NCBI GenBank assembly: GCA_018889975.1
Contig: CP076546.1
Coordinates: 434,001-498,000 of the forward strand
DNA from: Bacillus sp. NP157
GTDB taxonomy: Bacteria > Pseudomonadota > Gammaproteobacteria > Xanthomonadales > Rhodanobacteraceae
Direction: 5' to 3'
DNA length: 64,000 bases
Position numbers and translations under genes: made by a program. Position 1 is the first letter of the stretch; every line of letters begins with the position of its first letter. The notes under the pieces are model-generated. The model saw nothing but the letters and a program-made list of their open reading frames with translations. It had not been told where the DNA came from and did no database searches. Shown piece after piece: positions 1-64,000 of this stretch.

Positions 1-149
1 CCCATGTCGCCGAGCTTGGCCCAGAGGTCTTCGGGGAATAGGTTTTCGCGGTCGATACGGTCGGCGCGAGGAGCGATCTCCTTGTCGGCGAAGGCGCGGA
101 CGCTATCGCGCAGGAGGTCGAGGTCTTCGCCAAGGGAAAACGGGCGCAT
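1..149 (-). CDS. Acyl-CoA dehydrogenase, N-terminal part (probably isovaleryl-CoA dehydrogenase)
   Basis: Reading leftward from the ATG at 147-149, the first 49 codons give a helical acyl-CoA dehydrogenase N-terminus: [16 protein letters not shown], then EIAPRAD, then [13 protein letters not shown]. This is the usual opening of isovaleryl-CoA dehydrogenases of leucine breakdown, which oxidise isovaleryl-CoA to 3-methylcrotonyl-CoA and pass electrons to ETF. The rest lies beyond the left edge, so the FAD site and catalytic Glu are not visible. A role in leucine catabolism would fit the leucine dehydrogenase at 14-15 kb. The family is fairly sure and the substrate is inferred. Confidence 0.75.
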
Positions 150-233
150 GCGTGCAACTCCGGGGAAAAGGCGGGGGAAATCACTGCCATCGTAGCGTTT
201 TGGCGCGCCCGGGCCACGGCGCGTCGCAGCAAA

Positions 234-2342
234 TCACGCCTGGGCGGCGTCGGCGATGCGGTCGTGGACGCGGACCAGCAGCAAACACTGGCGGTCGACG
301 AGGCGCAGGGTATCGCCTGCGGCGTGGGTACGTAGTGACGTGCCGACCACGAGTTCCGGGCTACCGAGCAGGGGAGCCGGGGTGCCGGCACGCAGGTGTT
401 CGGCCAGCGCGTTGAAGCCGAAGGCCACGCGGTGGGCGGTGGCATCGACGGCCTGCGCTTCCTCCGTTGCGAGGGCCTGGCGGTGCGCGCCCAGCGTGGA
501 AAGGTGCGACAGCCCGGCCTGCAGCAGGGTAAGCAGGCGCAGCGCGTGTTCGCCGTGGCCCGGGGGATGGCCTGGCTCGCCCAACAGTTCCGCGACGTTG
601 CCGGCGACCAGGGCCTGTGCCGCGTGGGCGTCGCGCCGCGCGATCCGGTAGGGCAGGTCGTCGGCCTTGCCGGTGGCGTACTGGCCGGCGATGCGCTCCA
701 GATAGCGCCCGTAGGCGAGCAGCGCGTCGGCGACCAGGTCGTCGAGGCGGCGCACGCGCCAGTCGGGCAGGACGAACCGGATCGCCACGGCCGCGACGAA
801 GGCGCCGAGCAGGGTGTCGAGCAAGCGCGGCCCGATGGCGTCGTAGCCCGCGCCCACGCGATCGAAGCAGAGCAGGACGAACAGGGTGATGGCGCCCGTG
901 GCCAGCGCGTAGCGGCGCAGGCGAAAGGCGAAGAAGGCGGCACCGGTCGCGACCAGCACGGGCAGGCGCCAGTCGCCGCCCGGCAAGGCGCGCAGCAAGG
1001 CCCAGCCGAGCAGCAGGCCGGCCGTGGTGCCGACGATGCGCTGGACGAAACGACGCCGCGTCGCGCCGTAGCCCGGCTGGCAGACGAACAACGTCGTCAG
1101 CAGGATCCAGTAACCGTGCAGGGGATGCAGCGCCAGCATGATCAGGTAGCCACCGAGCATGCCGATCGACAGGCGCATGGCGTGGCGAAAATGCATCGAA
1201 CGCCGGTTCAGCCGCAGGCGGACGCGGCGCATGGCGTCGGCCACGGAGGAGGGTTCGCCGCCTTGCAGGGCGATATCGCCGTCGCCGCGCAGGCTGCCTT
1301 CGTCTTCGATCAGCGCCTGCAGGCCTTCCATGTTGGTGAGCAGGGCCGCCAGTGCATCGTCCAGTGCGGGGTCGTCGCCCGGGCCGCGCTGGCGATGGGC
1401 GAGTGCGTCACGCAGGTCGTCCAGCGCCGCACGTGGCAGCGCGATCGACGTGAGCGGGGCGATCCGGCGAATGGCGTCGGCACGCTCGCGGCAGGCCAGC
1501 GCCTGCAGGCGCAGCAGTCGTCCGAAACGGAACATGACGTCGCTGTGGTACAGCGCGTTGGCCAGCTCATCGTACGGATAGTGCGACGAGGTAATCCGTT
1601 CGTGGATGTCCTGGGCGACGAAGAACATCGCCAGCCGCGAAGCAAGGCGACCGCGTGGCTGGCGCCGGCCGATGCGGTCGAACAGGGCGACGCGTGCTTC
1701 GGTCAGCGCCTGCACGGTGCGCTGGTTGCGCCGGGAGAAGTCCAGCGCAAGGGCATCGTGGTCGAGGCCGCGGACCGGTTCGAATTGCGCGGCCTTCGCT
1801 TCGATCAGCGTCGCCAGCGATTCGAACAGGCGAGCGAGCGCATGGCGGACCGCACGCTGCGGCGCGAGTGCGCTCCAGGCCAGCGACAACGCGCCGTACC
1901 AGGCTGCGCCGGAAAGCAGGGCGATCGTGTCCGCCGCACCATGGCTTCCGCCGGCGTCCGAGGCGATCATCGTGTAGACGGCGAGGATCAGCGTAGCCGT
2001 GGCGATGGTGGCGTAGCGGCCGCTGGCGGCACCGAGCATGACCAGCAGGAAGGTACCGACCGGGAGGAGCATCGCGAACGCCACGGGCGTGCCTATCGCT
2101 GCCTTCACCGCCGTGGCAGCCAGCGCGAAGCAGGCCAGGGTGACCACCAGCCCACGCAGGCGACCAGGCAGTGCGTCGTCTGTCTCGGCAAGTGCACAGG
2201 CGATGGCGCCGAGCAAGGCAGGGACGATCGCGTCGGCCGGGCCGTGCCAGGTGCACCAGGCTGTCACGCCCGCGAGTGCGAGGCATACGCGCAGCACATC
2301 GGCGAAACGGTCGGACTCGGCGAGGTGGCGAAGCGGCATCAT
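234..2342 (-). CDS. FUSC/YccS-type inner-membrane protein
   Basis: A 702-residue membrane protein with the FUSC (fusaric acid resistance/aromatic acid exporter) architecture: one block of hydrophobic segments in about residues 15-160, a long soluble helical domain, a second membrane block at about 390-530, and a cytoplasmic tail. Relatives (YccS, YhfK, AaeB) include exporters of hydroxybenzoates and other aromatic acids. Its start is only 34 bases after the stop of the Sel1-like gene, so it may be the last gene of the pigment operon. Export of a hydroxybenzoate-like intermediate is a reasonable guess, but the sequence does not show the substrate. Confidence 0.8.
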   Translation of the reverse strand: MMPLRHLAESDRFADVLRVCLALAGVTAWCTWHGPADAIVPALLGAIACALAETDDALPGRLRGLVVTLACFALAATAVKAAIGTPVAFAMLLPVGTFLLVMLGAASGRYATIATATLILAVYTMIASDAGGSHGAADTIALLSGAAWYGALSLAWSALAPQRAVRHALARLFESLATLIEAKAAQFEPVRGLDHDALALDFSRRNQRTVQALTEARVALFDRIGRRQPRGRLASRLAMFFVAQDIHERITSSHYPYDELANALYHSDVMFRFGRLLRLQALACRERADAIRRIAPLTSIALPRAALDDLRDALAHRQRGPGDDPALDDALAALLTNMEGLQALIEDEGSLRGDGDIALQGGEPSSVADAMRRVRLRLNRRSMHFRHAMRLSIGMLGGYLIMLALHPLHGYWILLTTLFVCQPGYGATRRRFVQRIVGTTAGLLLGWALLRALPGGDWRLPVLVATGAAFFAFRLRRYALATGAITLFVLLCFDRVGAGYDAIGPRLLDTLLGAFVAAVAIRFVLPDWRVRRLDDLVADALLAYGRYLERIAGQYATGKADDLPYRIARRDAHAAQALVAGNVAELLGEPGHPPGHGEHALRLLTLLQAGLSHLSTLGAHRQALATEEAQAVDATAHRVAFGFNALAEHLRAGTPAPLLGSPELVVGTSLRTHAAGDTLRLVDRQCLLLVRVHDRIADAAQA

Positions 2343-2376
2343 GGCCCTAGCTTAGCGGCAGGATGCGTCCCGCGCG

Positions 2377-2886
2377 TCAGGGCCCTCGCGCCGCCTGGAA
2401 TCGGCCGAATTCACGCCCGACGTCCCGCACCTTGATGTCCTTGCCTTCCCGAAAGAACAACTGTTCGAGCCACTTCGCCGCCTCCAGGTCGCCTAGCAGG
2501 AAGGCGCGAAGGTAGTAACGGGCGGCCAGGTTGAAGTTCTTGCGGACACCCCAGCCGTTGTAATACGACACGCCCAGGTCGCTGCACGCCGCAGCGACGT
2601 TCTTCTCCGCAGCGACTTTCAGCATCTGGTTACCCATGCGTATGTTGCGTGGCACATGCGTGCCATGCAGATACCAGGTCGCCAGCGCATAGATCGACAA
2701 GCCATCGCCATCTTCGGCCGCATGGCGCAGTAGCTCATAAGCGTCTGTCAGGTCGCCGCCACGACGGGCGATGCGCAATGCCTTCGCATAACGCGGATCC
2801 GTGGCATTCGTCGCCGTATACGCGCTATCGATCGGCCGGGGAATCAGGCCAGCGTGTTCGGTTCCACCCGGGTGCGCTTTTTTCAT
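2377..2886 (-). CDS. Small Sel1-like repeat protein
   Basis: A 169-residue soluble protein without a signal peptide. From about residue 60 it carries helical repeats of the Sel1/TPR type: an ALATWYLHGTHVPRN unit, then CSDLGVSYYNGWGVRKN followed by a third helix pair ending in AAKWLEQLF. Sel1 repeats bind proteins, and nothing shows the partner here. It starts 21 bases after the ketoreductase stop and ends 34 bases before the FUSC gene start, all on the same strand, so it is probably co-transcribed with the pigment genes. No catalytic motif is visible. Confidence 0.7.
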   Translation of the reverse strand: MKKAHPGGTEHAGLIPRPIDSAYTATNATDPRYAKALRIARRGGDLTDAYELLRHAAEDGDGLSIYALATWYLHGTHVPRNIRMGNQMLKVAAEKNVAAACSDLGVSYYNGWGVRKNFNLAARYYLRAFLLGDLEAAKWLEQLFFREGKDIKVRDVGREFGRFQAARGP

Positions 2887-2907
2887 CGTGCGGGTCGCCC
2901 GATCGCG

Positions 2908-3636
2908 TTAGCAGAGGCCGCCGTTGACCGCGAGTACCTGGCGGGTGATGTAGCCTGCATCCGGGCTCATCAGGAAGCGCACGGCGGCTGCGACTTCTTC
3001 CGGTGTGCCGCTGCGTTCCATGGGAATCACCTTCAGGATCTGCTCCACCGGCACTTCCGGCTCGAGCATGTCGGTATCGATCAAACCCGGCGCAACGCAG
3101 TTCACGGTGATCTTGCGCTTGGCCAGTTCCACCGCGAGCGCCTTGGCAGCACCGATCACGCCCGCCTTGGATGCGCTGTAGTTGACCTGCCCGCGATTGC
3201 CGATCATGCCTGACACCGAGGTGATGCAGACGATGCGCCCGGCGGCGCGGCGCCTGATCATCGGCATCACCAGCGGGTGCAGCACGTTGTAGAAGCCGTC
3301 GAGGTTGGTCCGCAGCACCTGATCCCAGTCGTCTGACGACAGGCCGGGGAACGCACCGTCGCGGGTCAGGCCAGCGTTGCACACCACGCCGTAATACGCG
3401 CCGTTCGCGGCGACGTCCGCTTCCAGCGCTGCTGCGGTCGCGGCACGGTCGGCCACGTCGAACTGCAGTACGCGGGACTGGCGTCCGCGCGCGAGGATGT
3501 CGGCCTGCACGGCCTCGGCCTCGTCGCGGCGGGACCGGCAGTGGACCACGATGTCGTGGCCGGCATCCGCCAGGGCAAGCGCGATGGCGCGGCCGATGCC
3601 GCGGCTGGAGCCGGTAACGAGGACGGTCTGGGTCAT
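2908..3636 (-). CDS. 3-ketoacyl-ACP reductase of the aryl-polyene cluster (FabG/ApeQ-like)
   Basis: A 242-residue short-chain dehydrogenase/reductase. The NADP-binding motif TGSSRGIGRA is at residues 8-17, and the catalytic Ser-Tyr-Lys set lies in ITSVSG and YSASKAG. In aryl-polyene assembly this enzyme reduces the beta-keto group after each condensation, before dehydration to the next conjugated double bond. Its ATG overlaps the stop of the upstream dehydratase by 4 bases (ATGA). General fatty-acid FabG is the alternative, but the position inside the pigment operon favours the dedicated role. Confidence 0.88.
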   Translation of the reverse strand: MTQTVLVTGSSRGIGRAIALALADAGHDIVVHCRSRRDEAEAVQADILARGRQSRVLQFDVADRAATAAALEADVAANGAYYGVVCNAGLTRDGAFPGLSSDDWDQVLRTNLDGFYNVLHPLVMPMIRRRAAGRIVCITSVSGMIGNRGQVNYSASKAGVIGAAKALAVELAKRKITVNCVAPGLIDTDMLEPEVPVEQILKVIPMERSGTPEEVAAAVRFLMSPDAGYITRQVLAVNGGLC

Positions 3637-4106
3637 GGTGCGGTTCCGGTGGGATCGAGGTTGTTGCGTGGATCGAGGAAAGGGGTGGGGTCCGGCGGAC
3701 TGAACACGGTGAGCCGGGCCTCGGCGTGCACGCCGCCGCCGTCGACCTGGCAGGCGAACGAGGCCATGCCGTCATCGTCGTGGAAGGTGCGCACGGCTTC
3801 CACCCGCAGGCGCGTGCCCGGCGGGAACACATCCGCATCCGCACGATAGGCGCGCGTGCCGAGCAGGAAGCCCGGGCGCACGTCGCCGCCGTCGGCCAGC
3901 ACTTGGCAGCCGTTCCACGCTGCGACGGTCTGCGCCATCAGTTCCACCCCAGCCCACGCCGGCAGGCCATCCAGCGTGACTTCGGCGTCGCCGCGGCGCA
4001 CGGTGCGCTCGCAGACGATCCGGTCGGCACTCCACTCCACCACGGCATCGATCCAGATCATGCGGCCGGCGTGGGGAAGCAGCTGTTCGATTGGCCAGTG
4101 GCTCAT
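3633..4106 (-). CDS. Hotdog-fold 3-hydroxyacyl-ACP dehydratase (ApeP-like)
   Basis: A 157-residue single hotdog domain with the opening LLPHAGRMIWIDAVVEW and the central helix motif LPAWAGVELMAQTVAAWNG, as in FabZ-like dehydratases of aryl-polyene clusters. It should remove water from the 3-hydroxyacyl-ACP to give the trans double bond. This is the second dehydratase-type domain of the cluster; the other is the C-terminal domain of the gene at 4536-5747. It overlaps both neighbours by 4 bases, a sign of tight translational coupling. Confidence 0.8.
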   Translation of the reverse strand: MSHWPIEQLLPHAGRMIWIDAVVEWSADRIVCERTVRRGDAEVTLDGLPAWAGVELMAQTVAAWNGCQVLADGGDVRPGFLLGTRAYRADADVFPPGTRLRVEAVRTFHDDDGMASFACQVDGGGVHAEARLTVFSPPDPTPFLDPRNNLDPTGTAP

Positions 4107-4546
4107 GGGACGATGCCTTCGCGGGCGAGGCGACGCTCCACGTCATCGATGAACACGCCCGGCGAAACCAGCTGCATCTCGCCATCCGCCAGCCGTACGG
4201 CGACCTGGACGGTGCTGGCGCGGGTGAGGCGCTCGCCCGTCGTCGCGTCGCTTACGCTGTAATGGATCTTCAGCCGGTTTTCCCATTCGACCAGTTCCGC
4301 GCGCACGCGTAGCGGCTGGCCGAAGCGCGCGGCCTGCACGTAGCGCAGCTGCAGGTCGATGATCGGCCAGGCGAAGCCGGTTTCCTTCATCCTCACGTAG
4401 TTGTGGCCGACGTCGTCGAGCAATGCGCAGCGGGCGATTTCCAGGTATTTGACGTAGTGGCCGTGCCAGACGATCTCGAGCGAGTCGACGTCGAAGAACG
4501 GCACTACCAGCTCGACCTCGGCCGAAAGCACGCCTTTACCGCGCAT
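4103..4546 (-). CDS. Acyl-CoA/ACP thioesterase, 4-hydroxybenzoyl-CoA thioesterase family (ApeK-like)
   Basis: A 147-residue hotdog protein. The stretch FFDVDSLEIVWHGHYVKYLE matches the active-site region of YbgC/4-hydroxybenzoyl-CoA thioesterases, where an Asp near the N-terminus acts on the thioester. In aryl-polyene clusters such an enzyme is thought to release or edit the acyl chain. I chose the ATG at 4546, which gives the normal family N-terminus and overlaps the upstream stop by 11 bases. Longer reading to 4672 is low-complexity shadow of the upstream gene. Its stop overlaps the dehydratase start. Confidence 0.8.
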   Translation of the reverse strand: MRGKGVLSAEVELVVPFFDVDSLEIVWHGHYVKYLEIARCALLDDVGHNYVRMKETGFAWPIIDLQLRYVQAARFGQPLRVRAELVEWENRLKIHYSVSDATTGERLTRASTVQVAVRLADGEMQLVSPGVFIDDVERRLAREGIVP

Positions 4547-5747
4547 GGGTGGTGCCCTCGCTGGGTCCGACGTGCAGATAGGCCGACGAACACGTTGCAT
4601 CCACCGTGCGATAGGTGAAGTGCAGGCGGCCGCGCGCCGGGTCATGGCGCAGGCGGAGTTCGACGCGGTCACCGGGGCGCAGCAGGCGCTGGAACTTCAG
4701 CTGGTCGACGGAACGACATGTCGCCGGCGTACCCAGCCGCGGGCTGGCGAACTCGAGCGCCCACGCAATCTGCAGCACGCCGGGTAACACCGGTGCATCC
4801 GGGAAGTGGTCGGCGAAGCAAGCCAGGTCCAGCGGCAGTTCGAGCGAAAGTACGTGGGTGTCGCCCTCGACCTGCTCGGACAGGACACTGGCGATGCGCG
4901 GCAACGGCGACTGCAGCAGCAGGTCGATGCAGCTCGGATCGGGCAGGGTGTCGACGAAGCGCCACGCCAGCGGGGTCGACAAGGCATCGTCGCCCGCCGC
5001 GTGCTGGCCCAGTTCGCTGACCAGCCCCGCGCGACCGTGGCGCAGCAGCGCCATGCGACCCGCCGGTGAAAGCGCCACGATCATCCCCGGCGCCTGGTTT
5101 TCCGCATGCCCGCCCACCGCGGCCGCGACCCATGGGTGCGACGCAAGGCGACCGGCGGCAAGGGTCATCGGCGCGGCACGCAGGCGCCGGCGCATGCGCT
5201 GGCGGCATACCCACTCCACCGCGAACAGCGAGCCCATGACCAGGTAAGCGAGCACGCCGTTATAGAACGTCCACCACGACATCGGCCCCCAGGCGGCGAG
5301 CAACGCCGACACGCTGCCGTTCGCGGCGAAAAACACCACCCATACCCAGGTGACCTTGCGCGTGTAGGCGACGGCCGCCAGTGGCAGCTCGGGTTCGAGC
5401 AGGCGGGCGAAGCGTTCGATCATCGGGGGCCCGAAGCGCAGGCTCAGGCCGAACGCAGCGAACAGCAGCGCACAGATGAGGCTGGGGTACCAGCGCAGCA
5501 GGCGTTCGTGGCCGCCGAGCGCGAGAACCGCACAGTAGGCGAGCATGATCGCCAGCATCCAGCGGCCGCCCGGCTGGTGCACCAGGGCCGGTGCGCGGAT
5601 GAGCCACAGCGCGCCGAGGATCAGGCCGAACACGGGCGGCGAAACGTGGTCGCTGCCGAAGTACACGATGAACGGATAAAGCAGGCCGACCGCGACCAGC
5701 AGGAGGTTGGTGAGCTTGCCCGGGGCCTTGTGCTGGCGGGCGATCAT
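4536..5747 (-). CDS. Fusion: COG4648-type membrane domain + AMP-ligase tail remnant + ApeI-like dehydratase
   Basis: A 403-residue protein in three parts. Residues 1-190 are a multi-pass membrane domain of the kind that is a separate gene (ApeG type) in other aryl-polyene clusters. Residues about 199-275 resemble only the C-terminal subdomain of the cluster's acyl-CoA/ACP ligase (LASHPWV, then VALSPAGRMALLRHGRAGL, then AWRFVDTLP). The PxxxxGK-type catalytic loop expected after DALP is replaced by DPSCIDLLL, and the large ATP-binding domain is missing. Residues about 290-403 are a hotdog dehydratase with HFPDAPVLPGVLQIAWA (His314). It looks like an in-frame deletion fusion of three genes. The start overlaps the upstream stop (ATGA). 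Parts one and three are clear; the ligase origin of the middle is inferred from pattern memory. Confidence 0.8.
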   Translation of the reverse strand: MIARQHKAPGKLTNLLLVAVGLLYPFIVYFGSDHVSPPVFGLILGALWLIRAPALVHQPGGRWMLAIMLAYCAVLALGGHERLLRWYPSLICALLFAAFGLSLRFGPPMIERFARLLEPELPLAAVAYTRKVTWVWVVFFAANGSVSALLAAWGPMSWWTFYNGVLAYLVMGSLFAVEWVCRQRMRRRLRAAPMTLAAGRLASHPWVAAAVGGHAENQAPGMIVALSPAGRMALLRHGRAGLVSELGQHAAGDDALSTPLAWRFVDTLPDPSCIDLLLQSPLPRIASVLSEQVEGDTHVLSLELPLDLACFADHFPDAPVLPGVLQIAWALEFASPRLGTPATCRSVDQLKFQRLLRPGDRVELRLRHDPARGRLHFTYRTVDATCSSAYLHVGPSEGTTHAR

Positions 5748-6532
5748 GCGGGCAATTCCATGGCGTAGAGGCGATGCAGGTGTTCGTTGAGCCGGCGCGA
5801 GGCGATCGGCGCCGGGGTGTCGGTGCTGAATGACGCGACCTCGATGTCGTCGCCCACGCGCAGGTGCATGTGTACGCGCCGGTGCGGGACGCGATACCAG
5901 GGCTCGGCCTTGGTGAGCGTGGTCGGCACCACCGTGATGAAGACCGGCGTGACGACGCTGGCGCCGCGCACGGCGATCGCCGCCGCGCCGCGGTGGAACA
6001 CCGGTGGCTGGCCCGGCGTGGTCCGCGTGCCCTCGGGAAAGACGATCAGGGTCTGGCCTTCGCGCAGCACGTCGGCGGCACGATCGAGCATGTCGGCGCT
6101 GCCGTCGTTGCTGATGTACTCGGCGACGCTGACTGGCCCGCGCATGAAGGGGTTCTTCCACAGGCCGTGTTTCACGATGCAGTTCGCATCCGGCACGTGG
6201 CCGATCAGGAACACCACGTCGATCAGCGACGGATGGTTGGCGACGATCATCTGGCCTGGGCGACCCAGCTTTTCCAGCCCCTCGAAGCGGTAGTGGACGA
6301 CACCGGTGCGAAACATGAATTGCGAGTGCAGCCAGAACGCCCGGCCCACCGTGCGTCGGGCGCGGCGGCGACGCACCGGCAACGGCGCGGGCCAGTGCAT
6401 CACCACCGGCAGCACCAGCACGCGCAGCACCAGCCCGCCCAGCCCGAACAGGGCGAACGACAGGGCGGTGCAGGCGAATCGCCACGGCCAGGCGTCCTGG
6501 CGGCGCGTCGTCATGTCGGCGGCGAGGTGCAT
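5744..6532 (-). CDS. Lysophospholipid-type acyltransferase of the aryl-polyene cluster
   Basis: A membrane-anchored PlsC-family acyltransferase of about 262 residues. It has an N-terminal hydrophobic segment, the HX4D motif in ANHPSLIDV and the second-substrate motif FPEGTRT. Such enzymes probably attach the polyene acyl chain to its lipid anchor. Three ATGs are possible (6571, 6532, 6514); none has a strong ribosome-binding site. 6532 is preferred because it lies just after the ketosynthase stop (6540), while 6571 would overlap that gene by 32 bases. The end overlaps the fusion gene by 4 bases. Confidence 0.85.
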   Translation of the reverse strand: MHLAADMTTRRQDAWPWRFACTALSFALFGLGGLVLRVLVLPVVMHWPAPLPVRRRRARRTVGRAFWLHSQFMFRTGVVHYRFEGLEKLGRPGQMIVANHPSLIDVVFLIGHVPDANCIVKHGLWKNPFMRGPVSVAEYISNDGSADMLDRAADVLREGQTLIVFPEGTRTTPGQPPVFHRGAAAIAVRGASVVTPVFITVVPTTLTKAEPWYRVPHRRVHMHLRVGDDIEVASFSTDTPAPIASRRLNEHLHRLYAMELPA

Positions 6533-6539
6533 GCGATGC

Positions 6540-7781
6540 TCAGGCCTGGCTGTGGGCGGATCCGGGGTCATGGTAGCGCCGGATGACCAGCGCCGCGCAG
6601 CTGCCGCCGAAGCCGAAACTGTTGGTCAGCACGGCTTCGATCGTGGCGTCGCGTTCGCCGTCGAGCAGCGGGGCCTCGGCGAAGGCTTCGTCCGCCTCGG
6701 CTGGGGCGGCGCCGGCCAGCAGCACGCCGTGCTCGATCATGCCGATGCACGCGATGGCATCCAGTGCGCCGGAGGCCGCGGGCGCATGCCCGGTCAGGCC
6801 CTTGATCGACGACATCCACGGCACCGGCTGGCCGCGGTCGCCGAACACGCGACGCAGGGCCTGCCATTCGGCGAGGTCGCCGTGGAGGGTGGCGCAGGCG
6901 TGGGTATTCACGTAGTCCGGGATCACGCCGGCGAGGTCGATCGCCTGGTGCATGGCTTCGGCCATGCCGTCCGCATGCGGATTGACCATGCCCTCGGGAT
7001 CCGATGCGGCACCGTAGCCGGCCATCTCGGCCAGGATGGTGGCGCCCCGCGCGAGCGCATGGTCGAGCGATTCCAGCACCAGCACGCCGGCGCCGCCACC
7101 GAGCACAATGCCGTCGCGATCCGCGGCATAGGGCGTGGACACCGCCCCGCCGGCGACGCTGGTGGTGGACAGCGCGTTCATCACGTCGAAGCACATGGAG
7201 GCCTTGTCGTGCAGTTCCTCGGCGCCGCCGCAGACAACGATCTCCTGGCGGCCGAGCTGGATCAGCTCCATCGCCTGGCCGATCGCGTGGGTGGCGCTGG
7301 TGCAGGCCGAGCCGACCGTGAAGCCGCGGCCACCGAAGCCAAACGCGTGGATCAACGTCGCGGCAATGGCGCTGCCCATGCTGCGCGGGACGATGAACGG
7401 AGACAGCCGGCCATAGCCCTTCGCATGGAACACCTCCAGCCCGGCTTCGTATTCGGAGAGCGCGGCCGAGCCGCCCATGACGATGCCGACATCGCGCTCG
7501 CGGACCCGCGCTTCGTCGATGCCCGCTTCGGCCAGCGCTTCGCGGGTGGCATGCCACGCGTATTCCGCGGCCTGGGGGAAGTAACGACGCAGCTTGCGCG
7601 GCGGCGGGGCGAGGTCGCCGAGGTCCACCGGTGCCGCGGTACGGCAGCGCATGCCCAGCGCGGCGTACCCGGGCATGTCGCGAAAGCCCCTGCGCCCGGC
7701 GCGCAAGCCGTCGAACAGGGCCGCGCGGCCTGCGCCGAGGCAGGACACGGCGCCCATGCCGGTCACGACCACACGCCGCAT
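6540..7781 (-). CDS. Beta-ketoacyl-ACP synthase, second of two (FabF-like)
   Basis: A 413-residue thiolase-fold condensing enzyme. The nucleophilic Cys160 lies in GSACTSATHAIG, the first catalytic His in NTHACATLHGD and the second in GLTGHAPAASG, followed by NSFGFGG. All three active-site residues are therefore present, so this is not a degenerate chain-length factor by sequence, although the first His context (ACATLHGD in place of GTGTxxGD) is unusual. The ATG at 7781 overlaps the stop of the other ketosynthase by one base (TAATG). The pair probably works as a heterodimer that extends the polyene with malonyl-ACP. Confidence 0.88.
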   Translation of the reverse strand: MRRVVVTGMGAVSCLGAGRAALFDGLRAGRRGFRDMPGYAALGMRCRTAAPVDLGDLAPPPRKLRRYFPQAAEYAWHATREALAEAGIDEARVRERDVGIVMGGSAALSEYEAGLEVFHAKGYGRLSPFIVPRSMGSAIAATLIHAFGFGGRGFTVGSACTSATHAIGQAMELIQLGRQEIVVCGGAEELHDKASMCFDVMNALSTTSVAGGAVSTPYAADRDGIVLGGGAGVLVLESLDHALARGATILAEMAGYGAASDPEGMVNPHADGMAEAMHQAIDLAGVIPDYVNTHACATLHGDLAEWQALRRVFGDRGQPVPWMSSIKGLTGHAPAASGALDAIACIGMIEHGVLLAGAAPAEADEAFAEAPLLDGERDATIEAVLTNSFGFGGSCAALVIRRYHDPGSAHSQA

Positions 7782-9037
7782 TAGCGGTGCGCCCTGAAGA
7801 TCAGCGATGTGTTGATGCCACCGAACGCAAAGTTGTTGTTCATCACGATGTCGGTCTGGATCTCGCGGCCTTCGCCGGTGAGGTAGTCCAACGCCGCGCA
7901 CTCGGCGTCGGGTGCGTCGAGGTTGATGGTGGGCGCGAACCAGCCGCGACGCATCATCTCGATCGCCCACCACGATTCCAGCGCGCCGCATGCGCCCAGC
8001 GTATGGCCGACGTAGCTCTTCATCGAACTGATCGGCACCGCGCCGCCGAGCACGTCGTGCGTCGCGTGGCTTTCGGCGACGTCGCCGCGGTCGGTGGCCG
8101 TGCCGTGCGCGCTCACATACCCCACCTCGCTCGCGGCGATGCCTGCATCGTCCAGCGCCATGCGCATCGCGGCGGCCATCGTTTCGCGGGTGGGCTGGGT
8201 GATGTGCGCACCGTCGGAGTTGGTGCCGAAGCCGATCACCTCGGCGTAGATGCGTGCGCCGCGCGCGACGGCATGTTCGTACTCCTCGAGCACGAGGGTG
8301 GCGGCGCCTTCGCCCACGACGAGGCCATCGCGCTTGCCATCGAACGGCCGCGGCGTGAGCCCGGGCGTATCGTTGCGCGTGCTGGTGGCGAACAGCGTAT
8401 CGAACACGGCCGCGCCCGGGCCGGAAAGCTCTTCGGCGCCTCCACAGAGCATCAGTTGCTGCTTGCCCTGCTGGATCGCCTCGTAGCCATAGCCGATCGC
8501 CTGGCTGCCCGAAGTGCACGCGCTGGACGTGGTGATGACGCGGCCCTTCAGCCCGAAGAACACGCCGACGTTCACCGCCGTAGTGTGCGCCATCATCTGG
8601 ATGTAGCTGGTGGCGGTCACGCCCTGCATCGAGCCGGTCTCGAGCATCCGGCCCACCGTGCGCGCCGGTTCGATGCTGCCGCCGGACGAGCCGTAGGCCA
8701 CGCCCATGCGTCCGTCACGGATGCGCTCGTCGTCGAGCAACCCGGCATCGGCGAGTGCGCGTTCGCTTGCCGCGGTGGCCAGCAACGCGACGCGGCCCAT
8801 CGAACGGGTGTGCTTGCGCGACCAGTGCGAGGGCGTGGCGAAATCGTCCACCGGCACGCCGAGGCGGCCGTTCAATGCATCGAAGTAATCCCATTCGCCC
8901 ATCCGCCGCACCGCATTGCGGAACTCGCGGAGGCGCGGCTCGATGCTAGCCCAGTCGTGGCCCAGCGGCGTGATGCCGCCGAAGCCGGTGACGACGACGC
9001 GCTTCAGGGCGCGGCTGGCGTGTGCCGAGGTGTTCAT
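7781..9037 (-). CDS. Beta-ketoacyl-ACP synthase, first of two (FabF-like)
   Basis: A 418-residue KAS II-type condensing enzyme with Cys174 in SSACTSGSQAIG, His in SAHGTATDRGD, His in SYVGHTLGACG and the terminal NNFAFGG loop. The complete Cys-His-His triad implies real condensation activity. Together with the next gene it forms the paired ketosynthases typical of aryl-polyene and xanthomonadin clusters. It is coupled to the MMPL gene by a 4-base ATGA overlap and to the second ketosynthase by TAATG. Confidence 0.9.
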   Translation of the reverse strand: MNTSAHASRALKRVVVTGFGGITPLGHDWASIEPRLREFRNAVRRMGEWDYFDALNGRLGVPVDDFATPSHWSRKHTRSMGRVALLATAASERALADAGLLDDERIRDGRMGVAYGSSGGSIEPARTVGRMLETGSMQGVTATSYIQMMAHTTAVNVGVFFGLKGRVITTSSACTSGSQAIGYGYEAIQQGKQQLMLCGGAEELSGPGAAVFDTLFATSTRNDTPGLTPRPFDGKRDGLVVGEGAATLVLEEYEHAVARGARIYAEVIGFGTNSDGAHITQPTRETMAAAMRMALDDAGIAASEVGYVSAHGTATDRGDVAESHATHDVLGGAVPISSMKSYVGHTLGACGALESWWAIEMMRRGWFAPTINLDAPDAECAALDYLTGEGREIQTDIVMNNNFAFGGINTSLIFRAHR

Positions 9038-11355
9038 GCGTGGTCTTTCACGGGTGCGGTGACGCTCACCGGGGCGAGCAGGGCGGTGAAACCGATGCCT
9101 AGCAGCAGGGTGAGGCCGAAATGTTGCAGGGCGGGCATCGAACTCAGGGCGAGAAGCCCGAAGGAAAGCAGGGCGGTGACGGCCGACAGCAGCACGCCGG
9201 CGTAGGCGGCGCCGGGGATGTGCGCCGCATGCGGTTCACCCTCGCGCAGGAACACGGCGTAATTCGCGCCGACGCCCAGCACGAGCATCAAAGCCATCAG
9301 GTGGAAGAGGGTGAGCGGCTGGCCTAGGTAACCCAGCGCCGCGACGCTGAGCACGATGCCGGCGGTCGGCGGCAGCGCGACGCGCCACGCGCCACGCACG
9401 CCATAGCGCCACGCGAAGGCGAGCACGACCAGCACCAGCGCGGCGCCCAGCCACAGGCCGGCATAACCACGGTATTCGCCGAACAGCGTGGAGACGCTGG
9501 CGGGCTTGTCGATCACCGAGACGCCTGGCAGGCCCTGCGCGACCGTGCGCATCCGCGCCACGTCCACGTCACCCTGCGGCACCACGATGCTGCCCTTGTC
9601 CATCCACAGGTACTGGAAGGGCATATACGCGGGGAAAGCTTTCCAGTCGGCCAGGGTGAATGGCTTGCCCGGGAAGGCGGCCGCATACGCTTCGGCGGCC
9701 GCCGGCTTGAAGCCGCCCGCCACCATGCGCGCGACCATGTCGGGGCCGCCCACGCCCTGGGTCACGGCGGCGAGGTTCTGCGCCTGGCGTGCCTGCGAGG
9801 GCAACATGGCGCTGACCCCGGTCCAGCTGATGTGTTCGGCCTGCAGGCGGTCGGTAAGGGCTTCCTCGTGCTGGAGCACCTGTTCCGGATCCTTGCCTTC
9901 GACCAGCCAGAACTGCGTGCCACCGCCGTAGCCGGCCACGTCGCGGATCAGGGCAGTCTGTGCATCGAGGGAGGGCGGCGGCGAGATCAGCAGGTGGATG
10001 TCGTCGTCATGCCCAAGCTGCATCCAGCCCGGGATGGCCGCGAGGGCCAGCACGCCGATCGCCAGCAGCGCGCGACGGCCCGAAGCGATCCGCTGCCAGC
10101 CGAGGGCGACGCGGACGAAGGGCCGGGCCAGCGGTGCACGCGCAGGCTTGCGCAGCAAGGCCGGCAACAGCCAGAACACGCTGGCGCAGGCGACCGACAT
10201 GCCGGCGATCGCGAACACGGCCATCTGGCGCAGGGCGGGGAAGGGCACCAGCGCGAGCAGGGCGTAGCCGAGCAACGAGGTCGCCAGCGCCAGCAGCAGG
10301 GCCGGCTTCACCTGGCGCACGCCACGCAACGGTTCCCACTGGGCGCCGGCGTTCGCGCGGGCGCACAGGTACTGGATCGAATAATCCACGGCTTCGCCGA
10401 GCAGGGCGGCGCCGAACACCAGGGTCAGCAGGTGCAGCTGGCCGAACACCAGGATCGTGGCCACCACCGCACCAACCACGCCCAGCGCGGTGGACAGGAA
10501 GGCGATCAGCAGCGGTCGCATGGAGCGGAACACGAACAGCAGCAGCACGGCGATGCCCAGCGTCGAGGCGATGCCGACCACGTGGGTGTCGCGCTCCGCG
10601 CCAGCGCGGGCCGCGGCGGCGTAGAAGATCGCCCCGGTGCGCAACACGCGCGTACCCGGATGCTTCGCCAGCACCTCGCGTTCGGCGTCGGCAAGCGTGG
10701 CCAGGGCGCGGCGCTGCACGCCGTCGTCGTACGACGAGCCCGCCAGCGTTCCGACCACGAGCACGTAGCTGGCGTCGTCGCGATGCACGGTGAGCATGTC
10801 GTCTTCCGGCACCAGCGTGCCGCTGTTCCACGGCTGGCGATCCAGCCAGTGCTGCATCCAGCCGAACGGGTCGTCGCCCAGCTTCGGGCCGATCGTCGCG
10901 CCGAACGGTTCGTTCAGGCGGCGCTTGATCGCCGACACCGCATCGAAACCCGGTGCCAGCAGGGCGGCGCGGTCGTCGCCGGTGAGCAGGTGGAAACGGT
11001 AGGGCAGGAACGGCGTGACCAGTTGCTCGAGATCGAACGGCGGCAGCTCGGCGAGCACGTTGGCGAAGACCTTGTCCTTGCCCAGCGCCACGCCGAGTTC
11101 GCGTGCCGCGTCCTTCGCCGCATCGTCGTCCTTGTTGGCGACGAGCAGGATCATCCGGTCGCCGCTGGCCTTGCCCAGGCGCTCCACGGCCTGTTCGGCC
11201 AGCGCATTGCGTTCGGTGGTCGGCAGCATGGCGAGCAGGTCGGTCTGCAGGGGCGAGGCGGCGCGGCCGAACAACAGCCAGGCGCCCAGCGCACAGACCA
11301 TCAATGAAACGACGGCGAAGACGGCCGCGCGGGCCGTGGTCGTCAGTGGCTTCAT
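9034..11355 (-). CDS. MMPL/RND-superfamily exporter of the aryl-polyene cluster
   Basis: A 773-residue protein with one N-terminal membrane helix, a large periplasmic domain to about residue 240, a block of helices (about 265-430), a second periplasmic domain and a closing helix block. This is the duplicated RND layout of COG4258-type predicted exporters. In aryl-polyene clusters this protein is expected to move the finished lipid from the inner membrane towards the outer membrane together with the LolA-like partner encoded just upstream (4-base overlap). Substrate is inferred from context. Confidence 0.87.
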   Translation of the reverse strand: MKPLTTTARAAVFAVVSLMVCALGAWLLFGRAASPLQTDLLAMLPTTERNALAEQAVERLGKASGDRMILLVANKDDDAAKDAARELGVALGKDKVFANVLAELPPFDLEQLVTPFLPYRFHLLTGDDRAALLAPGFDAVSAIKRRLNEPFGATIGPKLGDDPFGWMQHWLDRQPWNSGTLVPEDDMLTVHRDDASYVLVVGTLAGSSYDDGVQRRALATLADAEREVLAKHPGTRVLRTGAIFYAAAARAGAERDTHVVGIASTLGIAVLLLFVFRSMRPLLIAFLSTALGVVGAVVATILVFGQLHLLTLVFGAALLGEAVDYSIQYLCARANAGAQWEPLRGVRQVKPALLLALATSLLGYALLALVPFPALRQMAVFAIAGMSVACASVFWLLPALLRKPARAPLARPFVRVALGWQRIASGRRALLAIGVLALAAIPGWMQLGHDDDIHLLISPPPSLDAQTALIRDVAGYGGGTQFWLVEGKDPEQVLQHEEALTDRLQAEHISWTGVSAMLPSQARQAQNLAAVTQGVGGPDMVARMVAGGFKPAAAEAYAAAFPGKPFTLADWKAFPAYMPFQYLWMDKGSIVVPQGDVDVARMRTVAQGLPGVSVIDKPASVSTLFGEYRGYAGLWLGAALVLVVLAFAWRYGVRGAWRVALPPTAGIVLSVAALGYLGQPLTLFHLMALMLVLGVGANYAVFLREGEPHAAHIPGAAYAGVLLSAVTALLSFGLLALSSMPALQHFGLTLLLGIGFTALLAPVSVTAPVKDHA

Positions 11356-11963
11356 GGGATGCCGAGGGCCTTGGTTTCCAGTGCGCTGAGCGTGCCCGCG
11401 TCACGCGTGCCGGCGAACGTGATCGAGGTGCTCTCGCCGCTGGCCAGTTTTACTTCGATCGACTGCAGGAAAGCGTCGCCCTTGAGGGTGATGCCGGCGA
11501 GGACGCGCGCGACCCGGGCCTGTTTCGGCACGAAATGCAGGGTCCAGTCGTCGACGCTGCCCTCGGCGGTGATCGTGAACTGTCGCGTGGCATCGTCGGC
11601 CTTGCCGGCCAGCAGGCTCTGCAGCATGCCCGAGACCTGGCTGACCCCACGGTTGCCGTCGCGCACGCGCTGCAGGTTGCCCTGGGCGTCGACCCGGCGG
11701 GTGTCGCCCGCGGTCAGCGCCAGCGTGTCTTCGTAGGGTTGCTTCGTGTGCCAGAGCATCCCGTGGCCGATCACGAACAGCAGTTCGCCCTTGCTGACCT
11801 GCGGCTCGGCCAGGTCCGGGTTCGTGCGGGTCTGGGTGAAATCCGCGCGCACCTGCTGGTGCTTCGACAGGTTGGCCAGCACGTCGTTGGCGAGCGGGGG
11901 CACCTGGGCTTGCGCCAGGGTGGCGCAGCAAAGCAGGGCGAGCATGGCGATCAGACGACGCAT
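11352..11963 (-). CDS. LolA-like periplasmic lipid carrier of the aryl-polyene cluster
   Basis: A 203-residue secreted protein. MRRLIAMLALLCCATLAQAQ is a Sec signal peptide ending near residue 19-20, followed by the LolA-fold opening VRADFTQTRTNPDL and GELLFVIGHGMLW. LolA proteins shuttle lipidated cargo across the periplasm; cluster versions probably receive the polyene lipid from the MMPL exporter. The ATG at 11963 overlaps the glycosyltransferase stop by one base (TGATG). A longer in-frame reading to 12290 lies in another frame over the glycosyltransferase and is not real. Confidence 0.85.
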   Translation of the reverse strand: MRRLIAMLALLCCATLAQAQVPPLANDVLANLSKHQQVRADFTQTRTNPDLAEPQVSKGELLFVIGHGMLWHTKQPYEDTLALTAGDTRRVDAQGNLQRVRDGNRGVSQVSGMLQSLLAGKADDATRQFTITAEGSVDDWTLHFVPKQARVARVLAGITLKGDAFLQSIEVKLASGESTSITFAGTRDAGTLSALETKALGIP

Positions 11964-12748
11964 CAGTGGGTTTTCCGTGTGAATTTGCGGAACAGCAGGC
12001 GCGGGGCGCGCGGAAGCATTCCTAGCAGAAGACGCGTGTGCATGGCGGTGATGCGCGCGTTGTCGCGCCACAGGCGGAAATGCGAGATGCCGTCTTCCGG
12101 ATAGATCACCCGGGTGGGCAGGTTGTGCACGGGCACGCCACGCCAGAACAGGCGCACGGCCACTTCCGTGTCGAAATCCATCCGCGGCGGGAACGGCTTG
12201 CGCGCGATTTCCGCGCAGGTCGCGTCGAGCGGATAGAGCCGGTAGCCCAGCATCGAATCCCGGATGTCGAATGACAGGGTTTCGAGCCACACGCAGGCGT
12301 GGGTCAGGTAGCGCCCGTAGAGCCGTGCCTTGGGGATCGATGCGTCGTACACCGGCGTGCCGCAGATCATCGCGCCGGGCGACGCCTGGGCAGCGGCGAG
12401 GAAACGCGGGACGTCGGCGGTGTCGTGCTGGCCATCGGCGTCGATCTGCAACACATGGCTGTAACCGGCATCGCGCGCCGCGATGAAACCGGCACTCAGC
12501 GCCGTGCCCTTGCCGCCGTTGCGGGGCAGCCGCACCAGGGTGAGGTCGTCGCGGCCGGCCACCAGCGCATCGAGGATGGCGCGGGTGGGTTCCGATGAGC
12601 CGTCGTCGACGATCAGCACGGGCAGGCCGTGCGCGGTGAGCGCGTTGGCGGTGGCCGCGATGGTCCGGCCGTGGTTGTAGATCGGCACGACCGCGCAGGG
12701 TGCGAAGGGTCGCGCGCCAGGCGCGCCCGTTCCGGCCGTACCCGTCAT
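11963..12748 (-). CDS. Family 2 glycosyltransferase of the aryl-polyene cluster
   Basis: A 261-residue GT-A enzyme. The nucleotide-sugar binding start is VVPIYNHGRTIAATANAL, followed by VDDGSSEPT, the RNGGKGTALSAGF loop and the metal-binding DADGQHD. It most resembles dolichyl-phosphate-mannose-synthase-like family 2 transferases found in aryl-polyene clusters, where it may glycosylate the lipid carrier of the pigment. The donor sugar cannot be read. It starts 7 bases after the ACP gene and overlaps the LolA-like gene by one base. Confidence 0.87.
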   Translation of the reverse strand: MTGTAGTGAPGARPFAPCAVVPIYNHGRTIAATANALTAHGLPVLIVDDGSSEPTRAILDALVAGRDDLTLVRLPRNGGKGTALSAGFIAARDAGYSHVLQIDADGQHDTADVPRFLAAAQASPGAMICGTPVYDASIPKARLYGRYLTHACVWLETLSFDIRDSMLGYRLYPLDATCAEIARKPFPPRMDFDTEVAVRLFWRGVPVHNLPTRVIYPEDGISHFRLWRDNARITAMHTRLLLGMLPRAPRLLFRKFTRKTH

Positions 12749-12755
12749 GCGATCG

Positions 12756-13025
12756 TCAGCGGGCGACCAGTTGCTGCACGGTGGCGACGACGTCGCCCAC
12801 GGTGCGCACGCTCTTGAAGTCTTCCGGCTTGATCCGGGTCCCGGTCATGTCCTGGACCTGGATGGCGAGATCGATCGCGTCGATGCTGTCCAGTTCAAGA
12901 TCGGTGAACAGGTTGGCCTCGGGCGTGACCTTCGCGGGGTCGATCTCGAAGGTCTCGTGCAGGACCGAGCGCAGGCGCACCAGGATGTCGTCTTGGGTGA
13001 AGGTTTCGGCTGGGATCGCGCTCAT
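12756..13025 (-). CDS. Acyl carrier protein of the aryl-polyene cluster
   Basis: An 89-residue acidic ACP. The phosphopantetheine site is Ser47 in ELDSIDAIDLAI, in the usual place near the middle. It carries the growing aryl-polyene chain and is the first gene of the leftward operon. Most clusters of this type have two ACP genes, but only this one is seen here. A weak GAG-type ribosome-binding site precedes the ATG, which follows about 300 bases of non-coding DNA. Confidence 0.88.
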   Translation of the reverse strand: MSAIPAETFTQDDILVRLRSVLHETFEIDPAKVTPEANLFTDLELDSIDAIDLAIQVQDMTGTRIKPEDFKSVRTVGDVVATVQQLVAR

Positions 13026-13321
13026 AGCTCGGTAAGTCCATTACATCCGCGGTGGTCGTTGTCCGCCGGTCCGTTGGGACACAAGCGGGGCAGCGCCGCC
13101 AGGGCGACGAAGGTCGTGATCTGAATTGGTCGTGCCACCAGTGTGGCCTTACTCCCCTGCACCCAAAAGCTTCGTGTAGGCAAAGCCTTACAAGAGGCCG
13201 GGGGCGTGGTGAAGTGTACCAGATTGCAGCTACTTGCGAGTCGCCGAGCGGCCGCCGTTTGGGCGCGGCAAGCCCGTGGCCGCCGCGCCGCTCTCTCCAG
13301 CCTGTGAGACGGCACCGGGGG
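13026..13321 (-). promoter_or_regulatory. Non-coding leader of the aryl-polyene operon
   Basis: About 300 bases separate the ACP gene from the small cold-shock-like gene upstream. No convincing reading frame is present on either strand, and the region must hold the main promoter of the leftward operon unless transcription reads through from the cold-shock gene. I see no strong -35/-10 pair and no known riboswitch. A long 5' leader is possible. Confidence 0.35.
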
Positions 13322-13540
13322 TCAGGGGTCTTCGTCGTCGATGACCCGGACGTTGGTCGCGTAGCTGGGGCCGTCGACCCCGGGGTGGACGTCGAACGTC
13401 ACGCGCTGCCCCGGCTTGAGCGTCGGGGCGTTCGTCGGAACGCGCGGTGACCGTGACCGGTCGGCGGGCACCGCGGTGAACCGGCGCATCGGGGCGAACA
13501 CGGGCCGTTTGTCCTTGTTGTCGCCCTGGTCACTATCCAT
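13322..13540 (-). CDS. Small cold-shock-domain-like protein, degenerate
   Basis: A 72-residue basic protein. Its C-terminal third (LKPGQRVTFDVHPGVDGPSY, then ATNVRVI) matches the last two strands of a cold-shock domain; compare [20 protein letters not shown] in the neighbouring Csp. The N-terminal part lacks the GTVKWFNxxKGFGFI and FVHF RNA-binding motifs and is instead rich in Arg, Pro and Lys. It lies 32 bases downstream of the Csp gene on the same strand. It may be a diverged partial copy of the Csp, or a small nucleic-acid binder; real expression is not proven. Confidence 0.55.
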   Translation of the reverse strand: MDSDQGDNKDKRPVFAPMRRFTAVPADRSRSPRVPTNAPTLKPGQRVTFDVHPGVDGPSYATNVRVIDDEDP

Positions 13541-13572
13541 GGCGCTTCCTCCGGATGCCGGGCGGTACGTGC

Positions 13573-13794
13573 TCAGATGGTCTGTACGTCTTCCGCCTGG
13601 GGACCTTTCTGGCCCTGGGTGACAACGAACGATACGTGCTGCCCTTCCTGCAGCGATTTAAATCCTTGTCCCTGGATGCTTCGGAAATGGACGAAGACAT
13701 CGGGGCCTCCCTCCCGTGAGATGAAGCCGAATCCCTTGGCGTCGTTGAACCACTTTACCGTCCCGGTCACGCGTGTTTGTCCTGGGCTGTTCAT
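13573..13794 (-). CDS. Cold-shock protein, CspA family
   Basis: A 73-residue single cold-shock domain with both RNA-binding motifs intact: [15 protein letters not shown] (RNP1) and DVFVHFRSI (RNP2). It binds single-stranded RNA and DNA and melts secondary structure. Length and motifs are typical. An 8-residue N-terminal extension (MNSPGQTR) precedes the domain. The small cold-shock-like gene follows 32 bases downstream, probably in the same transcript. Confidence 0.93.
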
Positions 13795-13939
13795 GGCACG
13801 TCCTCACTGATGTGATGCCTAGGCTAGGCCGCCGTGCGCGCGAAGGAATCCGACTAACGGCCTAGGCGTGGCCGACGAACTGTCGCCAGCTCAATCACTC
13901 ACGGCGTGGCTGCCGCTTTTGCGTGGCGAAAAAGCCATG

Positions 13940-13971
13940 AAAAAAGCCGCCGGATCGCTCCGGCGGCTTTT
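13940..13971 (-). terminator. Intrinsic terminator of the leucine dehydrogenase gene
   Basis: A perfect 9-bp GC-rich stem (GCCGCCGGA / TCCGGCGGC) with a TCGC loop. Read on the minus strand it is followed by six T residues. It lies 23 bases after the leucine dehydrogenase stop at 13994. Four T residues on the plus-strand side mean it could also act weakly the other way. Confidence 0.88.
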
Positions 13972-13993
13972 CATGCTGCGTGGTGCGTGGTGC

Positions 13994-15097
13994 TTACTGA
14001 CCGCGCATGCGGCCCTGGAAGCGCGGTGCGCCGTTACCCATGTGCGGCAGGCGGATCTTGCCGATGGCATTGATGCGCTCTTCGGCCATGCGGTCCGCGG
14101 CCTTGTAGGTCGGGATGTTGTCGCGCGAGGAGATCTCGAAGATGCGACCGACGTTGTAGTAGATCGTGCGCATCATGCGCATGGCGCGCTCGCGGTTGTA
14201 GCCGTCGATTTCCAGCGATACGTTCATCACGCCGCCGGCGTTGACGGCGTAGTCCGGTGCGTAGAGCACGCCGCGGCGGGCGAGTTCGTCGCCGATCGCG
14301 TCGGTGGCCAGCTGGTTGTTGGCCGCGCCGCAGATGATCTTCGCCTTGATCCGGTCGATGGTCTGCTCGTTGACCGTGCCACCCAGGGCGCACGGGCTGT
14401 AGACGTCGGCGTCGACGTCATAGATCTCGTCCAGGCCCACGGCTTCGCAGCCGAGTTCGTCGACGCAGCGCTGCACGGCATCCTTGTTGATGTCCGTGAC
14501 GAACACCTTGGCGCCCTGTTCGCGCAGCAGCTTGATGAACTCGCTGCCCACGTGGCCGCAGCCCTGCACGGCGTAGCTGTACTTGCCCACGTCTTCGTTG
14601 CCGTGCTTTGCCTGCAGTGCGGCCATCAGGCCCTGCAGCGTGCCGAACGCGGTGAACGGCGACGGGTCGCCCGAGCCGCCGTGGACCTGGTGCACGCCGG
14701 TGACGTACTCGGTTTCGCGGTAGACGTATTCCATGTCGTTGACGTCGATGCCCACGTCTTCGGCGGTGATGTAGCGGCCGTTGAGCGAGTTGACGAAACG
14801 GCCGAAGGCGCGGAACAGCGCTTCGGACTTGTCCTTGGAGGGATCGCCGATGATCACGGCCTTGCCGCCGCCCAGGTTCAGGCCGGCCACCGCGTTCTTG
14901 TAGGTCATGCCGCGCGACAGGCGGAGCACGTCGTTGACCGCATCCTGCTCGGTCTTGTACGGCCACATGCGCAGGCCGCCCAGCGACGGGCCAAGCACGG
15001 TGTTGTGGATCGCGATGATGGCCTTCAGGCCGGCGTCTTTGTTATGGCAGAAGACGACTTCTTCGTGGCCCGTGTTGGCGATGGTTTCGAAAATCAT
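13994..15097 (-). CDS. Leucine/branched-chain amino acid dehydrogenase
   Basis: A 367-residue Glu/Leu/Phe/Val dehydrogenase, the normal length for leucine dehydrogenase. It reversibly deaminates leucine, valine or isoleucine to the 2-oxo acid with NAD. The catalytic lysines lie in GMTYKNAVAGLNLGGGKAVI, and the dinucleotide fold begins YAVQGCGHVGSEF. I chose the ATG at 15097 (MIFETIANTG), preceded by a GGAG ribosome-binding site. The in-frame ATG at 15187 would add 30 residues foreign to the family. It probably feeds branched-chain acyl-CoA oxidation, fitting the IcmF gene nearby. Confidence 0.92.
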   Translation of the reverse strand: MIFETIANTGHEEVVFCHNKDAGLKAIIAIHNTVLGPSLGGLRMWPYKTEQDAVNDVLRLSRGMTYKNAVAGLNLGGGKAVIIGDPSKDKSEALFRAFGRFVNSLNGRYITAEDVGIDVNDMEYVYRETEYVTGVHQVHGGSGDPSPFTAFGTLQGLMAALQAKHGNEDVGKYSYAVQGCGHVGSEFIKLLREQGAKVFVTDINKDAVQRCVDELGCEAVGLDEIYDVDADVYSPCALGGTVNEQTIDRIKAKIICGAANNQLATDAIGDELARRGVLYAPDYAVNAGGVMNVSLEIDGYNRERAMRMMRTIYYNVGRIFEISSRDNIPTYKAADRMAEERINAIGKIRLPHMGNGAPRFQGRMRGQ

Positions 15098-15185
15098 CGA
15101 ACGCAAACTCCAGTTTTCATGTAGTGCAGCCCGCCCCCTTGAGGCGAACCGGCGGTGGGGACCACCGGTGGGGAAGCGACCGTCC

Positions 15186-15220
15186 AAAAAAATCGCCCCA
15201 ACCTGGATGGCGGGGGCGAT
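15186..15220 (-). terminator. Intrinsic terminator of the WxxGxW-repeat gene
   Basis: On the minus strand, ATCGCCCC pairs with GGGGCGAT across a 13-base loop and is followed by seven T residues. It lies about 77 bases after the stop at 15297 and 89 bases upstream of the leucine dehydrogenase ATG, so it isolates the two genes. Confidence 0.8.
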
Positions 15221-15296
15221 GTGTCGTGTCAGCTGCCTAGTTTAAACCGTTATCGCCGAGTTGGTAGATGCGGCGCAGCACGCAAATGTTAAGTTT

Positions 15297-15632
15297 TTAG
15301 CGGTGCCAGTGCGGATCGCGCACCCAGACCTCGCGTTCGTAATGGTAGCCGCCGCGATACGGACGCCAGCCCGGGCCGCGATAGACGTACCCCGGCCGCC
15401 CGGTCGCCCAGCGACCACCCACCCAGACATAACGGCCGCCGTACCAGTTCCAGTAGCCGGGGGCCCAGACGTAGCCGGCGCGCGGCGGCGGCACGCGCTC
15501 GAAGCGCGGCGGCGGCGGGGCGTTGCGGATGACAACCACTTCCCGCGCGGCGACCGGCGGGGTGTAGCTGGCGGCGCCAGCGGCCAGGCCAAGGGCAGCC
15601 ACGGCGGCGAGGGTGCGGGTGAGGCTCGACAT
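15297..15632 (-). CDS. Small secreted WxxGxW (YXWGXW)-repeat protein
   Basis: A 111-residue exported protein. The signal peptide is MSSLTRTLAAVAALGLAAGA with cleavage near residue 28 after PVAA. The mature part is a Pro-rich linker followed by aromatic repeats (GYVWAPGYWNWYGGRYVWVG, then GRPGYVYRGPGWRPYRGGYH). These repeats define the BcpO-related WXXGXW family of periplasmic or envelope proteins of unknown role. The ATG at 15632 has AGGAG eight bases upstream; longer in-frame starts lack such a site. It has its own terminator. Confidence 0.85.
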   Translation of the reverse strand: MSSLTRTLAAVAALGLAAGAASYTPPVAAREVVVIRNAPPPPRFERVPPPRAGYVWAPGYWNWYGGRYVWVGGRWATGRPGYVYRGPGWRPYRGGYHYEREVWVRDPHWHR

Positions 15633-15810
15633 GAGGTGATCTCCTTCAACATCCGCAGTAGCGCGGACTCGTGAGGAAAAACGGAGACGGGCGGGTCGGG
15701 TTGACCCTGTTGCCGCAAGATGTTCAGCTTCGTGAAAGCCTATCGCCGGGGAGCCCCGCCTCCCTGCGGCCGCTTCAACCACCAGGCCGAACGCCCAGAA
15801 TGCCGTCCCC

Positions 15811-16686
15811 ATGAAGCCTCCACGCCGTTTCGGCGCTCGCACCATCGCCACCTTGCTGGGCATCCGCTTCGCTTACCGCCTTGGCAGCCGGCTGTCGCCG
15901 GGACGGACGGTGGCGCACGCCGCGCGCCTCTTCCAGACGCCGTTGCCGAGCAGCCGCGAGCGTGCCGCGCATGCGGCGGCCAGCATGACCGCCCGGCGCG
16001 AAACCGTGGAGGTGAAAGGCGATGCCATCGCCACCTATGTATGGGGCGATCCGGCCTCCCAGCCGTACATCCTGCTCGTGCACGGCTGGTCGAGCATGGG
16101 CCTGCGCTGGGAGTCCTGGATCCCGCAGCTTCTCGCGAAAGGCTGGGCGGCTGTGTCGTTCGACCAGCCGGCGCATGGCCACAGCGGCGGCACGCTCTGC
16201 ACCTTGCCGGACTTCGTCGACACAGTGCGCGCCATCGGCCGGCATTACGGCGATGCGGAAGGGGTAATCGCCCATTCGCTGGGCGGCGCGGCGGTGACGC
16301 TGGCCCTGGATGACGGCTGGACGGCGAAGCGCGTGGTCCTGATCGCGCCGGCGGCTGATCCGGAAGCCGCCACCTACCGGTTCGCGCGCTTCGTGCGCCT
16401 GGCCCAGCGCCTGCGCGGTCCCTTGCACGACACGCTGGCGAAGCGCACCGGGATCCAGATCGGCGAGCTGCACATCCGCCACCACGCGCCGAAGCGGACC
16501 CAGCCGGTGCTGGTGGTGCACGACGTCTTCGACCGGGACGTGCCGATCGGGGAAGCTGATCTCTATGGGCGTTTCTGGCCCGGGGCGATGGTGTTGAAGA
16601 CGCGCAAGCTCGGTCACAGGCGGATCGTGGACGACGAGGACGTGCAGGCGGCGGCGGTAACGTTCCTGACCGGCGTCGACCTGTAA
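15811..16686 (+). CDS. Alpha/beta hydrolase
   Basis: A 291-residue alpha/beta-fold hydrolase. The oxyanion region is LLVHGWSSMG, the nucleophile elbow is AHSLGG, an acid candidate is in VHDVFDRDVP and the His is in KLGHRRIVDDED, so a full Ser-Asp-His triad is plausible. The N-terminal 50 residues are basic and weakly hydrophobic rather than a clear signal peptide. The stop TAA lies in a degenerate copy of the TGTAGGAG repeat found at other gene ends in this window. The substrate is unknown. Confidence 0.85.
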   Translation: MKPPRRFGARTIATLLGIRFAYRLGSRLSPGRTVAHAARLFQTPLPSSRERAAHAAASMTARRETVEVKGDAIATYVWGDPASQPYILLVHGWSSMGLRWESWIPQLLAKGWAAVSFDQPAHGHSGGTLCTLPDFVDTVRAIGRHYGDAEGVIAHSLGGAAVTLALDDGWTAKRVVLIAPAADPEAATYRFARFVRLAQRLRGPLHDTLAKRTGIQIGELHIRHHAPKRTQPVLVVHDVFDRDVPIGEADLYGRFWPGAMVLKTRKLGHRRIVDDEDVQAAAVTFLTGVDL

Positions 16687-16842
16687 CTGCCCTCGACCTG
16701 CGACCGGCATGGACCTGTAATTGCGCTCGGCGTTGACCTGTAGGAGCGCGCCTGCGCGCGACATCTTTGGGCCAATCCGGAACAGGGCCTGCGCGTGGTC
16801 GCCAAGATCGGTCGCGCACAGGTGCGCTCCTTGTATCTTGGC
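16684..16842. repeat. REP unit with degenerate copies and an adjacent stem-loop
   Basis: One perfect REP unit is at 16739-16761 (TGTAGGA, then GCGCGC-CT-GCGCGC, then GA). Two degenerate direct copies lie just before it, each introduced by GACCTGTA (16679 and 16709). An inverted degenerate copy is at 16812-16835. That inverted copy sits inside a stem-loop closed by GCCAAGAT (16801-16808) and ATCTTGGC (16835-16842) with an inner GCGCAC/GTGCGC stem. No gene is present between 16687 and 17067. Confidence 0.75.
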
Positions 16843-16956
16843 GGTGCCTCCCATCCGGGGGGTGTGCGAAGGATTCCGGGGAGGCCGCGCGCTCCTTGAA
16901 GCAGGATGTTCCTGACTTCGCCTGTAGAGTGGCCCCCCGCCCCATTGCCAACTGCG

Positions 16957-18079
16957 GAGAGTATCCAGAAGCCCGCGAGGGACTTCGCATACAAGGTTGC
17001 AGGGGCAAAAAATGCGGGGTCGGGGAGCCGGATCCATTCTCACGCTAACTCGCGGAGGATGTAAGGGATGGTCATGTCGATCGGATTGGACGTCAGCGCG
17101 CGCGACTGCGCCGTGGCCTCGTATGACAACGGCAAGGGTGTTGCGCTGGGGAAGTTCGAGCAAACCCCGGCAGGACATGCACGGCTGGCCAGGAAGCTTC
17201 TGGATTTACGGCCTTCCTGGGTGGTGATGGAAGCGACCGGGATCTATCACCTGGACCTGGCCATCGCGCTGGATCGGGCTGGATTGCCGGTCTCGGTCAT
17301 CAACCCGCGCAGTGCCAAGCGGTTCGCCCAGCTCAAGCTCAAGGGCACCAAGACCGACACGATCGATGCGGGGTTGCTTGCCGAGTATGGCGAGGCGCTC
17401 AAGCCGGCACGCTGGATCGCACCGGAGCAGGCGGACCTGGCCCTGCGGGACCTGGGACGGCAGGTGAACCGGCTGTTGGGGGAGCGGGTCCGCGCGAAGA
17501 ACCGCCTGCACGCCCTGACTGCCAAGAAGGGCACGCATGTGCTGCTGCTCGAGGACGAAACCGAGGCCGTCGCCACCCTCGATCGGCGCATCGAACGCCT
17601 GCGCGGTGCGATGCGCCAGCAGATCGACACCGATCCGGTGCGCCAAGCCCAGCTTCGCCACATGACCGCAGCCCCGGGCATCGCCGAGGTCTCGGCGATG
17701 GCGGTACTCGCTGAACTGGCCATGCTTCCCAGCACTATGAAAGCGCCGCAGGTCAGCCGCCATGCGGGCCTGGACGTTTGTCACACCCAATCGGGCACGA
17801 GCGTCCACGGACGGCCGCGGCTAAGCAAGGGCGGAAACACCTACCTGCGCGCAGGCATGTACATGCCTGCGCTGGTTGCCGTGCGCTACGACCCCTTGGT
17901 CAAAGCCTTCTACGAACAGCTGCTTCGTCGCGGAAAGGCCAAGCGCCAGGCCCTCGCGGCAGTCATGCGCAAATACCTCACCGGGCTCTGGGCTTGCCTG
18001 CGCGACAACGAAAACTTCGACGTCACCAAGCTTTTTAGCCCAGAGCACCTTAGGCAGGGTTGACCGGGAAGAGAGTATC
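16957..18079 (+). mobile_element. IS110-family insertion sequence
   Basis: The element carries one transposase gene (17068-18063). The 9-base sequence GAGAGTATC occurs at 16957-16965 and again at 18071-18079, which would bound an element of about 1.1 kb with the short direct core repeat expected for IS110. Outside it, GCCCCCCGCCCC (16932-16943) and GGGGCGGGGGC (18090-18100) are inverted, as if the element sits in the loop of a stem-loop. The non-coding left part (16966-17067) could encode the bridge RNA known for IS110 elements. The ends are inferred; the left end could lie further out. Confidence 0.6.
17068..18063 (+). CDS. IS110-family transposase (DEDD type)
   Basis: A 331-residue transposase with the N-terminal RuvC-like DEDD domain: Asp in IGLDVS, Glu in VMEATGIY and Asp in [13 protein letters not shown]. 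The C-terminal transposase_20 domain has [12 protein letters not shown] and the SRHAGLDVC serine region. IS110 enzymes recombine DNA guided by a bridge RNA from a non-coding end. The frame is full length, so the element may be active. The start is ATG 17068 or 17074 after a GGAGG site. It lies 136 bases upstream of icmF. Confidence 0.92.
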
Positions 18080-18199
18080 TACAGGGTTAGGGGCGGGGGC
18101 ATACGGCCGCGCACGCTGCACTGCATCAGAGCCCGGGCCAGCGGCGGCGGTAGAATTGGCGGGTTCCCTATCCCCGCATCGGTTTTTCCCGGAGTTTCC

Positions 18200-21100
18200 A
18201 TGAGCTCGCAGCCCAAGCACATCCCCGCCAGCCACACCGACGCGGAGGCCAGCCCGCTGCGCTTCGTCACGGCGGCGAGCCTGTTCGATGGCCATGACGC
18301 GGCGATCAACATCATGCGCCGGATCATCCAGAGCCAGGGCGCCGAGGTGATCCACCTGGGCCACAACCGCTCGGTCGAAGACGTGGTGCGCGCGGCGTTG
18401 CAGGAAGACGCTGACGCCATCGCGCTGTCGTCCTACCAGGGCGGCCACGTCGAATACTTCAAGTACATGGTCGACATGCTGCGCGAGCGCGGCGCGTCCC
18501 ACGTCCGCGTGTTCGGCGGTGGCGGCGGCACGATCACGCCGGAAGAAATCAAGGAACTGCAGGCGTACGGGGTAGAGCGTATCTACCACCCGAACGACGG
18601 CATGAAGCTCGGCCTGACCGAGATGATCGAAGACGTGATGACGCGCACCCGCAACGCGCAGAAGGCGCGTACCGAACAGGTGCCCGCCGCGACCTCGATC
18701 GACGACGAGATCTCCATCGGCGGCATGCTTTCGGCGATCGAAGAAGACGCGCTGCCGTCGGCCGAGCTGGAGCGCCTGCGCAAGGAATGGAAACTCGCCG
18801 GTGGCAAGACCCCGGTGCTCGGCCTCACCGGTACCGGCGGCGCGGGCAAGTCCTCGGTGGTGGATGAGCTGCTGCTGCGCTTCCTGCATGCCTTCCCGGA
18901 GATGCGCATCGCCGTGCTCGCCGTCGATCCGACCCGTCGCCGCAGTGGTGGCGCGCTGCTCGGCGACCGTATCCGCATGAATTCCCTGCGCAGCCACCGC
19001 GTGTACATGCGTTCGATGGCGACGCGTCGGCAGCATGCCGCCACTTCGGTGGTGCTGCACGACTGCATCGATTTCCTCAAGGCCCAGGCCTACGACCTGG
19101 TGATCGTCGAGACCGCCGGCATTGGCCAGAGCGACTCGGAAATCGTCGACCTGGTCGACTTCCCGGTCTACGTGATGACCAGCGAATACGGCGCGGCCAG
19201 CCAGCTGGAAAAGATCGACATGCTCGACTTCGCCGAGCTGGTCGTCCTCAACAAGTTCGACAAGCGTGGCGCCGAAGACGCGCTGCGCGACGTGCGCAAG
19301 CAGTGGAAGCGCAACCGCATCGCCTTCCAGCTGGCCGACGAGAAGGTGCCGGTCTACCCGACCATCGCCAGCCAGTTCAACGACCCGGGTGTGACCTGGA
19401 TGTTCGACAACCTGTGCCGCCTGCTGCGCGAGAAGCTTTCGCTGCCGGGCGCGGGCTGGACGCCGGACGTCGACACCAGCCTGCGCGAGCCGCGCGCGAC
19501 GGTGCTGATCCCGGGCAGCCGGGTGCGTTACCTGGCCGAGATCGCCGAGCAGGGCCGCGGCGTGAACGGCGGCATCGCGAAGCAGGCGGAAGCGGCGGCG
19601 AAGGCGCAGCACTATTTCGAGTCGCTCAAGGACATCGGCGACGACGCGCTGCCGCGTGCCTTCGACCTCTACGACCATGCCTTGCTCAGCGTCGAGGGCG
19701 ACCGTTCGCTCGCCACGCTGCGCCAGCGCTACAACGAGGCCGTGCGCGAGCTGTCCAGCGAAGCGATCAACCTCCTGCGCGAGTGGCCGGCACGTTTTGC
19801 CTCGGTCACCGCCGAGTACAACGAGTACACGGTGCGCGACAAGGTGATCCGCGTGGAGAACTACCGCGAGTCGCTGAGCCACCAGAAGATCCCGAAGGTA
19901 TCGCCGCCGAAGACCAAGGACTGGGGCGAGCTGCTCTCGTTCCTGATGCGCGAGAACCTGCCGGGCTACTACCCGTACACCGGTGGCGTGTTCCCGTATC
20001 GCCGCGCCGGTGAAGACCCGACCCGCATGTTCGCGGGCGAGGGTACGCCGGAGCGGACCAATCGCCGTTTCCACTACCTGTCGCTGGGTGGCGCCGCCGC
20101 GCGCCTGTCGACCGCGTTCGACTCGGTGACGCTTTACGGCGAAGACCCGGCGCCGCGCCCGGATATCTACGGCAAGATCGGTAACTCCGGCGTCAGCATC
20201 GCCACGCTCGACGACATGAAGAAGCTGTATTCCGGCTTCGACCTGTCCGCGCCGAGCACCTCGGTGTCGATGACCATCAATGGCCCGGCGCCGATCATCC
20301 TCGCCATGTTCATGAACACGGCGATCGACCAGAACATCGAGAAGCACCTCAACGAGGAACCCTCGCGCTGGGACGCCGTCAACGCCCGCATCGCCGAGCT
20401 CTATCCCGACGGCAATCGCCCGAAGTACAACGGCGACCTGCCGGCCGGCAACAACGGCCTCGGCCTCGGCCTGCTGGGCGTGTCGGGCGAGGAAGTCGTC
20501 GACGAAGAAACCTACGCGCGGATCCAGGCTTACACGCTGGCGACCGTGCGCGGCACCGTCCAGGCCGACATCCTCAAGGAAGACCAGGCGCAGAACACCT
20601 GCATCTTCTCCACGGAATTCGCCCTGCGCATGATGGGCGATATCCAGCAGTTCTTCGTCGACAACAAGGTCCGCAACTTCTATTCGGTGTCGATCTCGGG
20701 TTACCACATCGCCGAAGCCGGTGCGAACCCGATCAGCCAGCTGGCCTTTACGCTGTCGAACGGCTTCACCATCGTCGAGTACTACCTCGCCCGCGGGATG
20801 AAGATCGACGACTTCGCGCCAAACCTGTCGTTCTTCTTCTCCAACGGCATGGACCCGGAATACACGGTGATCGGCCGCGTCGCCCGTCGCATCTGGGCGC
20901 GTGCGATGCGCGAGCGCTACGGTGCCAGCGCGCGCAGCCAGATGCTCAAGTACCACATCCAGACCTCCGGCCGTTCGCTGCACGCGCAGGAGATCCAGTT
21001 CAACGACATCCGCACCACGCTGCAGGCGCTGTATGCGCTGTTCGACAACTGCAACAGCCTGCACACCAACGCATACGACGAAGCGATCACCACGCCGACG

Positions 21101-21652
21101 GAAGAGAGCGTGCGTCGCGCCGTGGCGATCCAGCTGATCATCAACCGCGAGCTCGGCCTCAACTTCAACGAAAACCCCTGGCAGGGCAGCTACGTCGTGG
21201 ACGAGCTGACCGACCTGGTTGAAGAAGCCGTGTACAAGGAGTTCGAGGCGATCAGCGAGCGCGGTGGCGTGCTCGGTGCGATGGACACCATGTACCAGCG
21301 CGGCAAGATCCAGGAAGAGTCGATGTACTACGAGCACAAGAAGCACGACGGCTCGCTTCCGCTCATCGGCGTCAACACCTTCCTGCCCAAGGACCACGGC
21401 GGCGAGATCGCCACCGAGATCGAGCTCATCCGTTCCACCCCGGAAGAGAAGGGCCAGCAGATCGACAACGTGCTGCTGTACGGCAAGGCTCGCAACGGCC
21501 TCGCCCCGGACAGCCTGCGCAACCTGCAGAAGACCGCCCGCGATCGCCGCAACGTCTTCGAACAGCTGATGGACGCCGTCAAGCACAACAGCCTTGGCCA
21601 GATCAGCCACGCCCTCTACGACGTCGGCGGCGAATACCGCCGCAACATGTAG
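18200..21652 (+). CDS. icmF: Fused isobutyryl-CoA mutase / MeaI-type GTPase (IcmF)
   Basis: A 1150-residue, coenzyme-B12-dependent carbon-skeleton mutase that interconverts isobutyryl-CoA and butyryl-CoA. The order is typical of IcmF: B12-binding domain (about 20-150, with FDGHDAA giving the cobalt-ligand His32), G-protein chaperone (P-loop [12 protein letters not shown] at 208-219, then [11 protein letters not shown] and NKFDKRG), then the mutase barrel (from about 560, with [20 protein letters not shown] and [14 protein letters not shown]). The fused chaperone separates it from plain methylmalonyl-CoA mutase. ATG 18200 has CGGAG upstream. The stop TAG is the TAG inside a REP unit. It fits valine-derived isobutyryl-CoA metabolism. 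Confidence 0.93.
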
Positions 21653-21833
21653 GAGCACGCCCGCGCGCGACATCTTTTCGCGACCACGCACAGGGATGTG
21701 TCGGCACCACCAAAACGAACCTGTCGCAGCCAAAAAACGGAAATATCGCCACCACCGAAACGGATATATCGCCACCACCGAAACGGATGTCCATGTTCCC
21801 GAATACCCTGTCGCGCGCAGGCGCGCTCCTACA
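21648..21833. repeat. Pair of inverted REP units spanning icmF end and the next gene start
   Basis: A slightly diverged REP unit at 21648-21670 supplies the icmF stop codon. A perfect inverted unit at 21811-21833 lies inside the first codons of the SGNH-like gene. Between them is a tandem-repeat tract. Confidence 0.8.
21696..21786. repeat. 23-bp tandem repeat, about four copies
   Basis: The last two copies are nearly identical around ATATCGCCACCACCGAAACG, with a 23-base period (21743 and 21766). Two more diverged copies lie upstream (GTCGGCACCACCAAAACGAA, then CTGTCGCAGCCAAAAAACGG). The tract ends at the ATG of the SGNH-like gene, so copy number changes would alter its leader. Confidence 0.75.
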
Positions 21834-22587
21834 GATCCTGTTGCTGTTCCTGCTCTGCCTGGCGACGGCCGCCTCCGCGGCGTCGCCGCCACGCCGCATC
21901 CTCTTCGTCGGCAACAGCCTCACCTATGTCAACAACCTCCCGTCGGCCACGGCTTCGCTGGCGCCGCCCGACGTGGAGGTGGACGCATTCGCCTTGCCGG
22001 GCGCCTCGCTGGCCGACGGCGAACACAATGCGCGCCTCGCCGACCTGCTTGCCCACGGCCACTACACCGACGTGGTGTTCCAGGAGCGAGGCGGCGATGC
22101 GGTCTGCCATGGCGAGGGCTGTCTCACCCGCCCGCACCACGTCGAGGTGAGGCGGGCGAGCACGGTGCTCGCGAAAATGGCCCGCGATGGCGGCGCACGG
22201 CTCTACTACCTGGGCACCTGGCAGCTCAACACGGTCATCGAGCCGGAGCTGGTCAAGGGCGAACGAGACATCGCCGCCGCCATGGGCGCCCGTTACATCG
22301 AACTGGGCGAAACCTGGCTGCGCCTGCGCGCCGCGGACCCGAACGCTGCGTGGCTGCACAGCGATGGCCAGCACCCGGGCCACGCCACTACGGCGCTGAT
22401 GGCCGTGCGCGTCTGGCAGGCGCTCTCGGGCGAGCGGGCGACGCGTCCTCCCTGCGTCGGCGGCACGCTCTACTACCACGCGCCCAGCGACGACGGCTTC
22501 TTCCATGTCGACCGCGCGGCGCAGCCCGTGACATGCCTCGTGAGCCAGGAGCAGGTCGCGGCCTTCGCTGCGTCCAGTCCGGACTGA
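21787..22587 (+). CDS. Secreted SGNH/GDSL-like hydrolase family protein
   Basis: A 266-residue exported protein. After a hydrophobic signal segment ending ATAASA, the block I motif is FVGNSLTYVN (Ser nucleophile) and the block V-like motif is SDGQHPGHAT (Asp and His). This fits the SGNH hydrolases that cut esters or acetyl groups, and the substrate is unknown. Four cysteines in the mature part may pair. Codons 9-16 (LSRAGALL) are encoded by a REP unit, so the positively charged part of the signal peptide comes from the repeat. Starts at 21787 or 21793 are both possible, and no good ribosome-binding site decides. Confidence 0.75.
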   Translation: MSMFPNTLSRAGALLQILLLFLLCLATAASAASPPRRILFVGNSLTYVNNLPSATASLAPPDVEVDAFALPGASLADGEHNARLADLLAHGHYTDVVFQERGGDAVCHGEGCLTRPHHVEVRRASTVLAKMARDGGARLYYLGTWQLNTVIEPELVKGERDIAAAMGARYIELGETWLRLRAADPNAAWLHSDGQHPGHATTALMAVRVWQALSGERATRPPCVGGTLYYHAPSDDGFFHVDRAAQPVTCLVSQEQVAAFAASSPD

Positions 22588-22672
22588 CGCAGGCTCGCGG
22601 ACCGGCCGCGGACATGCCGCCCCGCGCGCACCCCTGCTAAGCTCGCCCGATCGATTCGGGGGAGTCCAGGGA

Positions 22673-24979
22673 ATGGCAAACGAAGATGCGCGCGCGTCAG
22701 CCTCGGCTGATGCCGAACCGTTGTGGCAGCCGCCGTCCCTCGTGCTGTCGATCAACAAAGTGCTCGCCGGCTTTGTCATGGGGCTGCTGTTCGTCTCGGC
22801 GCTGGGGCTGTCGTCCACGTTTGGCTTTCCCTGGACGGTGGTCATTCCGTTCGCGACGCTCGGCCTTGCCGTGGCGGTCCATGAGCTCGGCCATTTCATC
22901 GCCGCCCGGCGAGGCGGGATGTGGATCCTGTCCGTCCGTCTCGGCCCGCTCCAGTTCGCACCCAGGCGGCGCGGCTGGAAGATGCGCGTGAAACGCGCCG
23001 CGACACGCGGCGCGCTGGGCTCCGTCAGCGCGTTGCCACCGCTGGGTAAGCCGTGGCGCCCGGTCTTCATCCGCTTCATGCTGGGCGGCGTGGCAGCGAA
23101 TGCCGTTTTGATCGCGCTGCTCGTCGTTGGCATGGTTCTCACGCCCACCTTGCATGCGAAGGCCGGCTGGGTGGCCGCGATCTGCGTAGCGGTCGGGCCG
23201 CTGGTGAACATCCTGCCGTTCCGCCACGGGATGGACTCCGACGGCTTGCAGGCCCTGCGCTGGTGGCTCCATCCGCCGTCCGAATCCTCGCTGCGAAACA
23301 CCGTGGCGCTGGTTCGCATGAACTACGCAAGGCGGCTGGCGGAGATCTCGCCGGCCGACGTGGCGATTTTCGAGGGCATGAGCCCGATGCACGCCCTCTG
23401 GTCGCGGGTGAAGGACGACCTGGCCCACGGCGCGTGGCGCGAATGCGCCGGGCGAATGGGCGCCTGGAAGGCAGCGCTGTCCAGCGACCCCGCCCAACGC
23501 GCCGCGCAATCGGAATTCGCGAGCCTGGTACGGCGTGAGATCGAATTCGCGGCCGCGGTCGTTGCCCGTGATGCAAGCCTGCTCCCGGACGCAGCCGCCC
23601 TGCGTGACGCGAGCTGGCATATCCCGGCACTGCCGCACCGCTACGACGTGTTCAGGGCGTGGCTCGCTGGCGGTGGGCATGGCATGGCCCAGGCAAGGCG
23701 CCGCGCGCTCGATGCCGCCGCAGACAGCCTCAGCTTCACGGCCGAGGAAAGCGAAGGCCTGTTGCTCGATGCGCTCGCGGCGACCGATCGCTGGGCCGTG
23801 GAACCGGCCGCCGCCGCCGACGTAGACGGCATGACCTCAGCGGCGGGTGACAGCGACGAGGACAGCGATGCCGGTACGACGTCAGCGCAGCCGCCGTCCA
23901 TCTGGCAGCCCACGCCAGGTACGCGGTCTACGCTTTCATTGGTGTGGCTTGCGGGCCTGCTGATGCTGGCTTACCTGGCGATCCATGGGAACGCGGCCCG
24001 GTACGGCGTGACCCTGGCCTTCGTCGTGGGCATCGTTGGGCTGTTCGCCTCCTTCCTCGTGCGCGAGGTCGCCCGCTTCGTCGTGGCGCGGCAGCAGGGC
24101 ATGGTCGTGCTTGGCTTGCGCTTCGGGGCACTGCAAATCCTCCCTTTGCGCGGCGGTATGCGGATGCGCTGGCGTCGCTGGCGGGCGGGGCAGGGCTTCT
24201 CCGAACTGCATGCCATGCCGTCCGCCACGCGTCCCTTGCGCCGTGGTTACCTCTGGCTTGCCCTTGCTGGCTTCGTGCCACAGCTGGCCCTCGCGGCGCT
24301 TTGCTTGCTGGCCGCGCAGCTGGCCAGCGACATGCTGGTCCACTCGATGCTCACCCTGGCGGGCTATGCATCGCTCATGCCGTTTTGTAATCCCTACTCG
24401 GCAGCGCCTTCCGAGCTCAACGATGTCGTCAACGCCTGGCGATGGTGGCGCCACCCGCCGGACGAAGCGCACTTTCCGAGCTTGCGACTGCATGCGCGCG
24501 TGCTATCGGGTGCACCGGTTTCCCTGTTGTCCGAACAGGAACTGGAGACCATCGCCGATGGGTCCCCGGTGGCGGGCGCGTGGTATCGCGTCAAGGCAGC
24601 GCAACAGCGTGGCGCATGGTCGGATGCCGTGGAGCTGGGCCTTGTCTTGCAGGACGCTGTTTCGACCGACCCGCAGGGTGAAGCCGTTGCGGAGATCGCC
24701 ATGCTCACGCGGCAGGAGATCGACTGGATGTCGGCCGTGAACGAGCGTGACGCTACATGGCTCCCGGGAGATGCGGATGTCCAGGCAGCGCGCTGGGGGA
24801 ATCCAGCGTTTGGCGCACGCTGCCGGGCAGTGCGGGCGTGGCTTACGCGCGATGCGGCGGCGCTCGCCGTGGCGACCGGGGAGGCGGAAGCCGAGGCCAG
24901 CCGCAGCATCGATCGGTCGTTGGTGGAGAGCGAGCGGCTCATATTCCGCGCGCTAGCTGCTACACCGAACCACGTGTAG
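22673..24979 (+). CDS. Internally duplicated M50-like membrane metalloprotease, second copy degenerate
   Basis: A 768-residue protein made of two homologous halves. The first (about 25-385) has the zinc motif HELGH at 70-74 in a membrane helix, and NILPF with DSDG (179-191), the second M50 (site-2 protease) signature. The second half (about 420-768) aligns at an offset of 394 residues, but HELGHFIAARRGGM has become REVARFVVARQQGM, and the NxxP/DG motif is lost (MPFCNPYSAAPSELND). RWWxHPP is kept in both (196 and 590). Each half ends in a soluble helical domain. An acidic linker (390-404) joins them. The stop TAG is supplied by a REP unit. The substrate is unknown. Confidence 0.8.
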   Translation: MANEDARASASADAEPLWQPPSLVLSINKVLAGFVMGLLFVSALGLSSTFGFPWTVVIPFATLGLAVAVHELGHFIAARRGGMWILSVRLGPLQFAPRRRGWKMRVKRAATRGALGSVSALPPLGKPWRPVFIRFMLGGVAANAVLIALLVVGMVLTPTLHAKAGWVAAICVAVGPLVNILPFRHGMDSDGLQALRWWLHPPSESSLRNTVALVRMNYARRLAEISPADVAIFEGMSPMHALWSRVKDDLAHGAWRECAGRMGAWKAALSSDPAQRAAQSEFASLVRREIEFAAAVVARDASLLPDAAALRDASWHIPALPHRYDVFRAWLAGGGHGMAQARRRALDAAADSLSFTAEESEGLLLDALAATDRWAVEPAAAADVDGMTSAAGDSDEDSDAGTTSAQPPSIWQPTPGTRSTLSLVWLAGLLMLAYLAIHGNAARYGVTLAFVVGIVGLFASFLVREVARFVVARQQGMVVLGLRFGALQILPLRGGMRMRWRRWRAGQGFSELHAMPSATRPLRRGYLWLALAGFVPQLALAALCLLAAQLASDMLVHSMLTLAGYASLMPFCNPYSAAPSELNDVVNAWRWWRHPPDEAHFPSLRLHARVLSGAPVSLLSEQELETIADGSPVAGAWYRVKAAQQRGAWSDAVELGLVLQDAVSTDPQGEAVAEIAMLTRQEIDWMSAVNERDATWLPGDADVQAARWGNPAFGARCRAVRAWLTRDAAALAVATGEAEAEASRSIDRSLVESERLIFRALAATPNHV

Positions 24980-25048
24980 GAGCGCGCCTGCGCGCGACAT
25001 CCTGTTGCGTCGTGGCAACCAGATGTCGCGCGCAGGCGCGCTCCTACA
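24975..25048. repeat. Inverted REP pair (REPIN)
   Basis: A perfect direct REP unit (24975-24997) faces a perfect inverted unit (25026-25048). The arms form a long hairpin across a 28-base spacer and separate the M50-like gene from exbD, which is convergent. The left unit contains the M50-like stop codon. Confidence 0.9.
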
Positions 25049-25069
25049 AACAAAGCGTGGGTTAGCGTG

Positions 25070-25480
25070 TCAGTCGGACGCGAAGTCGATCCGTTCCATC
25101 CTGTGCGCCTTCACCAGCGCGAGGACCCGCGCCACGTCCTCGTAAGGGGCTTCATCCTTCGCATGCAGCTCCACGTGCGGGATCAGCGAGGCGTCGTCAC
25201 GTCCACTGGCCGCAGCGATGTCCAGCTGCGTGGCGAGGCTCGCGTCGGTCACCAGCGTGCCGTTGAGGAAGACCATGCCACCCGAGTCGACGGTGACCCG
25301 AAGTGGTTCGGGAGGATCGAGGATCTCCCCCGTGCCATTGGGCAGGTCGACCCGGTTCCTTTGCGCGATAACCGGCGTGGAAATCATGAAGATGATCAGC
25401 AGCACCAGCAGGACGTCGACCAGTGGCGTGACGTTGATGCCGGCGATGGGGGACGACTCGGCCCTTGCAGAGAAAGCCAT
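25070..25480 (-). CDS. ExbD/TolR-family proton-channel subunit
   Basis: A 136-residue protein with a short cytoplasmic N-terminus, a single membrane helix (INVTPLVDVLLVLLIIFMIS, carrying the essential Asp) and a periplasmic domain. ExbD works with ExbB to drive TonB-type transport. The ATG at 25480 (MAFSAR) follows a GGAGGAA site, better than the in-frame ATG at 25531. No exbB or tonB is next to it, so it is a lone copy here. Confidence 0.9.
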   Translation of the reverse strand: MAFSARAESSPIAGINVTPLVDVLLVLLIIFMISTPVIAQRNRVDLPNGTGEILDPPEPLRVTVDSGGMVFLNGTLVTDASLATQLDIAAASGRDDASLIPHVELHAKDEAPYEDVARVLALVKAHRMERIDFASD

Positions 25481-25624
25481 ACTTCCTCCTTGCACGTTCG
25501 ATGATGTGGTGGGAACCCTGGTGCCGGCCATGGGGGATGCCGGCGGCCCGAGCTTGCCCTGCCAAAGGGGGCTTCCCGCAAGCCCCGGCCCGGGTGCATG
25601 ATCGGCGGATCAGGTGGAGACGGC

Positions 25625-26578
25625 ATGGATACCGAGTTGCACACCGCGGCGGAGCCGCCGCCGAGGCCCATGGCCGCCCTCTGGCGCCGCTGGCTGGCCT
25701 TCCTCATCGATTGGATCATCCTATCGCTTGGCGGCGCCATCGCCGGCCTCGTCCTGTTCGAGCCCTTCGCTCGGATGGGGCTGTGGTGCCGCGTGCTCGG
25801 CTTCGCCATCGCGGTGATCTATTTCGGCATCTTCGATAGCGGCTGGGGCGGCGCGGGCTCTCCCGGCAAGAAGGTCTTGAGTATCCGCGTCGTCGATGGC
25901 GCAGGCCGGGTGATCGCCGTCTGGCGTGCGCTGCTACGTGCCGCCGTCATCTGCGTCCCGGTGTTGCTAAATGGCATGTTGCTGTTTCCCGCAGAAGCCC
26001 CGCTGGGCGCACGGGCCCTCGAGGGCCTGGTCGGCGGCCTGTTGCTTGCGTCGCTCTACCTGCTCGTATTCAACGCCGGCACCCGGCAGGGCCTGCACGA
26101 CCTGGCGACGGGCACGTTCGTGATCCGCGGAAGCGCCTCGCGCGAAGCGATGGCCGGATACACCTTCTGGCGGCCGCATCTTGCGATAGCCAGCGTTTTC
26201 CTCGTGGTTGCCGTGCCGATCAGCCTCGCGGGCCTGCCGGTCTTCCTGCGCTTTACGCCGGCGATGAACCACCAGGTGCTCACGCCGCCGGTGGGAGGGC
26301 AGGTCGCCATCCTGGGCGCCTGGATGAACATGAATCCGGCTACGGGGCCGGCTCGCCACTGCACATCGATGAAGGTGCTACTCGGCGGAAGCGGTGTCGG
26401 CATCGACGATCCGCAGCTGGCCCGGCTCGTTGCGATGCGCCTGGCGCCGCGAGCGCATTGCCACCTCGAGGGACCCCTGCCGGTACGCATGCAGTACGGC
26501 TTCGACCTCGGTTTTGCGAGTGGCGTCGGATTCCGCGACCTCGTCCTCGATGAAGCAGGCCTGACCCGCTCGCCTTGA
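25625..26578 (+). CDS. RDD-family membrane protein
   Basis: A 317-residue membrane protein with the RDD domain in its first 165 residues: LWRRWLAFLIDW with the signature Arg and Asp, then DSGWGGAGSPGKKVLSIRVVD and TRQGLHDLATGTFV. Another helix at about 185-205 anchors a C-terminal periplasmic domain of about 110 residues. RDD proteins are membrane proteins of mostly unknown function, some linked to ion transport. ATG 25625 has GGTGGAG seven bases upstream; an ATG nine codons earlier lacks it. Confidence 0.82.
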   Translation: MDTELHTAAEPPPRPMAALWRRWLAFLIDWIILSLGGAIAGLVLFEPFARMGLWCRVLGFAIAVIYFGIFDSGWGGAGSPGKKVLSIRVVDGAGRVIAVWRALLRAAVICVPVLLNGMLLFPAEAPLGARALEGLVGGLLLASLYLLVFNAGTRQGLHDLATGTFVIRGSASREAMAGYTFWRPHLAIASVFLVVAVPISLAGLPVFLRFTPAMNHQVLTPPVGGQVAILGAWMNMNPATGPARHCTSMKVLLGGSGVGIDDPQLARLVAMRLAPRAHCHLEGPLPVRMQYGFDLGFASGVGFRDLVLDEAGLTRSP

Positions 26579-26632
26579 ACCTAACCCGCCATTCGTAGTC
26601 CCATGGGGGTTGGTTTTAGGGAGTGCGTTGCG

Positions 26633-27460
26633 TTGAGCAGTCAGTCGTCGTCAGGTTCGAAGTGGGTGGCAGGCGTGTTGATCGTCGCCATCATTGCCTT
26701 GGGTGCCGTGTTCTTCTATCGCGAGAAGCAGGCCAGCGTATCCGCGCAGGCGCCGCCGGCCGCTGCGTCCTCTGCCCTTGCTCCACCCACTGCCGTGAAC
26801 AACGCCGCGCTCCCCGAACACCCGATCGGCCCCGCCAGCGGCTCGACCGCCGGGCTGCCCGCGCTGGGCGACAGCGATGAATCGGTCCTGGCCGGCCTGC
26901 TCGGCCTGACCAGCGATGGTGCGCTGAAGACACTGCTGCGCCCCGATGCGATCGTGCCGCGCATGGTCGCCACCATCGATGCGCTGCCGAAGCAGACCAT
27001 CGGCATGAACGTGGTGCCGCTGCGCGTGCCGACCGGGCGCTTCCAGGTGCAGAACGCCGACGGCATGTTCGCCGAGTCGAAGCAGAACCTGCAGCGCTAC
27101 GACACCTACATGTATGTCGCCGACCACATGGATCCGAAAGCCGTGGCCGCCTGGTACAAGCGCAGCTACCCCTTGTTCCAGCAGGCCTACCGCGACCTCG
27201 GCACCGAAGGCTATTTCAACGACCGCCTCGTCGAAGTGATCGACCACCTGCTGAAGGCGCCCGAGCCGAAGGGCCAGCTGCAGTTGATCCCGGCGAAGGT
27301 CGGCTACGTCTATGCCGACGCGAACTACGAGCAACTCTCTGTCGGCCAGAAATTCATGATCCGCGTGGGCGCGGAGAACGAGGCGAAGCTGAAAGCCAAG
27401 CTGCGCGCGCTGCGCGAGGCGATCCTCGCGAACGCACCGGCTACGACCAGCACCGAGTAA
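26633..27460 (+). CDS. DUF3014 domain protein, membrane anchored
   Basis: About 275 residues: one N-terminal membrane helix (WVAGVLIVAIIALGAVFFY), an Ala/Pro-rich linker, and a soluble DUF3014 domain from about residue 75 to the end. The function of this family is not known; topology puts the domain in the periplasm. The likely start is TTG 26633, nine bases after AGGGAG. An ATG at 26603 would add 10 residues but lacks a ribosome-binding site. It stands alone between the RDD gene and a convergent isomerase gene. Confidence 0.75.
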   Translation: MSSQSSSGSKWVAGVLIVAIIALGAVFFYREKQASVSAQAPPAAASSALAPPTAVNNAALPEHPIGPASGSTAGLPALGDSDESVLAGLLGLTSDGALKTLLRPDAIVPRMVATIDALPKQTIGMNVVPLRVPTGRFQVQNADGMFAESKQNLQRYDTYMYVADHMDPKAVAAWYKRSYPLFQQAYRDLGTEGYFNDRLVEVIDHLLKAPEPKGQLQLIPAKVGYVYADANYEQLSVGQKFMIRVGAENEAKLKAKLRALREAILANAPATTSTE

Positions 27461-27517
27461 CGGTCGATCGGCCGCGACGAAGGATGTCGCGGGCGTCATC
27501 CATGACAGGGTGTCCTT

Positions 27518-28438
27518 TCAGTTCTTCTTCGACGGATCGCGCACGGGCACGTTGATGTTGCACAGGTCGATCTTGCCCGCCGGCCGCGTGTAGAAGTCAT
27601 CGCGACGATTGCGCTTGGCGTCGACCACCGCCGCGAACACCTTGCTGTCGGTGCGCAGCACCTGGATCGGCGTGCGCTCGGCTTCCGGCACGTCGGCGGC
27701 GAGGCGGACGTCCTTGATCGTCACCCGCTGCGCGGGCTTGTCGTAGAAGCCCATCGGTTCGCCACCGCGGGGGTAGGCCGAGAGCAGCTCCATGCCCTTG
27801 ATGACCTTGCCGGCCACGGCGAGGTTGCGGTCGAGATTGCGCGGCGCCTGGCCGATGATGGCGTACAGCGAACTGCCGTTGCCGGTTTCGGCACCGGTGT
27901 CGCGGGCGACACCGACCGTGCCATAGCAATGGGCGATCCACGCTTCACCGGCCTTCGGATCGCGGGCGACCGGGAAGCCGTCCGAGAAACCCACCTCCGG
28001 CGCATAGACGTCGCCATCGGCGAGCCGGGTGAACGGATACGGCTTGCCGCCCTTGCGGGTGAATTCCGGGGTGAGCGTTTCCTTCGCGGTGCCCAGGCTC
28101 TTGGCCTTCTTCTTGTCGTCGCCGTCGGGATCGCCCCACTGGGTGACGAAGTTGTCCTGCACGCGGATCACCTGGGTGCCGTCGAAATAGTGCTCGCGGA
28201 TCAGCGTGCGGATGTTCGCGGCGTGCTCCGGCGACCAGTCCTGGGCCAGCTCGATGATGACGCGGCCCTGCGGCAGGTCCATGTAGACGAGGTTCTGCGG
28301 ATCCGGCGTGCGCCAGTCGGACGGCGTGGCTTTCGCCAGCAGTTCCTTAGCGGTGGGCGACTTTTTCGCGTCGTCGGCGACGGCGGGCAGCGCCACGGCG
28401 GCGGCAAGGGCGAGCGTGAGGCAGGTACGTGCGAGCAT
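27518..28438 (-). CDS. Periplasmic cyclophilin-type peptidyl-prolyl isomerase
   Basis: A 306-residue exported protein. MLARTCLTLALAAAVALPAV is a Sec signal peptide. The body has cyclophilin strands such as GRVIIELAQDWSPEHAANIRT, then YFDGTQVIRVQDNFVTQWGD and IGQAPRNLDRNLAVAGKVIKGMELL with long inserts. The catalytic FHR of classical cyclophilins is not conserved (IRVQDNFVTQWGD in its place), so activity may be weak or adapted. The C-terminus has Cys in LCNINVPV. The start at 28438 follows GGGGA. Confidence 0.8.
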   Translation of the reverse strand: MLARTCLTLALAAAVALPAVADDAKKSPTAKELLAKATPSDWRTPDPQNLVYMDLPQGRVIIELAQDWSPEHAANIRTLIREHYFDGTQVIRVQDNFVTQWGDPDGDDKKKAKSLGTAKETLTPEFTRKGGKPYPFTRLADGDVYAPEVGFSDGFPVARDPKAGEAWIAHCYGTVGVARDTGAETGNGSSLYAIIGQAPRNLDRNLAVAGKVIKGMELLSAYPRGGEPMGFYDKPAQRVTIKDVRLAADVPEAERTPIQVLRTDSKVFAAVVDAKRNRRDDFYTRPAGKIDLCNINVPVRDPSKKN

Positions 28439-28479
28439 GGGATCCCCGGATTGGTCAGACCCGGGGAAATTAGCACGTG

Positions 28480-29898
28480 TCAGCGGCCGATGATGGCCTT
28501 CGGTTCCAGATACGCGTCCAGGCCGAACGCGCCGTACTCGCGACCCAGGCCCGATTGCTTGAAGCCGCCGAACGGCGCCTTCGGCTCGTGCGTCAGCGTG
28601 TTGACCATGACCCGGCCGGCGTCGATCCGCGCGGCGACCCGGGCACCACGCTCGGCACTGGTCGTCGAAATGTAGGCAGACAGGCCGTACGGGGTGTCGT
28701 TGGCGATGGCGATCGCATCCTCCTCGTCGTCGTACGCGATGATTGAGAGAACGGGCCCAAAGATCTCGTCGCGTGCAATGGCCATGTCGTTGCGCACGTC
28801 GGTGAAAAGCGTCGGGCGGACCATCCAGCCGCGGCCGATGCCTTCGGGCCGGCCCTCGCCACCCGCGAGTACGCGTGCGCCTTCGTCGATGCCCTTGCGG
28901 ATGTAACCCTGCACGCGCGACCACTGCTTCTCGCTGACCATCGGGCCGATCGTGGTGTCCTGCTCGAGCGGATCGCCGGAGACTTCCTCGTTCACCGCTT
29001 TCGTCGCCAGCGCTTCGAACTCAGCCAGACGCGAGCGCGGCACGAGGATGCGGGTGCCCGCGATGCAGGCCTGTCCGCTGTTCATGAAGCCGGCCTGGAT
29101 CGCCATGGGCACCGCTTCGGCGAAGTCGGCGTCGTCGAGCACGATCATCGGCGACTTGCCGCCAAGCTCCAGGGTGACGCGCTTCACGTCGTTCGATGCG
29201 GCGCGCAGGATGCCCTTGCCGACCGCCGTGGAACCGGTGAAGGAGATCTTGCGGACGTCCGGGCTGTCGACGATGGCTGCGCCGACCACGTCGCCGCGAC
29301 CGGTCACGATGTTGAAGACGCCGGCGGGCGCACCCGCTTCATGCAGCGCCTCGGTCATCACCTGCGTCTGCAGCGCGCTCATCTCGCTGGGCTTGATCAC
29401 CGCCGTGCAACCGGCCGCGAGGGCCGTGGCCAGCTTGCCGCCGATGAAGCTCGCATTGCTGTTCCACGGGGTGACCAGGCCAACGACGCCGGCCGGCTGC
29501 ATCACCACGCGGGCGACGCCGAGCTGGCGTTCGAAGGCGTAGTTCTCCATCGCGTCGATCGCATCGAGGAACACCTGTGCGGCGTGCTTCGCCATCCAGC
29601 GACCGCGGGTGACCGGCGCGCCGTATTCCTCGGTGATCGCGGCGAACAATTCGTCTTCGCGTGCGGCGACCGCCGCGTGCATGCGGCGGAGCAGGGCGGC
29701 GCGTTCGGCGATGGTCGTGCGCGACCACGCCGGCAACGCGCGTTTCGCGGCGGCGATGGCGCGCTGGGCGTCTTCCGCGTCGGCGAGGCGGACGGTGCCG
29801 ATGACCGCTTCGGTGGCGGGGTTGTGGAGGTTGAACACCTCTTCGCCGTGGGGGAGGGCGAAGGTGCCGTCGATGTAGATGTGGGTGAGGGTGTGCAT
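28480..29898 (-). CDS. NAD(P)-dependent aldehyde dehydrogenase
   Basis: A 472-residue aldehyde dehydrogenase with every key motif: TPWNSN (oxyanion Asn), KPSEMSAL cofactor site, FTGSTAVGK, general base Glu in ELGGKSP, and nucleophile Cys in GQACIAG. It oxidises an aldehyde to the acid; the substrate is not readable. It is divergent from a LysR-type gene starting 102 bases away, the classic layout of a LysR regulator and its target, so induction by a substrate is likely. Confidence 0.92.
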   Translation of the reverse strand: MHTLTHIYIDGTFALPHGEEVFNLHNPATEAVIGTVRLADAEDAQRAIAAAKRALPAWSRTTIAERAALLRRMHAAVAAREDELFAAITEEYGAPVTRGRWMAKHAAQVFLDAIDAMENYAFERQLGVARVVMQPAGVVGLVTPWNSNASFIGGKLATALAAGCTAVIKPSEMSALQTQVMTEALHEAGAPAGVFNIVTGRGDVVGAAIVDSPDVRKISFTGSTAVGKGILRAASNDVKRVTLELGGKSPMIVLDDADFAEAVPMAIQAGFMNSGQACIAGTRILVPRSRLAEFEALATKAVNEEVSGDPLEQDTTIGPMVSEKQWSRVQGYIRKGIDEGARVLAGGEGRPEGIGRGWMVRPTLFTDVRNDMAIARDEIFGPVLSIIAYDDEEDAIAIANDTPYGLSAYISTTSAERGARVAARIDAGRVMVNTLTHEPKAPFGGFKQSGLGREYGAFGLDAYLEPKAIIGR

Positions 29899-29999
29899 GT
29901 GCAGGGGGCCATGAGGTGGGGGTGATGAAGAGGATGGGGGTGGGGGATTGGGGTGATAAGCTGCGGCAATCGAAATGGGTTGTTAAGCGGGGGCGGATA

Positions 30000-30887
30000 A
30001 TGCGGAGCGGGCTGACCGAGCTTGAGGCGGTGCTGGCGGTGGCGCGGCACGGGAGCTTCCGCGCGGCGGCGGCGGAGCTGGAGATGTCGACGTCGGCCCT
30101 GAGCCAGTCGGTGGCGGCGCTGGAGGCACGCATCGGTGCGCGGCTGTTCCACCGCACCACGCGCAGCGTGCGCCTCACCGATGCGGGGATGCGTTTCGTC
30201 GAAGAGGTCGGGCCTGCCGTATCCGGTATCCGCGAGGCCATGGCCCGCGCGGGCGAGGCCAGCGACGAACTGGTCGGTTCGCTGCGCCTGAATACCTCCG
30301 CCGGCGCCGCCCGGCGACTGATGCAGCCCTTGCTGATTCCCTACATGCAGCGCTATCCGCGGGTGCAGGTCGAACTGGTGACCGAGGCGCGGATGATCGA
30401 CGTCGTGCGCGACGGCTACGACGCCGGCTTCCGCACCACCGATATCGTGCCGGGCGACATGATCGCCGTGCCGCTGGGCCCACGCATCCGCCATCTCGTC
30501 GTGGGATCGCCCGCGTATTTCGCCAGGCATGGCCGGCCCGGGCATCCGGGCGACCTCGCGCGCCACGTCTCGGTCCGCGCGCGGATGGCCTCGGGCCACA
30601 TCTACCACTGGGAATTCGAGCGCCATGGCGAGGCGCTGGAGGTCGATGTGCCGGGCGTGGTCACGCTGGACGAGCCGCACCTGCTGCGCGAAGCCGCCCT
30701 GGCCGGCCTTGGCCTGGTCTATCTCAGCGAGTACGACGTGCAGGCCGACCTGGCCGCCGGACGGCTGGAAAGCGTGCTCGGCGAATGGACCCCGCCGTTC
30801 GACCGGCTGGCCCTGTACTACCCCGGCCGACGGCATGTTCCTGCGCCCTTGCGGGCGTTGGTGGACCTCATCAGGGAAACCGCCTAG
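30000..30887 (+). CDS. LysR-family transcriptional regulator
   Basis: A 295-residue LysR protein. The helix-turn-helix at residues 4-60 reads LTELEAVLAVARHGSFRAAA, then SALSQSVAALEARIGARLFH, and the substrate-binding domain follows from about residue 90. ATG 30000 gives the standard N-terminus; the in-frame ATG at 29916 would add 28 atypical residues and would crowd the promoter. It is divergent from the aldehyde dehydrogenase gene and probably controls both from the shared 100-base gap. Confidence 0.9.
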   Translation: MRSGLTELEAVLAVARHGSFRAAAAELEMSTSALSQSVAALEARIGARLFHRTTRSVRLTDAGMRFVEEVGPAVSGIREAMARAGEASDELVGSLRLNTSAGAARRLMQPLLIPYMQRYPRVQVELVTEARMIDVVRDGYDAGFRTTDIVPGDMIAVPLGPRIRHLVVGSPAYFARHGRPGHPGDLARHVSVRARMASGHIYHWEFERHGEALEVDVPGVVTLDEPHLLREAALAGLGLVYLSEYDVQADLAAGRLESVLGEWTPPFDRLALYYPGRRHVPAPLRALVDLIRETA

Positions 30888-30966
30888 GCGCCCGTGCCAA
30901 GGGTCATGGCAAACCTTTGCGATCCGACAGGCATCCTACCCGCAGGATTTCACGCCCTGGACCTGC

Positions 30967-33192
30967 ATGCGCCGTCGCGCCTCCCTGCTTTTCGCCCTGC
31001 TTTTCGCCACCGCCGCCCAGGCGGAGGTGGTGATCGACGGCCACATCGACCCGGCGGAATGGGCGGGCGCCCGGCACATCACGGATTTCCGCGATACCCA
31101 GCCGCGCACCGGCAAGCCCGGCAGCCAGCCCACCGAGGCCTGGGTGCTGTCGACGCCGAAGGGCCTGGCCGTGGCGATCCGCGTGACCCAGCCGTCGAAC
31201 ATCCCGCGCTCGCGCCAGGTGACCCGGCGTGACGAGGACGCGCTGGTCGACCGGATCAACGTCATGGTCGACTTCGACGGCAACGGCCGCACCGGCTACG
31301 ACTTCGAGGTGAAGTCCACCGGCGGCATCGCCGACGAGGTGATCACCAACGAATCCGAGTTCAGCTACGACTGGGACGGCGTATGGGACCACGCGGTGAG
31401 CGAGGACGCCGACGGTTATAGCGTCGAGGTGCTGATCCCCTGGTACGTGGCGCAGATGCACAAACCTGCAGGCGACAACCGGACCATCGGCCTGTACATC
31501 GACCGGGTCATCGCCAGCACGGGCGAACGCATGGCGTGGCCCGCGGTGAGTTTCGACCAGGGCCGCTTCCTGTCGATGTTCCAGAAAGTGGAGCTGCCGG
31601 CGTATTCGCAATCCCTGTTCGCGGTCACCCCTTACCTCGTCGGCAAGGTGGAGCATGGGCACGGCGGCGCCGCGTTCGAACAGGGCGCCGACATCCTCTG
31701 GAAGCCGAACGGGCAGACCCAGCTGACCGCGACGATCAATCCGGATTTCGGCCAGGTGGAAAGCGACGACCTGGTGGTGAACTTCTCCCCCGAGGAAACC
31801 TTCTTCACCGACAAGCGCCCGTTCTTCACCGAGAACCAGGGCATCTTCGACTTCAGCCTGCTGGACGATTACTCGCAGCTGGTCTACACGCGCCGGGTCG
31901 GTGGCGAATCGGACGATGGGCACGGGCCTGCCGACATCTCCGCCGCCGTGAAGGTCAACGGCAGCGTCGGCGACACCAGCTACGGCATCCTCACCGCCCA
32001 GGAAAAGGGCGACGACGGCCGCACGTTCGGCGCGCTACGCCTGTTGCGCAGCGTGGATACGCAGAGCTTCGGCATGCTCGCCACGCGGGTGAACCATCCC
32101 TACCTGGACCGCGACGCCAACGTGCTGGGCTTCGACCATCGCTGGCAACCCAACGACGCATTCAACATCACCAGCAACATCGTCGGCAGCAAGATCGACC
32201 AGCCGCAGGCGAACAGCAGCGGCATGGGTGCGACCTCGATCGCCTACTGGCAGATGGACGATACGTGGGCGCAGCAGTGGCTGGGCATGTACTTCGGCAA
32301 GCGCCTGGACATCGACGACTTCGGCTACCTGCCGCGCAACGACATGGTCTACCTGCACTGGGAAGTGCGCCAGCGCGTGACGGGGCTGCCGGAAGACTCC
32401 GCGTATTCCTCGCATCTGTGGCGTTACCGGATCTCCGACCTGGAGAACACCGAGGGCGTCACCGTGTCGCGGCGCTTCCGCGTCCAGCGCAATAGCACTC
32501 GCAAGGACGGCAGCTCGGAACTGTGGCGGCTGGATGCCTTCACCGCGTCGTATGACGACTTGCTTACCCGTGGCGGGAACGCGCTGCACCAGCCTCCGAC
32601 GGCGAAGCTGCAATACGAACGCGAGCGTCCGCGCATCGGCCGCTGGAGCTGGGAAGCCGAGGGTTACGTCAGTGGAAACGAGCTCACCGGCTACCACCGG
32701 CTCGGCTACTACTTCAAATTCGTGCCGACGTTCTTCATCACCGATGCCTTCAGCGTGTTCGCCGGTGCGAGCTACGAGTGGGATCCGAACTGGCTGATCT
32801 GGCAACACGATAACCTCGTCGGCGCGTACGATGGCCGCACGGTCGGTGTCGACAGCGGCGTGAACTGGAACTTCGGCAGCAACCAGGAGCTGCGCGTGAA
32901 GCTGCAGACCCTCGCCGTCGGCGCGAAGCTGCGCGGTGCGTACGAGATCGATCGCAGTGGCCGCGCCATACCCAGCAACGAACCGGTCGACGGGCTCGGC
33001 GTGGCGAACCTCGGCTTCCAGGTGCGCTACCGCTACGAGATCGCGCCCCTGTCCAACCTCTACATCGTCTACAACCGCGGTGGCTACGAGCAGGACACGA
33101 ACGACGAGGTCGATTCGCAGTTCCGCCGCGGGTTCTCGCTCAAGGACGTCAACGAAGGCCTGGTCAAGGTGGCCTACCGCCTGGAGTTCTGA
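30967..33192 (+). CDS. DUF5916 outer-membrane protein with N-terminal CBM9-like domain
   Basis: A 741-residue exported protein. The signal peptide is MRRRASLLFALLFATAAQA. Residues about 20-210 resemble a family 9 carbohydrate-binding-like fold (VVIDGHIDPAEWAGARHITD). The DUF5916 core follows (NPDFGQVESDDLVVNFSPEE, then FFTDKRPFFTENQGIFDF). Many amphipathic strands follow, ending in the aromatic residue Phe (AYRLEF), as in outer-membrane barrels. The role is unknown; some relatives sit with sugar or peptide uptake genes. It starts 79 bases after the LysR gene on the same strand. Confidence 0.85.
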   Translation: MRRRASLLFALLFATAAQAEVVIDGHIDPAEWAGARHITDFRDTQPRTGKPGSQPTEAWVLSTPKGLAVAIRVTQPSNIPRSRQVTRRDEDALVDRINVMVDFDGNGRTGYDFEVKSTGGIADEVITNESEFSYDWDGVWDHAVSEDADGYSVEVLIPWYVAQMHKPAGDNRTIGLYIDRVIASTGERMAWPAVSFDQGRFLSMFQKVELPAYSQSLFAVTPYLVGKVEHGHGGAAFEQGADILWKPNGQTQLTATINPDFGQVESDDLVVNFSPEETFFTDKRPFFTENQGIFDFSLLDDYSQLVYTRRVGGESDDGHGPADISAAVKVNGSVGDTSYGILTAQEKGDDGRTFGALRLLRSVDTQSFGMLATRVNHPYLDRDANVLGFDHRWQPNDAFNITSNIVGSKIDQPQANSSGMGATSIAYWQMDDTWAQQWLGMYFGKRLDIDDFGYLPRNDMVYLHWEVRQRVTGLPEDSAYSSHLWRYRISDLENTEGVTVSRRFRVQRNSTRKDGSSELWRLDAFTASYDDLLTRGGNALHQPPTAKLQYERERPRIGRWSWEAEGYVSGNELTGYHRLGYYFKFVPTFFITDAFSVFAGASYEWDPNWLIWQHDNLVGAYDGRTVGVDSGVNWNFGSNQELRVKLQTLAVGAKLRGAYEIDRSGRAIPSNEPVDGLGVANLGFQVRYRYEIAPLSNLYIVYNRGGYEQDTNDEVDSQFRRGFSLKDVNEGLVKVAYRLEF

Positions 33193-33197
33193 GCGCG

Positions 33198-33404
33198 TCA
33201 GGCGATCTCGAAGATGTCTTCGACCGTGACGCCGAGCGCGCGGGCGATCTTCAGGGCCAGCAGGGTCGACGGGACCATGCGCCCGGCCTCGATGGCGTTG
33301 ATCGACTTGCGCGTGGTGGCGATCAGCCCCGCCAGGTCGGCCTGGGTCAGGTCGCGTTCGGCGCGCAGCACTTTCAGGCGGTTGGCCAGGACCTCGTCGG
33401 TCAT
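33198..33404 (-). CDS. XRE-family helix-turn-helix regulator, short
   Basis: A 68-residue protein that is just an HTH_3 domain: NRLKVLRAERDLTQADLAGL, then TTRKSINAIEAGRMVPSTLL. It overlaps the upstream membrane-protein gene by 4 bases (ATGA), so the two are translated together. This two-gene module is common in proteobacteria. The twin palindrome upstream of the module is the obvious autoregulatory target. Confidence 0.9.
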   Translation of the reverse strand: MTDEVLANRLKVLRAERDLTQADLAGLIATTRKSINAIEAGRMVPSTLLALKIARALGVTVEDIFEIA

Positions 33405-33850
33405 TCGGGGCGGTCCAGCCACAGGAAGGCGCCCAGGAAGACGACCACGCCGAGCACCGTGAAGATGGCGAGCAGGGCAGCCGGTGGCGCCGGGAACGGC
33501 CACGCCTGCGATGCGATGGCGTACAGCGACATCGCCGTGAGCGTGACGGCCAGCGCGTAACGGCTCGCACGGTCCATCGCTGCCCGGCGTGCTTCGTCGC
33601 TGCGCACGGCACGCCGCGAACCGGCCAATGCACCGCGCGAAAACAGCGAACGGCCCGTCGCGACGAGGATGACCCCGGGGATCAGGATCGCCGCCGCCAT
33701 CGTGGCGAAGCGGGTGTAGTGGAAATCCACGCCCGCCCATTCGGCGACGGCGCCCGCACCCAGCACGAGCATGACGAGCAATGCGCCGAGGATGCCGCGA
33801 CGTTCGTGGCGGATCAGTACGTCGGTGAGGTCCGGCGTCTCCGTAGCCAT
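33401..33850 (-). CDS. Four-helix membrane protein partner of the XRE regulator
   Basis: A 149-residue protein with four hydrophobic segments: GILGALLVMLVLGAGAVAEW, FATMAAAILIPGVILVA, YALAVTLTAMSLYAIA and ALLAIFTVLGVVVFLGAFLW. No catalytic motif is seen. It is first in a two-gene unit with the XRE regulator. Membrane proteins in such modules sometimes restrain or sense for the regulator; that is inferred from arrangement only. A promoter with two operator-like palindromes precedes it. Confidence 0.8.
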   Translation of the reverse strand: MATETPDLTDVLIRHERRGILGALLVMLVLGAGAVAEWAGVDFHYTRFATMAAAILIPGVILVATGRSLFSRGALAGSRRAVRSDEARRAAMDRASRYALAVTLTAMSLYAIASQAWPFPAPPAALLAIFTVLGVVVFLGAFLWLDRPE

Positions 33851-33878
33851 GCGTGTGTCTCCATCGTGGGGTGGCGAG

Positions 33879-33908
33879 AGGATAGAACCGATCGGTTACA
33901 CAATGCAA
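33879..33908 (-). promoter_or_regulatory. Probable sigma-70 promoter of the membrane protein/XRE module
   Basis: On the minus strand, TTGCAT (33903-33908) and TATCCT (33879-33884) are separated by 18 bases. They lie 29-58 bases upstream of the ATG at 33850. The spacer contains one complete copy of the palindrome described at 33886-33918. Confidence 0.6.
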
Positions 33909-33918
33909 CCGATCGGTT
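33886..33918. promoter_or_regulatory. Twin 12-bp palindromic operators
   Basis: AACCGATCGGTT, a perfect 12-bp palindrome, occurs twice (33886-33897 and 33907-33918), each followed by ACA. Centres are 21 bp apart, two helical turns, so two dimers would bind on the same face. One copy fills the -35/-10 spacer and the other overlaps the -35 box. This is the layout of an autorepressor site, most simply for the XRE protein. Confidence 0.75.
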
Positions 33919-34000
33919 ACATAGCCATTTTTCGCGCCATGGCCTTCGCCTTCACGCCCGGCATGGCCTTCTCTAGGCAACAGCGGCCCAGGAGCCCGGA

Positions 34001-35815
34001 GTGCCAAGCCACGAGAACCCCGTCCCCGGCCGCAGCATCAGCGAACACGGCATCGTCGGCGACCTTGACACCGCCGCCCTCGTCGCCACCGACGGCACGG
34101 TCGATTTCATGTGCTGGCCGCACCTGGACAGCCCGACGATCTTCGCGGCCCTGCTCGATCCCGAACAGGGCGGCGAGTTCTCCGTGCAGCCCCGGCTCGA
34201 CGCCCGGCGCATGCAGCTCTACATACCCGAGACAAACGTGCTGATGACGCGCTGGATGTCCGAAGAGGGCAGCGTCGAGTTGACCGACTTCATGCCGCAT
34301 CCCGAGGCGGACGTGCGAGTGCCGCGTGCCTTGCTCCGCTGCGTGCGCGTGGTGCGCGGGACGGTGGAGATCGAGGTGCTGTGCCGGCCGCGCTTCGACT
34401 ACGCGCGGCGCGTGCCGAACGTCGAGGCCTATGGTCCGACCGCAGTGTTCCACGCCGGCAAGCATTCGCTGCGACTGGCGGCGACGGTACCGCTGGAGAT
34501 CGGCGAGGGCGAGGCGGGCGCACGTTTCACGCTGGGCCCGGGTGAGCATGCGTGGTTCGTCCTCGGTGATGAAGAACATGATCCTCTCACCGGGGACGAG
34601 TGCGAGGCCGCGCTGCGCGAGACGGCCGATGCGTGGCGTGCCTGGACCCGTCGATCGAACTACCGGGGCCGCTGGCGCGAACGGGTCGATCGCTCGGCGC
34701 TGGTGCTGAAGTTGCTGACCTCGCACAAGCATGGGTCGATCGCCGCCGCGGCGACGTTCGGCCTGCCCGAAGCCACCGGCGCGGGGCGCAACTGGGACTA
34801 CCGAGCCACGTGGATGCGCGATGCGTCGTTCACCGTGTATGCGTTCATGCGGCTGGGTTTCATCGACGAGGCCGAGCACTTCCGCCAGTGGACGGAAGAG
34901 CGCCTGGCGAAGCTGGACGAGCATTCCGCCCTCAGCATCATGTATGCGCTGGACGGCAGCGATGCGCGCGACGAATCGACGCTCGACCATCTCGTGGGGT
35001 ACGCGGGCTCAACCCCCGTGCGCATTGGCAATGCGGCACGTACGCAAACCCAGCTCGATATCTACGGCGAGCTGATGGATAGCCTCTACCTCGCCAACAA
35101 GTACGGCAAGGCATCAAGCCACGCCGGCTGGCGCCACGTGCGGCGCATGGTCGACCATGTGTCGCGGCATTGGGGCGACGAGGACGAAGGCATCTGGGAA
35201 ATCCGCGACAGGCCGCGCCACTTCCTGCATTCGCGGCTGATGTGCTGGGTCGCGCTGGACCGGGCCATCCGGCTCGCGGCCAAGCGTTCGCTGCCGGGTC
35301 CCGTGGTCGAATGGGCGGCGGAACGGGACCGCATCGCCGAGGACATCTGGGCGAACTTCCGCCATCCGCAGAAGGGCTACTTCGTGCAGACCGCGGGCGG
35401 CACGGACCTGGATGCGTCGCTGTTGATGATGCCGCTGGTGCGCTTCGTATCGGCGACGGATCCGGTGTGGCTGGATACGCTCGACGCCATCCGCGACCAG
35501 CTGACCGACGATGGCCTGGTGTTCCGCTATCGCAACGAAGATGGCCTGGAAGGCGGCGAGGGCGCATTCACCACGTGCACGTTCTGGTACGTGGAATGCC
35601 TGGCGCGGGCAGGGCGCCTGCACGAGGCGCGGGAAATCATGGCGCGCGGCGTGTTGTATTCGAACCACCTGGGCCTGTTCGCCGAGGAGTTGAACCTGCG
35701 CGGCGAACAGCTCGGTAATTTCCCGCAAGCGCTCACCCACCTGGCCTTCATCAGCGCGGCGTATTACCTGGACCGCCAGCTGGCCAACCCCGGCGGCCAG
35801 GTCTGGCAGCCCTAG
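34001..35815 (+). CDS. Glycoside hydrolase family 15 protein (glucoamylase/trehalase-like)
   Basis: A 604-residue cytoplasmic-type GH15 protein: an N-terminal beta-sandwich domain (ISEHGIVGDLDTAALVATDG, then LLDPEQGGEF) and an (alpha/alpha)6 barrel. Barrel motifs include GRNWDYRATWMRDASFTVY, EGAFTTCTFWYVE and LRGEQLGNFPQALTHLAFI with the catalytic Glu. Relatives hydrolyse trehalose or alpha-glucans. The start is GTG at 34001 after AGGAG. Its stop codon shares the four bases CTAG with the stop of the convergent DUF1501 gene. Confidence 0.9.
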   Translation: MPSHENPVPGRSISEHGIVGDLDTAALVATDGTVDFMCWPHLDSPTIFAALLDPEQGGEFSVQPRLDARRMQLYIPETNVLMTRWMSEEGSVELTDFMPHPEADVRVPRALLRCVRVVRGTVEIEVLCRPRFDYARRVPNVEAYGPTAVFHAGKHSLRLAATVPLEIGEGEAGARFTLGPGEHAWFVLGDEEHDPLTGDECEAALRETADAWRAWTRRSNYRGRWRERVDRSALVLKLLTSHKHGSIAAAATFGLPEATGAGRNWDYRATWMRDASFTVYAFMRLGFIDEAEHFRQWTEERLAKLDEHSALSIMYALDGSDARDESTLDHLVGYAGSTPVRIGNAARTQTQLDIYGELMDSLYLANKYGKASSHAGWRHVRRMVDHVSRHWGDEDEGIWEIRDRPRHFLHSRLMCWVALDRAIRLAAKRSLPGPVVEWAAERDRIAEDIWANFRHPQKGYFVQTAGGTDLDASLLMMPLVRFVSATDPVWLDTLDAIRDQLTDDGLVFRYRNEDGLEGGEGAFTTCTFWYVECLARAGRLHEAREIMARGVLYSNHLGLFAEELNLRGEQLGNFPQALTHLAFISAAYYLDRQLANPGGQVWQP

Positions 35816-37002
35816 ACCAGTTGCAGGTCGCGCGGCCTTGCGTTCGGGAACACCTTCGCAAGGTCGCCATCGTTCAGGCCGTACATGCGTTTCATCAGGC
35901 CGCCCAGCACGTCGCGATAGTTGTTGAGCACGGGGTAGTCGCGGTTCTGCAACAGGCTGCCGGCGTTGATCGCCACCTGGTTACCCGCGACACGGCCACC
36001 GTTGACCTTGCCGCCAAGCACCCAGTACGTGGTGCCATGGCCGTGGTCGGTACCTTTGTTGCCGTTCTCGCGGAAGGTCCGGCCGAATTCCGACACGACG
36101 ACCACCACGGTGTTGTTCCATTCGGCGTCGCCGAGGCCGTTGGCGAAGGCGGCGAGGCCTTGGGAGAGGTTGTCGAGATTCTTCGCGAGGAGGCCGTCGG
36201 CACCGCCCTGGTTGACGTGCGTGTCCCAGCCGCCGACGTCGACGAAGCCGAGGCGATAACGATCCCGCATCAGTGTCGCCATGCGCTCGCCCTGCTGCGC
36301 AAAGCCGCTCGACGTGACCGCGCCCCGGCTGGCCGCAACCATCTCCGTCTGCAGGTCCTTTGCCACCTGCTGGCGCATCTCCAGGCCGTCCGTCGCGGCG
36401 GCTTGCAACGCGGTGCCTTCGTACATGCTGGCCAGCAGTTTCGACTGGCGGTCATCGAACACCGCCTTGGCGCCGCCCTTCAGGGAAACGTTGGGGATGT
36501 TGTTGCCGCCACGGAACGACAGCGGCACGGCATCCGTGAACGCGATGGGGGTCGCGCCCGTCAGCACGTTGCTCAACCGGCCCATGAAGCCCGAGGCGAA
36601 GGTGTGGCCGTCGCCGCCGATGCCCGCCTCGATGTTGTCCTGCGTCTCGAAGTGGCTGCGTGACAGGTCGTCCGTGCCCGCGAAGGGGATGAAGGCCAAT
36701 TGCTTCCTGTCCCAGAACGGGCCCATGGTTTCGGCTACCGCAGGCGCAAGCGCCCAGTTCGCGTCCAGTGCGCGCACCGACTTCGGATCGCCGGCGGTCG
36801 GCTTTGCCAGCGCGATGTTCGGTCGCGACTCGTAGTAGAAGTCGCTCGCGTACGGCACCAGCAGGTTATTGGCATCGTATCCGCCGCGCAGGAACACCAG
36901 CAGGAAGCGCGGCGACGACGGAGGCGTGGCGAAGACGTTGCCGCCCAGCGTGAGCGCGGGAACCGTGGCGGCAAGGGCGAGCAGGAACTGGCGGCGATCC
37001 AT
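35812..37002 (-). CDS. DUF1501 protein with Tat-like signal
   Basis: A 396-residue exported protein. MDRRQFLLALAATVPALTLG is a twin-arginine-like signal. The alkaline-phosphatase-superfamily-like DUF1501 body has LVFLRGGYDANNLLVPY, DVGGWDTHVNQGG, SEFGRTFRENG and DHGHGTTYWVLGG, a probable metal-binding layout. The biochemical function is unknown. It starts 9 bases after the DUF1800 gene; these two families nearly always travel together. Confidence 0.9.
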   Translation of the reverse strand: MDRRQFLLALAATVPALTLGGNVFATPPSSPRFLLVFLRGGYDANNLLVPYASDFYYESRPNIALAKPTAGDPKSVRALDANWALAPAVAETMGPFWDRKQLAFIPFAGTDDLSRSHFETQDNIEAGIGGDGHTFASGFMGRLSNVLTGATPIAFTDAVPLSFRGGNNIPNVSLKGGAKAVFDDRQSKLLASMYEGTALQAAATDGLEMRQQVAKDLQTEMVAASRGAVTSSGFAQQGERMATLMRDRYRLGFVDVGGWDTHVNQGGADGLLAKNLDNLSQGLAAFANGLGDAEWNNTVVVVVSEFGRTFRENGNKGTDHGHGTTYWVLGGKVNGGRVAGNQVAINAGSLLQNRDYPVLNNYRDVLGGLMKRMYGLNDGDLAKVFPNARPRDLQLV

Positions 37003-37011
37003 GGCGGGGCC

Positions 37012-38523
37012 TCAGTGGTAATTGAATTCGGGAGACGACAGCAGGAACGTGTTCCATTCCTGCGGCGACTGGGCCTGGGCCAGTGCGTTGCGCGTCTTCG
37101 GGCCCAGGTAGGGTTCGAGCGTCGCCTGGTACACCGCATTGGTCAGCGTCGGCGCGTCGCCCTTCACGGCCGGGGAGCCGTCATCCGGGGAGAACAGCCG
37201 GTTGGCACCGCTGCCGATCAGGCGCGCGATCTCGAAGCGCTTGGCCACCTGGCCAGAGCCCGACCATTCGGAGTCGGCGGTGGGCCATCCATCGGGTGTG
37301 GTGCGACCAAACGGCGCCTGGCCCAGCTGGTTGATCCAGTTGACCAGCGGGCGCGGATTCTCGACGGGCTTGCCGTCGTAGGCCAGGCGCATTGACGAGA
37401 CCAGGAACTGGGTCGGATCCTTGTAGCGCTTGCCCAGCGACGCGGCGAATTCCCTGGACGTGAGCATGGTCTTCATGACAGCGGCGATATCGCCATCCGT
37501 ATGGCGGAACGTCTTTGCCATGGCCTGCACCAGGGACGCCGGGGGATCGTCCGAGACGAAATACTTCGCCATCTTCGTCGACACGAAGGTCGCGCAGGCC
37601 GGCTGGCTGACGATCAGGTCTACAGCTTTTTCGACTTCGTCGAATCCGCTTCCCTTGATCGTCTTGCCCAGCAAGACCTTGTCGCTGAAGTCATGCCGGC
37701 GCGGGTTGAATTCGAATACGCCCTCGTTGACGTAGTACTGGCGCATGTCCGGGGCGAAGTTGCGTGGTTTGTCGTCCAGCTTCACGCCCACGCCGGTCAG
37801 GATTTTCGCGAGGTTCTGCACGTCGGCCTGGGTATAGCCGCTGTTGACGCCCAGCGTGTGCAGTTCCATCAGTTCGCGCGCGTAGTTCTCGTTGATCTTG
37901 TCGCGCGCGTTCTGTGCATTGTTCAGGTACTGCAGCATGGCCGGGCTTTTCAGCGTGGCGATCACCAGGTCGCGGAACTTGCCGAGGGCGCGCGGCCGGA
38001 TGGTGTGCTCTGCATAGTCGGCGACGACCCAGCGGATGCGGGCTTCGCGGGCGTTGATGCTGAAATGGTTCAACCAGAACCAGACGAGCTGCTCGCGCAC
38101 CTGATTCTCGTCGTACACGGCCTGCAGGAGGATCGCGGCCTGCGCCTGTTCGGCATACTCGGCGCCTTTCCCGGCGATGTCTTTCCGGCCCTGTAGCGCG
38201 ACGTCGGCGTCCTTGCCCTGCAGGTCACGATACTGGGCGGTGACGTCGGGCACGGTCTGTTCGATTGGCGTCTTCATCGCATCGAACGCGGCGACCTGGG
38301 CCTTGACGGACGAGGGCAGGCCGTCGGCACGCGGATGGAGCTGACGGTCGAGGAAGCGCTCGCGACCTTCTGCCCGGTATGCGGCGATCGTCGCCGAGTC
38401 GACCCCGAACGTGACGCGATTAAGCCACGCCACGTCGTCCTTCGACAGTGGCGCATCGGCGGCGCTGACACCGGCCGGCAGGGCGGCAAGGGCTATCAGG
38501 CACGCCGCGAGCTTTAACCGCAT
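37012..38523 (-). CDS. DUF1800 secreted protein
   Basis: A 503-residue exported protein with signal peptide MRLKLAACLIALAALPAGVS. The helical DUF1800 domain has WLNRVTFGVDSATIAAYRAE, LVWFWLNHFSINA and the signature NENYARELMELHTLGV. No enzymatic function is established for the family. It is first in a two-gene operon with DUF1501 and ends in SPEFNYH, the usual family tail. Confidence 0.9.
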   Translation of the reverse strand: MRLKLAACLIALAALPAGVSAADAPLSKDDVAWLNRVTFGVDSATIAAYRAEGRERFLDRQLHPRADGLPSSVKAQVAAFDAMKTPIEQTVPDVTAQYRDLQGKDADVALQGRKDIAGKGAEYAEQAQAAILLQAVYDENQVREQLVWFWLNHFSINAREARIRWVVADYAEHTIRPRALGKFRDLVIATLKSPAMLQYLNNAQNARDKINENYARELMELHTLGVNSGYTQADVQNLAKILTGVGVKLDDKPRNFAPDMRQYYVNEGVFEFNPRRHDFSDKVLLGKTIKGSGFDEVEKAVDLIVSQPACATFVSTKMAKYFVSDDPPASLVQAMAKTFRHTDGDIAAVMKTMLTSREFAASLGKRYKDPTQFLVSSMRLAYDGKPVENPRPLVNWINQLGQAPFGRTTPDGWPTADSEWSGSGQVAKRFEIARLIGSGANRLFSPDDGSPAVKGDAPTLTNAVYQATLEPYLGPKTRNALAQAQSPQEWNTFLLSSPEFNYH

Positions 38524-38639
38524 GGGGTTCTCCGTTTCCAGTTGGGAAGCACAACCTTAAACGGAGTAGGGTGGCTGACGTTTACTTTCCAGAACCTGTC
38601 TGCGTTGTCCTGTAGTCAGGTTCGGCGCAGGCCCATGGC

Positions 38640-38939
38640 CTAGATCTCGTTTTCATCCGGATAAACGAACTCGATCGCGGCCTCGCGGGTGCCCGCGGTT
38701 TCTTCCGCCACTTCACGCACGCGTTCGCCGACCTTGTCGTTCGGCACTTCGATTTCCAGCGTGTACGTCTTCGAACCCACGTCGTCGGAGAGGTCGAGCG
38801 AGCTGGAGTCGTCGCGGATGTCGCTGCCGAAATCGTCGATCTCTTCGACGTATTCGATCCGGTCCAGGCCGTGGATCGCATTGATCACGTCGTCGAAGAC
38901 GTCACGGTCGCCGGTGATGCGGAGCTGGATGCGGGGCAT
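38640..38939 (-). CDS. Small acidic protein of unknown function
   Basis: A 99-residue protein with a likely ferredoxin-like order of strands and helices: IQLRITGDRDVFDDVINAIH, then RIEYVEEIDD, an acidic linker, then KTYTLEIEVPNDKVGERVRE and AAIEFVYPDE. The pattern recalls small regulatory or ACT-like domains. I do not recognise a named family. It is a single gene between the DUF1800 gene and a divergent methyltransferase. Confidence 0.7.
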   Translation of the reverse strand: MPRIQLRITGDRDVFDDVINAIHGLDRIEYVEEIDDFGSDIRDDSSSLDLSDDVGSKTYTLEIEVPNDKVGERVREVAEETAGTREAAIEFVYPDENEI

Positions 38940-39035
38940 GGTTGTCTCCTGTTCGAGGGCCCAAAGATGCGGCGGTGGGCGTGTGCCGGAGGTGTACGCC
39001 CGGTACCATGACCGTTTTCGGCGGTGGACCGTTCG

Positions 39036-39632
39036 ATGACCAAGACCTACGACCAGGCCTACTACGACAAGTGGTACCGCAGTGCGAAGCACGCGGTGCG
39101 CGCGCCCGCGGAACTCACTCGCAAGGTCGCCATGGTGCTGGGACAGGCCGAGTTCTATCTTGGACGCCCCGTCCGCAACGTGCTCGACGTGGGCTGCGGC
39201 GAAGCGCCCTGGCGCGCCGTCCTGCGCAAGCTGCGGCCGGGCATCGCTTACCAGGGGCTGGAAGCCAGCGAATACGCGGTGGCGCGCTACGGCCGTTCGC
39301 GCAACATCGGCTATGCCCGCTTCGGCCAGCTGGAGTCGCTCCGCTTCGATACCCGCTTCGACCTGATCGTCTGCACCGACGTGCTGCACTACCTGAAGCC
39401 CGCCGAGATCCGCGCGGGCCTTACCGGCATCAGCGACATGGCCGAGGGCCTGGCCTTCCTCGAGGTGTACACCCGCGAGGACGATCCCGGTGGCGACCGC
39501 GAAGGCTTCCACGGCCGTCCCGCGCGCTGGTATCGCGAAGCGTTCAACGAGGTCGGGCTGATCCCCGTGGGCTCGCAGTGCTACGCCAGCCCGCGGCTGG
39601 ACCGCAGCGTGGCCTCGCTCGAACGGCTCTAG
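39036..39632 (+). CDS. Class I SAM-dependent methyltransferase
   Basis: A 198-residue methyltransferase. SAM-binding motif I is VLDVGCGEAPWRAVL, the acidic residue is in YQGLEASEYAVAR, and motif IV is LIVCTDVLHYL. The substrate is unknown. ATG 39036 lies seven bases after GGTGGA; a GTG four codons earlier is the alternative. Its stop shares CTAG with the convergent CPBP gene. Confidence 0.85.
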   Translation: MTKTYDQAYYDKWYRSAKHAVRAPAELTRKVAMVLGQAEFYLGRPVRNVLDVGCGEAPWRAVLRKLRPGIAYQGLEASEYAVARYGRSRNIGYARFGQLESLRFDTRFDLIVCTDVLHYLKPAEIRAGLTGISDMAEGLAFLEVYTREDDPGGDREGFHGRPARWYREAFNEVGLIPVGSQCYASPRLDRSVASLERL

Positions 39633-40402
39633 TTGAACCAGGCCAGGGTCGCCAGCGAGTTGTTGGCGGCGTGGCAGACATAGGCCGGCCAGATCGACTG
39701 GGCGCGGACGCGCAGCCAGGCACAGAACGCGCCGACCAGGATCAGGTTCGGGATCGCGTACCACAGGCCGGCGAGGTCAGGCAGGTGGATCAGCCCGAAC
39801 ACGATCGCGGACAGGGCGATGCCCCAGTTGTCGCCCAGCCGCGTGCGCAGCAGGGCCAGCAACGCACCGCGGAACAGCACCTCTTCGACCAGCGGCCCGA
39901 CCAGCACCACGATCGGCAACAGGGCCATGCGCAGGGCGATGTGGGCGTGGTCGGCCAGCGTGCTGACCGACTGGGTCAGCGGATGGTCGCCGGCGAGCCA
40001 CTGGGTGAGCAGGCCGCCGGCGATGGGCGCCACGATGCCGAGCACCGCGCCGAACAGCATCTGGCTGCCGAGTGGCGCCGTGAAGCCGATGCCGGCGGGG
40101 CCGCCGTCGCGGACCAGGGGCCCCCAGCGGCGGACCACGAGTTTAAGGGTGATCGCCGACGACGCGAGCAGGGTAAGGATCACGACCACGACCAGCCGAT
40201 CGTCGGGGCCGGGGGCGTAGTCCGGGATGAGCCCGGCGATGGTGCGCGAGATCAGTCCGAAGGCGCCGCCCAGGACGAGCTGGAGGGCGAAATAGGCGAT
40301 AACGATGAGAATCGTCTCGAACCAGCCCGGGCCGGAACGGCTGGAAGGCTCGGCGGGCAACGGTTCGTCGGGGATGCTGGAAAGGGCGGGATCGTGGGCC
40401 AT
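39629..40402 (-). CDS. CPBP-family intramembrane metalloprotease
   Basis: A 257-residue multi-pass membrane protein with the CPBP (CAAX protease and bacteriocin-processing) motifs: EEVLFRGALLALLRTR (motif 1, catalytic Glu-Glu), VFGLIHLPDLAG (motif 2, His) and CHAANNSLATLAW (motif 3, His and Asn). It probably cuts a membrane substrate that is not identifiable here. ATG 40402 was chosen; longer frames reach into the opposing TerC gene. Confidence 0.88.
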   Translation of the reverse strand: MAHDPALSSIPDEPLPAEPSSRSGPGWFETILIVIAYFALQLVLGGAFGLISRTIAGLIPDYAPGPDDRLVVVVILTLLASSAITLKLVVRRWGPLVRDGGPAGIGFTAPLGSQMLFGAVLGIVAPIAGGLLTQWLAGDHPLTQSVSTLADHAHIALRMALLPIVVLVGPLVEEVLFRGALLALLRTRLGDNWGIALSAIVFGLIHLPDLAGLWYAIPNLILVGAFCAWLRVRAQSIWPAYVCHAANNSLATLAWFN

Positions 40403-40491
40403 GCGCCACCGTAGCCGAGGCCTCCGGCCGCCGCAACGCAGCTTCCGGCACAGACGTTCACATAACGCCTGTATAGTTTCGGGTCCCTGAC

Positions 40492-40523
40492 AGGAGGAAA
40501 GGTGGCGCCCCCGGCGCCGACCC
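40492..40523 (+). promoter_or_regulatory. Ribosome-binding site separated from the start by a hairpin
   Basis: A full AGGAGG (40492-40497) lies 26 bases before the TerC-family ATG at 40524, too far for normal initiation. Between them GGCGCC-CCC-GGCGCC (40504-40518) can form a 6-bp stem with a 3-base loop; folding it would shorten the effective distance to about 11 bases. A -10-like TATAGT is at 40472-40477, without a clear -35. Confidence 0.5.
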
Positions 40524-42098
40524 ATGTTCGCATTCGACTGGCTAGCCGACCCCTCGGCCTGGGCGGGTCTCCTCACGCTGATCGTGCTGGAGATCGTGCT
40601 CGGAATCGACAACCTGGTGTTTGTCGCGATCCTCGCCGACAAGCTCCCCGCCCGGCAGCGCGACCACGCGCGGCTGATGGGTCTTGGCCTCGCGCTGGTG
40701 ATGCGCCTGTGCCTGCTGGCTGCCATGTCCTGGCTGGTCACGCTCACCACGCCCCTGTTCAACTGGAACGGCTTTGGCCTGTCCTGGCGCGACGTGATCC
40801 TCGCGGTGGGCGGCGCCTTCCTGTTGTTCAAGGCGACCATCGAGCTGCACGAGCGGCTGGAGGCCGACGACGACGACGGCGCCAAGGCTGGCCGCAAGGT
40901 CAGCTTCTGGCTCACCGTGGCGCAGATCGTCATCCTCGATGCCGTGTTCTCGCTGGATTCGGTGATCACCGCCGTGGGCATGGTCGACCACCTGTCGATC
41001 ATGATGATCGGCGTGGTGATCGCCATGGCCCTGATGATCACGGCCAGCAAGCCGCTGACCGCGTTCGTCAACGCACGGCCGACGGTGGTGATCCTCTGCC
41101 TGTCCTTCCTGCTGATGATCGGCTTCAGCCTGATCGCGGAAGGCTTCGGTTTCCACATCCCGAAGGGCTACCTGTACGCGGCCATCGGTTTCTCGATCAT
41201 GATCGAGGTGTTCAACCAGACGATGCGGCGCAACCGTCGCCGTTCGCTGCTGCTCGGCGGCCGGGTGATGCGCGACCGTACGGCGAAGGCGGTGCTACGC
41301 CTGCTGGGCGGCAGCGTGGACGACGAGGGCGACCCGGGCAAGAAGGCGCCCGACGCCGAACAGGCCGAGGCCTCGGTGTTCGGCAAGGACGAGCTGGAGA
41401 TGGTCCAGGGCGTGCTCGATCTGTCCCAGCGCCCCGTGCGCTCGATCATGACGCCGCGCACCGAGATCGTCTGGGTCGATCCGTCTGACGAACTGCCCAA
41501 CCTGCTGGTCGAAGCCCGCGAGTCGCCGCATCACTGGATGCTGGTGGCCGATGGCGACCTGGACGACCTGATCGGCGTGGTGTCCTCGCGCGACCTGTTG
41601 GCCAGCCTGACCGAACACGGCCGGCTGGATATCGAGAACGTGGTGCGCAAGCCGATCACCGTGCTGGAATCACTGAGCGTGCTGCGCCTGATCGACGAGT
41701 TCCGCCGGGCGCCGCTGCAGGTGGCCCTGGTGGTGGACGAGTACGGCAGCATCCTCGGCCTGGCCACGCCGGCCGACGTTCTCGAGACCATCGCCGGCGA
41801 GTTCCCGGATGAAACCCGCGAGGGCGACCCGTCGGCCGTCAGTGAGCCGGACGGTGCGTGGCTGCTCGATGCCAGCCTCGACGTGCGCCGGGTGGAGCAC
41901 CTGCTCGGCCGCCGCCTGCCTGGCGCGGGCGAGGGCAACTTTGCCACCCTGGCCGGTTTCGTCCTGCAACAGCTGGGTCGCCTGCCCAGCGCCGGCGACC
42001 GTTTCGAATCCGAATCGCTGGCCTTCGAGGTCACCGCGATGGACGGCGCCCGCATCCAGCGAGTCCGCGTCCTTGCCCTCCCCACCGACGACCTGTAG
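40524..42098 (+). CDS. TerC-family membrane protein with CBS pair and CorC_HlyC domain
   Basis: A 524-residue protein. Residues 1-235 are a TerC-type membrane domain with the ion-binding acidic motifs [17 protein letters not shown] and [16 protein letters not shown]. Two CBS domains follow (about 305-430, [18 protein letters not shown] and [19 protein letters not shown]), and then a C-terminal CorC_HlyC domain (about 440-520). TerC proteins are linked to manganese export or metal resistance; the CBS part may sense adenine nucleotides. The stop TAG lies inside a REP unit. The start sits behind an unusual hairpin. Confidence 0.9.
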
Positions 42099-42160
42099 GA
42101 GCGCGCCTGCGCGCGATGGGTTATCTCGGACCCCCCCATCGCGCGCAGGCGCGCCCCTAC
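42094..42160. repeat. Inverted REP pair (REPIN)
   Basis: A perfect REP unit at 42094-42116 contains the TerC-family stop codon. An inverted unit at 42139-42160 (one changed base) faces it across 22 bases. The pair lies between convergent genes. Confidence 0.9.
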
Positions 42161-42173
42161 CATCCGTATGGGG

Positions 42174-42605
42174 TTATCCCGCCTGGCCGGCGTCGTCCGG
42201 CGGCGTGGCGTTGTTTTCCATGATCGCCATGCCGATCCCGCCAGCGGCCATGAGCATCAGCGCGGCCCAGGCCACCATCGAGACCATGTAGCCCGGCCCG
42301 CGCCGCGAGGCGTCGCGAAGGTAGGAAATCGCGTACCACAGCCGCCCGGCCAGCCACACCAGCCCGGCGATGCCCGCCCAGAGGGGATCGACGTACTGCG
42401 CCGCCAGCCACAGCGCCGGGATGAACATCACGGCGTTCTCCAGCGTATTCATCTGTACCCGCCAGGCCCGCTCGAAGGCCGGATCGCCGGAGATGGCGGG
42501 CGCCTTGACCCCGTAACGGCTGCGCGCCCGGCCCACGGCCCAGACCGTGAAGAACATCAGGAGCAGGGTAAGCAGGGTGACGACGGCGGGGAGCTGACTA
42601 TTCAT
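42174..42605 (-). CDS. MAPEG-family membrane protein
   Basis: A 143-residue protein with four membrane helices. The MAPEG signature is in RAWRVQMNTLENAVMFIPAL, with Glu and Asn in the glutathione-binding helix, followed by RLWYAISYLRDASRRGPGYM. Eukaryotic members are microsomal glutathione transferases; the bacterial role is usually unknown. ATG 42605 gives the normal family length. Confidence 0.88.
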   Translation of the reverse strand: MNSQLPAVVTLLTLLLMFFTVWAVGRARSRYGVKAPAISGDPAFERAWRVQMNTLENAVMFIPALWLAAQYVDPLWAGIAGLVWLAGRLWYAISYLRDASRRGPGYMVSMVAWAALMLMAAGGIGMAIMENNATPPDDAGQAG

Positions 42606-42713
42606 GAAACGATCCGGGGGACGACGCAAACCCCGGAGTTTACCGGCAACGGTCCGTGCGATCATGCCGACCGTGTCTCGGCCGGGGCACGCGCGACGGG
42701 AAAGGAGGGCGCC

Positions 42714-43589
42714 ATGCTCTGGGGAAAAGGCCGTAGAAGCGACAATGTCGAAGACGCCGGCGACGGCGGTGGTGGTGGCGGTCCGTCCTTTGGCGGTGGC
42801 CGTGGGCTCGGGGTCGGCGGCATCATCCTGCTCGCGATACTGGGCCTGGTGTTCTACAAGGACCCGACCGCCTTGCTCAGCCAGGGCGAGGGCAGCGGGC
42901 CTCCACAGGCGCAACAGCCGCATCGATCCCAGCAGGCCGCGGCGAACGATCCGCAGGTGGATTTCGTCCGCGCGATCCTTGGCGAAACCGAGGACACCTG
43001 GGGCGAGATTTTCGAAGCCAGCGGCAAGCAGTACGAGCGACCCACGCTGACCCTGTTCCGCAACGGCGTGCGCACGGCGTGCGGCTCGGCGTCGTCGGCG
43101 GTGGGGCCGTTCTATTGCCCGTCCGATCGCCACGTGTACCTCGACCTGAATTTCTTCCAGCAGATGCAGCAGCAGTTCCACGAGTCGGGCGACTTCGCCC
43201 GCGCGTACGTCATCGCGCACGAGGTGGGCCACCACATCCAGAACCTGGTCGGTGTGTTCGCCAAGGTCGACGAGGCGCGCCGGCGTGGTGCGCGGATGGA
43301 AGGCGCGAACGGGCTCTCGGTCCGCCAGGAACTGCAGGCCGACTGTTTTGCCGGCGTATGGGCCAATCATTCGCAGCAGCGCCAGCAGTGGTTGCAGCCG
43401 GGCGACATCGAGTCTGCCCTGCATGCCGCCACGGCGATCGGCGACGACACGTTGCAGGAGCAGTCGCAGGGCCGGGTGGTGCCGGACTCGTTCACGCACG
43501 GCACCTCGGCGCAGCGCGTGCATTGGTTCAAGGCCGGCTTCGAATCCGGCGACATTGGTAAGTGCAATACGTTCTCGGGTTCGATCTGA
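42714..43589 (+). CDS. Neutral zinc metallopeptidase, YpfJ family
   Basis: A 291-residue protein: Gly-rich cytoplasmic N-terminus (DNVEDAGDGGGGGGPSFGGG), one membrane helix (LGVGGIILLAILGLVFY), and a periplasmic zinc peptidase domain with YVIAHEVGHHIQ (HExxH) and the third ligand region ELQADCFAGVW. The family is predicted to be proteolytic. AAAGGAGGG precedes the ATG. Four cysteines could form disulfides outside the cytoplasm. Confidence 0.9.
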   Translation: MLWGKGRRSDNVEDAGDGGGGGGPSFGGGRGLGVGGIILLAILGLVFYKDPTALLSQGEGSGPPQAQQPHRSQQAAANDPQVDFVRAILGETEDTWGEIFEASGKQYERPTLTLFRNGVRTACGSASSAVGPFYCPSDRHVYLDLNFFQQMQQQFHESGDFARAYVIAHEVGHHIQNLVGVFAKVDEARRRGARMEGANGLSVRQELQADCFAGVWANHSQQRQQWLQPGDIESALHAATAIGDDTLQEQSQGRVVPDSFTHGTSAQRVHWFKAGFESGDIGKCNTFSGSI

Positions 43590-43592
43590 CGC

Positions 43593-43934
43593 ATGACTCA
43601 CCCTTGCCTGCGCTGCGGCGCGTGCTGCGCGGCGTTCCGCGTTGCGTTCCACTGGATGGAAACCGATGCGGCCGGCGGTCCGACGCCGGCCGCGTATACG
43701 GAGTCGCTCGGGATGCACCGGGTGAACATGCGTGGCACGAATGCGTATGAGCCGCGTTGCGTGGCGCTGGTGGGTGAGGTTGGTGGCGCGACGCAGTGTT
43801 CGATCTATGCCGTGCGTCCTTCGCCGTGCCATGAGCTGAAGGCGGCGTGGGAGGATGGCCTGCCGAGCCCGCAGTGCGATCGGGCGAGGGCGCGGCATGG
43901 GCTGTTGCCTTTGACGGCGGGTGACTTCGTTTAA
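43593..43934 (+). CDS. YkgJ-family cysteine-cluster protein
   Basis: A 113-residue protein with the metal-binding cysteine cluster CLRCGACCAAF near its N-terminus and later Cys in PRCVALVG, TQCSIYAVRPSPCHEL and PQCD. The eight or so cysteines probably bind a zinc or iron-sulfur centre. The biochemical role is unknown. It starts three bases after the peptidase stop, so the two form an operon. Confidence 0.88.
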   Translation: MTHPCLRCGACCAAFRVAFHWMETDAAGGPTPAAYTESLGMHRVNMRGTNAYEPRCVALVGEVGGATQCSIYAVRPSPCHELKAAWEDGLPSPQCDRARARHGLLPLTAGDFV

Positions 43935-43988
43935 GCGGTTGCCGCCGTTGGCGGCCATGTTTGACGGCCTCCGGCCGAACCGCCGCCC

Positions 43989-44269
43989 TGTAGGAGCGCG
44001 CCTGCGCGCGAATGCCGTCCGCGCGGCGCTCGTACGTGGTCGCAGGACAGCCCTCGGTGCCTACCCTCGCTGCTCAGACAGGTCCTCCGCGCTCGATAAG
44101 GTTGGCCGCAGCCGCGGCCCATGTATTTGATTAGCCTTCGGCCGCTCGCTTGTGCGGAACTCGCCTCGAGGGTAGGCACCGAGGGCTTTCTTCAACATTG
44201 CCGCGAGCGGGTTTGGACAGCCGGCCACGCAACGCCGGCTGGCTTGTGTAGGAGCGCGCCTGCGCGCGA
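43989..44269. repeat. Composite repeat element, copy A
   Basis: A 281-base non-coding element. Direct REP units form its ends (43989-44011, 44247-44269). Inside are perfect inverted 21-base arms, beginning AGCCCTCGGTGCC at 44049-44069 and ending GCACCGAGGGCT at 44167-44187. The left arm is followed by CTGCTCAGACAG and the right arm is preceded by GAACTCGCCT, as in the two other copies. The core is nearly the same as in copy C. No reading frame in it is credible. Confidence 0.85.
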
Positions 44270-44318
44270 ACCAAAACACGGCGGCGTGGCCGCAACGTTT
44301 GTAGTGTGGGTATGTGTG

Positions 44319-44352
44319 GCCACGGTGACCTCGGGGTCGAGGGCACCGTGGC
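44319..44352 (-). terminator. Hairpin downstream of the S8 protease gene
   Basis: GCCACGGTG (44319-44327) pairs perfectly with CACCGTGGC (44344-44352), with a further CTCG/CGAG stem inside the loop. It lies 8 bases after the S8 protease stop. There is no T-run, so it may act by pausing or RNA protection rather than as a classic terminator. Confidence 0.45.
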
Positions 44353-44359
44353 GCATGGC

Positions 44360-46267
44360 TTACGGTGCGATGAAGGTTCCGAGGACGGAGAGGTTGGCGA
44401 AGTCCTGCACGCTGACGACGCGGACGTACCACGTGCCTGCGGCGGGCGCTGCTTGCACGACGGACTCGGTGTTGCCGGGTTTCACCGATCGGTAGTCGGC
44501 GTCCGATCCGTCGGCGGCGGGTACGGTGCCGCGTTTGACGAACAGGCTGACGTCGCCGGTGCCGCCGTAAGAGCGGAGGCTGAGGCCGCGGGCGCCGGCG
44601 GGTACGTCGATCGCGAAGACCAGGCTGTCGCCGGTGTAGCCGGTCAATGCGGTCGCGGCGGTGCCGTTGATCAGTTGCTCGGCGGTGACGGTGCCGGTCG
44701 CCGGGTCCATCGCTTTTACGACGGCGGCGTAGGCGTCGAGGATGCCGCCGCCGATCGGCTGGTCGGTCTTGTGCGGGAACGGGCGTGCGCTGCCGATCAG
44801 TACGCTGCGGACCTGCTGTGGCTTGAGCGCCGGCAGCGACAGGGCCTGGCGTGCGGAGGCGATCAGCGCGACGGTGCCGGCGACGTGCGGCGTGGCCTGC
44901 GAGGTGCCGGCCATGCCGATGTAGCCCTCGGTGGTCGGTTCGTGCGTGCCCTGGTTGCCTGCGGACCAGACCACGCCGGCGTAGACCTGCTGGCCATAGG
45001 ACGCATCGTCGGCGAACACGCCGCCGCCCGGTGCCGCGATGCTCACGCCTGCGCCGTAGTTGGAATAGAACGCGCGCTTGCCCGAGATGCCGTTGGCGCC
45101 GACCGCGATGACGCCCGGGCAGCTGGCCGGGGTGACGTTCGCCACCGGCTGGTTCTCGTTGCCCGCGGCGACGACCACGGTGACGCCACGCGACAGCGCG
45201 CCGGCAATGGCCTGGCCGGTCACGTCGTCGGCCATGCACGCACCCTGGCCGCCGAGGCTCATGCTGATCACCTGCACCGGCGTGGTGTTGTCGGGCACGC
45301 CGTCGACATGGCCGCCGGATGCCCAGGTGATGCCATCGGCGATGTCGGAGGTGTATCCGCCGCAGTGGCCGAGCACGCGCACCGGTAGCACGCGCGCCTT
45401 GTTGGCGACGCCGGCCATGCCGATGCCATTGTTGGTCAGCTCGGCGATGGTTCCCGACACGTGCGTGCCGTGCCAGCTGCTGTCTTCGGCCACGGACGGA
45501 TCCACGCAACCGGTCGACGGATCGGTGTACTTCGCATCGGTGGTCCAGTCACCCAGGTCCCAGCCGCCGCTGACACGCCCGTCGGTGGCACGGCCGGAGA
45601 CGAAGGCATCGGTGATGAAGTCATAACCCGCGTCGGCCAGGCTCAGGTCCAGGTCGGAGTGGTGGGTGATGCCCGTGTCCAGCACTGCGACCGTTACGCC
45701 ATGGCCGTCGGCGAGGTTCCACGCACGAGCGACGTTGGCACCGCCGAGGTTCGCGTACGACGTGGTGTCGCTGCCGATGGTTTCGTACGTGCCATCGCCG
45801 TCGCGCAGGTCCCACTGGTACGTGGCGAACTTCGGGTCATTGGGCACGACCGGCGCATCCACGAAGGGATGCATCAGCACGTCCGGCTGCACGCGCAGCA
45901 CGGCGGGGTCCGCGGCGATCTGGTTCATCAGCGCGGTGGCTTCGCTGGCGCTGAGCTTGCGCGACATCTTCACCAGGTCGGCGCCGATCGCGAGCTTGCG
46001 CTGGTACACCGTGGTCAGCGCGGCGCTGCGAGTGGTCCCGGTGAGTCCGGCACGCGATGCCGCGGCACTGATGCCGCTGACGACCGCTGTGCGGTTGCTG
46101 CGCTCGGCGCTGCCGGTGCGGTAGGTCACGATGAAGCGGTCGGCACGCGTGTCGGGTTTGAGCGTCGTGGCATTCACCTTGGCGACGATGGCGTCGCTGG
46201 CATGCACGGCGGGCAGGGCGAGGAGCAACGCGGCGGCGAGTGCGGCGCGTGGGAAGCGATGTGTCAT
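44360..46267 (-). CDS. Secreted S8-family serine protease (subtilisin-like)
   Basis: A 635-residue exported protease. It has a signal peptide (ALAAALLLALPAVHA), a propeptide to about residue 150, then the subtilase domain with Asp in VAVLDTGITHHSD, His in SSWHGTHVSGT and Ser in GMAGTSQATPHVAG. The C-terminal 110 residues are a beta-rich PPC (pre-peptidase C-terminal) domain common in secreted proteases. It starts 29 bases after the trimeric autotransporter stop and is probably co-transcribed, so the adhesin is a possible substrate. Confidence 0.92.
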   Translation of the reverse strand: MTHRFPRAALAAALLLALPAVHASDAIVAKVNATTLKPDTRADRFIVTYRTGSAERSNRTAVVSGISAAASRAGLTGTTRSAALTTVYQRKLAIGADLVKMSRKLSASEATALMNQIAADPAVLRVQPDVLMHPFVDAPVVPNDPKFATYQWDLRDGDGTYETIGSDTTSYANLGGANVARAWNLADGHGVTVAVLDTGITHHSDLDLSLADAGYDFITDAFVSGRATDGRVSGGWDLGDWTTDAKYTDPSTGCVDPSVAEDSSWHGTHVSGTIAELTNNGIGMAGVANKARVLPVRVLGHCGGYTSDIADGITWASGGHVDGVPDNTTPVQVISMSLGGQGACMADDVTGQAIAGALSRGVTVVVAAGNENQPVANVTPASCPGVIAVGANGISGKRAFYSNYGAGVSIAAPGGGVFADDASYGQQVYAGVVWSAGNQGTHEPTTEGYIGMAGTSQATPHVAGTVALIASARQALSLPALKPQQVRSVLIGSARPFPHKTDQPIGGGILDAYAAVVKAMDPATGTVTAEQLINGTAATALTGYTGDSLVFAIDVPAGARGLSLRSYGGTGDVSLFVKRGTVPAADGSDADYRSVKPGNTESVVQAAPAAGTWYVRVVSVQDFANLSVLGTFIAP

Positions 46268-46296
46268 GGATGGATTCCTCGTGGATGGATGCGTGC

Positions 46297-48438
46297 TTAC
46301 CAGCCGAAGCTGACGCCGACCGTGCCGCTCGATTCACCGCCGCCGGCGAGCGAACCGCCGATCAGCAGGTTGCTGGTGTCGGTGAGCCGTGCGCTGTAAC
46401 CGACGGCCACGGCACCCTGTCCGTGGTAGCCACCGACCGCCGCGCTCACCCGGTTCTGCGTGCCCGCCGCACCGGCGATGGCGCCGGCCATGCCGGCCAT
46501 CGCCGTGCCCATGGCACCGACGCGATCGAGGCGGGTATTCACCGTGTGGAACTGGTCGTTGACCTGGTTGCGATACGCGTCGAAGTCCGAGCGCGACACC
46601 GCGTTGGCCAGCTTCGCGTCGGCGTACGCCTTGGCATCGCCCAGCGTCTTCGCGTCACCGGCGTCGGCGTAGTTCTGCGCGGTGACGATCGCGTCGTGCA
46701 CCTGGCCGACGTTGGCGGCGTCGGTGTCGGCGGTACCCGCGGCGACGTTGGTCACCTGGCGCTCGTTGCCCGCGCTGCCCACCGAAACACTGTTCGGGCG
46801 ATCGGCGACGGAGTCGGCACCCAGGGCGACGCTGTTGGCGGCGCCGACGTGTGCGCCCTGGCCGATGGCGGTGTCGTTGGTATCCGTGGCCACGCTGCCT
46901 TCGCCGATGGCGAGGCCGCTGCCACCGCCCGTCGCCACGCCGTTCCCGGCAAGGCCATCGACCCGGCCGGCGAGGCTGCTGAGCGCACCATCGAGCGCGC
47001 CGAAGGCGTCGGCAACGGTGCCGTAGTCCGCCCCCTGCACGCGGAACGTCGGCGCGGTGAAGCCCGCCGGTCCCATCGCCGCGCCACCACCGAGTGCGGC
47101 CGCGAGTGCGCCGCCCATGTCGCCGCTGCCGGCGATCACGGCATCCAGCTGGGCTTTGTTGACGGCATCGGTGGCTTCGGTGCCCGCCGCGACATTGGTG
47201 ACCTGCCGCGTGATCGCGTCGTGCACCGTGCCAGCGGCGTCGGTCCATGCCGCCGAGGCGCCGACCGAGACGGCATTTGCGCGGTCGGCGTAGGAACCGC
47301 TGCCGAGCGCCACGCTGTTGGTCGCGTCCTTGGTCGACCATGCGTTGGAGCCCAGCACCGTGGTGCCGGCGGCCTGTGCATAGCTGTTGTAGCCGAGCAC
47401 GCTGGCGCCGTCCTCGGTCGCCCATGCTTCGGAACCGATCGCGGTGGTCTGCATGCCTGCGGTGGTGCTGCCGCTGTCGGTGCCGGCCAGCGAATTCATG
47501 CCCAGGGCGACGGAGTTGGTACCGCCGGCGAAGGCGCTGGCGCCGACCGCGGTGCCGAAGTCGCCCGACGCGTTCGCGGCGCCGCCGAAGAAGCCGCCGA
47601 TGCTGCCCACCGCGACGCTGCCCTGGCCGCTGGCGCTGGCCTCGGCACCCACGGCGACGGTGTAGCCGCCCGTGGCGCTGGCGTTCGCTCCTAGCGCGGT
47701 GCTTTCCCACGCGGCGGCATAGGCACCGGTGCCGACGGCCGTGGCCTGCCACGCGCCGGCGAGCGAGAAGCCGCCTACCGCGAGCGAGAAGGGGCCGTCG
47801 GTCTGTGCCGCGCTGCCGATCGCCGTGCTCAGGGCGCCGTTGGCGGTGGCACTGGCGCCGATCGCGACGCCGTTCGCCGCGTTGCTCACGGCGTTGACGC
47901 CCACGGCCGTGCCGCCGCCGTTGGCGAGGCTGCCCGCGCCGACCGCCGTACCGTTGGCGTCGGCCCAGGCCAGGTCGCCGACCGCCACGGACTCGTCGCC
48001 CACCGCCTGGGCGTTGACGCCATACGCGGCACTGTTGGCGCCCTGGGCAAGCGAGGCATAGCCGGTCGCAGTGCCATAGCTGCCCACCACGCCTGCGCCG
48101 TTGCCCAGCGCCGTGGCGCCATCGGCCATGGCGAAGCTGCCGCCGCCCAGCGCGGTGGTGTATTCGCCGAGCGCGAAGGCCTGGTCGCCGACCGCGGTGG
48201 CCTGGGTGCCATAGGCGCCACTGTTGTTGCCCACGGCGAAGGCACCGTCGCCCTCGCTGTCGCCCGTGGCGACGTCGGCGGCCAGCGCCTGCATCCAGGG
48301 CACGGGAGTGAGGTAGGCCGACGCGGCGTGCGCGGCGTGCGGCGCGCCGGACAGCGCCAGGAGGACGGCGACGCTGAGGCAGCGACGGGCAATGACCATC
48401 CGCTGGAGCCCGTGGCTCCAGGTGTTCGTGTGACTCAT
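46297..48438 (-). CDS. YadA-like trimeric autotransporter adhesin
   Basis: A 713-residue surface protein. It has a long signal peptide ending HAAHA, a head made of many 14-residue YadA-type repeats (for example GTAVGVNAVSNAANGVAIGA), two neck motifs (VTNVAAGTEATDAVNKAQLD and VTNVAAGTADTDAANVGQVH), a short coiled-coil stalk (SRSDFDAYRNQVNDQFHTVN) and a C-terminal trimeric barrel anchor ending GVSFGW. It mediates adhesion or self-aggregation. GGGGAG precedes the ATG at 48438. The S8 protease gene follows in the same direction. Confidence 0.93.
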   Translation of the reverse strand: MSHTNTWSHGLQRMVIARRCLSVAVLLALSGAPHAAHAASAYLTPVPWMQALAADVATGDSEGDGAFAVGNNSGAYGTQATAVGDQAFALGEYTTALGGGSFAMADGATALGNGAGVVGSYGTATGYASLAQGANSAAYGVNAQAVGDESVAVGDLAWADANGTAVGAGSLANGGGTAVGVNAVSNAANGVAIGASATANGALSTAIGSAAQTDGPFSLAVGGFSLAGAWQATAVGTGAYAAAWESTALGANASATGGYTVAVGAEASASGQGSVAVGSIGGFFGGAANASGDFGTAVGASAFAGGTNSVALGMNSLAGTDSGSTTAGMQTTAIGSEAWATEDGASVLGYNSYAQAAGTTVLGSNAWSTKDATNSVALGSGSYADRANAVSVGASAAWTDAAGTVHDAITRQVTNVAAGTEATDAVNKAQLDAVIAGSGDMGGALAAALGGGAAMGPAGFTAPTFRVQGADYGTVADAFGALDGALSSLAGRVDGLAGNGVATGGGSGLAIGEGSVATDTNDTAIGQGAHVGAANSVALGADSVADRPNSVSVGSAGNERQVTNVAAGTADTDAANVGQVHDAIVTAQNYADAGDAKTLGDAKAYADAKLANAVSRSDFDAYRNQVNDQFHTVNTRLDRVGAMGTAMAGMAGAIAGAAGTQNRVSAAVGGYHGQGAVAVGYSARLTDTSNLLIGGSLAGGGESSGTVGVSFGW

Positions 48439-48540
48439 GCTGTGAAACTCCCCGATGACGTGACATGCGGGCCGGCGGCACCGGGCCCGCGCTTGCTTCA
48501 TTCCCCAAGCCAGCGACCCTGCCCGGGCGGTGGCACGTTT

Positions 48541-48556
48541 GGACGTCCAGACGTCC
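48541..48556. promoter_or_regulatory. Palindrome between the adhesin and kinase genes
   Basis: GGACGTC-CA-GACGTCC is a perfect 7-bp inverted repeat with a 2-base spacer, and each half contains the palindrome GACGTC. It lies in the 273-base gap between the divergent adhesin and histidine kinase genes, about 100 bases from the adhesin ATG. It is a candidate operator; the binding protein is unknown. Confidence 0.45.
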
Positions 48557-48618
48557 CGGCCGAACTCGTCGACCCCGCAAGGATTCGCCTCGGCGGCGCC
48601 CAAGTCACGCACGCTTGC

Positions 48619-48648
48619 TTGCACGTCCTTGCGAAACTTTCGTAATCT
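48619..48648 (+). promoter_or_regulatory. Possible promoter of the histidine kinase gene
   Basis: TTGCAC (48619-48624) and TAATCT (48643-48648) are 18 bases apart and lie about 65 bases upstream of the GTG start at 48712. The match is moderate. Confidence 0.45.
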
Positions 48649-48711
48649 TTCGAAAGCTCACGCGGGAGGGCAGGCCCGCGCGCCACTATCACCGCGTCCG
48701 GGGAGAGCCGC

Positions 48712-50103
48712 GTGGTCAAGCAGTCGTGGGTAAAGGTTCGGGCCTGGCTCGAAGGGGTTCCTGTTGCCGACCCGGTGGAACGGCGCAACGCACCGCTGGT
48801 GCAGGTGATCCTGCTGGCGATGGGCGTGCTGATGCCCCTGAACAAGGTGGTGCACCTGTTCTTCGTCTCGTTCCGCGACAGCCTGAGCGCGCCGGGCCTG
48901 GTCGCGGACATGATCACCGACGTGGTCATGACGGCGGTCGCCTGGACCAGCTTCGTGCTCGTGCGCCGGGGCCATTTCCGCCGCGGCGTGATGCTGTACC
49001 TGGCCGTGATGCTGGGCTGCGCTGCCTTCGCCTATGCCAGCATCGGCCTGGAACGGCTGTCCAACGACCCGTTCCCACTGCTGATCCTCGGCATGGGCGG
49101 CCTGATGCTGGGGCGGCAGTCGCTGTGGATGATCTACGTGGCGCTGATGGGCGTGTTCTGCCTGGGCACGCTCGGCGACGTCGTCCAGCAATGGCCGCAT
49201 GGCGCGATCGACTGGCAGGTGGGCAGGAAGGTATCGATGGTGATGAGTTACGCCGTGGTCGCCGTCGTGCTCGATCGCACCATCGCCGCGCTACGCAACA
49301 GCCTCGCCGAATCGAATGCGCGTGGCGCCGAGCTTGCCCGCAGCAACGCCTTGTTGCAGGCCGAGATGACCGAGCGCGAACGCGCGCAGGCGCAGCTGGT
49401 GCACGCGCAGAAGATGGAAGCCGCCGGTCGCCTCGCCTCGGGCGTAGCGCACGATTTCGACAACGTGCTGAACGTGGTGCTCGGCTACGCGAAGCGGCGC
49501 GAACGTGACGCCGACAAAGGTGCCGGCGCCTTGCTGGCGTCCATGGAAGGCGTCGAGGTGGCGGCACGCCGGGCCCTTTCGATCAGCCGTAAATTGCTGG
49601 ATTTCGCCGGCCATCGGGTGGTCCGTTGCGACGTCTTCGATGCCGGCGACGCCCTGCGCGATGTCGCGCCGATGCTGCAGCAGATCTTCGACGGCACCGT
49701 CCGCGTGCGCATCGACGTGCAGGGCTGCCCCGCGGCCGTGGCGATGGACCGCGGCCAGTTCGAACTGATGCTGTTGAACGTCGCCGCGAACGCGCGCGAC
49801 GCCATGCCCGGCGGCGGCGCTTTCGACGTGGTGCTGCGCTGCCGTGGCGACGAGGTGGAGCTGTGCATGGTCGACAACGGTTGCGGCATGCCGGACGAGG
49901 TGCGCGAGCATGCGTTCGACCCGTTCTTCACCACCAAGCCCGTCGGCCGGGGCACGGGCCTGGGCCTGGCCACGCTGCGCGACACCGTGGTGGCGGCGGG
50001 CGGATCCGTGTGGGTGGACAGCGCGCCAGGCAAGGGCACGCGCATCGGCGTGCGCCTGCCGCTCGCCTCAACCGTTGGCGAACAGGTAGCCGGAGCCGCG
50101 TGA
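48712..50103 (+). CDS. Membrane sensor histidine kinase
   Basis: A 463-residue kinase: five or six membrane helices (residues 28-190) with little periplasmic sequence, a coiled coil (195-235), phospho-acceptor His247 in LASGVAHDFDNVLN, and a HATPase domain with NVAANARDAM, DNGCGMP and GTGLGLATL. The lack of a periplasmic domain suggests that it senses within or at the membrane. The start is GTG after GGGGAGAG. Its last 36 bases overlap the 3' end of the convergent response-regulator gene. Confidence 0.88.
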   Translation: MVKQSWVKVRAWLEGVPVADPVERRNAPLVQVILLAMGVLMPLNKVVHLFFVSFRDSLSAPGLVADMITDVVMTAVAWTSFVLVRRGHFRRGVMLYLAVMLGCAAFAYASIGLERLSNDPFPLLILGMGGLMLGRQSLWMIYVALMGVFCLGTLGDVVQQWPHGAIDWQVGRKVSMVMSYAVVAVVLDRTIAALRNSLAESNARGAELARSNALLQAEMTERERAQAQLVHAQKMEAAGRLASGVAHDFDNVLNVVLGYAKRRERDADKGAGALLASMEGVEVAARRALSISRKLLDFAGHRVVRCDVFDAGDALRDVAPMLQQIFDGTVRVRIDVQGCPAAVAMDRGQFELMLLNVAANARDAMPGGGAFDVVLRCRGDEVELCMVDNGCGMPDEVREHAFDPFFTTKPVGRGTGLGLATLRDTVVAAGGSVWVDSAPGKGTRIGVRLPLASTVGEQVAGAA

Positions 50104-50820
50104 GGTAAGCAGGGGCAGGGTGCCGGCACCGGCATCGGTGGCCTTGCGGCGCAGCCGATGGACCAGCATGTCCAGCCGGTGTGGATCGAATGCGTAGACG
50201 TCCGTGCACAGCGCGGCGATCAGCGTCTCGCGCGCCACCGGTTGCCCGTGCGCATCGACCAGCGCCGCCATCAGGGCCCGCTCCGGCGCGGTCAACGCCA
50301 GCACGCTACCGTTCGGCGCCATCAGGCACCAGCCCTCCGCATCCAGCCGCCAGGCCTCGGCCGCCGCCGCAGGCGCCACGGCGCCCGCGGGAGTCGTGGG
50401 GCCAGCCGATGCATTGCCGCCGCGCAGGCGGCGTCCCAGGGCGTGCAGGGTGCCTGCCAGGATGTCGACGTCGACGGGTTTGGAGAGGAAAGCGTCCGCG
50501 CCGAGCTGGAGGGCGCTGAGGTGGTTATGCCGGGCGTTGGAGCCGGTGAGCATGACGATGCCCATGTCGCCCATCTGGCGCAGGTGGCGTGCGACGGTGA
50601 GGCCGTCTTCGTCGGGCAGGCCGATGTCGAGCAGGACGATGTCGAAGACGTGTCCGATCATGCCGCGATAGAGCTCGGCGGCGCTGCCGGCGGTGAAGAC
50701 GTCGAAGCCGAAGTCGCGCAGGCCGGGGGCGATGACGTCTTCGCGCAGCATGGCGTCGTCTTCGAGGACGGCGATGCGGCGACCGAGGGTTGTCGGCGTG
50801 TCGGATAGCGTGGCGGTCAT
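50068..50820 (-). CDS. OmpR-type response regulator
   Basis: A 250-residue regulator. The receiver domain has the acidic pocket LEDD, phospho-acceptor Asp65 in VLLDIGLPDEDG, VMLTGSNA and Lys in LSKPVD. After an Ala/Pro-rich linker the C-terminal winged helix (about 155-250) ends with the usual hairpin HRLRRKATDAGAG, then LLTSRGSGYLF. It is probably the partner of the kinase encoded tail to tail, with which it shares 36 bases. This is unusual, since partners are normally co-directional. Confidence 0.9.
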   Translation of the reverse strand: MTATLSDTPTTLGRRIAVLEDDAMLREDVIAPGLRDFGFDVFTAGSAAELYRGMIGHVFDIVLLDIGLPDEDGLTVARHLRQMGDMGIVMLTGSNARHNHLSALQLGADAFLSKPVDVDILAGTLHALGRRLRGGNASAGPTTPAGAVAPAAAAEAWRLDAEGWCLMAPNGSVLALTAPERALMAALVDAHGQPVARETLIAALCTDVYAFDPHRLDMLVHRLRRKATDAGAGTLPLLTSRGSGYLFANG

Positions 50821-50967
50821 GCTGCGTCCCTGGGTACTGCGTCACCCCCGACCATACCAAACCAGGCCCCCGCTGTGCCGCCCGGTTGCCGCTGGCGCGG
50901 CCATGACCAACGGCCTCCGGCCGATCTACCACGGCCTTCGGCCGAACCTCGGCGCTGGCATGGCTGT

Positions 50968-51357
50968 TGTAGGAGCGCGCCTGCGCGCGATGGCCGTCCG
51001 CGCGGCGCTCGTACCTGCACGCAGGACAGCCCTCGGCGCCTACCCTCGCTGCTCAGACAGCGCTCTGGCGTGCGAAAAGGAGGGGCTGCTCCGCAGCCCG
51101 TTTATCCATGGGCCTACGGCCGCGCACCGGGTGCCGGGCGGAGGTTCTTGACTCGGCATCCTGCCTCGGCAAGAACGGCCGGCCATCGTGGCCGACCCCC
51201 TTCGGGCTTTTTCCGCCCGGCCCCCTCGCCGCCACGAACTCGCCTCGAGGGTAGGCACCGAGGGCTGTCTTCATCCGTGTCGCGAGCTGGGGTGGACGGC
51301 ACGGCAATGGCACCCCTAGCGCCACGCCAGCACTTGTAGGAGCGCGCCCGCGCGCGA
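50968..51357. repeat. Composite repeat element, copy B
   Basis: A 390-base element with the same plan as copies A and C. Direct REP units are at 50968-50990 and 51335-51357 (one changed base). Inverted arms are at 51028-51048 (one changed base) and 51246-51266. CTGCTCAGACAG and GAACTCGCCT are on their inner sides. The core between the arms is about 100 bases longer and unrelated to that of A and C. The core has its own GC-rich stem-loops. No credible gene was found. Confidence 0.85.
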
Positions 51358-51536
51358 AACCTCAGCTCGGCTCCGAGCGAATGAGGCAATGCGTTGATGC
51401 AGGCCAGCGGTTCACCCGACGCCGTCGTGGTTCGTGGGTCATGGTGCGTGGAAACCAACGCACGTCTTTGACGCGATGTGAGGGCATTTGGTGAGGACGA
51501 TGACTCACGTCCCTGCATCACCGCGCTGTTGGCTGT
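51358..51536. other. Gene-free spacer between composite repeats
   Basis: These 179 bases lie between composite copies B and C. I see no gene, no REP unit and no clear stem-loop. The region from 50821 to 51901 as a whole holds no credible coding sequence. Confidence 0.6.
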
Positions 51537-51826
51537 TCGCGCGCAGGCGCGCTCCTACACGAGCTGCCGATGCGTCGGGGATGCCGGTGCCGCCGCTTTC
51601 CCAGCCAGTTCACGGCAAGAATGAAGAGAGCCCTCGGTGCCTACCCTCGAGGCGAGTTCCGCACAAGCGAGCGGCCGAAGGCCGATGAGTACATGGGCCG
51701 CGGCTGCGGCCAACCTTATCGAGCGCGGAGGACCTGTCTGAGCAGCGAGGGTAGGCACCGAGGGCTGTCCTGCGGCAAGGCCCGAGCGCCGCGGGGACGG
51801 CATTCGCGCGCAGGCGCGCTCCTACA
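51537..51826. repeat. Composite repeat element, copy C (inverted)
   Basis: A 290-base element in the opposite orientation to A and B. REP units are at 51537-51559 and 51804-51826, and perfect 21-base arms at 51629-51649 and 51746-51766. Read in reverse, its core is almost identical to copy A over about 95 bases (both contain CTCGATAAGGTTGGCCGCAG), although the copies are 7.5 kb apart. Confidence 0.85.
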
Positions 51827-51871
51827 GGGCGGCGGTTCGCCAGGCATGGCCGCGCCAGCGGCAACCGCATG

Positions 51872-51899
51872 AAAAAAGCCCGGCGTTAGCCGGGCTTTT
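51872..51899 (-). terminator. Intrinsic terminator of deaD
   Basis: GCCCGGC-GTTA-GCCGGGC is a perfect 7-bp stem followed on the minus strand by six T residues, 3 bases after the deaD stop. Four T residues on the other side make it partly bidirectional. Confidence 0.9.
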
Positions 51900-51901
51900 C
51901 G

Positions 51902-53761
51902 TCAGAACTCGCGCTTGCGGCGCGGCGGCTTGCCGCCACCCGGGCCCGGACGGGCACCGCCGGGGCGGAAATTACCGCGCGGACGCTGCGGCGCACCGCC
52001 ACTGCCACTCTGCGGCTGCTCCGTACCATCCCACTCACTGATCTTCAGCTGCTGCTGCGCCACCCACACCTTCTTCAGGTGGGTAAACGTCTCCGGCGGC
52101 ATGCCGTCCGGAAGATCGATCAGGCTGTAATCGTCACGAATGCTCACGCGACCGATGAACTTAGCCTCCACGCCACCCTCGTTCGCGATGGCGCCGACGA
52201 TGTTGCCCGGCTTCACGCCGTGCTCGTGGCCCACTTCGATGCGATAGGTACGCTTGCCCGCTTCCGTCGCGTGCGGACGCGGCTGGCGCATGCCCTCGCG
52301 CACGGGACGGCGATCGTTGAAATCGCCACCCTCGCGCGGACCGCGATCGCGATCGAAGTCGCGCTGCGGACGCTCGCGATCGAACTCACGCGGCGGACGC
52401 TCGGTGTACTCGCGCTTCGCCGGCGGCTCGAGCAGCAGCGGCTGGTCGCCCTGGGCGATCTTGGCCAGGGCGGCGGCGATTTCGATCGCCGGCACGTTCT
52501 GCTCCTGCTCGTACTTCTCCACCAGCTGCTGGAACAGGCCCAGGTCGCCAGCGGCCAGCGTATCGGTGATGCGCTGGTTGAACTTGTTCACGCGTGTGTC
52601 GTTCACCGCCTCGATGGTCGGCAGCTGCATCTGCTCGATCGGCTGGCGCGTGGCGCGCTCGATCTGGCGGAGCAGGTTCTTCTCGCGCGGGGTGACGAAC
52701 AGGATCGCTTCGCCGTTACGGCCGGCACGGCCCGTGCGGCCGATGCGGTGCACGTACGACTCGGTATCGTGCGGGATGTCGTAGTTCAGCACGTGGCTGA
52801 TGCGCTCCACGTCGAGGCCGCGGGCCGCGACGTCGGTAGCGATCAGGATGTCGAGCTTGCCGTTCTTCAGCTGCTCGATCACGCGCTCACGCTGGGCCTG
52901 CGCCATGTCGCCGTTGATGGCGGCGGCGGCGAAGCCACGGGCCTGCAGCTTGCTGGCCAGTTCTTCGGTGGCCGACTTGGTGCGCGCGAACACGATCATC
53001 GCGTCGAAGCTTTCGGCTTCGAGGATGCGGGTAAGGGCATCGAGCTTGTGCACGCCGCTGACCCACCAGTAACGCTGGCGGATGTTCGCCGCGGTGGTGG
53101 TCTTGTTCTTGATCGTGATCTCGACCGGGTCTTTCAGGTACGTCTGCGCGATGCGACGGATCGGCGCCGGCATGGTGGCCGAGAACAGCGCGACCTGGCG
53201 GCCTTCCGGCGTGGCCTGCAGCAGCTTCTCGACGTCGTCGATGAAGCCCATACGGAGCATTTCGTCGGCTTCGTCGAGCACCACGAACTTCAGGGCGGAG
53301 AGGTCGAGCGTGCCCTTGTCGAGGTGGTCGATGATGCGGCCGGGGGTACCGACCACGATCTGCGCGCCGCGCTTCAGGCCCTGCAGCTGCGGACCGTAGC
53401 TCTGGCCGCCGTAGATCGGCAGCACCTGGAAGCCCGGGAGGTACGTGGCGTACTTCTGGAAGGCTTCGGCCACCTGGATGGCCAGCTCACGGGTGGGGGC
53501 GAGCACCAGCGCCTGCGGCTTGCCGGGGCGCACGTCGATGCGCGACAGGACCGGCAGCGCGAAGGCCGCGGTCTTGCCGGTGCCGGTCTGGGCCTGGCCA
53601 ATCACGTCGCGGCCTTCGAGCAGCGGCGGGATGGTGGCGGCCTGGATGGGCGAAGGGGTCTCGTAGCCTACGTCGATCAGGGCGCGGACGACTTTTTCGT
53701 CGAGCGCGAGCGCGCTGAAACCGGGCAGGGCCGGAGCGTTGTCAGTATCGGGGGATGTCAT
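51902..53761 (-). CDS. deaD: DEAD-box RNA helicase DeaD/CsdA
   Basis: A 619-residue ATP-dependent RNA helicase. Motifs in order: Q motif (YETPSPIQAATIPPLL), AQTGTGKT, PTRELA, TPGR, DEAD, SAT, then ARG and HRIGRTGRAG. A helical dimerisation region follows, then an Arg/Asp/Glu-rich linker (REFDRERPQRDFDRDRGPRE), a DbpA-type RNA-binding domain (YRIEVGHEHGVKPGNIVGAI) and a basic Gly/Arg/Pro tail. This is the full DeaD layout, acting in ribosome assembly and RNA unfolding in the cold. It has its own terminator. Confidence 0.93.
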   Translation of the reverse strand: MTSPDTDNAPALPGFSALALDEKVVRALIDVGYETPSPIQAATIPPLLEGRDVIGQAQTGTGKTAAFALPVLSRIDVRPGKPQALVLAPTRELAIQVAEAFQKYATYLPGFQVLPIYGGQSYGPQLQGLKRGAQIVVGTPGRIIDHLDKGTLDLSALKFVVLDEADEMLRMGFIDDVEKLLQATPEGRQVALFSATMPAPIRRIAQTYLKDPVEITIKNKTTTAANIRQRYWWVSGVHKLDALTRILEAESFDAMIVFARTKSATEELASKLQARGFAAAAINGDMAQAQRERVIEQLKNGKLDILIATDVAARGLDVERISHVLNYDIPHDTESYVHRIGRTGRAGRNGEAILFVTPREKNLLRQIERATRQPIEQMQLPTIEAVNDTRVNKFNQRITDTLAAGDLGLFQQLVEKYEQEQNVPAIEIAAALAKIAQGDQPLLLEPPAKREYTERPPREFDRERPQRDFDRDRGPREGGDFNDRRPVREGMRQPRPHATEAGKRTYRIEVGHEHGVKPGNIVGAIANEGGVEAKFIGRVSIRDDYSLIDLPDGMPPETFTHLKKVWVAQQQLKISEWDGTEQPQSGSGGAPQRPRGNFRPGGARPGPGGGKPPRRKREF

Positions 53762-53907
53762 GGCAGCCTCAGGGGAGGGGCGCGGCGGCGAATTCGGCGC
53801 CGGGCAGTAACAGTATTGTAGCAGCGATCAGTGCGTTACGTCGTGGGCCGTGGCTGTTTGCCACGTCGGCGTTACACTCGCCGGTCAGGTTCGAAAGGGA
53901 GAAGGGC

Positions 53908-54756
53908 ATGGCGTCGATTGAGACGGTCTCGGAGCAGCGTTGCTTTGGGGGTATCCAGGGGTTTTACACCGTGGGGTCGGAGGCGTGCGGCGGGCTGATG
54001 AAGTTTGCCGTTTACCTGCCACCCGCGGCGGAAAATGGGCCGGTTCCCGTGCTTTGGTACCTCGCCGGGCTCACCTGCACCCCGGAGACGTTCGCGACCA
54101 AGGCCGGCGCCCAGCGCCTCGCGGCGGAACTGGGCCTTGCACTGGTGATGCCCGACACCAGCCCGCGTGATACGGGCATCGCGGGCGCCACCGGCGACTG
54201 GGAATTCGGTGAAGGCGCTGGTTTCTACCTCGATGCCACCGAGGCGCCGTGGTCCGCGCGCTTCCACATGTACAGCCACGTCGTGGACGAATTGCCCCGC
54301 CTCCTGGCGGAACGATTCCCGTTCGACATGGGCCGGCAGGGCATCTTCGGCCACTCGATGGGCGGCCACGGTGCGCTGACGCTTGCCTTGCGCAACCCCG
54401 GTCGCTATCGCTCGGTATCCGCCTTCGCGCCCATCGTCGCGCCGGCCAGCGTTCCGTGGGGTGAGAAAGCGTTCCCGCGTTACCTCGGCGACGACAGGAA
54501 AACCTGGCGCAAATACGATGCGACGGCACTGATCGAAGACGGGGCCCGTTTCAACGGCAGCATCCTGGTGGACCAGGGCGAGGCCGATGGCTTCCTGGTG
54601 AAGCAGCTGCAACCGCAACGATTCGAGGCCGCATGTGAAGAAGCCGGGCAGGCACTGGAACTGCGCATGCATGCCGGCTACGACCACGGTTACTACTTCA
54701 TCCAGACGTTCATCGACGACCACCTCCGCCACCACGCCGGCGTCCTCTGCGCATGA
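53908..54756 (+). CDS. fghA: S-formylglutathione hydrolase
   Basis: A 282-residue esterase of the FghA/FrmB family. It hydrolyses S-formylglutathione to formate and glutathione in formaldehyde detoxification. Motifs: LAGLTCTPETFATKAGAQ, PDTSPRD, nucleophile GHSMGGHGALTLAL, Asp in DQGEADGFL and His in AGYDHGYYFI. ATG 53908 follows GGGAGAAGG. No formaldehyde dehydrogenase gene is adjacent. It overlaps the GNAT gene by 4 bases. Confidence 0.92.
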   Translation: MASIETVSEQRCFGGIQGFYTVGSEACGGLMKFAVYLPPAAENGPVPVLWYLAGLTCTPETFATKAGAQRLAAELGLALVMPDTSPRDTGIAGATGDWEFGEGAGFYLDATEAPWSARFHMYSHVVDELPRLLAERFPFDMGRQGIFGHSMGGHGALTLALRNPGRYRSVSAFAPIVAPASVPWGEKAFPRYLGDDRKTWRKYDATALIEDGARFNGSILVDQGEADGFLVKQLQPQRFEAACEEAGQALELRMHAGYDHGYYFIQTFIDDHLRHHAGVLCA

Positions 54757-55307
54757 GCGAGCCGGTGCGCATGCGCACGCCGCGGCTGCTGATCCGCCTG
54801 CTCGATGTCGAGGAGGCGGGCCTGCTGCTGCGCTACCGAACGGAAAACCGCGAGCACCTGCGTCCGTGGGAGCCGCTGCGGAACAGTTCGCACTACACGC
54901 TGGAAGGTTGCCGGCAGACGATCGAGGCAGGCCTGGAAGCGGCACGCTCCGATCGAGGTTTTCCGTTCGTTTTGCTTACCCCGGACAGCGCCGAAATGAT
55001 TGGCAGTTTCACCTTTGCCAACGTGGTTCGCGGGGTGTTCCAGGCCTGCCATCTCGGCTACGGCATCGGCCGCGCCCACGAGGGGCAGGGGCTGATGTTC
55101 GAGGCACTGGATGCAGCGATTCGCTACGCGTTTGGACCGCTGGACTTCCATCGTGTGATGGCCAACTACATGCCGCGGAACGATCGGAGTGGCCGCCTGC
55201 TCGAACGCCTTGGCTTCGAGAAGGAAGGCTATGCGAAGCGTTACCTGAAGATCGAAGGCCTGTGGGAAGACCACGTGCTCACGGCGAAGATCAGGTCGCC
55301 CGGGTGA
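54753..55307 (+). CDS. GNAT-family N-acetyltransferase, RimJ-like
   Basis: A 184-residue GNAT protein of the ribosomal-protein-Ser/Ala acetyltransferase type. It has the RLLIRLLDVEEAGLLLRYR start, the acetyl-CoA loop GYGIGRAHEGQGLMFEAL and NDRSGRLLERLGFEKEG. It probably acetylates a protein N-terminus, with RimJ (S5) as the best guess. It is translationally coupled to fghA by an ATGA overlap. Confidence 0.85.
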   Translation: MSEPVRMRTPRLLIRLLDVEEAGLLLRYRTENREHLRPWEPLRNSSHYTLEGCRQTIEAGLEAARSDRGFPFVLLTPDSAEMIGSFTFANVVRGVFQACHLGYGIGRAHEGQGLMFEALDAAIRYAFGPLDFHRVMANYMPRNDRSGRLLERLGFEKEGYAKRYLKIEGLWEDHVLTAKIRSPG

Positions 55308-55313
55308 TGCGGA

Positions 55314-55384
55314 GACCGCATGGGCGCATCTGCGCCCATGCGGTCGATCGATCCGGCCTGGCCTGGGCCAGGCCAGGCCGGATC
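55314..55384. terminator. Two adjacent perfect palindromes between GNAT and rhlE ends
   Basis: The first hairpin (55314-55345) has 15-base arms, GACCGCATGGGCGCA and its complement, with a 2-base centre. The second (55350-55384) has 17-base arms starting GATCCGGCCTGG around one central base, and overlaps the rhlE stop codon at 55383-55385. They lie between convergent genes and could stop transcription from both sides, although no T-run follows. Confidence 0.6.
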
Positions 55385-56801
55385 AGGCCTTGCTGGTGGC
55401 CGGACGGCCACCGCGACCCTGGCGGCGACGCTTGTGGTTGCCGGTGTTTTCACCGGTACCCGCGGCCGAATGGCCATGCGGACGGTGCGACGACGGACGA
55501 CCGCCGCCGTTGCCACCGGAACCACCACCGCTGCCCGGGCGCGACTGGCCGTTGCCAGCCGAACGACCCTGGCCACCGCCACCACCGCCGCCCTGCTGGC
55601 GCGGCTGGCGCTGCTGGCCGCCACCCTGCTTGGGACGCGGGGCCCCGGCATCGAGGCGCAGCGGCGTGCTCGGCTCATAGCCGGCCACGTTGGCGATCTC
55701 GAGGTCGGTCTTGAGCAGGCGACCGATGTCGCGCAGCAGGCCGGATTCGTCGTGGCTGACCAGCGAAATCGCTTCGCCCGTGGAGCCGGCGCGGCCCGTG
55801 CGGCCGATGCGGTGCACGTAATCCTCGGCGACCATCGGCAGGTCGAAGTTGATCACGACCGGCAGCTGGTCGATGTCGATGCCGCGCGCGGCGATGTCGG
55901 TCGCGACCAGCACCGTGGTGCGATTGGTCTTGAAATCCGACAGCGCGCGGGTGCGGGCATTCTGGCTCTTGTTGCCGTGGATGGCGGCGGCACGCATGCC
56001 GGCGGCTTCCAGGAAACGGACGAGCTTGTCGGCGCCGTGCTTGGTGCGGCTGAAGACGAGCGTCTGGCGACGGCTGTCCTGGGCGAGCACGTGCAGCAGC
56101 AGGTCACGCTTGCGCGCGGCATCCACCGGATGCACGCGATGGGTCACCGTGTTGGCCACGGTGTTGGCCGGTGCCGTCGACACTTCACGCGGGTCGCGCA
56201 TGAACTGCTGGGCAAGAGCCTTGATTTCCGGTGCGAACGTGGCCGAGAACAGCAGCGTCTGGCGCTTCTGCGGCACGGCGGCGAGGATCCGCTTCAGTGC
56301 CGGCAGGAAGCCCATGTCGAGCATGCGGTCGGCTTCGTCGAGCACCAGCACTTCGACCTTCGACAGGTCGACCGAGCGCTGCATCATGTGGTCGATGAGG
56401 CGGCCCGGGGTGGCGACCACGACTTCGACGCCGCGACGCAGGGCGTGCAGCTGGTTACCCATGCCGACGCCGCCGAAGATCACCGTGCTGCTGACGCGCA
56501 CGTACTTGGCATAGTCGGACAGGTTGTCCTGGACCTGCGCGGCGAGCTCGCGGGTCGGGGTGAGGATCAGCACGCGGATCGGGCGGCGGCCTTCGAGCAT
56601 GGCCGAGTTGGACAGCTTGTGCAGGATCGGCAGCAGGAACGCGGCGGTCTTGCCGGTACCGGTCTGTGCGGCGGCCATCAGGTCGCGGCCCGCGAGGACC
56701 TCGGGGATGGCGGCAGCCTGGATCGGGGTGGGGTTCTTGTAGCCGGCTTCGCCCAACGCGCGCAGCAACGCGGGCGCAAGGCCCAGCGATTCAAAAGACA
56801 T
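55383..56801 (-). CDS. rhlE: DEAD-box RNA helicase RhlE
   Basis: A 472-residue helicase with the standard core: FESLGLAPALLRALGEAGY, AAQTGTGKTAAF, PTRELA, TPGRLIDHM, DEADRMLDMGF, SATF and HRIGRTGRAG. The tail after about residue 375 is Gly/Arg/Gln-rich (QGGGGGGGQGRSAG) and ends in basic residues, as in RhlE of related bacteria. It acts in RNA turnover and ribosome maturation. The ATG at 56801 follows AGGAG about 12 bases upstream. A long G-rich tract lies in the leader region. Confidence 0.9.
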   Translation of the reverse strand: MSFESLGLAPALLRALGEAGYKNPTPIQAAAIPEVLAGRDLMAAAQTGTGKTAAFLLPILHKLSNSAMLEGRRPIRVLILTPTRELAAQVQDNLSDYAKYVRVSSTVIFGGVGMGNQLHALRRGVEVVVATPGRLIDHMMQRSVDLSKVEVLVLDEADRMLDMGFLPALKRILAAVPQKRQTLLFSATFAPEIKALAQQFMRDPREVSTAPANTVANTVTHRVHPVDAARKRDLLLHVLAQDSRRQTLVFSRTKHGADKLVRFLEAAGMRAAAIHGNKSQNARTRALSDFKTNRTTVLVATDIAARGIDIDQLPVVINFDLPMVAEDYVHRIGRTGRAGSTGEAISLVSHDESGLLRDIGRLLKTDLEIANVAGYEPSTPLRLDAGAPRPKQGGGQQRQPRQQGGGGGGGQGRSAGNGQSRPGSGGGSGGNGGGRPSSHRPHGHSAAGTGENTGNHKRRRQGRGGRPATSKA

Positions 56802-57080
56802 CTGGAGTTGACTCCTGTGTGCCCGGGCGTTCCCTGGAACCGCGCCGCGAGCGATGAATTCGGCGGCCGCGCGTGCCAAGAAGGGCAACGAACTGGCCGG
56901 TGTCGAGCGCGCTTTTCGGGGGTGGGGGAGGGGGCGGGATCAGAGAGGATCCCAGCCAGAGCTCCGCAAGGGAGTCGATAGCGCAAGCACGACCCGCCGA
57001 TTCTAGCACATTTTGCGGCGCAGCATGGCCGGCCCCCAAAGCCGGCCTGGTTGTTCAGTTTCGCATCGCCCAAACGGGTG
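56802..57080. other. Intergenic region with a G-quadruplex-type tract
   Basis: This 279-base leader of rhlE has no gene. At 56918-56938 the plus strand carries four G runs of 5, 5, 5 and 3 separated by single bases T, A and C, an ideal G-quadruplex pattern. It is on the template strand for rhlE and about 120 bases upstream of its ATG. Nothing else is recognised. Confidence 0.6.
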
Positions 57081-57746
57081 TCAGGCGGCCCTGCGCGACG
57101 CCGTCATCAACCAGCTGTTGTAAGGGGTGCGGCCGAACAGGGGACGGAAATCGACGCGAATGCCACGGGGCTCGAGCACCCGGCGAATGTCGTCCTCGGT
57201 CGGGAAGTACTGGGCGCCGGCGGGAATCCAGCCGACTGCCTTGATGAAGCGTTCCTCGAGCACGGTCGCCCGGTAGCGCCACGAGCCGTCGCGGATCACG
57301 TTGCGCAGGATCAGCACGCCGTCGTCGGCCAGGTGGTCCACGGCATGGGCGAGCAGGGCGCCCTGGCGGGCTTCGGGCAGGTAGTGCAGGACATCGAGCA
57401 TGGCGACATGCCCGCGCACGCCCTGGGGCGCGGCGGCGTCGGCTTCGCGCAGGGTAAGGGCACCGTCCAGGCCCGCGCGCTCCGCCGCCTCGCGGCCCAT
57501 CGCGATCTTGCGCGGATCGTTGTCCAGGCCGAGATAGCCGTCCAGCGCATCGCAGGCTTGCAGGTAGTGGCCGAGCAAGCCGAGCCCGCAACCGATGTCG
57601 AGCAGGGGCAGTCGGCGGCCGGCGATGGCCTCGGCACAGGCGGCATACACCGGATCAGTGGCGAGCTTGCCGTGGATGTAGATGCGGTCGCCGCGGCGGG
57701 TGAAGCGAGAGGCGATGCGCCGGCGCAGCTGCAGGTTGGGGATCAT
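57081..57746 (-). CDS. Class I SAM-dependent methyltransferase
   Basis: A 221-residue methyltransferase. Motif I is LPLLDIGCGLGLLGHYLQ, the ribose-binding acidic residue is in YLGLDNDPRKI, and motif IV is HVAMLDVLHYLPEA. The substrate is not known. The C-terminal part (YFPTEDDIRRVLEPRGIRVD) fits small-molecule or lipid methyltransferases. It is transcribed alone. Confidence 0.83.
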   Translation of the reverse strand: MIPNLQLRRRIASRFTRRGDRIYIHGKLATDPVYAACAEAIAGRRLPLLDIGCGLGLLGHYLQACDALDGYLGLDNDPRKIAMGREAAERAGLDGALTLREADAAAPQGVRGHVAMLDVLHYLPEARQGALLAHAVDHLADDGVLILRNVIRDGSWRYRATVLEERFIKAVGWIPAGAQYFPTEDDIRRVLEPRGIRVDFRPLFGRTPYNSWLMTASRRAA

Positions 57747-57801
57747 CGTGGGCTACCGTCCATGGAAAAGCCGGGCACGATGCACGCGCCCGGCCGGTAC
57801 A

Positions 57802-58170
57802 TCAATGGGTCTGCTGCGGTGCTTTGGACTTGCTGACGTAGGCATTGTATTCCGCGGCGTCGACGCGACCGTTGTGGTCCTGGTCGGCTTCGTTGAAGTG
57901 TGCGCGCAAGGGCTTCAGTGCCTCGTTATCCTTCGGGATATCGCTGCGCTGGATGTAGCCCTTGCCCTTCGTATCCAGGTCGGAGAACGAGGGCGCATCG
58001 CTACTCGAAGAAGCGCCCGAAGCCGACGGCGGCGCGCTTTGCCCGCTGGCCTCCACCTGCGGATGCGCGGCCTGTGCCGGCTGCGCCTGCGGTTGCGCGG
58101 ACTGCGCGAACGCGGCGCCGGTGAGGCTGCTGGCGAGGGCGAGCGAAACGATCAAGCGTGGGAACTGCAT
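57802..58170 (-). CDS. Secreted EF-hand protein
   Basis: A 122-residue exported protein. It has a signal peptide (LIVSLALASSLTGAAFA), a Gln/Ala/Pro/Ser-rich linker, then two EF-hand-like loops: a degenerate one (DLDTKGKGYIQRSD) and a canonical one (DQDHNGRVDAAE) with Asp, Asp, Asn and Glu in calcium-binding positions. Function is unknown; calcium binding in the periplasm is likely. Confidence 0.83.
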   Translation of the reverse strand: MQFPRLIVSLALASSLTGAAFAQSAQPQAQPAQAAHPQVEASGQSAPPSASGASSSSDAPSFSDLDTKGKGYIQRSDIPKDNEALKPLRAHFNEADQDHNGRVDAAEYNAYVSKSKAPQQTH

Positions 58171-58297
58171 GGCGTCCTCCTTACGTCGTTGATGGCGTCG
58201 GCCAGTGTAACGGCGTGCCGTCGTCGGCCCGTGAGCCCCGTGTTGGAATTTCGCGCTGTGCTAGCCTCGACGGCGCCCCGCCTTTGAGGAATTTCGG

Positions 58298-59533
58298 ATG
58301 CCGTTGCCTGCTGCGCTTCGCGAGCTCGACCACACCCAGCGGCATACCGTCATCGCAAGTTTCCTCGGCTGGACCCTGGATGCGTTCGACTACTTCCTGC
58401 TGACCTTCGTCATCCTGGCCGTTGCGCACGAATTCAACCTGCCCAAGGAGCAGGTCACCTACGGTCTTTTCCTTACGCTGGCCGCGCGGCCCATCGGTGC
58501 GCTGGTGTTTGGCCGCCTGGCGGATCGCTACGGTCGCCGGCCGGTGCTGATGTTCGACATCGTGTTGTTCTCGGTGCTCGAGATCGCCTGCGCCTTCGCA
58601 CCCAGCCTTGCCGTGCTGCTTGGCCTGCGCTTCCTGTTCGGCATCGCGATGGGGGGCGAGTGGGGCATCGGCGCGTCGCTGGCGATGGAGTCGATCCCGG
58701 CGAAATCCCGTGGCCTGGTCTCAGGGCTCCTGCAGAGTGGCTACCCCTGCGGCTTCTTCCTGGCGGCGCTGGCCAACTGGTTGCTGATCGATCACATCGG
58801 CTGGCGTGGCCTGTTCATCGTCGGCGCGTTGCCCGCCCTGTTGGTGCTCTACATCCGCCGCAAGGTGCCTGAATCGCCGGTTTGGGAGCAGCGCAAGACG
58901 CAGGCGCGGGTCGGCGTCATGGAGGCCATGCGCGGCCACTGGAAACTCTTCCTCTACCTGATGCTGCTGATGGCGGCGTTCAACATGTTCAGCCACGGAT
59001 CGCAGGACATGTATCCGACCTTCCTGCAGGAGACCCTGCATATCCCGGCGGGGTCGGCCACCGCGTTCCTGCTGACCGCGCTGTTGAACCTGGGCGCGCT
59101 GGTGGGCGGACTGACCTTCGGCTCGCTCTCCGAGCGCATTGGCCGGCGCAAGGCGATCATCATCGCCGCGGTGCTCGCCATCCCGGTGATCCCGCTGTGG
59201 ACCTATGGCGGCTCGCTGTTGCTGCTAGGGTTGGGCGCCTTCCTGATCCAGGTGATGGTGCAGGGGGCCTGGGGCGTCGTGCCGACCCACCTCAACGAGT
59301 TGTCGCCGGATGCCGTGCGCGGCACCTTGCCGGGCTTTGCTTACCAGATGGGCAACCTGCTGGCGGCGATCACCGCCACGGCGCAGACCCGGCTGGCGGA
59401 CCTGCGCGGCGGGGATTTTGCCTTCGCCATGTCGATCTGGATCGCCGCCGTGGCCGTGCTCCTGGCCGTCCTCACGTGGCTCGGGCCGGAAGCGCGCGGC
59501 AAGGGCTTTGGCCGGGACGACGGAACGGCGTGA
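58298..59533 (+). CDS. MFS transporter, carboxylate/sialate-type
   Basis: A 411-residue major-facilitator protein with 12 helices. The loop 2-3 motif is GRLADRYGRRPVLM and its repeat in the second half is GSLSERIGRRKAII. WTLDAFDYFLLTFVI near the N-terminus, with Asp in helix 1, is typical of the sialate/lactate and metabolite:H+ symporter groups. It probably takes up a small organic acid. The substrate is not resolved. No enzyme genes for its use are adjacent. Confidence 0.88.
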   Translation: MPLPAALRELDHTQRHTVIASFLGWTLDAFDYFLLTFVILAVAHEFNLPKEQVTYGLFLTLAARPIGALVFGRLADRYGRRPVLMFDIVLFSVLEIACAFAPSLAVLLGLRFLFGIAMGGEWGIGASLAMESIPAKSRGLVSGLLQSGYPCGFFLAALANWLLIDHIGWRGLFIVGALPALLVLYIRRKVPESPVWEQRKTQARVGVMEAMRGHWKLFLYLMLLMAAFNMFSHGSQDMYPTFLQETLHIPAGSATAFLLTALLNLGALVGGLTFGSLSERIGRRKAIIIAAVLAIPVIPLWTYGGSLLLLGLGAFLIQVMVQGAWGVVPTHLNELSPDAVRGTLPGFAYQMGNLLAAITATAQTRLADLRGGDFAFAMSIWIAAVAVLLAVLTWLGPEARGKGFGRDDGTA

Positions 59534-59586
59534 CGGCGGGCCCCGCCCCCGGTAAAATGCCCGGTTTTCATCCGGTAGAAACCAAC

Positions 59587-60075
59587 ATGCAGGCTGGCAA
59601 GGGCAAGGTCATCTCGTTCCATTACACGCTCACCGTGGACGGCACCGAGGTCGAAAACTCGATCGACGGCGGCGATCCGCTGTGGATCCTGCTCGGCCAC
59701 GGCCAGCTGATCCCGGGCATGGAAGCGGGTCTGGAAGGCAAGTCGGCCGGTGACAAGTTCGACCTGGAAATCAGCCCGGACCAGGGCTATGGCGAGCGTC
59801 GCGAAGGCGCCACCCAGCGCGTGCCGAAGAAGTACTTCCCGAACCAGGGCAAGAACCTCAAGGCCGGTGAAACCACCATCCTCACCCTGAAGGAAGGCGG
59901 CCGCCAGGCCGTGGTCGTGCAGAAGGTCGGTTCCAGCGTGGTCGATATCGACACCAACCACCCGATGGCCGGCAAGACGCTGCACTTCAACATCGACGTG
60001 CAGTCGGTCCGCGACGCCTCCGAAGAAGAGATCGCCCACGGCCACGCCCACCCGAACGGCGACGGCGCGCACTAA
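59587..60075 (+). CDS. slyD: FKBP-type peptidyl-prolyl isomerase SlyD
   Basis: A 162-residue SlyD: split FKBP domain (VISFHYTLTVDGTEVENSID, then LLGHGQLIPGMEAGLEGKSA) with the inserted chaperone IF domain (about 75-125), and a short His-containing tail (EEEIAHGHAHPNGDGAH). It folds proteins and may deliver nickel, although the tail is much shorter than the metal-rich tail of E. coli SlyD. It is followed by a REP unit. Confidence 0.93.
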   Translation: MQAGKGKVISFHYTLTVDGTEVENSIDGGDPLWILLGHGQLIPGMEAGLEGKSAGDKFDLEISPDQGYGERREGATQRVPKKYFPNQGKNLKAGETTILTLKEGGRQAVVVQKVGSSVVDIDTNHPMAGKTLHFNIDVQSVRDASEEEIAHGHAHPNGDGAH

Positions 60076-60089
60076 GCCACGCCGGCTTC

Positions 60090-60261
60090 TGTAGGAGCGC
60101 GCCTGCGCGCGAATGGGGGACACGGGGGAATTTGATTCCTGCGTGTTCCCATTTCCTCCAAAAGCTCATTTATTCGCGAGCAACATTTATTCGCGAGCAA
60201 CATTTAATCGCGAATACCGATCTATTCGCGAGCCCCCATCGCGCGCAGGCGCGCTCCTACA
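60090..60261. repeat. Inverted REP pair with an internal tandem repeat
   Basis: A perfect REP unit (60090-60112) and a perfect inverted unit (60239-60261) flank an AT-richer spacer. The right unit contains the stop codon of the convergent DUF6326 gene (60257-60259). Confidence 0.9.
60167..60216. repeat. 17-bp tandem repeat
   Basis: CATTTATTCGCGAGCAA occurs perfectly twice (60167-60183, 60184-60200), followed by a diverged third copy. TATTCGCGAG recurs once more at about 60223. The tract is AT-richer than the rest of the window and contains repeated ATTCGCGA boxes. Confidence 0.8.
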
Positions 60262-60664
60262 CGTGTCTTGGCCAGCGCCACGCGGTGGCTACGGTGCCGA
60301 GGCTCAGGCCGATCTCGATCACCGCCAGCACCACGTAGAACGGTGCCGCGCCGGGCATCGTCAGCGCCATGATCGCGGCGTACGCCACGCCGAGCACGAT
60401 GTTGGCCCAGCGGGCCACGCCGGCCGGCAGCACCATCGAGCCGAACACCATCAGCGCTGGCACGGCCATCATCAGGCTCACCCCGACCAGCACGCCGGCC
60501 GTCGTCGGCCCGAGTGGTCCGAAGTTGCCCGCGATCATGTCCTGCAGGTGGCCGTGTTCGAACAAGCCGAAATAGTCGCCGTAGACGTAGCAGAACATCA
60601 GCGACGTCCACAGCCCGGCCAGGCGCAGGCGCACCGGCACCCGCACGTCTTCAAGCTTCGCCAT
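60257..60664 (-). CDS. DUF6326-family membrane protein
   Basis: A 135-residue protein with four membrane helices (LWTSLMFCYVYGDYFGLFEH, then GPTTAGVLVGVSLMMAVPAL, WANIVLGVAYAAIMALTM and YVVLAVIEIGLSLGTVATAW). The YGDYFGLF motif near helix 1 is typical of this family of unknown function. It overlaps the DUF4386 gene by one base (TGATG). Its stop TAG is supplied by the REP unit at 60239-60261. Confidence 0.82.
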   Translation of the reverse strand: MAKLEDVRVPVRLRLAGLWTSLMFCYVYGDYFGLFEHGHLQDMIAGNFGPLGPTTAGVLVGVSLMMAVPALMVFGSMVLPAGVARWANIVLGVAYAAIMALTMPGAAPFYVVLAVIEIGLSLGTVATAWRWPRHV

Positions 60665-61338
60665 CAGCCGAACTCCCTTGCGGTGAATCCGGGGCGGGCG
60701 CCCCGGACGAGAAGCCAGAGCGCGAATGCGATCTCGCCGAACTGGATCGGGGCACACACCGTCGACAGCATCGGCGCGGCGGTGGGCCACGCGAAGCCGA
60801 CCACGCATTGCACGACATAAGCCACGCCGTTGACCAGCAGCCACGCGCCCAGCCAGCGCGGCAGGAACCCGCCGTGCCAGGTCAGCGCGGCCAGCGGCAC
60901 CAGCCACAGTCCCCAGAACAGCTCCGACGCCACCACCATCCTGTCGTGCAGGCGCAGGAACAGCTCCGCCAGCGCCAAGCGCTGCGGATCGCTGAACACG
61001 TCGAGGAAGGGTGCGCCGCGGGCGAGGATCAGTGCCGCCGCATCGTTGCCGACGTTCACCGTGTACAGGGCCGCGGGCAGGATGCCGCCGAAGATGACCA
61101 GGCTGTTGGCCAGGCCGCGATGCACGCCGAGGAAGAGGCGGCGCAGGGCGAAGGTGAGCATGAGCATCGCCACGCCACAGGCCAGGTCGGCCACCATGCC
61201 GGCGCGGAACAGGCCGGTATGGGTAAGGATGTCGTTGGCAGCCTGGTCGGGAACGATCACCAGCCTTACCGGTGCAACAAGGATCACGAGCAAGAACCAC
61301 AGCCCGGCGATCCGGGCTTGCCTGCCCAAAGGTGTCAT
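60664..61338 (-). CDS. DUF4386-family membrane protein
   Basis: A 224-residue protein with six predicted helices; AGLWFLLVILVAPVRLVIVP opens it, and the loop RLALAELFLRLHDRMVVASE is typical of DUF4386. No function is known. ATG 61338 follows GGGGAGAG; a longer in-frame start at 61416 is weaker. It is the first gene of a two-gene operon with the DUF6326 gene. Confidence 0.82.
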   Translation of the reverse strand: MTPLGRQARIAGLWFLLVILVAPVRLVIVPDQAANDILTHTGLFRAGMVADLACGVAMLMLTFALRRLFLGVHRGLANSLVIFGGILPAALYTVNVGNDAAALILARGAPFLDVFSDPQRLALAELFLRLHDRMVVASELFWGLWLVPLAALTWHGGFLPRWLGAWLLVNGVAYVVQCVVGFAWPTAAPMLSTVCAPIQFGEIAFALWLLVRGARPGFTAREFG

Positions 61339-61456
61339 GCCGCTCTCCCCATGCGGTTGCGTGGGGCTACTGTGCGACACGCGGGGATCGGGCTGCCCGT
61401 GCCGGAAGTGAGGCATGCGCCCCGCCGGCCATCGAGGCCAGCGGGGCGCGGGGCGA

Positions 61457-61909
61457 TCAGGCGAGGGCCTTGCCGTTGACGCTCACGTCCACGTCGACGT
61501 TGCCACGGGTGGCGTGCGAGTAGGGGCAGACATCTTCGTGTGCGGTCTTGACGATCTCCTGGGCGGTCGCGTCGTCGACGCCCGGCAGGCTGACGGCCAG
61601 CTTCACCTGGATGGCGAAGCCCGAGCCCTGGCGCGGGCCGATGCCGACTTCGCTCTTCACCGAGGCGCCGTCGACCTTGACCTTCTTCTGGCCAGCGACG
61701 AAGCGCACGGCGCCTTCGAAGCAGGCGGCGTAGCCCGCGGCGAACAGCTGCTCCGGATTGCTGCCACCACCGTTGCCGCCCATTTCCTTCGGCAGGCGCA
61801 GCTGCAGGTCGATCAGGCCGTCGTCCGACTTGACGTGGCCTTCGCGGCCGCCAGCGACTTCGGCGTGGGCGGTGTAGAGGATCTTTTCGACTTTCGAGAC
61901 GTTGCTCAT
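61457..61909 (-). CDS. ohr: Organic hydroperoxide resistance protein Ohr
   Basis: A 150-residue OsmC/Ohr peroxidase. The peroxidatic Cys is in AAGYAACFEGAV and the resolving Cys in EDVCPYSHATRGN, with Arg in LQLRLPKEM. It reduces fatty-acid and other organic hydroperoxides with lipoylated protein electrons. The long 5' gap holds a 24-base palindrome like an OhrR operator, but no ohrR gene is adjacent. Confidence 0.92.
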   Translation of the reverse strand: MSNVSKVEKILYTAHAEVAGGREGHVKSDDGLIDLQLRLPKEMGGNGGGSNPEQLFAAGYAACFEGAVRFVAGQKKVKVDGASVKSEVGIGPRQGSGFAIQVKLAVSLPGVDDATAQEIVKTAHEDVCPYSHATRGNVDVDVSVNGKALA

Positions 61910-61985
61910 GCTGGCTGTCCTTTTCGATCGGGAGGTGAGGGAGGGGCCGGGTCGATCCCGGCGCCGTGAATGAAGTAGAGCACGC

Positions 61986-62009
61986 AATTAAATAGCGCGC
62001 AATCTAATT
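61986..62009. promoter_or_regulatory. Candidate OhrR operator upstream of ohr
   Basis: A 24-base imperfect palindrome (20 of 24 positions symmetric) reads AATTAGAT-TGCGCGC-TATTTAATT on the minus strand, about 77 bases before the ohr ATG. AT-rich arms around a GCGC centre resemble known MarR/OhrR boxes. Confidence 0.5.
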
Positions 62010-62041
62010 CGCAGGCTGACGAAGTCGATGTTGCCATTCGT

Positions 62042-62614
62042 TCAGTTTAGAACGCGTCGACCGTAGACGAAGTTTGCCTTCCAGTACGCACCGTCAAGAT
62101 CATCCAGCCGAACGGTGCCGCCGGAGTTGGGTGCATGGACGAAGCGGCCCTTGCCGACATAGACGCCGACATGGCTGACATGGCCGCGACCGAAGAAGAC
62201 CAGGTCGCCGCTGGCGAGGTCGGCTTCGCCCACCTTGGGCTTGTCCAGGTCGGCCATCTCGGCGGAGGTGCGCGGCAGGCGCATGCCGGTGGAAGTCATG
62301 TAGATGTAGTTGACCAGGCCGCTGCAGTCGAAACCGCCGGCGGGGGTGTTGCCGCCCCAGCGGTAAGGCGTTCCGACCAGGCCGATCGCCCGGAACAGGA
62401 CGTCGTTGGCGGCATCGGCGGGCGGCGCCGCCGCCGGCTTCAGCGACCAGTTGAGGTTCTTCGCCAGCGGAACGTTGGCAGCGGGATTATTCCGCTGCGA
62501 CGACGAGGGACGATGCGGGGCACTGCCGCAGGACGCCAGCAAGGCCATGGCGCATGCCAACGCCAGCGTGCCAAGGGCACGAAGCGGGCGTGGCGCGGCG
62601 GAAAGAAGGTGCAT
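62042..62614 (-). CDS. NlpC/P60-family lipoprotein (C40 peptidase)
   Basis: A 190-residue lipoprotein with lipobox LLASCG (Cys about residue 29). The catalytic domain from about residue 70 has the nucleophile in FDCSGLVNYIY, His in VSHVGVYVGKGRFVHAP, and RWGGNTPAGG before it. These enzymes cut peptidoglycan stem peptides. The length matches the NlpC/Spr family. It is divergent from gor. Confidence 0.9.
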   Translation of the reverse strand: MHLLSAAPRPLRALGTLALACAMALLASCGSAPHRPSSSQRNNPAANVPLAKNLNWSLKPAAAPPADAANDVLFRAIGLVGTPYRWGGNTPAGGFDCSGLVNYIYMTSTGMRLPRTSAEMADLDKPKVGEADLASGDLVFFGRGHVSHVGVYVGKGRFVHAPNSGGTVRLDDLDGAYWKANFVYGRRVLN

Positions 62615-62775
62615 CGGGCGTTTCCCCTGTCAGGATCGGCCGGGGCAGGTTATCAAATCAACAGGTTGCGTGGAACACCTCGCAAGTTGCGCGAATTCAG
62701 GCGGCGGACAGCCTACACATCGCTTTCCACCGCCTTTTTGCTACGGTGTGACGTTCACCCAGCCTGGAGTTGCGC

Positions 62776-64000
62776 ATGTCCGACGAAGCCTTCGACCTGA
62801 TCGTGATCGGTGCGGGGTCAGGTGGCCTGGCCTCGGCGATCCGCTCCGCGAAGCATGGTGCGAAGGTGGCCCTGGTCGAGCCGTCCGAGCTGGGCGGCAC
62901 CTGCGTGAATGCCGGCTGCGTGCCCAAGAAGGCGATGTGGTACGCCGCGCAGATGGCAGAAGCGCAGTACATCGCCGCGGACTACGGCTTCACCGACAAG
63001 CCGGGCAAGCTGGACTGGCCGCGCTTCATCGAGCGGCGCGACGCGTATATCGAGCGGATCCACGGCAGCTACCAGCAGCAACTGGACACGCTGCGGATCA
63101 CCCTCATCCACGAGACCGCCCGCTTCCTCGAGCCTCACCGCATCGCCGCCGGCGATCGCGTGCTCACGGCGCCGCATGTCGTCATATCGACGGGCTCGAA
63201 GCCGGTGAAGCTGGACAAGCCGGGTTTCGACCTCGGCGTGACCTCGGACGGGTTCTTCGCCCTGCGCGAGGCGCCGCGGCGGACGGCCATCGTCGGCGGT
63301 GGCTACGTCGCCGTGGAGCTGGCCGGCGTGCTGCGGGCGCTGGGCAGCGAGGTGGACCTGTTCGTCCGTGACCGGCTGATGGGCGGTTTCGACGAAGAGA
63401 TGGCTTACCAGCTCGGCGAAGAGATGGAGAAGCACGGCATCACCATCAACTACACCTGCCAGATCGACGCCGTGCACAAGGTGGACGGAGCGCTGATGCT
63501 CGATTGCGACAAGGGCACCACGCCCGGCCCGTACGACCTGCTGGTGTGGGCGGTGGGTCGCGAAGGAAATACCGCCTCGCTCGACCTCGACGCGATCAAC
63601 CTGGCCACCAACAGCCAGGGCCAGGTGGTCGTCGACGACTTCCAGGAGACCGGCATCGCCGGCGTGTATGCGCTGGGCGACGTCACCCAGCGGCTGGCGC
63701 TGACCCCGGTGGCGGTGTCGGCGGGGCGCAAGCTCGCCGATCGCCTGTTCGGCCACCAGCCGAAGGCGCGGCTCGATTACGACAACGTGCCCAGCGTGGT
63801 GTTTTCCCATCCGCCGCTCGGCACGATCGGCCTGTCCGAGCAGCAGGCCCGCGAGGCCCATGGCAACGACGTGCACCTGTACAAGCAGACCTTCGTGCCC
63901 ATGCAGCTGGCGCTGGCGCAGCGCCCCATGTTCGTGCGCTTCAAGCTGATCTGTGTCGGCGAGGATTCGCGCATCGTCGGCATGCAGATGCTGGGGCCGG
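62776..64000 (+). CDS. gor: Glutathione-disulfide reductase, C-terminus cut by window edge
   Basis: 408 codons of a Gor flavoprotein that reduces glutathione disulfide with NADPH. The FAD motif is VIGAGSGGLASAIRSAKHGA, the redox pair lies in GGTCVNAGCVPKK, the NADPH fold is VGGGYVAVELAGVLRALGSE, and the second FAD motif is GIAGVYALGDVT. About 40 residues, including the catalytic HPT(E) region, are outside the window. ATG 62776 is preceded by TGGAG. Confidence 0.93.
   Translation, partial: MSDEAFDLIVIGAGSGGLASAIRSAKHGAKVALVEPSELGGTCVNAGCVPKKAMWYAAQMAEAQYIAADYGFTDKPGKLDWPRFIERRDAYIERIHGSYQQQLDTLRITLIHETARFLEPHRIAAGDRVLTAPHVVISTGSKPVKLDKPGFDLGVTSDGFFALREAPRRTAIVGGGYVAVELAGVLRALGSEVDLFVRDRLMGGFDEEMAYQLGEEMEKHGITINYTCQIDAVHKVDGALMLDCDKGTTPGPYDLLVWAVGREGNTASLDLDAINLATNSQGQVVVDDFQETGIAGVYALGDVTQRLALTPVAVSAGRKLADRLFGHQPKARLDYDNVPSVVFSHPPLGTIGLSEQQAREAHGNDVHLYKQTFVPMQLALAQRPMFVRFKLICVGEDSRIVGMQMLGP

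Follow-up and report, generated by a model that had tools for sequence, protein, structure and literature searches.

The DNA analysed here (the window, 64,000 nucleotides), from a genome that appears to belong to Luteibacter, encodes a protein built from two M50-type (site-2 protease, S2P) units that are joined head to tail in one chain. The first unit carries an intact active site and, judged from its sequence, is probably an active intramembrane zinc protease. The second unit lacks the zinc-binding histidines but shows a pattern of constraint, and would thus most likely be a pseudoprotease module. We propose, with about even confidence, that the protein combines a live protease half with a pseudoprotease half that contributes binding through its membrane core and helical domain.

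Two M50 units in one chain

The gene and its parts are as follows (window coordinates, strand, feature).

22673..24979, +, complete gene for two fused M50-type units, 768 aa (open reading frame and half-versus-half alignment)
22658..22664, +, likely ribosome-binding site GGGGGAG, 5' of the ATG (by eye)
22754..23287, +, membrane M50 core of the first half (aa 28-205; Pfam PF02163 at aa 61-183, hydropathy)
22880..22894, +, HELGH at aa 70-74, the zinc/catalytic motif, intact
23207..23245, +, NILPFRHGMDSDG at aa 179-191, the second motif (NxxP..DG), also intact
23288..23791, +, C-terminal helical domain of the first half, predicted cytosolic (aa 206-373; homology to the domain modelled for the second half, charges)
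23792..23905, +, acidic linker including Met 387, possible relic of a second-unit start
23921..24469, +, degenerate membrane M50 core of the second half (aa 417-599; alignment, hydropathy, model resembling RseP)
24062..24076, +, REVAR replacing HExxH (aa 464-468), both His changed to Arg, Glu kept
24389..24427, +, NPYSAAPSELNDV replacing NxxP..DG (aa 573-585), with N and D retained but not P and G
24470..24967, +, C-terminal TPR-like domain of the second half (aa 600-765; model)

The two halves, residues 1-404 and 405-768, are homologous and align over nearly their full length. Their Smith-Waterman score of 371 was reached by none of 1000 shuffles (maximum 73), nor by any of a further 1000 in which residues were shuffled only inside blocks of 20 (maximum 112). 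Among all ungapped offsets tried between the halves, 394 gave the most identities, and BLASTP places their identity at about 30% over 357-373 columns. These comparisons confirm the internal duplication at a constant 394-residue offset that the preliminary description had claimed, together with its positions for HELGH (70-74) opposite REVAR (464-468) and for RWW (196 and 590); HPP recurs likewise at residues 200 and 594. An assembly artefact of a repeated stretch was ruled out, since the halves are only about 30% identical and the genome is a single contig of 4.88 Mb.

Each unit consists of a membrane M50 core followed by a TPR-like helical domain. From hydropathy the core is read as four transmembrane segments, and charges point to a cytosolic location for the helical domain. 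No Shine-Dalgarno sequence was seen by eye ahead of Met 387 in the linker.

The Pfam Peptidase_M50 family (PF02163) matches the first half only, at residues 61-183, with an E-value of 3.6e-08 for the whole protein. The whole protein scores 33.5 bits and the first half by itself 29 bits, both above the curated cut-off of 27.2. HELGH sits inside a hydrophobic stretch; HExxH is described as binding the zinc in PMC10978774. The first half keeps all seven signature residues (H70, E71, H74, N179, P182, D190 and G191), so both M50 signatures attributed to it at the outset, HExxH and NxxP..DG, are indeed intact. A phmmer search of the first half against solved structures returned only weak matches, to RseP (E 0.41) and MJ0392 (E 4.7).

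Degenerate signature motifs in the second half

The histidines of HExxH are zinc ligands in the M50 family, and both are arginines in the second half. Aligned with the first half, the signature residues pair as H70/R, E71/E, H74/R, N179/N, P182/S, D190/D and G191/V, leaving three of the seven (E, N and D). The proposed loss of both motifs from the second half therefore holds for the motifs as patterns and is partial at the level of residues, while the motif status of the halves supports a protein with one live-looking and one dead half.

Homology of the second half to the M50 core was found with HExxH missing; on its own, this half matched no Pfam or NCBIfam model up to an E-value of 10. Its predicted structure resembles RseP plus a helical solenoid and aligns with an RseP orthologue over the core, in agreement with the anticipated similarity of fold between the halves. 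With this model as query, Foldseek returned nothing down to an E-value of 0.001, and much of its top 50 consists of helical-repeat proteins. No curated TPR profile matched the helical domain, and the structure model of the full-length protein is poor (pLDDT 49). An NCBIfam sactipeptide model scored 18.8 bits against the whole protein (residues 269-320; cut-off 75), which we took as chance.

Distribution of the family and its dead members

We searched for the family with a profile of 24 units (A1), counting matches beyond the RseP-like background. Matches were found in 6 of 23 genomes of the genus, for which all candidates were scored. Based on the best 5-8 candidates per genome, there were matches in 29 of 233 genomes of the family (E 1e-15), in 47 of 398 of the order (E 1e-12; 22 shared with the family list) and in 3 of 369 of the class, one of them additional. 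The total is 55 genomes, of which 35 have strong matches (E below 1e-40); the weaker 20 may represent more distant M50 proteins. PF02163 also matches elsewhere in the window genome, within an open frame of 837 residues (G000:C1:4631050-4631349) that is distinct from both its RseP-like match and the two-unit gene.

A single unit is present in 54 of the 55 matching genomes, and two were found only in the window genome (outside the genus, among the best 5-8 candidates per genome). In the open reading frames of 30 loci no protein besides that of the window matched in two units, and tblastn against plasmid and phage records gave nothing at E 1e-3. Within these searches, the window genome alone carries the two-unit form. 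Thus, the pairing of a live with a dead half is not a conserved design. The preliminary description had proposed to test its conservation across species and to look for homologues with this duplication, and the 55 genomes offered no second one.

The HExxH motif is intact in 32 of the 34 other strong members, a set of 32 single units, one fragment (G200) and one gene with an in-frame TGA (G229). It is also intact in five weaker matches (L100-L103, L114); these counts exclude 15 weak order-level matches (E 1.5e-32 to 2.2e-15). The gene with one in-frame TGA (L098), from another genus, may be broken.

Both exceptions are open, single-unit genes of Luteibacter. G120 has YESGR in place of HExxH and SLIP..ESGG as its second motif, and G113 has YLAGT and SLLP..ESAG. 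With all candidates scored, neither genome has another family member, the remaining profile match being RseP-like only; a dead unit therefore needs no live partner. When the catalytic columns are left out of the tree, the motif is seen to have changed three times. Monophyly of the second half with G120 was rejected (p-AU 5.3e-4), and a single dead lineage shared by the second half, G120 and G113 was ruled out (p-AU 1.2e-48). By parsimony, G120 and G113 lost the motif independently. One extension of our proposal, which we think less likely than not, is that an S2P lineage is turning pseudoprotease, with three losses inside the genus and the dead half of the window protein serving as a cis regulator or substrate-binding subunit.

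Constraint on the second half

We compared residue retention with L. yeojuensis as the reference, defining conserved positions from 17 single units outside the genus at a 60% threshold and setting the catalytic positions apart. For the core of the second half, retention is 17 of 27 at conserved positions versus 30 of 135 at others (p 9e-5); for its helical domain it is 28 of 37 versus 40 of 130 (p 1.3e-6). The corresponding conserved positions kept are 23 of 27 and 21 of 37 for the first half, 20 of 27 and 30 of 37 for the dead single G120, and 17 of 27 and 30 of 37 for the dead single G113. The reading frame is supported by codon statistics in each half, a little more weakly in the second. 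The second half does not look like random debris: as a pattern, constraint falls on fold-level positions, which, together with the coding codon statistics, argues against a plain pseudogene. With a single two-unit genome in the data, constraint before and after the loss of the motif are inseparable.

We also considered reciprocal retention, in which core residues would be kept in the first half and helical-domain residues in the second, and did not uphold it as a firm claim. With 22 singles, Fisher p-values at four thresholds were 0.028, 0.0096, 0.0092 and 0.030; with the 17 singles outside the genus they were 0.088, 0.12 and 0.084. Against L. yeojuensis alone p was 0.012, and with one or two further relatives agreeing it was 0.10 or 0.15. 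After removal of the seven catalytic columns the range was 0.028 to 0.0995 (32 singles) or 0.069 to 0.21 (27 singles outside the genus).

The locus in Luteibacter

Two further features of the locus lie at and beyond the end of the gene.

24976..25047, no strand, inverted pair of REP-like 22-mers, stop codon TAG inside the first 22-mer
25598..26578, +, gene for an RDD-family membrane protein, found repeatedly beside M50 genes of this family

In four of the five same-genus relatives a single gene occupies the same slot, which runs from a fused mutase gene (B12-binding, MeaB and methylmalonyl-CoA mutase domains) to a DUF3014 gene; in G113 it lies on the opposite side of the DUF3014 gene. The M50 gene is absent from 17 of 23 Luteibacter genomes, and the slot interval was compared in 16 of these (G114 left out). 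Neighbours often persist without it, as in G111, where the ExbD and SGNH-like matches are about 25 bp apart. A search for a gene remnant in the intervals of six genomes without the gene gave a best protein E-value of 0.015, which is not convincing. The gene is thus an accessory one. The content of the interval from the mutase to a peptidyl-prolyl isomerase gene (window 18107-28345; L031-L035, L117-L132) is strongly variable among Luteibacter, with SGNH-like, M50, ExbD and RDD genes that come and go. An IS110/IS116-type transposase gene lies at 17068-18063, upstream of the mutase gene.

In 7 of the 35 strong genomes an RDD gene lies at most about 1.1 kb from the M50 gene. These are four of the six Luteibacter genomes and one each from three other genera; the 28 without adjacency include some fragmented assemblies. 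Since each genome has 2-7 RDD matches, we estimate that chance adjacency is unlikely. The RDD gene is also present in five Luteibacter genomes without the M50 gene. Similarity of this neighbour (L031, L033, L040, L043, L047) extends past the RDD domain in several genera. We regard the RDD protein as a candidate, no more, for a partner or substrate of the M50 protein.

The REP-like 22-mer GTAGGAGCGCGCNTGCGCGCGA has 15 copies in the window at up to two mismatches (0 in shuffles), at 24976-25047 and 13 further sites; some form inverted pairs. As the pair at 24976-25047 overlaps the stop codon, the last residues of the gene may stem from a REP-like insertion.

The main rival to a pseudoprotease module is that the second half is a drifting by-product of tandem duplication, functionless and merely still present in a dispensable, fast-evolving accessory gene. 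The restriction of two units to one genome, the low identity of the halves (about 30%) and the absence of the gene from 17 of 23 Luteibacter genomes, several of which retain RDD and/or ExbD neighbours, are all in keeping with drift. Against it, the second half is open, has coding codon statistics and retains the conserved positions of both its domains well above other positions, and we judge drift a serious possibility that falls clearly short of even.

History of the duplication

Until about residue 312 the single unit of L. yeojuensis is nearer to the first half, and from there on to the second. Its tail is 63% identical to the last approximately 60 residues of the second half and 37% identical to the tail of the first; the change-point statistic of 65 was matched by none of 5000 permutations. 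This result is stronger than reciprocal retention, yet it is one comparison. The L. yeojuensis tail shares 30-42% identity with other Luteibacter singles, below the 63% shared with the second half, which suggests that both halves descend from the gene of this sub-clade.

The switch in affinity would also fit an old two-unit gene in the genus, with the singles of the relatives produced by recombination collapse as a first-half head on a second-half tail. This concerns history rather than function and is compatible with the other readings. The whole-length tree leans the same way and speaks against descent of both halves from the L. yeojuensis sub-clade: in it the second half branches, weakly (85/76), outside a set of five other Luteibacter units, and a sister relationship of the halves is marginally rejected (p-AU 0.038). 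However, region-wise tests do not reject sister halves (p-AU 0.06, 0.18, 0.33 and 0.15), a separate collapse would be required for each single, and singles from outside the genus, which cannot be hybrids of this kind, show this regional bias too, as a trend short of significance (p 0.08-0.12 and 0.07-0.21). We consider an old duplication improbable.

Less probable still is a wholly non-proteolytic protein, with the Luteibacter family as a membrane scaffold whose first-half motif has just not been lost yet: the three motif losses within the genus and the intact HExxH in 32 of 34 inspected singles, both losses being Luteibacter, could be read this way, but the first half has all seven signature residues and a Peptidase_M50 match above cut-off, and a live unit is kept in four of the six Luteibacter genomes with the gene.

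Discussion

We favour a pairing of protease and pseudoprotease in an S2P-type (M50) membrane protein, whose first half would cleave as an intramembrane zinc protease. The second half would be a membrane-anchored pseudoprotease/helical module that most likely binds a substrate or partner, or shapes access. It would serve the live half beside it, apparently in the same membrane orientation. Contact between the two halves is putative, and the in-chain pseudo-dimer suggested in the preliminary description is plausible, being allowed by the predicted topology. The unit may also have a non-proteolytic binding role in Luteibacter: the loss of the active site twice more, in stand-alone units, suggests that binding without cleavage has value.

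The protein resembles and departs from known S2Ps. The first half shares HExxH and NxxP..DG with M50 proteases (PF02163) such as RseP. The protein differs from RseP in the TPR-like domain after the core, in having two units and in a second unit without the zinc-ligand histidines. Pfam gave no PDZ match, and the NCBIfam RseP model TIGR00054 scores 17.4 bits versus a cut-off of 147.55. SpoIVFB similarly has a core followed by one C-terminal cytosolic domain. In SpoIVFB this is a CBS domain, thought to help position substrate according to the relevant passages of PMC11486902, whereas the window protein has a helical domain and two fused units. The same passages judge SpoIVFB oligomers to be likely detergent artefacts, so that a pseudo-dimer is not an expected S2P feature. 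Bacterial S2Ps have been divided into four groups, of which one has PDZ domains and another CBS domains (PMC10202637); the matching passages of that review name no inactive bacterial member. In a search of an open-access collection of papers we found nothing on a site-2 protease in Luteibacter, no title on a bacterial S2P pseudoprotease and no on-topic report of M50 tandem duplication.

Dead relatives with a cellular role provide a further comparison. The iRhoms belong to a protease family unrelated to M50 and are not known to be fused to a live unit. Like the second half, they are inactive kin of an intramembrane protease, and they act as regulators (PMC3149277). EGY3 is a plant chloroplast S2P homologue without HExxH, portrayed in PMC10978774 as a pseudoprotease that stabilises other proteins. 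By this description it resembles the second half in lacking HExxH and still has a role in the cell, but is a separate plant gene unfused to a live unit.

Pseudoproteases have already been described among rhomboids and, in plants, among S2Ps. If our proposal is correct, Luteibacter would be a bacterial genus with three such losses, one of them beside a live copy in the same chain. It would be a natural system of modest size in which to study the functions of an intramembrane protease fold once catalysis is gone, and to ask whether a dead unit regulates a live unit in cis.
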